This document shows, piece after piece, positions 1-20,438 of a stretch of 20,438 bases of DNA (the first letter of the stretch is position 1; each line of letters begins with the position of its first letter). Made by a program: the position numbers and the translations under genes. The notes below the pieces were generated by a model that made no database searches, was not told where the DNA came from, and saw only the letters and a program-made list of their open reading frames with translations. This DNA is from a virus, in the IMG/VR virus record IMGVR_UViG_3300020347_000727, positions 1-20,438 of that record; one strand, given 5' to 3'.

Positions 1-51
1 CTACGACCAATTGATTAACAGTCAACTGCTCTACCACTGAGCTACGCCGGA
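1..51 (-). tRNA. tRNA-Asn (GTT), 3' part cut by window edge
   Basis: Read on the minus strand from 51, the acceptor 5' strand TCCGGCG, a D arm (GCTC...GAGC) and a 5-bp anticodon stem GTTGA/TCAAT close a 7-nt loop CTGTTAA. The anticodon GTT (minus strand of 17-19) reads Asn codons. The variable loop, T arm and acceptor 3' side lie beyond the window's left edge. It is the outer member of a small phage tRNA cluster with the tRNA-Arg at 440-516. Identity is clear; only the 3' end is unseen. Confidence 0.92.
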
Positions 52-63
52 ATAGTATAACTA

Positions 64-222
64 CTATCTTATTAGAAGATCTAAAACAACACTTAACTCA
101 TAAATTGCTTTATCTAATACTAAGTGAGCAGTATTATCTTCGTTTTTTTTCTTTTCTTCACGCAGTAGATCTATTCTTACTTTAATATAATCTATGGGGT
201 TAGGCTTAGTACCTCTTCTCAT
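64..222 (-). CDS. Small protein of unknown function (52 aa)
   Basis: Not recognised. The frame stays open upstream to an ATG at 318, but that extension runs through a GC-rich hairpin region. The ATG at 222 has an SD-like AAAGGA about 7 nt upstream and is preferred. The protein starts MRRGTKPNPIDY and continues as a charged helix-rich segment (REEKKKNED) ending in a hydrophobic helix (AIYELSVVLDLLIR). It lies between a structured non-coding interval and tRNA-Asn, typical of accessory genes inside phage tRNA clusters. Function unknown. Confidence 0.6.
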   Translation of the reverse strand: MRRGTKPNPIDYIKVRIDLLREEKKKNEDNTAHLVLDKAIYELSVVLDLLIR

Positions 223-262
223 AGTGTATCCTTTGTTACATAGATATAACTCTATAGAATCG

Positions 263-418
263 GTGGGGAGGCTTTCTGCAGTGCCTCCCCACGTATCTGC
301 ATTTGACGTATGCAGCAACCGACTGGGTTATGCGGTACCAGTGCTTATACCGGACTAGACTAGAGGGCCACTCTTCCATGTCTAGGACCTTTGTTGGGTA
401 CGTTTAGCGAAATCGCTA
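263..418 (-). ncRNA. Candidate structured RNA between tRNA-Arg and a small gene
   Basis: This interval is clearly more GC-rich than the rest of the window and folds into consecutive minus-strand hairpins. They are TAGCGA/TCGCTA (418-413 with 410-405), CTAGAC/GTCTAG (385-380 with 360-355) with an inner AGAG/CTCT stem, CGGTA/TACCG near 353-334, CTGCAT/ATGCAG with a 7-nt loop near 315-297, and a perfect 10-bp GTGGGGAGGC/GCCTCCCCAC (292-283 with 272-263). The last stem has no U-tract, so it is not a classical terminator. No T arm fits, so it is not a missed tRNA. It may be a free ncRNA processed with the tRNAs or a leader for the gene at 64-222. The strand is inferred from the neighbours. Confidence 0.4.
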
Positions 419-439
419 GGCTTTCCCCTTTGCCTATCT

Positions 440-516
440 TGGTGATCTCTTCAGGATTCGAACCTGAGACCTAGTGCTTAGAAGGCACTTGCTCTATCCA
501 GCTGAGCTAAGAGACC
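440..516 (-). tRNA. tRNA-Arg (TCT)
   Basis: A complete cloverleaf reads on the minus strand. Acceptor GGTCTCT pairs with AGAGATC (one G-T pair). There is a D arm with GCTC...GAGC, anticodon stem GTGC/GCAC closing a loop with CTTCTAA (anticodon TCT), and a T arm with loop TTCGAAT. The 3' CCA is encoded (440-442 on the minus strand). TCT reads AGA/AGG Arg codons; AGA is frequent in the surrounding AT-rich genes, a common rationale for phage tRNA-Arg(TCT). Its first base is also the last base of the stop codon of the upstream 50-aa gene. Confidence 0.97.
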
Positions 517-668
517 TATACTTTTATTCCTATACTTTTTAGCATTGTAGCCGCTAAGTTAGTATTGTTTATCTCTTCTATAGGTAGATTTGCATCTACC
601 CACTCATTCATTTGTTTATGTAAATCTTCTACAGATTTTATATTAAATTTTATTTGTTTTTTCATCAT
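516..668 (-). CDS. Small protein of unknown function (50 aa), abuts tRNA-Arg
   Basis: An open frame begins with tandem ATG codons (668 and 665) and ends at TAG 518-516, whose G is also G1 of tRNA-Arg. The product is hydrophilic with a Lys-rich N-terminus (MMKKQIKF) and an acidic middle (VEDLHKQMNEWVD); no family recognised. There is no obvious SD, but TTGCTT and TATTAT boxes lie 17 bp apart just upstream (675-703), so the mRNA could be nearly leaderless. Co-transcription with tRNA-Arg is likely, so 3'-end maturation of this mRNA may be made by RNase P. Confidence 0.6.
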   Translation of the reverse strand: MMKKQIKFNIKSVEDLHKQMNEWVDANLPIEEINNTNLAATMLKSIGIKV

Positions 669-674
669 ATAATC

Positions 675-703
675 ATAATACTATTAAAATAAGTAATAAG
701 CAA
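675..703 (-). promoter_or_regulatory. Candidate sigma70-type promoter for the 50-aa gene and tRNA-Arg
   Basis: On the minus strand TTGCTT (703-698) and TATTAT (680-675) are separated by 17 bp. Transcription would start about 7 nt downstream, almost on the ATG at 668. The -10 is strong and the -35 matches only its first half. Confidence 0.45.
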
Positions 704-711
704 GAATAAAA

Positions 712-1290
712 CTACTTTTTATTGGTATAATAAAGATAGTCATCTATCCACTCTTCTATAGCAGGGGCATCAAACATTTGGGCATCTGAAAGAGGATCTG
801 TAAATACTAATGTTCCATCAGATCGGCTCATTACATTGGCTTCATGAAGGTCTAATCTACAATCTCCTGCCTGCCCTTCATACTCTAAATCCTCTAAAGG
901 TTGTAAAGATATTACATCTGCTAAATCTACTATCTTATTAACAGCTTCTTCTAGCTCTTCACTAGCCCAACAAGGTTTATCTTCTCCTTTTACTGCCCAG
1001 TCGTATAGTTGTTCGTAATCTTTAAGTTGTTTATCATTTAAAGGATATAGCTTCTCTAGCTTTACAGTATAAAACTCATTATAGTTATCGACATATAAAC
1101 TATGAAATTTAGGAAAATGTGTATTTTTTAATGATTTTATCTCTCTTAGATAATATAAATAAGGGTCAAATATATCTGCTCCTATTTTAACTATTTCTTT
1201 GTTACTATCAAAAGCAGCAGCATAACACCCGGAGCCTACATAGTTCATGTTTTTTAACGCATTTTTTAATATCTTATGTACGGTAGACAT
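712..1290 (-). CDS. Protein kinase-like protein (phage)
   Basis: This 192-aa protein carries the ordered landmarks of a small eukaryotic-like kinase fold. There is a glycine-rich turn VGSGCYAAAF (18-27), a candidate ATP Lys in EIVKIG (K35), a candidate helix-C Glu (E50), and a hinge-like VKLEKLYPL. The catalytic-loop segment is DLHEANVM, with D147 and N152 in the usual D-x4-N spacing, and the metal-binding DFG-equivalent is FTDP (D165). It is shorter than full Ser/Thr kinases. The D-L-H-x-x-N pattern also fits aminoglycoside-phosphotransferase-type folds, so the substrate is unknown. The start ATG has an SD-like AAGGAAAA. A structured RNA with an intrinsic terminator ends 28 nt upstream and may control it. 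Confidence 0.65.
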   Translation of the reverse strand: MSTVHKILKNALKNMNYVGSGCYAAAFDSNKEIVKIGADIFDPYLYYLREIKSLKNTHFPKFHSLYVDNYNEFYTVKLEKLYPLNDKQLKDYEQLYDWAVKGEDKPCWASEELEEAVNKIVDLADVISLQPLEDLEYEGQAGDCRLDLHEANVMSRSDGTLVFTDPLSDAQMFDAPAIEEWIDDYLYYTNKK

Positions 1291-1317
1291 TTATATTTTC
1301 CTTATAATTAAAAAAGT

Positions 1318-1354
1318 AAAAAGGCGCTCTTACTATAAGTTAGAACGCCTTTTT
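1318..1354 (-). terminator. Intrinsic terminator (possibly bidirectional)
   Basis: AAAAAGGCG (1318-1326) and CGCCTTTTT (1346-1354) form a perfect 9-bp inverted repeat, extended inside by TCT/AGA across a mismatch. The A and T flanks give a U-run on either strand. It closes the structured interval upstream of the kinase-like gene. Confidence 0.75.
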
Positions 1355-1490
1355 ATCTGCTGCCGTTTCCGAAATAACGGACTTAGTTACACTAGCAGAA
1401 TAGTGGTTAAACAATTTTTTTCGGATAGGATAGTTTAACATAACCCATAGTGATTTTTATGGTTTACTGGCATCACTTGACCAGCCCCTC
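1318..1490 (-). ncRNA. Candidate structured RNA / attenuator with complementary loops
   Basis: No open frame covers this gap. On the minus strand it holds five stems before a terminator. P1 is CTGG/CCAG (1484-1481, 1470-1467) with a 10-nt loop. P2 is CCAT/ATGG (1462-1459, 1448-1445) with a 10-nt loop. P3 is GTTAAAC/GTTTAAC (1439-1433, 1412-1406). P4 is TCTGCT/AGCAGA (1399-1394, 1361-1356), which encloses P5 CCGTT/AACGG (1380-1376, 1367-1363). Loop 1 has AGTGAT (1477-1472) and loop 2 has ATCACT (1454-1449), a perfect 6-bp complement suited to a kissing interaction. The terminator (1354-1318) ends 28 nt before the kinase-like gene. I do not recognise the family. It could be a riboswitch-type attenuator or an independent sRNA. 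Confidence 0.5.
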
Positions 1491-1505
1491 ATCTTAAACA
1501 AGTGT

Positions 1506-2222
1506 TTAAAGAAGAGAAACTAAATATCTTGTTTCAGAAGGAGAAGATACTTTAAATACTTTATCTTCTTTATTGTTTCTTTCTTCGATAGCTTTAGCTA
1601 ACGTATGATCATTACCGCCCTCTTGAGTGTCATCCCCAAAAAATAATATAGGAATATTTTCAAAGTAATCTAATATTTGACTCTTATCCTTACCGTCTCT
1701 ATATATGTCAAAACCAGTTCTTCCGGCAATCTGTGCTGTAATATTATATTTATCTTTAAAAGCATTATTAAACTTTATAGATAAGTTTAACCTTTCTTTA
1801 GTGTTTTTGTCAAACTCAGAGTATAATATTCTTTGTAGAGGTGTAGCATTTCTTCCAACTATACTAAAGTTTAGCATACCAGGTCTTTTGTCAAAATGAA
1901 ACCCTGTCTTGTGTTCAAAAGTACTTTTAGTTAGTTCACTGTTAAGCCAATCTAATACTTCGGTAGGAGTAATCCAGTCTTCTCTATATACTTCTTGTCC
2001 TTTTTGCCATACAGAGTTTCCTGAGCAATTAAAACTATATGAAATTATGTTCTCTAAAAACCACGTATCTAGTTGTTCTTCTGTTTTAACGTAGTCGCTT
2101 CCTGTAGCTAAATAAATACTATAAGACATAGATAATCCTACAAGTTCTTGTAAGAAGAAAGGATCTATTTTTTCTCTAGGGTCTGTAAGAGTACCGTCTA
2201 CATCAAATATTATAGCAGTCAT
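1506..2222 (-). CDS. Phosphomannomutase, eukaryotic-type HAD family
   Basis: PMM interconverts mannose-6-P and mannose-1-P, feeding GDP-mannose synthesis. The 238-aa product follows the eukaryotic PMM1/PMM2 pattern rather than bacterial ManB. It has the HAD nucleophile motif FDVDGTLTDPREKI (D7, D9), the LATGSDYVKTEEQL segment, the cap-domain sugar-binding stretch KRPGMLNFSIVGRN (R113, R124), and the C-terminal FFGDDTQEGGNDHTL Mg-binding loop. Length is close to the 240-250 aa of the family. Its ATG overlaps the stop of the upstream gene as ATGA, so translation is probably coupled. It belongs with the other sugar genes in the window (9708-10517, 12608-14085). A related HAD phosphatase activity cannot be excluded. 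Confidence 0.85.
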   Translation of the reverse strand: MTAIIFDVDGTLTDPREKIDPFFLQELVGLSMSYSIYLATGSDYVKTEEQLDTWFLENIISYSFNCSGNSVWQKGQEVYREDWITPTEVLDWLNSELTKSTFEHKTGFHFDKRPGMLNFSIVGRNATPLQRILYSEFDKNTKERLNLSIKFNNAFKDKYNITAQIAGRTGFDIYRDGKDKSQILDYFENIPILFFGDDTQEGGNDHTLAKAIEERNNKEDKVFKVSSPSETRYLVSLL

Positions 2223-2551
2223 TCGTTAACTATCCATAAATCTTCTAAATACTCAGAAATAAACTTAAAAGATTTTTTAGTGTCTTTAAGAATAGCTTCA
2301 AACTCAGCATTATCTGATTCTTGACAATAAAAATATTCACTTAAGCAATCTGAATGATAGTTAACTTCCATTTTCCACTCTTCTAAAGAAGCAAAGTCAC
2401 TAGGATATTCTTCACAATACTCTGAGTAGTTAGCTAAAAGTCTAGATAATAGGACAGACATAGTTTTATCCGTAGTCCAAGAATCGCTTGGATCTATTAA
2501 AATAGTGCAATCAGAATATTCTGTGTTTAGATTGGTAATATTAGCTAGCAT
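2219..2551 (-). CDS. Hypothetical acidic protein (110 aa)
   Basis: No family recognised. The protein is acidic and rich in Ser, Tyr and Glu, with predicted helices such as SVLLSRLLANYSEYCEEY and a C-terminal segment FKFISEYLEDLWIVNE; no signal peptide or membrane segment. The SD AGAGGAAAAT precedes the ATG at 2551. The stop overlaps the PMM start (ATGA), so the two are probably translated as a pair, a hint but not proof of a role near PMM. Confidence 0.7.
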   Translation of the reverse strand: MLANITNLNTEYSDCTILIDPSDSWTTDKTMSVLLSRLLANYSEYCEEYPSDFASLEEWKMEVNYHSDCLSEYFYCQESDNAEFEAILKDTKKSFKFISEYLEDLWIVNE

Positions 2552-2561
2552 ATTTTCCTCT

Positions 2562-2858
2562 TCACATTAAGCTATCAATAAAAGATTCTATACTGTCTAT
2601 AGCATCTTGCATAGTATGTGCTGATACAATTTTCCATTCTCTATCTGTATCAAGCACAAAGCTATCATAGTCTAAATCTTCTAGAACTTGTACCATTAAA
2701 CAATGCTTATGTTCTAATTTATTTTTTTGTCTAGCAAAACCCATACAATCACACTGATAGTGTCCTTGTGTATTTTTACTAACTTTGTAAGTTTTAGGCT
2801 CTTCTAATATATTAACAACTTCAAAATTGCTTTTATTTAGTTTTTTCACTGCGTACAT
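2562..2858 (-). CDS. SWIM-like zinc-binding protein (98 aa)
   Basis: Residues about 33-54 contain CDC followed by HKHC, close to the SWIM zinc-finger layout CxC...CxH but with His and Cys exchanged in the second pair. SWIM domains bind DNA or protein partners. The N-terminus (MYAVKKLNKSNFEVVN) and the acidic C-terminus (SAHTMQDAIDSIESFIDSL) look like small ordered extensions, as in other phage SWIM proteins. A strong SD, GAGGTAAC, sits 4 nt before the ATG, directly after an 8-bp inverted repeat (2869-2900). A DNA-binding or regulatory role is inference. Confidence 0.6.
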   Translation of the reverse strand: MYAVKKLNKSNFEVVNILEEPKTYKVSKNTQGHYQCDCMGFARQKNKLEHKHCLMVQVLEDLDYDSFVLDTDREWKIVSAHTMQDAIDSIESFIDSLM

Positions 2859-2868
2859 TAGTTACCTC

Positions 2869-2900
2869 ATTAAATGCTATATTATATATTAACATTTAAT
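2869..2900 (-). promoter_or_regulatory. 8-bp inverted repeat just upstream of the SWIM-like gene's SD
   Basis: ATTAAATG (2869-2876) and CATTTAAT (2893-2900) are perfect inverted copies around a 16-nt AT-only-type spacer. In RNA this is a hairpin ending one base before the SD; in DNA it could be an operator overlapping an AT-rich -10. No other copy was seen. Confidence 0.35.
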
Positions 2901-2920
2901 AAGTATCTATGCAAATACTA

Positions 2921-3427
2921 TCAGTATTTTTTTGCTACACAGTAGAAGCTGTTATTTAAATCATGACCTTTTGTTACAAATGTATTAGTCCAGTTTTTAC
3001 TTTTACTTTTAAAATATTTATTAAACTGTGAAGAAGAAAACATATGATAATGTTTTCTATTGTTCCAAGGATTCCAGTATTTCTGACTCTTATGAGGTAG
3101 ATACAAAAATAAAATTCCTCCTATTTTAAGTTTAGAATTCCAATAGTCTAAAGCTCCTACCCAATCAGGCAAGTGCTCTAAGCAGTGAGAAGAAAATATA
3201 TAATCTACTTCTAAATCAGGTAAATTATAGGCGTCCCAAGGGTCGTCTATATCTATGTCTATATTTATAGACCCTGGATAAGACCATTCTTTTTTCATAC
3301 ACCCTATATCATAACCTACTTTGTCTAATCCTATAAGCTCTTTAGCAAAAGGGATAGCAAATCTAGCTGCATTTCCAGTAGCTTGAAAAGCAGGATACTG
3401 TTTATTTTCAAAATTTATTATTTTCAT
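2921..3427 (-). CDS. SAM-dependent methyltransferase (class I, Methyltransf_11-like)
   Basis: A 168-aa single-domain protein with the class I fold. Motif I is degenerate, VGYDIGCMKK. An acidic strand NIDIDIDDPW follows, then DYIFSSHCLEHLPDW (the SxHxLEH signature of Methyltransf_11/type-12 enzymes), and then LKIGGILFLYLPHK after the helix. The C-terminus has the HYHMFSSSQF segment seen in sugar- or lipid-type methyltransferases. The substrate is unknown; given the sugar genes, a sugar methyltransferase is reasonable but unproven. The ATG directly follows the TAA of the upstream gene. Confidence 0.75.
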   Translation of the reverse strand: MKIINFENKQYPAFQATGNAARFAIPFAKELIGLDKVGYDIGCMKKEWSYPGSINIDIDIDDPWDAYNLPDLEVDYIFSSHCLEHLPDWVGALDYWNSKLKIGGILFLYLPHKSQKYWNPWNNRKHYHMFSSSQFNKYFKSKSKNWTNTFVTKGHDLNNSFYCVAKKY

Positions 3428-3775
3428 TTACACACTAATATCTACTGTTGATTCTCGGCCGCTTAACTTTAAAGCATACTCTTCTCTTAGATAGGCTTTT
3501 TCTGCGTAACTCCTATCGTTTAGTTTACTGTTATAATCTTTCCACATATATTGCAGCTCTTGAAACTTTTTCAATATAACAGCTGCTCGAGTAGAGGGTT
3601 CTACTACTCTTCTTTCTTCTGTATTTGGGGGTCTGATATTTTCTGCATTAGGAAAAGTATTAGGATTAAAAGGCATATTTTTTGAATTACCTTGTACAGA
3701 CTTATCACCTTCATTCATAGGCATACTAGAGTTTCCTTGAAGCATTTGCTGTGAGTTAACAATATTAGTTTCCAA
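3428..3775 (-). CDS. Hypothetical protein with disordered N-terminal half (115 aa)
   Basis: Not recognised. The first 55 residues are low complexity, rich in Asn, Met, Pro and Gln (for example QMLQGNSSMPMNEGD) and look disordered. The second half is helical and charged (AAVILKKFQELQYMWKDY, then AEKAYLREEYALKLSG). The start is TTG at 3775, preceded by AGGAG 9 nt upstream and one base after the stop of the previous gene. It may be a virion or assembly accessory, but nothing in the sequence fixes that. Confidence 0.65.
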   Translation of the reverse strand: METNIVNSQQMLQGNSSMPMNEGDKSVQGNSKNMPFNPNTFPNAENIRPPNTEERRVVEPSTRAAVILKKFQELQYMWKDYNSKLNDRSYAEKAYLREEYALKLSGRESTVDISV

Positions 3776-3776
3776 T

Positions 3777-4103
3777 TTATCTGTCTCCTATTCTAACGTC
3801 TATTCTAGAAAAAAAGTTAGAATCATAAAAAGTATAAAAGTTGTTATAGTCTTCCTTAGAGTGGAATCTTAAAAATATATTATTATCATATCCTAAATGC
3901 CACTGACATATATCATATCTAAATTTACAGTTCTCTGAGCACCAATTTAATATTTTTTTAATATTAGGATGTTCTAAGTCTATAAATTTAAGTACTTGAT
4001 ACATTATAGGAGAAGAAGTTTTATCTTTATTAAAAGACTTAGTATACTTATTCTCTCTAGTGAACATTAATCTGTCTAAGTCTGAAAAGTGTTTTTTTAT
4101 CAT
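3777..4103 (-). CDS. Hypothetical protein (108 aa)
   Basis: No family recognised. The protein is basic and aromatic-rich (many Phe, Tyr, Trp), with a Cys pair in NWCSENCKFRYDICQW and a C-terminal FFSRIDVRIGDR. No membrane segment. The ATG at 4103 has only a weak SD. It is the first gene after the hairpin at 4129-4152 and overlaps nothing upstream, so its transcript may come from hsp20 read-through or from a late-type ATAAATA box on the minus strand near 4158-4166. Confidence 0.6.
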   Translation of the reverse strand: MIKKHFSDLDRLMFTRENKYTKSFNKDKTSSPIMYQVLKFIDLEHPNIKKILNWCSENCKFRYDICQWHLGYDNNIFLRFHSKEDYNNFYTFYDSNFFSRIDVRIGDR

Positions 4104-4128
4104 AGAATACTCATTATAAGTTATAGAT

Positions 4129-4152
4129 AAGGGCCCCCTAATAGGGACCCTT
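4129..4152 (-). terminator. GC-rich hairpin after hsp20, terminator-like
   Basis: AAGGG-c-CCC and GGG-a-CCCTT pair (4129-4137 with 4144-4152) around a 6-nt AT-rich loop, 15 nt beyond the hsp20 stop. The following minus-strand bases are AT-rich but not a clean U-tract, so it may stop, slow or stabilise the 3' end. Confidence 0.45.
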
Positions 4153-4167
4153 ACTTGTTATTTATTT

Positions 4168-4602
4168 TTACGAAATATCAATTTTTTTTGGTTTTTTAGT
4201 GTCTGGAACTATTCTTTCTAGTACCACGCTAAGTAATCCATTACTCATACGAGCGTCTTTTACTTCTATATCGTCTGCAATAGTAAACTTACGGGTAAAT
4301 CCTCTATTAGCTATACCTCTGTACACCCACGAATCGGCGTTATTATCACTTTGATCAGGTTTATACGAAATAGATAGTACATTATCAGTGACTACCATAT
4401 CAATATCTTCTTTCGATACTCCCGCTAAGGCTATCTCAATAGTATATTGATTATTGACATTAGTTATATTATACGGAGGATACCCAGTACTTTGTGCCTG
4501 GTTATCTAAATACTTATTCATCTGATCGAAAAGACGATCAAATCCTACCGCATAGGGGGTAAATTTATTAATATCTAATAAAGAAGCATTTCTCATATTC
4601 AT
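4168..4602 (-). CDS. hsp20: Small heat-shock protein Hsp20 / alpha-crystallin family
   Basis: ATP-independent holdase chaperone, common in T4-like marine phages. The 144-aa protein matches the IbpA-type layout. The N-terminal arm ends in FDRLFDQMNKYL. The alpha-crystallin domain spans about 43-135, with YPPYNITNVNNQYTIEIALAGVSKEDIDM at its start (split here by its helix turn) and the closing signature NGLLSVVLER. The C-terminal tail has an I-x-I motif KKIDIS. The SD is the best in the window, AAAGGAGGT 5 nt before the ATG, which overlaps the upstream stop as ATGA. It is paired with the phasin-like gene behind a structured leader and a TTTACA/TATATT promoter. Confidence 0.92.
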   Translation of the reverse strand: MNMRNASLLDINKFTPYAVGFDRLFDQMNKYLDNQAQSTGYPPYNITNVNNQYTIEIALAGVSKEDIDMVVTDNVLSISYKPDQSDNNADSWVYRGIANRGFTRKFTIADDIEVKDARMSNGLLSVVLERIVPDTKKPKKIDIS

Positions 4603-4820
4603 TTTAGACCTCCTTTAGCAAAACTTTGTGCTGACTCTCCTAAAGCTTGAACAAATAAGTCTACAGACTTAAATGCAGATTTAGTAAACTCTGTTTGGGC
4701 GTCTATAAATGAGTGTAAAGGTTTTGATAAAGACTCTTCCTTTACTAATGCATCTACATAGTATTTTTTTGTATTTTGAAGGGAATCAATTCCCCAATCT
4801 GTTATATACGAACTCATCAT
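4599..4820 (-). CDS. Small helical protein, phasin-like (73 aa)
   Basis: An upstream ATG exists at 4844, but AAGGAG lies 7 nt before the ATG at 4820, followed by a second ATG, so 4820 is preferred. The product is helical and amphipathic. FIDAQTEFTKSAFKSVDLF and ALGESAQSFAKGG resemble the repeated helices of phasins (polyhydroxyalkanoate granule proteins, also chaperone-like), but the match is by eye and weak. Its stop overlaps the hsp20 start (ATGA), and in many bacteria phasins and small heat-shock proteins work together on hydrophobic surfaces. A chaperone partner role is inference. Confidence 0.65.
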   Translation of the reverse strand: MMSSYITDWGIDSLQNTKKYYVDALVKEESLSKPLHSFIDAQTEFTKSAFKSVDLFVQALGESAQSFAKGGLK

Positions 4821-4853
4821 TAATTTTCTCCTTTTAATAAGCAAGATTATAAT

Positions 4854-4922
4854 AGCAGTATTCTTGTTTATTACTGCTTGTTGCCCTATAGGGCTAGTAG
4901 TTTGTTTTAGGTCTCCGAAGAC
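4854..4922 (-). promoter_or_regulatory. Structured 5' leader of the phasin-like/hsp20 transcript
   Basis: Between the promoter at 4945-4973 and the SD at 4827-4833 the minus strand offers three hairpins. They are GTCT/AGAC with a TCGG loop (4922-4911), the palindrome GCCC-TATA-GGGC (4894-4883), and AGCAGTA/TACTGCT with an 11-nt loop (4878-4854). The last ends about 20 nt before the SD. Because the operon encodes a heat-shock protein, an RNA thermometer or stability element is possible, though no direct anti-SD pairing was found. Confidence 0.4.
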
Positions 4923-4944
4923 AACACTAAAAGAAACTATAATA

Positions 4945-4973
4945 AATATATCAAATAAATAAGTTTATGTAAA
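4945..4973 (-). promoter_or_regulatory. Candidate sigma70-type promoter for phasin-like/hsp20
   Basis: Minus strand TTTACA (4973-4968), 17-bp spacer, TATATT (4950-4945). The predicted start near 4938 gives a leader of about 115 nt. It lies in a gap that has no other gene. Confidence 0.5.
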
Positions 4974-4994
4974 TAAAAAAGTTAAATTAGTAAG

Positions 4995-5264
4995 TTATTC
5001 GGGGTCAGTTTCTTTAGGCATTTTATATTCTGTAATACTCTCAGAAACCTTAGTAGTTACCAATTTATCTGCAGCTAATGTAGCTTTTTTTACTACATTC
5101 TGTGTGGGGGCAATAGTTTTTTGCTCTGCTGCAATATCTGCTGCTTCTTTTTCTGCTAACCACCTATCAGTTAAGCTTTTTTCTAAAGAGGCTCCAGCAT
5201 CATTTGCTCTTAATACTTTTTTAACTTCTTCTTTAGTAGTTAAGTTTTTAATTAAATTATACAT
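4995..5264 (-). CDS. Hypothetical Ala/Lys-rich protein (89 aa)
   Basis: Not recognised. The frame has ATGs at 5273 and 5264; AAAGGAT sits 7 nt before the second, which is chosen. The N-terminus (MYNLIKNLTTKEEVKKVLRA) and middle (DRWLAEKEAADIAAEQ) form helices, and the tail is Thr/Val/Lys-rich, ending KMPKETDPE. Composition suggests a small, partly disordered protein. It is last in the ligA-downstream gene run. Confidence 0.6.
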   Translation of the reverse strand: MYNLIKNLTTKEEVKKVLRANDAGASLEKSLTDRWLAEKEAADIAAEQKTIAPTQNVVKKATLAADKLVTTKVSESITEYKMPKETDPE

Positions 5265-5282
5265 ATTGTTCATCCTTTTGTA

Positions 5283-5552
5283 CTAATCTTCAGTAAAATT
5301 TCTTTCTCGTCTTATAAAGTGTCTACTAACGGTACCGTCATCAAACTGAAGATAACCTTGCGCCTGATCACTATACATTTCTAAAACTTCGTTACCATAA
5401 TAATGGTCTTCTAGTGTTAAGTCAAGAAAAGATTGTTTAGATTTACTATCATTACGATACGCAGATAGATCTGCATTATGCTCAGTCGCAAATTCTTTAG
5501 CTTCTTGCTTAGTTAATCCAGAATCACTGAATCTTATTATCATTTTCGGCAT
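5283..5552 (-). CDS. Hypothetical protein (89 aa)
   Basis: No family recognised. The frame can begin at TTG 5570, but ATG 5552 has GGGAG about 9 nt upstream and is preferred. It starts with a beta strand and helix (PKMIIRFSDSGLTKQEAKEF) and ends RHFIRRERNFTED. The layout suggests a compact mixed fold. It overlaps the 3' end of the next upstream gene by 29 nt, so translation is likely coupled. Confidence 0.65.
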   Translation of the reverse strand: MPKMIIRFSDSGLTKQEAKEFATEHNADLSAYRNDSKSKQSFLDLTLEDHYYGNEVLEMYSDQAQGYLQFDDGTVSRHFIRRERNFTED

Positions 5553-5862
5553 GTAAAGCTTCTCCCACAACTTCTATAGTATTTTCTAAGTCTTTAAAAG
5601 CTGCATCTAGTAGTCTATTAGCAGGATGTTTATTGTTATGCGCTCTAAATATCATAGCACAAGATATAAAACATAAAGCTTCTAAATCTTTTAATAACTG
5701 AGAATTTTGGTTAGGAGAATAACCTAACTCCTCTAAAGTCATTAAGGTTTCATAAAATATGTCTTTACTTATTACCTTAGCATCTTCTATATCTATATCT
5801 TCGTCTATATAAGATTGCTTTATTTGTTTAGATCTCTGTAAAAAATCAATAACTTCCGCCAT
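5524..5862 (-). CDS. Hypothetical helical protein (112 aa)
   Basis: Not recognised. The protein is acidic and helical, with a central hydrophobic helix (LEALCFISCAMIFRAHNN) that is probably too polar for a membrane span, and a final helix LLDAAFKDLENTIEVVGEAL. The start ATG has SD GAGGAGAG at 7 nt and overlaps the ligA stop region by 17 nt, so it is translated with the ligase. The neighbourhood hints at DNA metabolism, but no motif supports a specific role. Confidence 0.65.
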   Translation of the reverse strand: MAEVIDFLQRSKQIKQSYIDEDIDIEDAKVISKDIFYETLMTLEELGYSPNQNSQLLKDLEALCFISCAMIFRAHNNKHPANRLLDAAFKDLENTIEVVGEALHAENDNKIQ

Positions 5863-7585
5863 GAGTTAGCTCTCCTCTTAAGATGTATTTTTTATTCTGC
5901 CAGTAGTTTATAATAGGAATATTATACTGTCTAGCTTTAGCTACTTTAGAAGTTTCTTCTCCAGAGCTAATTAAATAATCTATATCTTTAGTTACTCTAT
6001 CTTTGAGCACTATATTAAGATCTTGTAAATGATCTGATAAATCTTGCTTTGTCATGTCTAGCTTACCTGATACAGCTACTGTTAAGTTATTAGTAGCCTC
6101 TTCTACAAAAGTAGAAGCCGTTAGAGAATAAGGTAAGCTCTTAACCCAAGACTCATTAACATCTAACCAAGCCAGTATGCTATCAACTGTTTTAGGCCCT
6201 ATTCCGCTAATATCTTCATACTCTATTTCTCTTAATCTATCAAAGGAAGGTATTTTTTGAGTAATACGCTTAGCAGTATTTTTGCCCACTCCAGGTATGC
6301 CTAAAGCCCCTAATACAGAGTAGTACTCTTTAGGTCTAGATAGCTCTTCTAATACTTTTTCACCGTTTTTACCCATATGTTCCCAAGGAACTTCTTCTTT
6401 AAATAAGTCATTAGGATGAGTTAAATCTAATTTTTGAATCCATGCAGGGCCTAAGCCTTTAATGCCTAGCTGTTTAACAAAATACTCTACAGATTTGTTA
6501 CCGTCTTTAGCAGAAGTAAAAAGTTTAGGACCTTCTCTATATAGTTTTAGCCCTAGTTTTTTTTCTGCATCTGCTACACAGAATCTAGCAAATTTAGATT
6601 TAGATAGCACCTTTACGAATTGTGGAGTAATTTGTCTTTCAATAAGTATTTCATCTCCTAGTCCAAGCTCGTGTTGTTCTATGAAGTCAATATTATGAAG
6701 TATTACTCTAGATATAGTAGCATCGTCAATATTTACAGGATCTACTACTGCTACAGGAGTAACAACTCCTGTTCTACCAATACTCCAAAAAATATCTTGA
6801 ATGGTAGTTACTGCTGTCATAGCCCCTCTAGTTTTTAAGGCTACAGCATATCTAGGATATTTAGAGGTTGTTCCTAATAATTTTTCTCTTTTATAGGAGT
6901 CTACTCGATAAACAATACCATCACTAGGATAAGAAGAACAATCCCAATTGAAAGTAGATACAAACCCAAAACTGTGAAGACTCTTAACTCTTATAGAATA
7001 ATCTTCTTCTATGCCTGCAACGTCATGAACTATAAAACGTAAAGATCTATCTATAATCTCCTCAGCGTTTTTTATACCAAGAGAACCGCTTACAAAGTTT
7101 CTAAAGTTTTGTACGTTTTCTTTATCAGTTACTACTTCTCCTATAACAGTAATTATTTTGTTTTGTGCAGGAACAGTAAGAGGTATAGAAGCAATATAAT
7201 CTACTAGATGAGTTACATTTTCACCAAACTCTCCATCACCTCTAGTAAGTGCATGAAGTAAGTTACCTTTTTCATCGTAAGTTACAGACAGGTTAGTTCC
7301 ATCGATTTTTATAGTCTCAATTATAAACTCGGGATCTATTTCATCTTGTTCATATACTTTTTTTAAAGAGTATAAAGGGAAAGGGTGCTTAATTTTACCT
7401 TTAGAGTTTCCTACTCTTACTGTAGGGCTAGACGAGTCTGCCCATCCTTGTCTAAGCTCTATAGAACTCAGTCTGTCATATAGCTGATCATACTCATAGT
7501 CAGATAATATAGGGGCGTTATCGTCATAATACAGTTTAGAATGATGCTTAACTGTATTTAGCAGAGAATTATAATCTTGTTTCAT
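5846..7585 (-). CDS. ligA: NAD+-dependent DNA ligase
   Basis: Seals nicks using NAD+ via a lysyl-AMP intermediate. Domain order is that of LigA. An Ia-like N-terminus (YYDDNAPILSDYEYDQLYDRL, 19-39, broken here by one residue class change) precedes the nucleotidyltransferase domain with KIDG (K93 as AMP-accepting Lys), TRGDGEFGENVT (114-125), IGEVVT, SDGIVYRV and PRYAVALKT. An OB fold (SIGRTGVVTPVAVV), a helix-hairpin-helix region (LGIPGVGKNTAKRI, ISGIGPKTVDSI) and a C-terminal BRCT domain (VAVSGKLDMTKQDL) follow. At 579 aa it is shorter than the usual 650-670. The four-Cys zinc finger between OB and HhH is missing; only one Cys remains there. The SD GAAAGG lies 5 nt before the ATG, and a consensus-like promoter lies upstream. 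T4-like phages usually carry an ATP-dependent ligase, so this is an alternative solution. Confidence 0.95.
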   Translation of the reverse strand: MKQDYNSLLNTVKHHSKLYYDDNAPILSDYEYDQLYDRLSSIELRQGWADSSSPTVRVGNSKGKIKHPFPLYSLKKVYEQDEIDPEFIIETIKIDGTNLSVTYDEKGNLLHALTRGDGEFGENVTHLVDYIASIPLTVPAQNKIITVIGEVVTDKENVQNFRNFVSGSLGIKNAEEIIDRSLRFIVHDVAGIEEDYSIRVKSLHSFGFVSTFNWDCSSYPSDGIVYRVDSYKREKLLGTTSKYPRYAVALKTRGAMTAVTTIQDIFWSIGRTGVVTPVAVVDPVNIDDATISRVILHNIDFIEQHELGLGDEILIERQITPQFVKVLSKSKFARFCVADAEKKLGLKLYREGPKLFTSAKDGNKSVEYFVKQLGIKGLGPAWIQKLDLTHPNDLFKEEVPWEHMGKNGEKVLEELSRPKEYYSVLGALGIPGVGKNTAKRITQKIPSFDRLREIEYEDISGIGPKTVDSILAWLDVNESWVKSLPYSLTASTFVEEATNNLTVAVSGKLDMTKQDLSDHLQDLNIVLKDRVTKDIDYLISSGEETSKVAKARQYNIPIINYWQNKKYILRGELTHGGSY

Positions 7586-7608
7586 AGTAACCTTTCTTGT
7601 ATATACTT

Positions 7609-7637
7609 ACTATATCTTAATTATTAATAATTGTCAA
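7609..7637 (-). promoter_or_regulatory. Strong sigma70-type promoter for ligA
   Basis: Minus strand TTGACA (7637-7632), 17-bp spacer, TATAGT (7614-7609): a perfect -35 and a 5-of-6 -10. Start is expected near 7602, 17 nt before the ATG at 7585. The TGA of the upstream 46-aa gene is embedded in the -35 box. This implies ligA is an early gene read by host polymerase. Confidence 0.65.
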
Positions 7638-7774
7638 GGTAATTTATCTAGTTCTTGCCCTATAGAGGTTAAGACGTTAAAAGCCTCTCCACTAAAAGTT
7701 AGCATCTGCTGAGTAGCTATAATAGAAAAGGTAAGACATATAATATAGAAACCTGTTTTAACATATATACTCAT
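7634..7774 (-). CDS. Small membrane protein (46 aa)
   Basis: A 46-aa frame starting at an ATG that overlaps the upstream stop (ATGA) and ending at TGA 7636-7634. Residues about 7-25 (GFYIICLTFSIIATQQMLT) form one hydrophobic membrane-spanning helix; the tail (GEAFNVLTSIGQELDKLP) is amphipathic. No family recognised. The overlap with both the upstream stop and the ligA -35 box shows how tightly the region is packed. Short single-pass proteins are common in phages, including holin-like and superinfection proteins, but no specific role is supported. Confidence 0.55.
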   Translation of the reverse strand: MSIYVKTGFYIICLTFSIIATQQMLTFSGEAFNVLTSIGQELDKLP

Positions 7775-7980
7775 CCACTTATATATCCTTTTTTAGGTCT
7801 GTACCAGTTCTTTTGATAAGAAATTCTTCCTAATAACTCTCTTATCTCTCTTAGTTCTAACTGTTTTTTTGAGTCGGAGTCGATCAATAAAGAAGCAGCC
7901 CTACGAGCTACTTTAGCTTCTAGAGCTTGTTCAATTATTTCTATGTCTCTTATATCTAGTTTAAATTCTTTATTGTACAT
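7771..7980 (-). CDS. Hypothetical charged helical protein (69 aa)
   Basis: The SD AAGGATG lies 5 nt before the ATG. The sequence is nearly all helix: FKLDIRDIEIIEQALEAKV, then a Ser-rich turn and LELREIRELLGRISYQ, ending in the basic, aromatic YRPKKGYISG. The helix-turn-helix pattern of short charged helices suits a small coiled-coil or nucleic-acid-associated protein. No family could be named with certainty. Stop and next start share ATGA. Confidence 0.65.
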   Translation of the reverse strand: MYNKEFKLDIRDIEIIEQALEAKVARRAASLLIDSDSKKQLELREIRELLGRISYQKNWYRPKKGYISG

Positions 7981-7984
7981 AAAA

Positions 7985-8335
7985 TCATCCTTTTTTAACT
8001 TTTAAATGCTCTCTAACATCAAAGTCATTATTATCTAAAAAGTTTTTAAATTCACTAGAATCTTCATATTCTAGTGAGTACCCTAAATAATCTTCCATTT
8101 TATTTTTATCTGATTTTGCTAATGGGTATTTCAATACTAGAGGAGAATCCTTAATAAGGGGTGTAGTAGTTTTTGAGGGCGCGCGATGTTCTGCGTAATC
8201 GTAAGTTTCTTGTGGGTGCTGAGAATCTGCCCAGTAATATATACCACTTGTTACCTTCGATGTAAAGCTGAATATAGCTACCAAAGGAAGGATAACAAAA
8301 AATAATAGTATAAAAGCGCTAAATAAATTTTCCAT
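7985..8335 (-). CDS. Membrane-anchored hypothetical protein (116 aa)
   Basis: Residues about 5-25 (FSAFILLFFVILPLVAIFSF) are an N-terminal transmembrane helix or uncleaved signal anchor. The remaining 90 residues are polar and acidic/basic mixed (SSEFKNFLDNNDFDVREHLKVKKG at the end, broken into short helices). No lipobox or cleavage site stands out. There is no clear SD before the ATG at 8335. The cargo domain is not recognised; its side of the membrane cannot be told. Confidence 0.65.
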   Translation of the reverse strand: MENLFSAFILLFFVILPLVAIFSFTSKVTSGIYYWADSQHPQETYDYAEHRAPSKTTTPLIKDSPLVLKYPLAKSDKNKMEDYLGYSLEYEDSSEFKNFLDNNDFDVREHLKVKKG

Positions 8336-8383
8336 TATATAATAATAATTAAATATAAACTATTAAGCAACTAATAAGTTACA

Positions 8384-8611
8384 TTAATTAGTATTTAAAT
8401 AGCTTTTTAATTCTCTATAACCACCTATATGCTTGCCATTTATTTGTATTTGTGGTAATGTTTTTACATTAGGTAATATCTCTAATAATTGTTCTTTAGT
8501 GAAGTCTTTATCTAGTACCTTCTCAGTGAATTTTAGATTTTTTATATTTAATAAGTTTTTTGCCTTCACACAAAAGTTGCAGTTTGTTTTAGAGTATATA
8601 AGTATATCCAT
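8384..8611 (-). CDS. Glutaredoxin (dithiol, CxxC)
   Basis: Small thiol-disulfide oxidoreductase. At 75 aa it has the typical phage length and pattern: ILIYSKTNCNFCVKAKNLL with the active site C11-N-F-C14, the cis-Pro loop TLPQIQING, and the glutathione-site GGYREL. In T4-like phages such proteins donate electrons to ribonucleotide reductase, but no reductase gene is in this window. SD AAGGA lies 7 nt before the ATG, and the stop of the upstream Grx-like gene is 1-2 nt away, so the two form a pair. Confidence 0.9.
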   Translation of the reverse strand: MDILIYSKTNCNFCVKAKNLLNIKNLKFTEKVLDKDFTKEQLLEILPNVKTLPQIQINGKHIGGYRELKSYLNTN

Positions 8612-8612
8612 A

Positions 8613-8873
8613 TTATAGTCCTTTTGTTATAATCTTCTTTGCTTCTTGTATTGAATTTACATATTGATTGTTTATATATATAATAGGATAACTAAAAAAT
8701 TTTCTATTATACTTACTCTCTAAAGAGTCTATAGTTATATCATGTCTAATCTGGGGCCAAGAAGAGTCTTTTACTACATAGGTCTCTAAGTCACGTACCT
8801 TACTCTTACAGTATATAATAAAATCATTAGAGGCTATACAGCTAGGTAAAGAATAAACTATAACTTTAGACAC
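8613..8873 (-). CDS. Glutaredoxin-like protein with CxxS active site (86 aa)
   Basis: The start is GTG at 8873 with AGGAG 6 nt upstream. The N-terminal strand and active-site region VIVYSLPSCIASNDF places C12-I-A-S15 where CxxC sits in the downstream glutaredoxin, a monothiol-type centre. FSYPIIYINNQYVNSIQEA matches the TVPQIFI-x-G cis-Pro region. The usual glycine pair is lost. A role in glutathione-dependent or Fe-S chemistry, or a binding-only function, is possible. It overlaps the upstream peroxiredoxin-like gene by 8 nt. Confidence 0.65.
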   Translation of the reverse strand: MSKVIVYSLPSCIASNDFIIYCKSKVRDLETYVVKDSSWPQIRHDITIDSLESKYNRKFFSYPIIYINNQYVNSIQEAKKIITKGL

Positions 8874-9273
8874 TTACATCTCCTAAATACTTTATTTCTG
8901 AATTACTTATTTCTATCTTTTGACGTATAGGAGTTTCTTTTTCTAGTAAGTCTAAGTAGTCAAAAAATTCTTTATTACCGTCAGGTAACATATCTATATT
9001 TTTAATATTTAAATCAGTAGCCCATTGATTCATTACATAAGAGTCATTAGGGCAACAACAATAAGTATTATTATAATTCGATATTAAATCAGAATTATCA
9101 TAATGAACTAATAATTTACTATCTATATATGCACCTTTTAAAAAAATAATTAAACTTTTTTTGTCTGTAAATATATCATACGCAGTAGGTATTACCCATC
9201 CTCCTGCTCTTCTTATATAAAAAGGTATAAAAGGAATAGTTTTATTTTTTCCGGATAATAACCGTTTCTTCAT
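8866..9273 (-). CDS. Degenerate peroxiredoxin (Prx5/redoxin-like) lacking the peroxidatic Cys
   Basis: The segment YCCCPNDSYVMNQWATDL (71-88), then NIKNIDMLPDGNKEF, closely follows the Prx5/AhpC-TSA pattern CxSVNDxFVMxxWxKDxx...MLPDGNGEF. Upstream, the part IFLKGAYIDSK (43-53) aligns with the catalytic LPGAFTPTC, putting Lys53 where the peroxidatic Cys should be and losing PT. The protein is 135 aa against about 160, with a shortened C-terminus. The fold is probably kept but peroxidase activity is unlikely; the CCC at 72-74 could provide other thiol chemistry. It sits beside two glutaredoxin-like genes. SD AAAAGGG lies 7 nt before the ATG. Confidence 0.65.
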   Translation of the reverse strand: MKKRLLSGKNKTIPFIPFYIRRAGGWVIPTAYDIFTDKKSLIIFLKGAYIDSKLLVHYDNSDLISNYNNTYCCCPNDSYVMNQWATDLNIKNIDMLPDGNKEFFDYLDLLEKETPIRQKIEISNSEIKYLGDVSV

Positions 9274-9736
9274 TTATATACCCTTTTCCTGAGAAAGATA
9301 AGTAGCTTTTAACTCTATTAGAGTATTCTTCTAATAAATCTATATTGATATAAGGGGATATTATAATACCTCCTGATCTAGCTTCTGATATTGCAGACAC
9401 AAAACACTTTTCTTTTTCATACTCATCTATAATAATAGTATCAAATATATTACTTGGATATTCTTTTATACTATCTACATAGTTTTCTTTTGAATACTTA
9501 GTTTTTATATTATTAATATTTTTAAAAGATAAAAAGTCTTTTGTTGCATTAAAGGATGCAAGATCATGTTCTACTACACACATAGAAGTACATCGTCTAG
9601 CTAACCAAAAAGTAGAACTATCTCTTCCCCAGCTGAATATTAGTCTATCTGTATTATCTAGGTGTTCTATTATTAAGTTTTCTACCTCTGTAGGATAGGT
9701 AGACTGATTATACGTCGTCTCGTTTATTCTTTTCAT
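9242..9736 (-). CDS. SAM-dependent methyltransferase-like protein (164 aa)
   Basis: The frame is open up to 9820, but the ATG at 9736 (MKRINETTYNQ) with GAAGG upstream is a better start; the extension would lie inside the previous gene. The core LIFSWGRDSSTFWLARR, then VVEHDLASFNATK and FDTIIIDEYEKEKCFVSAI, then ARSGGIIISPYINID, follows the class I methyltransferase-like pattern of phage proteins with (W-G-S-G-x-S-T-x-W) and D-G-Y. Here the glycines of motif I are partly replaced, so activity is uncertain. It follows the nucleotidyltransferase-cupin gene with a 29-nt overlap, which fits sugar modification. Confidence 0.6.
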   Translation of the reverse strand: MKRINETTYNQSTYPTEVENLIIEHLDNTDRLIFSWGRDSSTFWLARRCTSMCVVEHDLASFNATKDFLSFKNINNIKTKYSKENYVDSIKEYPSNIFDTIIIDEYEKEKCFVSAISEARSGGIIISPYINIDLLEEYSNRVKSYLSFSGKGYINEETVIIRKK

Positions 9737-10517
9737 TAAGTATCTGCCTTCGCTCAATGTCTGACTCAATACATTTAGTTCCGTATTGTACTTCAAGCAC
9801 ATGAGCGTTAAAACTACCAATATTAGTAGTTTTATGCCAAGTATTAGTAGGTATAATAAAAGTAGTATGAGGGCTAAGAATCATTGTTTTCCAAGTGGCA
9901 TCTGGATATTCTAGTTCTATTTGTAAATCTCCCTCTAGTACATACCAATGTTCTGAGCGGTGTAAATGTTTTTGATCAGATAAGCTATAATTAGGATAAA
10001 TAACTAGCTCTTTTATCTTTTGAGGTAGTGCCGGTTGTTTATCATCTAAAACTCTCCAGTATCCCCAATCTCTTTCTGTTTTTTGAGTTTTCCATTTGTC
10101 TAGAATCCAAGAAGAGCTATTTACTTTATTCTCTCCTCCTACTCCCCATTCAAATCTAACCCAAGGTACTCCTCCATAAGTTTTTTCTTCAGGAGTATTA
10201 CCTATAGATCTATCTCCTCCATTAGCAAAAATTATTCTACTATCAGGAGACATTTTTAACGTTCTATATATGGCATCATTAGCAGTATCATCTAAGTCAT
10301 TAAATTTAATAACTCTGTCAATACAGCTTATATTTTCAAGTATCTCAGCTCTTTCAGACCAGCTCATAAAGGGTCTACCTTTTTTTCTTGTTAGCCAATC
10401 ATCACTGTTTAGTCCAACCACTAATTTTTGTCCTAACCTTTTAGCTTCTTTAAAGTAAGCTATATGGCCAGAATGAAGAGGGTCAAAACCTCCAGTAACC
10501 AGTACTATGCTAGACAT
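9708..10517 (-). CDS. Nucleotidyltransferase fused to a mannose-6-P isomerase-type cupin
   Basis: Two domains in 269 aa. Residues 1 to about 140 are a cytidylyltransferase-like fold with GGFDPLHSGH (HxGH, 15-18), LNSDDWLTRKKGRPF and NSSSWILDKW. Residues about 148-255 form a cupin of the type found at the C-terminus of GDP-mannose pyrophosphorylase/PMI: WGYWRVLDD, HLHRSEHWYVLEG with His184, His186 and Glu189 as likely metal ligands, and FIIPTNTWHKTTN with His228. In bacteria that cupin normally follows an RmlA-type pyrophosphorylase, not an HxGH enzyme. Activation plus isomerisation of a mannose- or heptose-type sugar phosphate is the likely role. SD AAAGG lies 7 nt before the ATG. Confidence 0.8.
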   Translation of the reverse strand: MSSIVLVTGGFDPLHSGHIAYFKEAKRLGQKLVVGLNSDDWLTRKKGRPFMSWSERAEILENISCIDRVIKFNDLDDTANDAIYRTLKMSPDSRIIFANGGDRSIGNTPEEKTYGGVPWVRFEWGVGGENKVNSSSWILDKWKTQKTERDWGYWRVLDDKQPALPQKIKELVIYPNYSLSDQKHLHRSEHWYVLEGDLQIELEYPDATWKTMILSPHTTFIIPTNTWHKTTNIGSFNAHVLEVQYGTKCIESDIERRQILNEKNKRDDV

Positions 10518-10520
10518 GTT

Positions 10521-10790
10521 CTAACCTTTACAAATATCTAAAATGTTTCTAATTTGAGACTCTTTTTCATCTAACTGTTCTTGATTTTGCTTATGTAGAA
10601 CAGTCGCGGCAGCTCTAACAGCTGTGGATTGTAATCCATATTCTTCTTTTAAATGCTTTACTCTTTTATTAATTTCGTCTCTGGAGCTTTCTATTGCGCC
10701 TAAGAAAGATACAATAATATCTAACTGTTCTGCTACATCTTCTGGGTTAATAGCCTTTATAGGTTTTTTGACATCTTTATCTTCTGACAT
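10521..10790 (-). CDS. DsbA-like small double-stranded DNA-binding protein
   Basis: An 89-aa helical protein. The part DEINKRVKHLKEEYGL, then TAVRAAATVLHKQNQEQLDE, is similar in layout to the T4 DsbA protein (also about 89 aa), where IR-x-RAKDELG is followed by LLALYHKDNR. T4 DsbA binds dsDNA and helps late transcription. The N-terminus (MSEDKDVKKPIKAINPEDV) looks flexible. This is pattern memory, not a search, so an unrelated coiled-coil protein is possible. SD AAGGA lies 7 nt before the ATG. Confidence 0.5.
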   Translation of the reverse strand: MSEDKDVKKPIKAINPEDVAEQLDIIVSFLGAIESSRDEINKRVKHLKEEYGLQSTAVRAAATVLHKQNQEQLDEKESQIRNILDICKG

Positions 10791-10799
10791 AGTTATTCC

Positions 10800-11195
10800 T
10801 TATTTTTTAGGTTTATATATTAGTTTTGCTAAATTAAATAGAAAAATTCCTATTTTTCTTCTAATTCTATGAGATAATTTATTATTCTTAGTATTTATAC
10901 ACGCTATTAATTCTCCTATAAACATTCTTACGTCTAATGACGTAACATTACTATCTATATACATAAATACGTGTTTACCTTTTATAATAGGTTTATATTT
11001 AGTACTTTTTATTCCTTTAAATATTTTAAATAAGTTATCGGGGGCATGTATTTTTAAATGTGTCCAGCTTTCCCCAGATAATTGCTCTATTTGAAACTTA
11101 CCTAGCTTTTCTAGATTTCTTACTAAGTTTCTAGCAATTATTTCTCGTTCTACTTGTCCTGGAACCTCTGGGTTCCTAAATAAATATTTAGTCAT
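10800..11195 (-). CDS. Hypothetical basic protein (131 aa)
   Basis: The ATG at 11195 follows AGAGGAG by 6 nt; a TTG one codon earlier is less likely. The protein is Lys/Arg/Ile-rich, with an N-terminal YLFRNPEVPGQVEREIIARN, central strands (KHVFMYIDSNVTSLDVRMF) and a strongly basic, hydrophobic C-terminus (SHRIRRKIGIFLFNLAKLIY) that may bind nucleic acid or lie on the membrane. No family recognised. It is positioned between a DUF3310-like gene and the DsbA-like gene. Confidence 0.65.
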   Translation of the reverse strand: MTKYLFRNPEVPGQVEREIIARNLVRNLEKLGKFQIEQLSGESWTHLKIHAPDNLFKIFKGIKSTKYKPIIKGKHVFMYIDSNVTSLDVRMFIGELIACINTKNNKLSHRIRRKIGIFLFNLAKLIYKPKK

Positions 11196-11206
11196 CAATA
11201 ACTCCT

Positions 11207-11479
11207 CTAATCGTTACTATCATGTATATAAAGCTGGAGTAGAGTATAGTGTAATATCTTCATTAAATCTTTACGGGCATCTAAATGAGTACCTTTTTTA
11301 CCATACCTATTAGAGTATTTATCTATACTTCCCATACAGAAACCTGTTCCATGACCTCTATCAATAATTACTTCAGTAGATTGAAATTTATTATTAGAAT
11401 AGTGTTGGTTATAAGTGGAATCAACATACTTTTTAAATTCTTTTATATATTGATCTTCATTAAATTTATAATCTATCAT
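11207..11479 (-). CDS. DUF3310-like small protein (90 aa)
   Basis: The segment TGFCMGSIDKYSNRYGKKGTH (split in the middle by a turn), followed by DARKDLMKILHYTLLQLYI, resembles the phage DUF3310 pattern GFCLGNAIKYISRAGKK...DLKKAIWYL, found in T7 gp1.7-type nucleotide kinases and many short phage proteins. At 90 aa this is the minimal domain only. The N-terminal half is polar (KEFKKYVDSTYNQHY). Its start overlaps the uvsE stop as ATGA, so it is in the uvsE operon. Function in nucleotide metabolism is inferred from the family only. Confidence 0.6.
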   Translation of the reverse strand: MIDYKFNEDQYIKEFKKYVDSTYNQHYSNNKFQSTEVIIDRGHGTGFCMGSIDKYSNRYGKKGTHLDARKDLMKILHYTLLQLYIHDSND

Positions 11480-12543
11480 ATTGCTACTAAGGGCTCTCCT
11501 GCTAGCTCTTCTTCTTCTTTTATAAAATTGTAAAAACCTAGTACGGCTACTTCTTTATGTTTAGCTTCTATATCAAAGTCTGCATACTGTAACATAGGCA
11601 CATGATTTGCCATAAGTTCTTCGTCCCAGAATACTTCTGAGTGAGCATTAGGCTTCATCCAATAGGCAGAATTTTCTGGAGGAAAAGATTGAGACACATG
11701 AAATAAAGGTCTAACCCCTTTCCAAGATATTACAGCCTCTGCAAAGTACTCATGGGTATAAGTAATATGTTCTACATCCCTAATCTTCCTATTAACAGTT
11801 TTGCCTTCTAGTACGACTTTTTCGGACTCTCTCATTCTATGGCAGGCATAGTGGTGAGTGTCTAAGCAACAGCGAATAGGCACCCGTTTAGATAGCTCTA
11901 TAGTATGTCTTATATCATAGCCATTAGGTTTATCTTCATTTTCTACAGTCAGACACTGTTGGGCGTAGTCAGATAAGTAATGAAAATTAGTAGCAAAACG
12001 CTTTATACCGTCTTCGTGCTTTCCCCCATATAGACCCTGAAGATGAATATTCATTACAAAGTCTTTAGCAGGTAATCCCATCAAACTACCATATAGAGCA
12101 TGATACTCTAAATCTTTAATAGAGTTTTCTACTACCTCAGCTTTGTTAGACGCTAGAACAGTATACTGTCCAGGATGCACACTGAGTCTTACCTCATGTT
12201 TTTTTGCTAGTCTACCACACTCTTCTAGTATGGCACAAATGTCATCCCAAATTTCTTCGTACCAAGGCTTAGTAAAATCTAAAGTGTAGCAAGGAAAAAG
12301 CTCTGAAGATATTCTCCAAGCTCTTAGATTTTTAGGTTGTGTAGGGAAATGATTTTTTAGCACAGATAAAAGCTGATTACAATTATGTAAAGCTTTTTGT
12401 TGCACTCTTTCTTTTCCGCCCTCTTTTAGAGCATAAGTTTTAGTGGTAGTTCCAAAATTGTAAGATTTAGCTTTTGCTTTATCATGGAACTGACAGCATT
12501 GAGAAATACGCCAGTCTTCACTAGTTTTATTGAAATATTCCAT
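11476..12543 (-). CDS. uvsE: UV-damage endonuclease (UvdE/UvsE family)
   Basis: Cuts DNA 5' to UV photoproducts and starts alternative excision repair; known from sunlit-zone phages. The 355-aa TIM-barrel shows the family motifs in order: LRAWRISSELFPCYTLDF near the N-terminus, RLSVHPGQYTVLAS, FVMNIHLQGLYGGK, CLTVENEDKPNGYD, RCCLDTHHYACH, and LFHVSQS. Together these supply the His/Glu/Asp ligands for the divalent metal cluster. Length is in the usual 300-350 range, slightly long at the C-terminus (KEEEELAGEPLVAI). It has its own strong promoter at 12569-12597 and SD-like AGGAT before the ATG, consistent with early expression. Confidence 0.93.
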   Translation of the reverse strand: MEYFNKTSEDWRISQCCQFHDKAKAKSYNFGTTTKTYALKEGGKERVQQKALHNCNQLLSVLKNHFPTQPKNLRAWRISSELFPCYTLDFTKPWYEEIWDDICAILEECGRLAKKHEVRLSVHPGQYTVLASNKAEVVENSIKDLEYHALYGSLMGLPAKDFVMNIHLQGLYGGKHEDGIKRFATNFHYLSDYAQQCLTVENEDKPNGYDIRHTIELSKRVPIRCCLDTHHYACHRMRESEKVVLEGKTVNRKIRDVEHITYTHEYFAEAVISWKGVRPLFHVSQSFPPENSAYWMKPNAHSEVFWDEELMANHVPMLQYADFDIEAKHKEVAVLGFYNFIKEEEELAGEPLVAI

Positions 12544-12568
12544 TGTAGATCCTATATGGTTATACTAT

Positions 12569-12597
12569 ATAATACTTAATAAAAAAGTAAGTGTCAA
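12569..12597 (-). promoter_or_regulatory. Strong sigma70-type promoter for uvsE
   Basis: Minus strand TTGACA (12597-12592), exactly 17 bp, then TATTAT (12574-12569). Start expected near 12562, about 19 nt before the ATG at 12543. It sits in the only sizeable gap in this part of the window. A host-type promoter in front of a DNA-repair gene points to early transcription. Confidence 0.7.
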
Positions 12598-12607
12598 ACT
12601 AATTGTA

Positions 12608-12961
12608 TCATTGAGAATCCCCAGGAGACACTCTATAATTATCTTCTACGCTGTCTGGAGTACTAACTTCTAATATAGTACCCTCTTTTAAACATTCTAA
12701 TTGATGGGGGCTACAAGGTTCATTATGCCAAGTATCTCCCTCTTTAATTTTTGTACTTATCTTAGATGCATCAAAAGTATTAATCCAATGAACTATAAAC
12801 TCACCATCTAATACATACCAAGTCTCTTCTTTATCTTTATGAAAATGCATAGAAAACTTAGCACCCTCATTAAACTTCATTAGTTTGCCACAATATTTAT
12901 CATTTGTTGCCCAAATAAGTTCGTGACCCCATCCTTTTTTTACAAAACCTTCAAGTCTCAT
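12608..12961 (-). CDS. Single-domain cupin, mannose-6-P isomerase/ManC-tail type
   Basis: A 117-aa cupin. WGHELIWATNDKYCGKLMKF starts the barrel, SMHFHKDKEETWYVLDGEF gives the metal-site HxH (39, 41) plus Glu (45/46), and SPHQLECL gives the last His (86). This is the same cupin class as the C-terminal domain of the fusion at 9708-10517. Such cupins isomerise sugar phosphates or nucleotide sugars. SD AAAGG lies 7 nt before the ATG, and the start overlaps the kinase stop by 11 nt, so it is the last gene of the sugar operon. Confidence 0.8.
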   Translation of the reverse strand: MRLEGFVKKGWGHELIWATNDKYCGKLMKFNEGAKFSMHFHKDKEETWYVLDGEFIVHWINTFDASKISTKIKEGDTWHNEPCSPHQLECLKEGTILEVSTPDSVEDNYRVSPGDSQ

Positions 12962-13745
12962 TAAAAGCCCTTTCTATATCTAGTTGATTTATAACATATG
13001 TTCCAAAGTGTTCTACTGAATAAGACGCAAGTTTATTTGCTAAGTCTATAGAGTCATGAATAGAGTTAAAACTATTTAATACTGCAAGAGAAGATAAAAA
13101 TACGTCTCCAGCACCTGTAACATCATGAACTTTTACAGGAGAAGGCCTAGAGAATACACCTTCGCATACCGAACCTTTAGATCCTAAAGTTACTATTTTA
13201 GTAGAAGATAGAGGTAAGTTATAACTACTATTATCCTCATATTCATTTATTTTTATAATAGAATATGGAAAACAACTTAAGTCTTCTTTTTTAGTGTCTA
13301 CATACACCTTATGTTTAAATTTTTCGCATACTAGTTTGGCCGTATCAGGTGTTAATAGCCCTTTACAGTAGTCAGAAATTATGACTACATCATAATCATT
13401 AGAACTCATTACTTTTATATTATAGTCTATTAACGAGGATACAGAGTCGCCTATGTCTTCTCGTAGTAATTGTTGATTAGATTTTATATCTATAAATCTT
13501 CTTTTAATAATTTTAGATCTATTAGTTATTAAATCTATGTTACCTACATTAAAAGCTTGAACATTATTTTTAACATTAGCAGCCATACCTTCTACAGTAT
13601 TTAACTCTTTAAACTGTATAACAGGTACAGGAGCCTCTGGAGATATTCTAGTTACAGAACCTAGCCTGTACTCATCCAGACATGACTCACCTATTATTAA
13701 TACTCTTAATGATGTTAGTTGTTGAGTATCTATTGTCTCGTTCAT
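12951..13745 (-). CDS. PfkB-family sugar kinase, HldE kinase-domain-like
   Basis: Resembles the N-terminal kinase of bifunctional HldE/RfaE (D-glycero-D-manno-heptose-7-phosphate kinase). LRVLIIGESCLDEYRLGSV is the first strand and substrate loop, RISPEAPVPVIQF is near-identical in layout to the HldE signature, and VEGMAANVKNNVQAF replaces GGAANVARN. QQLLRED, SDYCKGLL and the VTGAGD catalytic motif (209-214, base D214) follow. At 264 aa it is shorter than the roughly 310-aa domain, with the middle region cut down. It overlaps the cytidylyltransferase gene by 59 nt. A kinase for another hexose or heptose is possible. Confidence 0.85.
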   Translation of the reverse strand: MNETIDTQQLTSLRVLIIGESCLDEYRLGSVTRISPEAPVPVIQFKELNTVEGMAANVKNNVQAFNVGNIDLITNRSKIIKRRFIDIKSNQQLLREDIGDSVSSLIDYNIKVMSSNDYDVVIISDYCKGLLTPDTAKLVCEKFKHKVYVDTKKEDLSCFPYSIIKINEYEDNSSYNLPLSSTKIVTLGSKGSVCEGVFSRPSPVKVHDVTGAGDVFLSSLAVLNSFNSIHDSIDLANKLASYSVEHFGTYVINQLDIERAFNET

Positions 13746-14085
13746 AAAATATAACTTTCTTTACAAAATCTTCGCCTACAATATTTTTGTACTTATATTC
13801 TTCTCCAATGACTAATAAGTCAGCATTATAAGTATCAAATATAGAACATAAATCATCGTCAGAATCAAAAGATATTACTGACGTTACAGGTTTTAAAGCT
13901 CCTATAATTTTAGATCTAATGCCTAAAGTGTTTATAGGTCTACAAAAACCTTTATTTCTTCTTACCCTATCGTCACTGTCTAAACATACTATTAGTCTAT
14001 CACCTAATGTAGAGGCATAGTTAAACAAATCTATATGTCCAGGATGTAAGATATCATAACATCCGTTAGTGAAAACTGTTATCAA
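13687..14085 (-). CDS. HldE/RfaE2-like cytidylyltransferase domain protein
   Basis: A 132-aa HxGH nucleotidyltransferase. It has FTNGCYDILHPGHIDLF (HPGH, 14-17), LDSDDRVRRNKGFCRPIN, LLVIGEEYKYKNIVG and the C-terminal YSTTNIIKSI (120-129), the last a hallmark of the HldE adenylyl/cytidylyl domain. HldE joins sugar-1-P to a nucleotide. Here it is a separate gene placed upstream of the kinase gene, reversing the usual kinase-first fusion. Its conserved C-terminal motif is encoded within the 59-nt overlap with the kinase start. It overlaps the SET gene's 3' end by 20 nt. Confidence 0.88.
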   Translation of the reverse strand: MITVFTNGCYDILHPGHIDLFNYASTLGDRLIVCLDSDDRVRRNKGFCRPINTLGIRSKIIGALKPVTSVISFDSDDDLCSIFDTYNADLLVIGEEYKYKNIVGEDFVKKVIFYERDNRYSTTNIIKSINNR

Positions 14086-14479
14086 TGCTAAGTCCGTAAG
14101 CTTTATAGTTTATTGTTAATTCAGTATTTTTATAAATAGTATCTTTACTTATGATTAAATCATTCTCTGAATCATAATTAAGATTACAAGAAGTAGAGTG
14201 GTTTAAGTAAAATCTAAAATCAATTGAATTATATCCTCTAGCAGGGATCTTTAATCCTTCATAAGATGTTTTAAATTTTTTAGCATACTCAAGTAGTACA
14301 CTTTCATCTATTTTTTTTAGAATAGAGCTGTCTAAGGTGTCCCATGATATAGAAGAAAATACAATTATATTTTTAGGTATGTCTTTTAGAGCAAAAACAC
14401 CTACACCATGTATTGGTGAAGGTGCTAAAGTACAAAAAACACTATTAAATGCCTCTGATATTAAATACTCTTTAGGCAT
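14066..14479 (-). CDS. SET-domain protein (putative lysine methyltransferase)
   Basis: SET domains transfer methyl groups from SAM to protein Lys side chains. The 137-aa product has the landmark order: SPIHGVGVFALKDIPKNIIV (21-40) as the opening SET-N strand, YLNHSTSCNLNYD with the NHS motif (93-95), and ELTINYKAYG with the catalytic-type Tyr125. A Cys-rich post-SET is absent, as in short bacterial and viral SET proteins. The target is unknown; host chromatin, a ribosomal or a phage protein is possible. It heads the sugar operon but could be independent. The SD is weak. Confidence 0.8.
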   Translation of the reverse strand: MPKEYLISEAFNSVFCTLAPSPIHGVGVFALKDIPKNIIVFSSISWDTLDSSILKKIDESVLLEYAKKFKTSYEGLKIPARGYNSIDFRFYLNHSTSCNLNYDSENDLIISKDTIYKNTELTINYKAYGLSIDNSFH

Positions 14480-14789
14480 CTAGAGAATTATCTGTTAAAG
14501 ATATTTCTATTACGTCAGAAGAGTCTATCTCTTCTTCTAATGCTAGTGTTATAGTTACACTATCTGAGTCTTCTTCTAGTTGCGTCTCTACAGGGTCCGA
14601 GGAGTATTTCATATAATCATATATAGCATCTATATTGTGAGACGCTAAAACTATTTTATTCTGAACCCACTCTTCTACGTCCATATTTTCTTTTATCATA
14701 CTTAGTAATTCTTGATTTTGTGCTATCATTTTTCTTACTTTAGCTTTAATCATTCTGGCTTCTTGGCCTTCACTATCTTTAATAATCAT
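14472..14789 (-). CDS. Hypothetical acidic protein (105 aa)
   Basis: The first 70 residues form helices. EARMIKAKVRKMIAQNQELL, then MKENMDVEEWVQNKIVLASHNI (with one residue change at the join), then IDAIYDYMKY, resemble a helical module (Q-x-x-L...x-x-WVQ-x-KI...YL) I associate with small conserved marine-phage proteins of unknown role. The tail of about 35 residues is strongly acidic (EEDSDSVTITLALEEEIDSSD). It overlaps its upstream and downstream neighbours by 4 and 8 nt. Function unknown; a virion or scaffold-associated protein is possible. Confidence 0.65.
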   Translation of the reverse strand: MIIKDSEGQEARMIKAKVRKMIAQNQELLSMIKENMDVEEWVQNKIVLASHNIDAIYDYMKYSSDPVETQLEEDSDSVTITLALEEEIDSSDVIEISLTDNSLDA

Positions 14790-15145
14790 TTTCTAGGTCC
14801 ACCTTTTTTAGGAGACTTCTTAGAACCCCCAGATCCTGCCCATAGCTCTTTTCTAGCCCAATAATTAGCAGAAAACTTGTCATCTTTAGTTAGTCTTCCT
14901 GATTTATCTCTTATTCCTGCGCTTCTTTGTAAATAATTTTTTCTTGCATCTTCAGAATAATTATGCCCATAATCTTTATGACCAAATCTAACTACTTTTA
15001 TGTCTTCTCCTTTTTTAGCTAAAACAACTTGTTTATGCTTAGAGGATGAAGTATTTCTTTTAGGCTTGTTGAATCCAGGATAGGTTTCTCCTCTGTATTC
15101 TAACTTGCCGCTAGGTAACCGTCTAGCATTTTTAGCTTTTGCCAT
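14786..15145 (-). CDS. Small basic phage protein (119 aa)
   Basis: SD AAGGAG lies 6 nt before the ATG. The protein is Lys/Arg/Gly-rich with conserved-looking KVVRFGHKDYGHNYSEDARK, then KNYLQRSAGIRDKSGRL, then ANYWARKELWAGS, flanked by basic, probably disordered tails (RRLPSGKLEYRGETYPGF; SKKSPKKGGPRK). The RFG-x-K...YWAR-x-x-LW layout occurs in small basic proteins of marine phages and some large DNA viruses. A DNA-packing or virion role is inference. Confidence 0.65.
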   Translation of the reverse strand: MAKAKNARRLPSGKLEYRGETYPGFNKPKRNTSSSKHKQVVLAKKGEDIKVVRFGHKDYGHNYSEDARKNYLQRSAGIRDKSGRLTKDDKFSANYWARKELWAGSGGSKKSPKKGGPRK

Positions 15146-15194
15146 AATTATCTCCTTATTTTATCATATATTAACATATATACCAAAATAATAG

Positions 15195-15473
15195 TTACTT
15201 TTCTAGGTATTTTAATCTGTTATCTATATCGTCTATTTTTTTGATAAGACCTTTTGGTAGCTTTTGCTTCCAAGAGTCTTTTGGTTGCTCTAACCAAGTC
15301 CATCCTAATCTATCTATTAGTACATCTAACATTTTGTCTATCTTAGCATAGGTCCAAAGACCTAATTTAGTAGTACTAACATAGGCTACAAATATAGCCC
15401 CAAATAGACTACCTGCTAAAGCAGTGTAAATCCATAGTCTATCTGAGGCCATCTGTTGTATAATTTCTAACAT
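15195..15473 (-). CDS. Single-pass membrane protein (92 aa)
   Basis: Residues about 14-34 (IYTALAGSLFGAIFVAYVS) form one transmembrane helix, with a short N-terminus (MLEIIQQMASDRL). A long, mostly basic helix then starts with WTYAKIDKMLDVLIDRLGW and ends in IKKIDDIDNRLKYLEK, which looks like a coiled coil. The shape recalls small phage holin or spanin-like anchors but no family is recognised. There is no clear SD, so it may depend on translation from the 55-aa gene upstream. Confidence 0.6.
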   Translation of the reverse strand: MLEIIQQMASDRLWIYTALAGSLFGAIFVAYVSTTKLGLWTYAKIDKMLDVLIDRLGWTWLEQPKDSWKQKLPKGLIKKIDDIDNRLKYLEK

Positions 15474-15479
15474 AGTATA

Positions 15480-15647
15480 CTATTCACTTTTCCAAATAGT
15501 CCACAGTCCCCAGGCTATAGCTGCATAAGCTACTAGATCTATAGGCATCATAATCATTACTACGCCAGTTCCAACTAAGGCTATTCCGTCCCATGAAGTT
15601 CTTTCTTTAAGTTTTGATTTAGTCCAAGATAATATTTTACTAATCAT
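15480..15647 (-). CDS. Small membrane protein, holin-like topology (55 aa)
   Basis: AGGAG lies 7 nt before the ATG at 15647. The first 19 residues are basic (MISKILSWTKSKLKERTSW), followed by hydrophobic GIALVGTGVVMIMMPIDLVA and YAAIAWGLWTIW: two short or one long membrane segment, with tail KSE. This fits a small holin or membrane modulator, but no family is recognised. It lies directly before another membrane protein gene. Confidence 0.6.
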   Translation of the reverse strand: MISKILSWTKSKLKERTSWDGIALVGTGVVMIMMPIDLVAYAAIAWGLWTIWKSE

Positions 15648-15658
15648 ATAAACTCTCC

Positions 15659-15886
15659 TTATTTTTTTGACTTTCTCTTTTTACCGGAAGAGGTCACAGA
15701 CCATTTAACTTTTTTACGGCCTTTTTTCTTAGCTGCTTCTTGTTTAGTTATTCTAGAAGCAACTGCTTTAGGTCTACAGGCGGGATATTTTCTTTTATCT
15801 TTTTTGCCTGATCTTCCACAAGGTTTGCCTGTTTTAACATCAACCCATTGTTCAGAAAACCATTTACCTAACCCGCCTTTAGCCAC
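15659..15886 (-). CDS. DUF5872-like basic protein (75 aa)
   Basis: The start is GTG at 15886. The N-terminal half KGGLGKWFSEQWVDVKTGKP, CGRSGKKDKRKYPACRPKA matches the DUF5872 pattern (KGGLGRWFxExWVDxxxGKPCGR...YPACRP), seen in phages and giant viruses. The C-terminal half is almost pure Lys/Arg/Ser, likely disordered and nucleic-acid binding. The two Cys (23 and 37) may bind metal. Start overlaps the upstream stop by 8 nt. Molecular role unknown. Confidence 0.75.
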   Translation of the reverse strand: MAKGGLGKWFSEQWVDVKTGKPCGRSGKKDKRKYPACRPKAVASRITKQEAAKKKGRKKVKWSVTSSGKKRKSKK

Positions 15887-16055
15887 GTTTTTTTCTCACT
15901 TTATTGGTAGGAGCACCTTTCCATTTACCGCCTTTAGACTTATACCATTTAGCTGCCCATGCATTAGCATATGCAGAAGGATAAACGTTAAACTTCTTTT
16001 TTGCCTGAGTCTTAGCTCTAGACCAAAGACTAGGGTTGGTAGGTGTTGCAGCCAT
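15879..16055 (-). CDS. Small basic protein with YPSAYANAW motif (58 aa)
   Basis: ATG at 16055, TAA at 15881-15879. The core is KKKFNVYPSAYANAWAAKWY followed by KSKGGKWKG, a motif recurrent in small basic proteins of marine phages; the rest is Lys-rich. No enzyme motif. It is the next gene after the 50-aa KPAKKAAAKKG protein, with a 3-nt gap. Likely a nucleic-acid-associated or virion component, by composition only. Confidence 0.65.
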   Translation of the reverse strand: MAATPTNPSLWSRAKTQAKKKFNVYPSAYANAWAAKWYKSKGGKWKGAPTNKVRKKRG

Positions 16056-16058
16056 TAG

Positions 16059-16211
16059 TTACTTCTTGCCTTTCATTTTTTTAAGTATAGCTTTTTGAAG
16101 TGCTGGGGGCAGTTTTTTTTGAGCAGCAGTAAGTCCTTTTTTCGCTGCAGCCTTTTTAGCTGGTTTTTTACCTACTGTATATTTAGGGGCTTTTGTTTTC
16201 ATTTTAGGCAT
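16059..16211 (-). CDS. Lys/Ala-rich micro-protein (50 aa)
   Basis: ATG at 16211, TAA at 16061-16059. MPKMKTKAPKYTVGKKPAKK, then AAAKKGLTAAQKKLPPALQK, is about one third Lys, similar to histone-H1-like tails, ending AILKKMKGKK with a short amphipathic helix. SD GGAG is 7 nt before the ATG. DNA or RNA binding is likely by composition; no family assigned. Confidence 0.6.
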   Translation of the reverse strand: MPKMKTKAPKYTVGKKPAKKAAAKKGLTAAQKKLPPALQKAILKKMKGKK

Positions 16212-16235
16212 ATTATATCTCCTTTATAAGTATAA

Positions 16236-16277
16236 TTACTTCTTTCTTCCTTTACCTTTTCTACCGTAATGTGGCAT
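16236..16277 (-). CDS. 13-residue basic micropeptide
   Basis: MPHYGRKGKGRKK, ATG at 16277 and TAA at 16238-16236. AAGGAG sits 8 nt before the ATG, embedded in the end of the 44-aa gene, whose stop is only 2 nt away. The strong SD and consistent spacing argue that it is translated. No function is known; the charge suggests binding to nucleic acid. Confidence 0.45.
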   Translation of the reverse strand: MPHYGRKGKGRKK

Positions 16278-16278
16278 A

Positions 16279-16413
16279 TTACTTTCTCCTTTTTTTACCT
16301 TTATAACCGTTTGCATAAGCGGCTCTAGCTTGCTTAGTTGCAGCTTTTTTAGTTTTGTAAACTTTTCCAGTGGTTCCCCACTTATAACCGCCTTTTACTT
16401 TTTTTACGGGCAT
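16279..16413 (-). CDS. Small basic phage protein (44 aa)
   Basis: ATG at 16413 with AAGGAG about 8 nt upstream, TAA at 16281-16279. GGYKWGTTGKVYKTKKAATK and QARAAYANGYKGKK follow the short phage pattern GYxWG-x-x-GKVY...QARAAYANGYK. Basic, probably a beta-hairpin followed by a helix. No enzyme function suggested; its 3' end holds the SD of the 13-residue peptide. Confidence 0.65.
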   Translation of the reverse strand: MPVKKVKGGYKWGTTGKVYKTKKAATKQARAAYANGYKGKKRRK

Positions 16414-16423
16414 AAAAATCTCC

Positions 16424-16585
16424 TTAAATAGAGTATGCTTCACCTGGATTATCAGGCCAAAAACTCTTCTCGTTAGCAGAACATTTACAACTTATACATA
16501 CATCATTTTTGCATTCAGAACAATCAGGAGAATAACAGTGGCATCTGTGTCCACAAGATTTACAGTATCTTTCTTTGCTTATCAT
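16424..16585 (-). CDS. Cys-rich zinc-binding small protein (53 aa)
   Basis: ATG at 16585 shares its A with the upstream TAA. Nine Cys occur in residues 8-35 (positions 8, 11, 15, 17, 22, 25, 30, 33, 35) with His13 and His16: CKSCGH, CHCYSPDCSEC, CISCKC. This suits two or three small zinc knuckles. The C-terminus (FWPDNPGEAYSI) is acidic. No enzyme motif; a nucleic-acid or protein adaptor is likely. The frame is too short for a classical zinc-finger nuclease. SD GAG. Confidence 0.7.
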   Translation of the reverse strand: MISKERYCKSCGHRCHCYSPDCSECKNDVCISCKCSANEKSFWPDNPGEAYSI

Positions 16586-16773
16586 TACTCTTCTCCTGTA
16601 TAAAAATAGCTATCGTATATACCATTAAACGCAGCATACATTTTGGGAGTTATTTGAGGATAATCCCTTTGAGCCTTTTTAATACTAACTATTAACGACC
16701 TCTCTCGGGGCAATAGACTCAAGGCTTCCAGCTCTAAAAGTTTTTTTAATGGGATACGACGTTTCTTCTGCAT
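16585..16773 (-). CDS. Small protein, uncertain start (32-62 aa)
   Basis: The longest ATG frame (16773) overlaps the phoH 3' end by 89 nt, and its first 28 residues look like a by-product of the phoH reading frame. The natural-looking part is SIKKAQRDYPQITPKMYAAF followed by NGIYDSYFYTGEE. An ATT lies at 16683, one base after the phoH TAG, giving a 32-residue protein; the only other in-frame ATG (codon 45) gives 18. The arrangement repeats what is seen at the phoH start. Function unknown. Confidence 0.45.
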   Translation of the reverse strand: MQKKRRIPLKKLLELEALSLLPRERSLIVSIKKAQRDYPQITPKMYAAFNGIYDSYFYTGEE

Positions 16774-17374
16774 ATAAATATCTCATAATTTCTTTGACTA
16801 AAGGGCTTCTTACAACGTGATCACTAGTAAAAGTAAGAAAAGCTACTAACTCTGAGGGGCTTAGTTTTGAGGATGCCCAGTTTAATCCATTTTCTCTAGT
16901 AGGTAAATCTGATTGTAATAAGTCTCCTGTTACACAACACTTAATATTTCTGCCAAATCTAGTTAAAAACATACTCATCTGTTTTTGAGTAGTATTCTGA
17001 GCTTCATCAAGTATTATAAAAGAGTTAGAAAAAGTTCTTCCTCTCATATAGGCTAAAGGAACTGCCTCTATAACATTATTAGCAACCATCCTTTTTATTT
17101 CTTTAGGATTATAAATCTCTGATAATACTCCTAGTATAGGGTCCATAAAAGGATTTATTTTTTCTTCTAAAGTTCCAGGTAAAAAACCTATATCTTCTGT
17201 AGCTACAACCGGTCTTGTTATAATAATTTTTTCAATAAGACCTCTTTCTAAAAAATTTAAAGCTGAGTTACATGCTACATAAGTTTTCCCAGTACCCGCG
17301 GCGCCTGTTAAAAATAGTAAGTCATATTTTTCTATCAGACGATAGTATTCTTGTTGTTTTAAAGAGTTCTTAAT
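16685..17374 (-). CDS. phoH: PhoH-like P-loop ATPase, apparent ATT start
   Basis: PhoH is an ATPase/RNA-helicase-like protein widespread in marine phages. From the ATT at 17374 the 229-aa frame covers the full family domain: NSLKQQEYYRLIEKYDLLFL, Walker A GAAGTGKT (24-31), VVATEDIGFLPGTLEEK, ILDEAQN Walker B (D123), KQMSMFLTRFG, VTGDLLQSDLP and SDHVVRSPLVKEI. The first ATG (17146) would cut off Walker A, so it cannot be the true start. No ATG, GTG or TTG lies between the upstream stop and the P-loop. AAGGAA sits 7 nt before the ATT, which follows the upstream TAA by one base. Translation probably begins at ATT or by reinitiation. Confidence 0.9.
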   Translation of the reverse strand: MKNSLKQQEYYRLIEKYDLLFLTGAAGTGKTYVACNSALNFLERGLIEKIIITRPVVATEDIGFLPGTLEEKINPFMDPILGVLSEIYNPKEIKRMVANNVIEAVPLAYMRGRTFSNSFIILDEAQNTTQKQMSMFLTRFGRNIKCCVTGDLLQSDLPTRENGLNWASSKLSPSELVAFLTFTSDHVVRSPLVKEIMRYLYAEETSYPIKKTFRAGSLESIAPREVVNS

Positions 17375-17375
17375 A

Positions 17376-18062
17376 TTAACTTCCTTTCTGTTGACTATAA
17401 AAAGATCTAACTCTATATTTAAGCTCAGGTATAAAATTTACTACCTTACCTGTAAAACATTGAGATTCTTTTTCATCTACTCCAATAACTATTGAAAAAT
17501 TATTTATAGCAGTGTTAAATAAATAATTATGTGCAACAGCATATGCAGTAGCTTGTATATAGTAGTTTTTTATTTGAGAGGTGTATTTTTTCTTTTTTGA
17601 GGTTTTAAAATCTATTATAGATAGTACACCATTCCATAATCCAATACCATCTACTCTTCCGGCAAATTTTAGTTTGGGATGCCATAGAGGTATTTCTTGA
17701 GCATAGGGAGTAAAGTTATTTCTATCACACTCTTTTATAATGTCTCTAGCAGGTTGTTTAATTTTTCTTGGCTCTTTAGAAAGGCCAGAAGATACAAACC
17801 AGTCGCTAAAAACTCTATCTTCTTGTAAGTAGTACTGCTCTATATAGTCGTGTACTGCAGTCCCTCTATCAGTAGCTTCTTTAGATATTCTATTAGCTTC
17901 TTCTTCGCCTACTCTTTCTCTCCACTTATGTAAAAAAGAATTATTCGAAGTTGCTCCTAAAATAGTAGTTATACTAGGGTACTCACCATCAGGAGTTTTG
18001 TATACTCTTCCAGACTCTCTATCTATATTATACGCTTCTAAACACTTTTCATAGTTAAACAA
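17376..18062 (-). CDS. PD-(D/E)XK exonuclease, RecB/MGME1-like
   Basis: A 228-aa nuclease. The conserved parts are RGTAVHDYIEQYY (67-79, with His71), FAGRVDGIGLW (Asp138), IIDFKTSKKK (Asp151 and Lys153 of the DxK motif) and the QxxxY box QATAY (170-174). This is the PDDEXK_1 arrangement of short single-domain phage exonucleases. It likely processes DNA ends in replication or recombination. The start is TTG at 18062, overlapping the upstream stop by 8 nt; the TAA is one base before the phoH ATT. Confidence 0.88.
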   Translation of the reverse strand: MFNYEKCLEAYNIDRESGRVYKTPDGEYPSITTILGATSNNSFLHKWRERVGEEEANRISKEATDRGTAVHDYIEQYYLQEDRVFSDWFVSSGLSKEPRKIKQPARDIIKECDRNNFTPYAQEIPLWHPKLKFAGRVDGIGLWNGVLSIIDFKTSKKKKYTSQIKNYYIQATAYAVAHNYLFNTAINNFSIVIGVDEKESQCFTGKVVNFIPELKYRVRSFYSQQKGS

Positions 18063-18399
18063 TTTTAAAACTTTCTCGTAACGTATTAGGTTTTTCTCGT
18101 AAGAAGTTATCTTCTTTAAGTTCTGTCATCCATTGTTGCCATAGTTTTTGAGCTTTAGTAACATCTTCGTCTGATTTAGCCGGTAAATCGATGTCATTTA
18201 CAGTGCTCAGAAATGCAGAAGCTAAAAACAAGTTAGCTGAACCTATTTCTCTAGATTCTAGTTCTTCTTCATCAGCTTTAATAGGTCTAGGCTCTACTAA
18301 CTCTAAATTGCTTTCTTGAATATCCATGTTATCCTCATTATAAACATCCATAGGAGGACTAGATAATAGATATTTTAATAACTCTTTTTCTTTAGTCAT
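18055..18399 (-). CDS. Hypothetical acidic protein (114 aa)
   Basis: No family recognised. Strongly acidic middle (VEPRPIKADEEELESREIGS), then a small hydrophobic helix (NLFLASAFLSTV) and a Trp-containing helix AQKLWQQWMTELKED. No signal or membrane segment. ATGA overlap with the upstream stop and 8-nt overlap with the nuclease start place it in the nuclease-phoH operon. A nuclease partner or inhibitor is possible but unsupported. Confidence 0.6.
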   Translation of the reverse strand: MTKEKELLKYLLSSPPMDVYNEDNMDIQESNLELVEPRPIKADEEELESREIGSANLFLASAFLSTVNDIDLPAKSDEDVTKAQKLWQQWMTELKEDNFLREKPNTLRESFKIV

Positions 18400-18707
18400 G
18401 GTGCTTGATTAATTATCCCTATAATAGTATAAATAAATCCTGAAATTGCTAATATGAAAGAACCTATGAACATTAGAGTTTTTAAACTTACTTTACTAGC
18501 TGACACAGTATCGTGAAGTTCTTGTATTCTTTTATTACTTTGTTCTATACTTGCATTTAGAGCCGATAAAGATTGACTAATGTGAATATAACGTTCTGCG
18601 CACACAGCTTCATGTGTTTCTAGATCACTTTTTGTTTTTTGTGACCTTTCGTGTAACCAGTTTATGTTCTTTTTAACATCGTCGCTTAAACTACTTTCTT
18701 CTATCAT
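18396..18707 (-). CDS. Coiled-coil protein with C-terminal membrane helix (103 aa)
   Basis: Residues 8-70 form a long coiled coil: DDVKKNINWLHERSQKTKSD, LETHEAVCAERYIHISQSL, SALNASIEQSNKRIQELHD. Residues about 78-99 (LMFIGSFILAISGFIYTIIG) are one transmembrane helix near the end. This topology matches small XhlA-type lysis-associated or tail-anchored phage proteins. It lies next to the SleB endolysin, which supports a lysis-related role. The candidate promoter at 18713-18742 would give an almost leaderless mRNA. Confidence 0.6.
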   Translation of the reverse strand: MIEESSLSDDVKKNINWLHERSQKTKSDLETHEAVCAERYIHISQSLSALNASIEQSNKRIQELHDTVSASKVSLKTLMFIGSFILAISGFIYTIIGIINQAP

Positions 18708-18712
18708 TTTTT

Positions 18713-18742
18713 ATTGTACCAAACGCTTATTATATTAGTCAA
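18713..18742 (-). promoter_or_regulatory. Candidate promoter before the coiled-coil membrane protein
   Basis: Minus strand TTGACT (18742-18737), 18 bp, TACAAT (18718-18713). A start about 7 nt downstream would fall on the ATG at 18707. An alternative TATAAT lies at 18734-18729 but has no -35 at the right distance. Confidence 0.4.
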
Positions 18743-18752
18743 CCTTAAATTT

Positions 18753-19226
18753 TTATTTTTCCCACCTATAAAAATGGTGATCCTGTATAGTAACGGTTTT
18801 TGATAGGTAGTTACTCCAATAAGGTTTGACTTTTTTACTATGATAGTGCGTTGAGTTGTGTGTTACGTCTGATATTTGCCCTAAAATTAACGCTTTAGCA
18901 AGTTTAAAAGAAAATTCTTTTACCTCTTTATTTAACATAGTATCTTTTATACCATCACAATACCAACTAAATTGGCATTTGTTAAGTATTATATTATTAT
19001 TTTTGTCTTTTTTGGCTTGAGTTACGACCTTACATACTGAGTTTGGAAATCTACTATCTTTTACCCTATTTATAGTTACATTTCCTACAGCTATTTGACC
19101 TCTTATTGATTGATTACGTGCTTCAAAATAAATATTTTTTGCTAAGCACTCTATTTCTTTACTTGTATCCGCCAGTACTGTTTTTGCACTAAGTAATAAT
19201 AAAAAAACAGTTATTGATTTTAGCAT
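18753..19226 (-). CDS. Secreted cell-wall hydrolase, SleB/Hydrolase_2 family (endolysin)
   Basis: Lytic enzyme acting on peptidoglycan. Residues 1-19 (MLKSITVFLLLLSAKTVLA) are a signal peptide with a good cleavage site before Asp20, so it probably leaves the cytoplasm by Sec rather than a holin, or works as a signal-anchor-release lysin. The mature part shows CLAKNIYFEARNQSIRGQIA (Glu35 catalytic in the SleB pattern), VGNVTINRVKDSRFPNSVC, CQFSWYCDG, and THYHSKKVKPYW...HHFYRW. Length 157 aa fits the minimal SleB domain. SD GGGGAG lies 6 nt before the ATG, and an intrinsic terminator ends 22 nt upstream. Confidence 0.9.
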   Translation of the reverse strand: MLKSITVFLLLLSAKTVLADTSKEIECLAKNIYFEARNQSIRGQIAVGNVTINRVKDSRFPNSVCKVVTQAKKDKNNNIILNKCQFSWYCDGIKDTMLNKEVKEFSFKLAKALILGQISDVTHNSTHYHSKKVKPYWSNYLSKTVTIQDHHFYRWEK

Positions 19227-19248
19227 ACACTACTCCCCTTATGTTAAT

Positions 19249-19279
19249 AAAAAACAGCCGCAAGAGTGGCCTGCAGCTG
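19249..19279 (-). terminator. Rho-independent terminator
   Basis: Minus strand CAGCTGCA (19279-19272) pairs with TGCGGCTG (19262-19255) over 8 bp with one T-G pair, 9-nt loop, followed by six Ts (19254-19249). It closes the two-gene unit 19297-19871 and separates it from the lysin gene. Confidence 0.8.
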
Positions 19280-19296
19280 ACTTTATTTTACTTATA

Positions 19297-19632
19297 CTAA
19301 GTATTTTTTGTATTTTTAAACCAGTAGGGCTCGGAGTGTCGATTTGTCCATGAGTATTCTACTTGTAGCTTCCTGAGCATTTCATTTAAGTCTTGACATT
19401 CATTAATAATTTTGATACACTCGTTAGTAAATATGGTAAACATATTGTTGGAATAACTCCCTACTCCCCCGTAAGCCTCTTCGGGCTTAGTGTATAAATA
19501 TTTTTTATAAAAGGTTGGATTATTCATCTTTAACAAAAGTGGTTTAACTAACTTTACAACATCTTCTACAGAGGTAAAAGAGCTAGTTAATAGTGTTTTC
19601 AAAGAGTTAAAGTCTTGTTGATACTTATTCAT
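19297..19632 (-). CDS. Hypothetical protein (111 aa)
   Basis: Not recognised. Helical and polar: TLLTSSFTSVEDVVKLVKPL, then YLYTKPEEAYGGVGSYSNNM, then CIKIINECQDLNEMLRKLQV, ending YWFKNTKNT. No membrane or nucleic-acid motif. The ATG shares a base with the upstream stop (TAATG at 19632), so it is translated as a pair with the 79-aa gene and ends before the terminator. Confidence 0.65.
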   Translation of the reverse strand: MNKYQQDFNSLKTLLTSSFTSVEDVVKLVKPLLLKMNNPTFYKKYLYTKPEEAYGGVGSYSNNMFTIFTNECIKIINECQDLNEMLRKLQVEYSWTNRHSEPYWFKNTKNT

Positions 19633-19871
19633 TATATTATTAACCTACTTGGTTTTGAGTTTTTCCAGAATTCAGATTCTTTATAGTAACGTGTGTTTTC
19701 TAAAGAGTCTAAAAAGTTATTTATTTCACGAGCTTTACGCTTCCAAAGTTTTTCTTTTAAAGGAGAACTTAATGCTTCGTCTCTTAAGAGGTTCATCTCA
19801 GAGAGTGCTTCATTAGGATTCCACTTTACTACGGATAGACAACGGCTCAATTCATTCTGATAGTCTTTCAT
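19632..19871 (-). CDS. Hypothetical helical protein (79 aa)
   Basis: Not recognised. Rich in Leu, Glu and Lys, with helices YQNELSRCLSVVKWNPNEA and LSEMNLLRDEALSSPLKEKL followed by KRKAREINNFLDSL. Starts at the left side of the divergent promoter region. Might be an early gene, since it faces away from the plus-strand pair, but function cannot be told. Confidence 0.6.
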   Translation of the reverse strand: MKDYQNELSRCLSVVKWNPNEALSEMNLLRDEALSSPLKEKLWKRKAREINNFLDSLENTRYYKESEFWKNSKPSRLII

Positions 19872-19922
19872 ATTATTTGCTTACCTGTTGTTATAAATTA
19901 ATATTAGCATGAAAAATTATAA
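19872..19922. promoter_or_regulatory. Divergent intergenic region between opposite operons
   Basis: Transcription switches strand in these 51 bases. They are very AT-rich and contain TATAAATTAAT on the plus strand (near 19890), close to the TATAAATA late-promoter word of T4-like phages. A weak TTGCTT/AATATT pair on the plus strand is spaced 17 bp. No strong sigma70 -35 was found in either direction. Confidence 0.35.
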
Positions 19923-20231
19923 ATGGCAAGAATAAAATTAAATCAAAATATGTCTACTCTTAAAAAGTGTCAGACTAATAGGAGAAATAAGTTGAAGAAG
20001 GTTACAGGATATTTTAACAAATTTAATAAAACCTATGTGCAACGAGAACTGCTCACACTGCAAGATCTAGGAATTAATACAGAAAGTGTAAACAGTGCAG
20101 ACCTCTCAAAAAATATTACAACACCTATGTTTGTGGTAACTAAAAATAATGGGGTTATATCCAAACTTATAGGTAAATATTCTGCAGGTCACTTATCTTC
20201 TTGGATACAAAACTATATAAAGGTAAATTAA
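19923..20231 (+). CDS. Hypothetical basic protein (102 aa), before bS21
   Basis: Not recognised. The N-terminal half is Lys/Arg/Asn-rich (MARIKLNQNMSTLKKCQTNR, RNKLKKVTGYFNKFNKTYVQ) and may contact RNA. The C-terminal half is mixed, ending LIGKYSAGHLSSWIQNYIK. It ends TAATG, sharing its last base with the start of the bS21-like gene, so the two are translated together; a ribosome- or RNA-linked role is a reasonable guess only. Confidence 0.65.
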   Translation: MARIKLNQNMSTLKKCQTNRRNKLKKVTGYFNKFNKTYVQRELLTLQDLGINTESVNSADLSKNITTPMFVVTKNNGVISKLIGKYSAGHLSSWIQNYIKVN

Positions 20232-20438
20232 TGAAAATAAGTATAAAAAAATATAATAATGATGTCTCTAAAGCATATAAAATTATGATGAGAAAACTAA
20301 ATGCCGATGGGTTCTATATAGATGCTAAAAGACAAAGTTACTATGTTTCTAAATCTGAAAAACTTAGAGAAGCTAAAAAAGCAGGTAAAGCTAGGTACAG
20401 AAAAGCAGAAGCTAAAAGACAAGCTCTTATGCAAAAGT
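20231..20438 (+). CDS. rpsU: Phage homologue of ribosomal protein bS21 (partial, 3' end beyond window)
   Basis: The first 69 codons match the bS21 pattern: a strand MKISIKKYNNDVSKAYKIMM (with the typical D-V-x-x-A), RKLNADGFYIDAKRQSYYVSK (helix turn with aromatic pair), then a basic helix EKLREAKKAGKARYRKAEAKRQALM. In bacteria bS21 sits by the 16S anti-SD region and helps translation start. Phage bS21 copies are known from pelagiphages and may redirect host ribosomes to phage mRNAs. The start overlaps the upstream stop as TAATG. The stop lies beyond the window. Confidence 0.8.
   Translation, partial: MKISIKKYNNDVSKAYKIMMRKLNADGFYIDAKRQSYYVSKSEKLREAKKAGKARYRKAEAKRQALMQK

Follow-up and report, generated by a model that had tools for sequence, protein, structure and literature searches.

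The window, meaning the whole stretch of DNA that was analyzed, is a 20,438-base virus record. Its minus strand reads from a phosphomannomutase-like gene (1506-2222) across a 215-base gap into a kinase-like gene (712-1290), and the gap is occupied by a structured RNA on the same strand, at about 1492-1310. The locus sits among phage tRNA genes. The parts, all on the minus strand, are given below in the order of reading, where lineages A to D are the groups of records carrying the RNA and PK1 to PK3 are its predicted pseudoknots.

1506-2222, minus strand: phosphomannomutase-like HAD phosphatase gene, upstream of the RNA (Pfam PMM, E = 4.8e-24)
1310-1492, minus strand: whole RNA, consisting of a body (1492-1356), a terminator and a U-tract
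1467-1484, minus strand: P1, which is PK1 stem 1, CUGG (1484-1481)/CCAG (1470-1467), loop UCAAGUGAUG; invariant in four lineages
1449-1477, minus strand: PK1 stem 2, AGUGAU (1477-1472) with AUCACU (1454-1449); 3 of 6 pairs changed on both sides
1406-1439, minus strand: P3 hairpin, GUUAAAC (1439-1433)/GUUUAAC (1412-1406), 20-nt loop; 7 of 7 pairs invariant in four lineages
1368-1425, minus strand: PK2, P3 loop UCCGAAA (1425-1419) with P5 loop UUUCGGA (1374-1368); predicted loop-loop kiss
1390-1405, minus strand: P4' hairpin, CACU (1405-1402)/AGUG (1393-1390); absent from the first-pass annotation
1356-1399, minus strand: PK3 (formerly "P4"), P4' loop UCUGC (1399-1395) with GCAGA (1360-1356); joins the 3' end of the RNA body
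1363-1380, minus strand: P5 hairpin, CCGUU (1380-1376)/AACGG (1367-1363); paired variants in B, C and D
1310-1354, minus strand: intrinsic terminator and U-tract; the 3' arm ends at 1318, 27 nt before the kinase ATG at 1290
712-1290, minus strand: T7 gp0.7-like (probable) protein kinase gene, downstream of the RNA (PHROG 15752, E = 4.7e-16)

The first-pass annotation, made from the letters of the window, had stated that no frame is open in the gap. A 63-aa ORF on the plus strand (1247-1438) does overlap the gap without crossing the whole of it, but no coding frame runs across the gap, with at least 2 stops in each of the six frames in all 5 sequences examined. A short frame does start from a conserved AUG of the RNA (MRGWS[S/G][D/N/K]ASK...). 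It stops after 11, 14, 19 or 25 codons, no Shine-Dalgarno is evident before it, and the changes within it track the pseudoknot, so it was set aside; a leaderless peptide from that AUG is at most a remote possibility. The 5' end of the RNA is placed near 1492, at the onset of conservation, the block that is invariant in the four lineages beginning at the A of AUGAGGGG; this is a position inferred by comparison, and the covariance model described below, R1, locates the RNA at window 1496-1352. No convincing sigma-70 promoter is found: the possible boxes ahead of AUGAGGGG match poorly and are not the same from lineage to lineage, and a consensus promoter scan of the window gives no more sites than shuffles do. 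In lineages C and D there are 73-74 bases from the upstream stop codon to the conserved AUGAGGGG with no evident similarity between the two stretches, which fits a transcript start near the AUG.

A protein search with the kinase returned six contigs in two lineages, of which A comprises L001-L004 together with the window and B comprises L005 and L006 (kinase 76% identical). A kinase profile search added lineage C (L164 and L165, which do not differ anywhere in the 1.4 kb that were compared), with a kinase 47-48% identical, and a DNA pattern taken from the RNA alone added lineage D, a single contig (L172) whose kinase is 49% identical, making four lineages in all. The covariance model R1 was built from lineages A and B only, and it scores lineage C at E = 3.7e-18 and lineage D at E = 8e-21. 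Among 11 records it locates the RNA in 9, once in each of those to which the loci belong, and not at all in DSS3_VP1 or DSS3_PM1. Counting the window, 10 of 10 records from four lineages have the RNA immediately before the kinase gene, a position that is observed directly, and the same ten have the phosphomannomutase gene upstream of the RNA, that of L165 being assigned by its identity to L164 over the 1.4 kb compared.

Wider searches brought no further members. An 18-mer shared by lineages A and B returns the same 6 contigs only. A looser pattern returns 12 contigs, namely the 9 carriers plus L169 (E = 0.3), L170 and L171, the last two without a model match, and we take these three as chance matches; likewise a P3 pattern returns 10, the 9 carriers plus L173, which has no model match and was rejected. 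GTDB genome contigs were scanned with a single 17-base pattern, and its 37 matches are read as chance, 36 of them lying inside stop-to-stop frames of at least 173 codons. The strongest results against that reading are L198 (E = 4e-6) and L185 (E = 0.005), both within long frames, which score because the pattern itself was selected for; in L177 (E = 0.19) the similarity ends with the pattern. A PK2-only pattern gave at least 116 new loci (at least 119 stretches), and with 26 other loci the lowest E was 0.054, with no members among the matches listed. By blastn, lineages A, C and D find no copy in 50,697 annotated phages (lowest E 0.2), and lineage A finds none in plasmids (lowest E 2). The true range of the RNA may be wider than was found.

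The carriers are uncultivated marine viruses of bacteria. On a 75.8-kb relative (G001), the replicative helicase has its best matches in Vibrio phages at about 30% identity, two of which, from the records examined, are classed in Demerecviridae, the T5 family, and the window DNA ligase also has its best matches in Vibrio phages (33%). Because these identities are only about 30% and 33%, "T5-like" here means a distant relation to phage T5.

The pairings of the first-pass annotation are all in the sequence: P1 (CTGG/CCAG, loop TCAAGTGATG), P2 (CCAT/ATGG, loop AAAAATCACT), P3 (GTTAAAC/GTTTAAC), P4 (TCTGC/GCAGA), P5 (CCGTT/AACGG) and the terminator hairpin. It is also right that AGTGAT and ATCACT are exactly complementary, and a shared 6-mer of this kind arises in 0.9% of random 10-nt loop pairs of equal composition. 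What does not hold up is the kiss between hairpin loops 1 and 2 that it drew from them. P2 is present in the window and has its stem intact in lineage A only (15 of 24 cells paired across the alignment). Lineage B has lost the stem and keeps the pairing of loop 1 with AUCACU; in lineage C that pairing becomes GGUAAC:GCUACC with one A.C mismatch, and in lineage D it becomes GGUAAA:UUUACC, lengthened to eight pairs. Since P2 is lost in B to D while the loop 1-AUCACU pairing is kept, this pairing is best taken, on the comparative evidence, for an H-type pseudoknot (PK1), with the invariant CUGG/CCAG as its closing stem, and not for a kiss of two hairpins.

The remainder of the body is organized around P3 and P5. 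The seven-pair, A-U-rich P3 stem never varies, which suggests that its sequence itself is recognized. P5 changes to CCAUU/AAUGG in B, CCACU/AGUGG in C and CCGCU/AGCGG in D. A true loop-loop kiss does exist in the model, between the P3 loop and the P5 loop (PK2), and it was absent from the first-pass annotation; in C and D its six-pair core UCCGAA:UUCGGA is replaced by CCCGAA:UUCGGG and the seventh, outer pair is lost; in L002 it is the first pair that fails. The same kiss could also join two molecules into a dimer. The P4' hairpin appears as CGCU/AGCG in B, CGUU/AACG in C and CGUU/GAUG, with two G-U pairs, in D. The "P4" of the first-pass annotation, TCTGC/GCAGA, exists as a pairing, but it is better described as PK3, between the P4' loop and the 3' end of the RNA body, with the variants UCUAC:GUAGA in B and C and UCCGC:GUGGA in D. 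The loop lengths would suit P4' and PK3 forming an H-type pseudoknot together, and the two could also be mutually exclusive rather than simultaneous.

With lineages A and B alone, 46 pairs including all crossing helices give 99.6% of 230 cells paired and 3 pairs changed on both sides, against 0 in any of six slid versions; among shuffles such a number of double-changed pairs is not rare (161 of 500), while the number of double-changed cells is (1 of 500). The alignment of all four lineages has five distinct sequences and 27 pairs and was fitted to P1, P3, P4 and P5, not to PK1. It gives 99.3% of 135 cells paired and 9 pairs changed on both sides, and 0 of 500 shuffles are as high on either measure; slid versions have 0-2 pairs changed on both sides, and the count of further pair types is one that shuffles often reach (189 of 500). 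This alignment assigns PK3 a count of 4, because lineage D is shifted by one base, and the hand alignment gives 2. In the hand alignment, with lineage A represented by the window, 103 of 104 pairs in the five variable helices are standard, the best of the 23 other arm-to-lineage assignments reaching 100. Ten pairs are changed on both sides: 3 in PK1, 1 in PK2, and 2 each in P4', PK3 and P5. The 104 do not include the outer seventh pair of PK2 (failing in C and D) or the fifth P4' pair of lineage A (failing in B). The stems CUGG/CCAG and GUUAAAC/GUUUAAC are the same in every lineage and therefore carry no covariation evidence. The compensated pairings are a direct observation, and the fold with three pseudoknots that they describe is, in our estimate, almost certainly correct.

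The alternative that these are chance hairpins in an AT-rich intergenic gap can hardly be entertained. The gap is indeed short and AT-rich, and P2 looks just like such a hairpin, but the covariation in four lineages and the model matches at E of 1e-18 to 1e-21 are against it. None of 200 shuffles of the RNA stretch folds as well as the stretch itself (z = -3.7), to which the terminator contributes much. The structured RNA of the first-pass annotation is thus strongly supported, homologs in related phages keeping the loop complementarity by compensatory changes.

The terminator hairpin, followed by a U-tract in all four lineages, stands closely 3' of the body with a folding energy of -15.6 to -19.7 kcal/mol in six sequences from the four lineages; a simple terminator scan with a strict loop rule omits it, and folding shows it. 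Its core is common to A and B, and its sequence is unrelated in C and D. Its presence and placement are plain observations: from the end of the terminator to the kinase ATG there are 24-29 nt in all four lineages, the window having 27 nt where 28 had been counted previously. Since the spacing is kept despite unrelated sequence, a terminator at that place appears to be selected, and not its letters. A promoter would scarcely fit into those 24-29 nt, so that the kinase is probably expressed by read-through of the terminator.

Such an arrangement is open to a cis explanation, already raised in the first-pass annotation as an attenuating riboswitch, by which a pseudoknotted aptamer would sense a ligand or factor and gate the passage of polymerase into the kinase gene. 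The order and spacing of body, terminator and ATG are fixed in four lineages, and with hardly any promoter room read-through is the likely route; a cis-regulatory leader, too, would be expected to keep its place before one gene, as the RNA does in 10 of 10 records. Pseudoknots, moreover, are frequent among aptamers. No antiterminator was found: the complementarity of the terminator 5' arm to the body is no better than that of shuffled arms in six sequences (68, 76, 140, 141, 240 and 262 of 300 shuffled arms pair with the body as well), and the terminator has an entirely different sequence in C and D. When truncated transcripts are folded to minimum energy, a method that admits no pseudoknots, 2-9 arm-body pairs form, so a weak coupling of body and terminator is possible. 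The RNA accompanies one neighboring gene pair only, and hence no set of ligand-related genes. The fixed order thus speaks for an attenuator and the pairing against it, and we consider it unlikely. The self-contained small RNA, the other suggestion of the first-pass annotation, is favored by the same facts: a body ending in a terminator of freely changing sequence, arm-body pairing at the shuffle level, and, as for self-terminated small RNAs generally, a body plus a computed intrinsic terminator with no coding frame across the gap.

The first-pass annotation did not recognize the family, and neither does Rfam 15: none of its families reaches the gathering threshold in sequences from lineages A to D. 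With matches up to E = 10 admitted, the highest score on the window is 19.8 bits, against the 48.5 needed, to cow-rumen-4 in the terminator region. The titles and abstract starts listed by literature searches yield no description of this RNA, a word search being a weak instrument for an unnamed RNA. The closest comparisons are with RNAs of phage tRNA regions. GOLLD and ROOL have been described from phages and prophages, frequently close to tRNA islands, and have no known function (PMC12286853). GOLLD (RF02032) and ROOL resemble the RNA studied here as elaborate phage noncoding RNAs with kissing loops near tRNA islands, but GOLLD is much larger, many examples exceeding 800 nt (PMC12286853). Rfam detects GOLLD in the genomes of lineages C and D and nothing at the RNA studied, the two being neighbors in the same region, with GOLLD about 1.4 kb (C) and 2.9 kb (D) downstream. 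The GOLLD matches are at L164 4339-4785 and L215 17572-18017, with 197 and 209 bits against a gathering score of 150.

Likeness to manA (RF01745) and wcaG (RF01761) lies in their being marine, phage-borne structured RNAs, and manA is present in the lineage D genome, but neither matches the window RNA even at E up to 10. They have been presented as riboswitch candidates, with manA commonly in potential 5' UTRs (PMC2864571); here, a terminator separates the RNA from the gene. The manA RNA in lineage D, at L172 5538-5744 (L215 16859-17065) among tRNA genes, scores 55.5, barely above the gathering score of 55.2. Two other features of lineage D were noted: an alternative oxidase gene among the tRNA genes (Pfam AOX, E = 2e-81; L215 11742-12344, which is L172 421-1023), and a tRNA with anticodon CTA at L172 4866-4940, named tRNA-Pyl by ARAGORN and possibly an amber suppressor.

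Small RNAs inside tRNA clusters are known from T5 (RNAI, RNAIII, RNAIV, RNA1, RNA2, RNA2H and RNA3) and T4 (rnaC and rnaD), with lengths of 73-172 nt. Six of the T5 RNAs are annotated "stable RNA with unknown functions" and the T4 pair "small, stable RNA"; three of the T5 small RNAs are annotated as tRNA-like, which is a difference. With filters off, R1 has no match at any of these RNAs; its best scores, 9.8 bits in T5 (E up to 2) and 7.9 bits in T4 (E up to 10), lie elsewhere. Homology to rnaD, which also begins AUGAG, was considered and dropped, R1 giving nothing there. The RNA therefore resembles the class of phage RNAs found in tRNA regions and is a member of none of the families tested.

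The window has a second unannotated structured RNA on the minus strand at 239-442, directly after tRNA-Arg, the place that rnaD has in T4. Its fold has z = -2.8, and it belongs to no Rfam family. It is 82.6% identical in L042 and 76% identical over 51 nt in lineage B, which keeps the two 3' hairpins, with stems that are different but matching and the loop CUGCAGAA; blastn finds nothing in those loci of C and D that were searched.

PHROG 15752, which the protein encoded after the RNA matches, is annotated as protein kinase and inhibitor of host transcription. No Pfam family reaches its cut-off with this protein, and a search of PDB sequences at E up to 1 gives nothing. Of five AlphaFold models, one has a mean pLDDT of 74.8, the other four ranging from 40.6 to 48.3. 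Because this best model matches kinases and aminoglycoside phosphotransferases at E of about 1e-4 to 1e-3, with TM-scores, normalized to the query length, between 0.32 and 0.43, "kinase-like" is a likely but not a certain description. In DSS3_VP1 and DSS3_PM1, considered as carriers and rejected, there is a kinase relative and no RNA, and the kinase gene begins 25 nt after the preceding gene. The lineage D contig has a second gp0.7-like kinase gene (L217 11184-11264), the likeness being by eye, with no Pfam match. About 45 nt before its ATG is a terminator-like hairpin, AGGCAAGG/CCTTGCCT, followed by a T-run, with no RNA of this family; G+C is higher around this gene, and the contig may be composite.

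The question is then whether RNA and kinase are partners. In toxIN, a pseudoknot RNA, a terminator and a protein gene follow one another as they do here, and the terminator between RNA and toxin gene regulates their stoichiometry (PMC5772629). A pair laid out like a type III toxin-antitoxin would have the RNA bind and restrain, or activate, the kinase, with a leaky terminator keeping the RNA in excess. Here, too, a terminator stands between a pseudoknotted RNA and the gene that follows, the RNA lies directly before the kinase in all ten records, and the kinase matches a PHROG annotated for inhibition of host transcription. The differences are that the RNA is a single complex fold instead of 36-nt tandem repeats (one R1 copy per record, no repeated unit in the sequence), that the protein is kinase-like and not an endoribonuclease of the ToxN/CptN/TenpN type, and that the locus is on a phage. 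PADLOC returns nothing for the window and lineage D kinases and a weak DrmMI match (E = 0.005) for that of lineage C. The kinase relatives of the DSS3 phages do without the RNA, and it is hard to see why a lytic phage should need an antitoxin against the enzyme with which it takes over its host. We accordingly rate this pairing as improbable, the least likely of the functional readings. Its specific form, that the three-pseudoknot RNA binds the gp0.7-like kinase and times its attack on host proteins, with the leaky terminator setting the RNA:kinase ratio, is just as much a long shot; if it were true, the type III layout would have a variant built on a kinase, or RNA-controlled kinases would have a counterpart in phages.

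Phage PhiTE has an expanded pseudo-ToxI that acts against ToxN, so that pseudoknot RNAs of phages acting as decoys are documented, and PK1 by itself covers 36 nt, as much as one ToxI unit (PMC3475682). As a counter-defense decoy, the RNA would mimic a host RNA or a type III antitoxin and titrate a host defense or processing protein. It is present in one copy without repeats, which counts against this, and the decoy seems to us a rather poor prospect, slightly behind the attenuator.

The account that we prefer, and think probable if well short of certain, is that of a discrete phage noncoding RNA, finished at its terminator, made in excess over the kinase, and acting in trans through its fold. 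A noncoding RNA of about 180 nt would start near 1492, and its core would compact through three crossing pairings, PK1, the P3-P5 kiss of PK2, and PK3. The transcript would end at its own intrinsic terminator, if that works as computed, leaving the RNA in excess and the adjoining kinase to be expressed by read-through. The finished RNA would then act in trans, most likely by binding a protein or an RNA. The trans-acting RNA, the attenuator, the decoy and the RNA-kinase pair are not fully exclusive of each other.

To the phage RNAs, these findings add a small family with a covariation-backed fold, in which three crossing helices are fitted into less than 140 nt. We know of no concrete, testable partner for GOLLD, ROOL or the stable RNAs of T4 and T5, and the fixed, terminator-linked coupling to one kinase gene suggests such a partner here. 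At about 180 nt, the RNA is also a far easier object of study than GOLLD.
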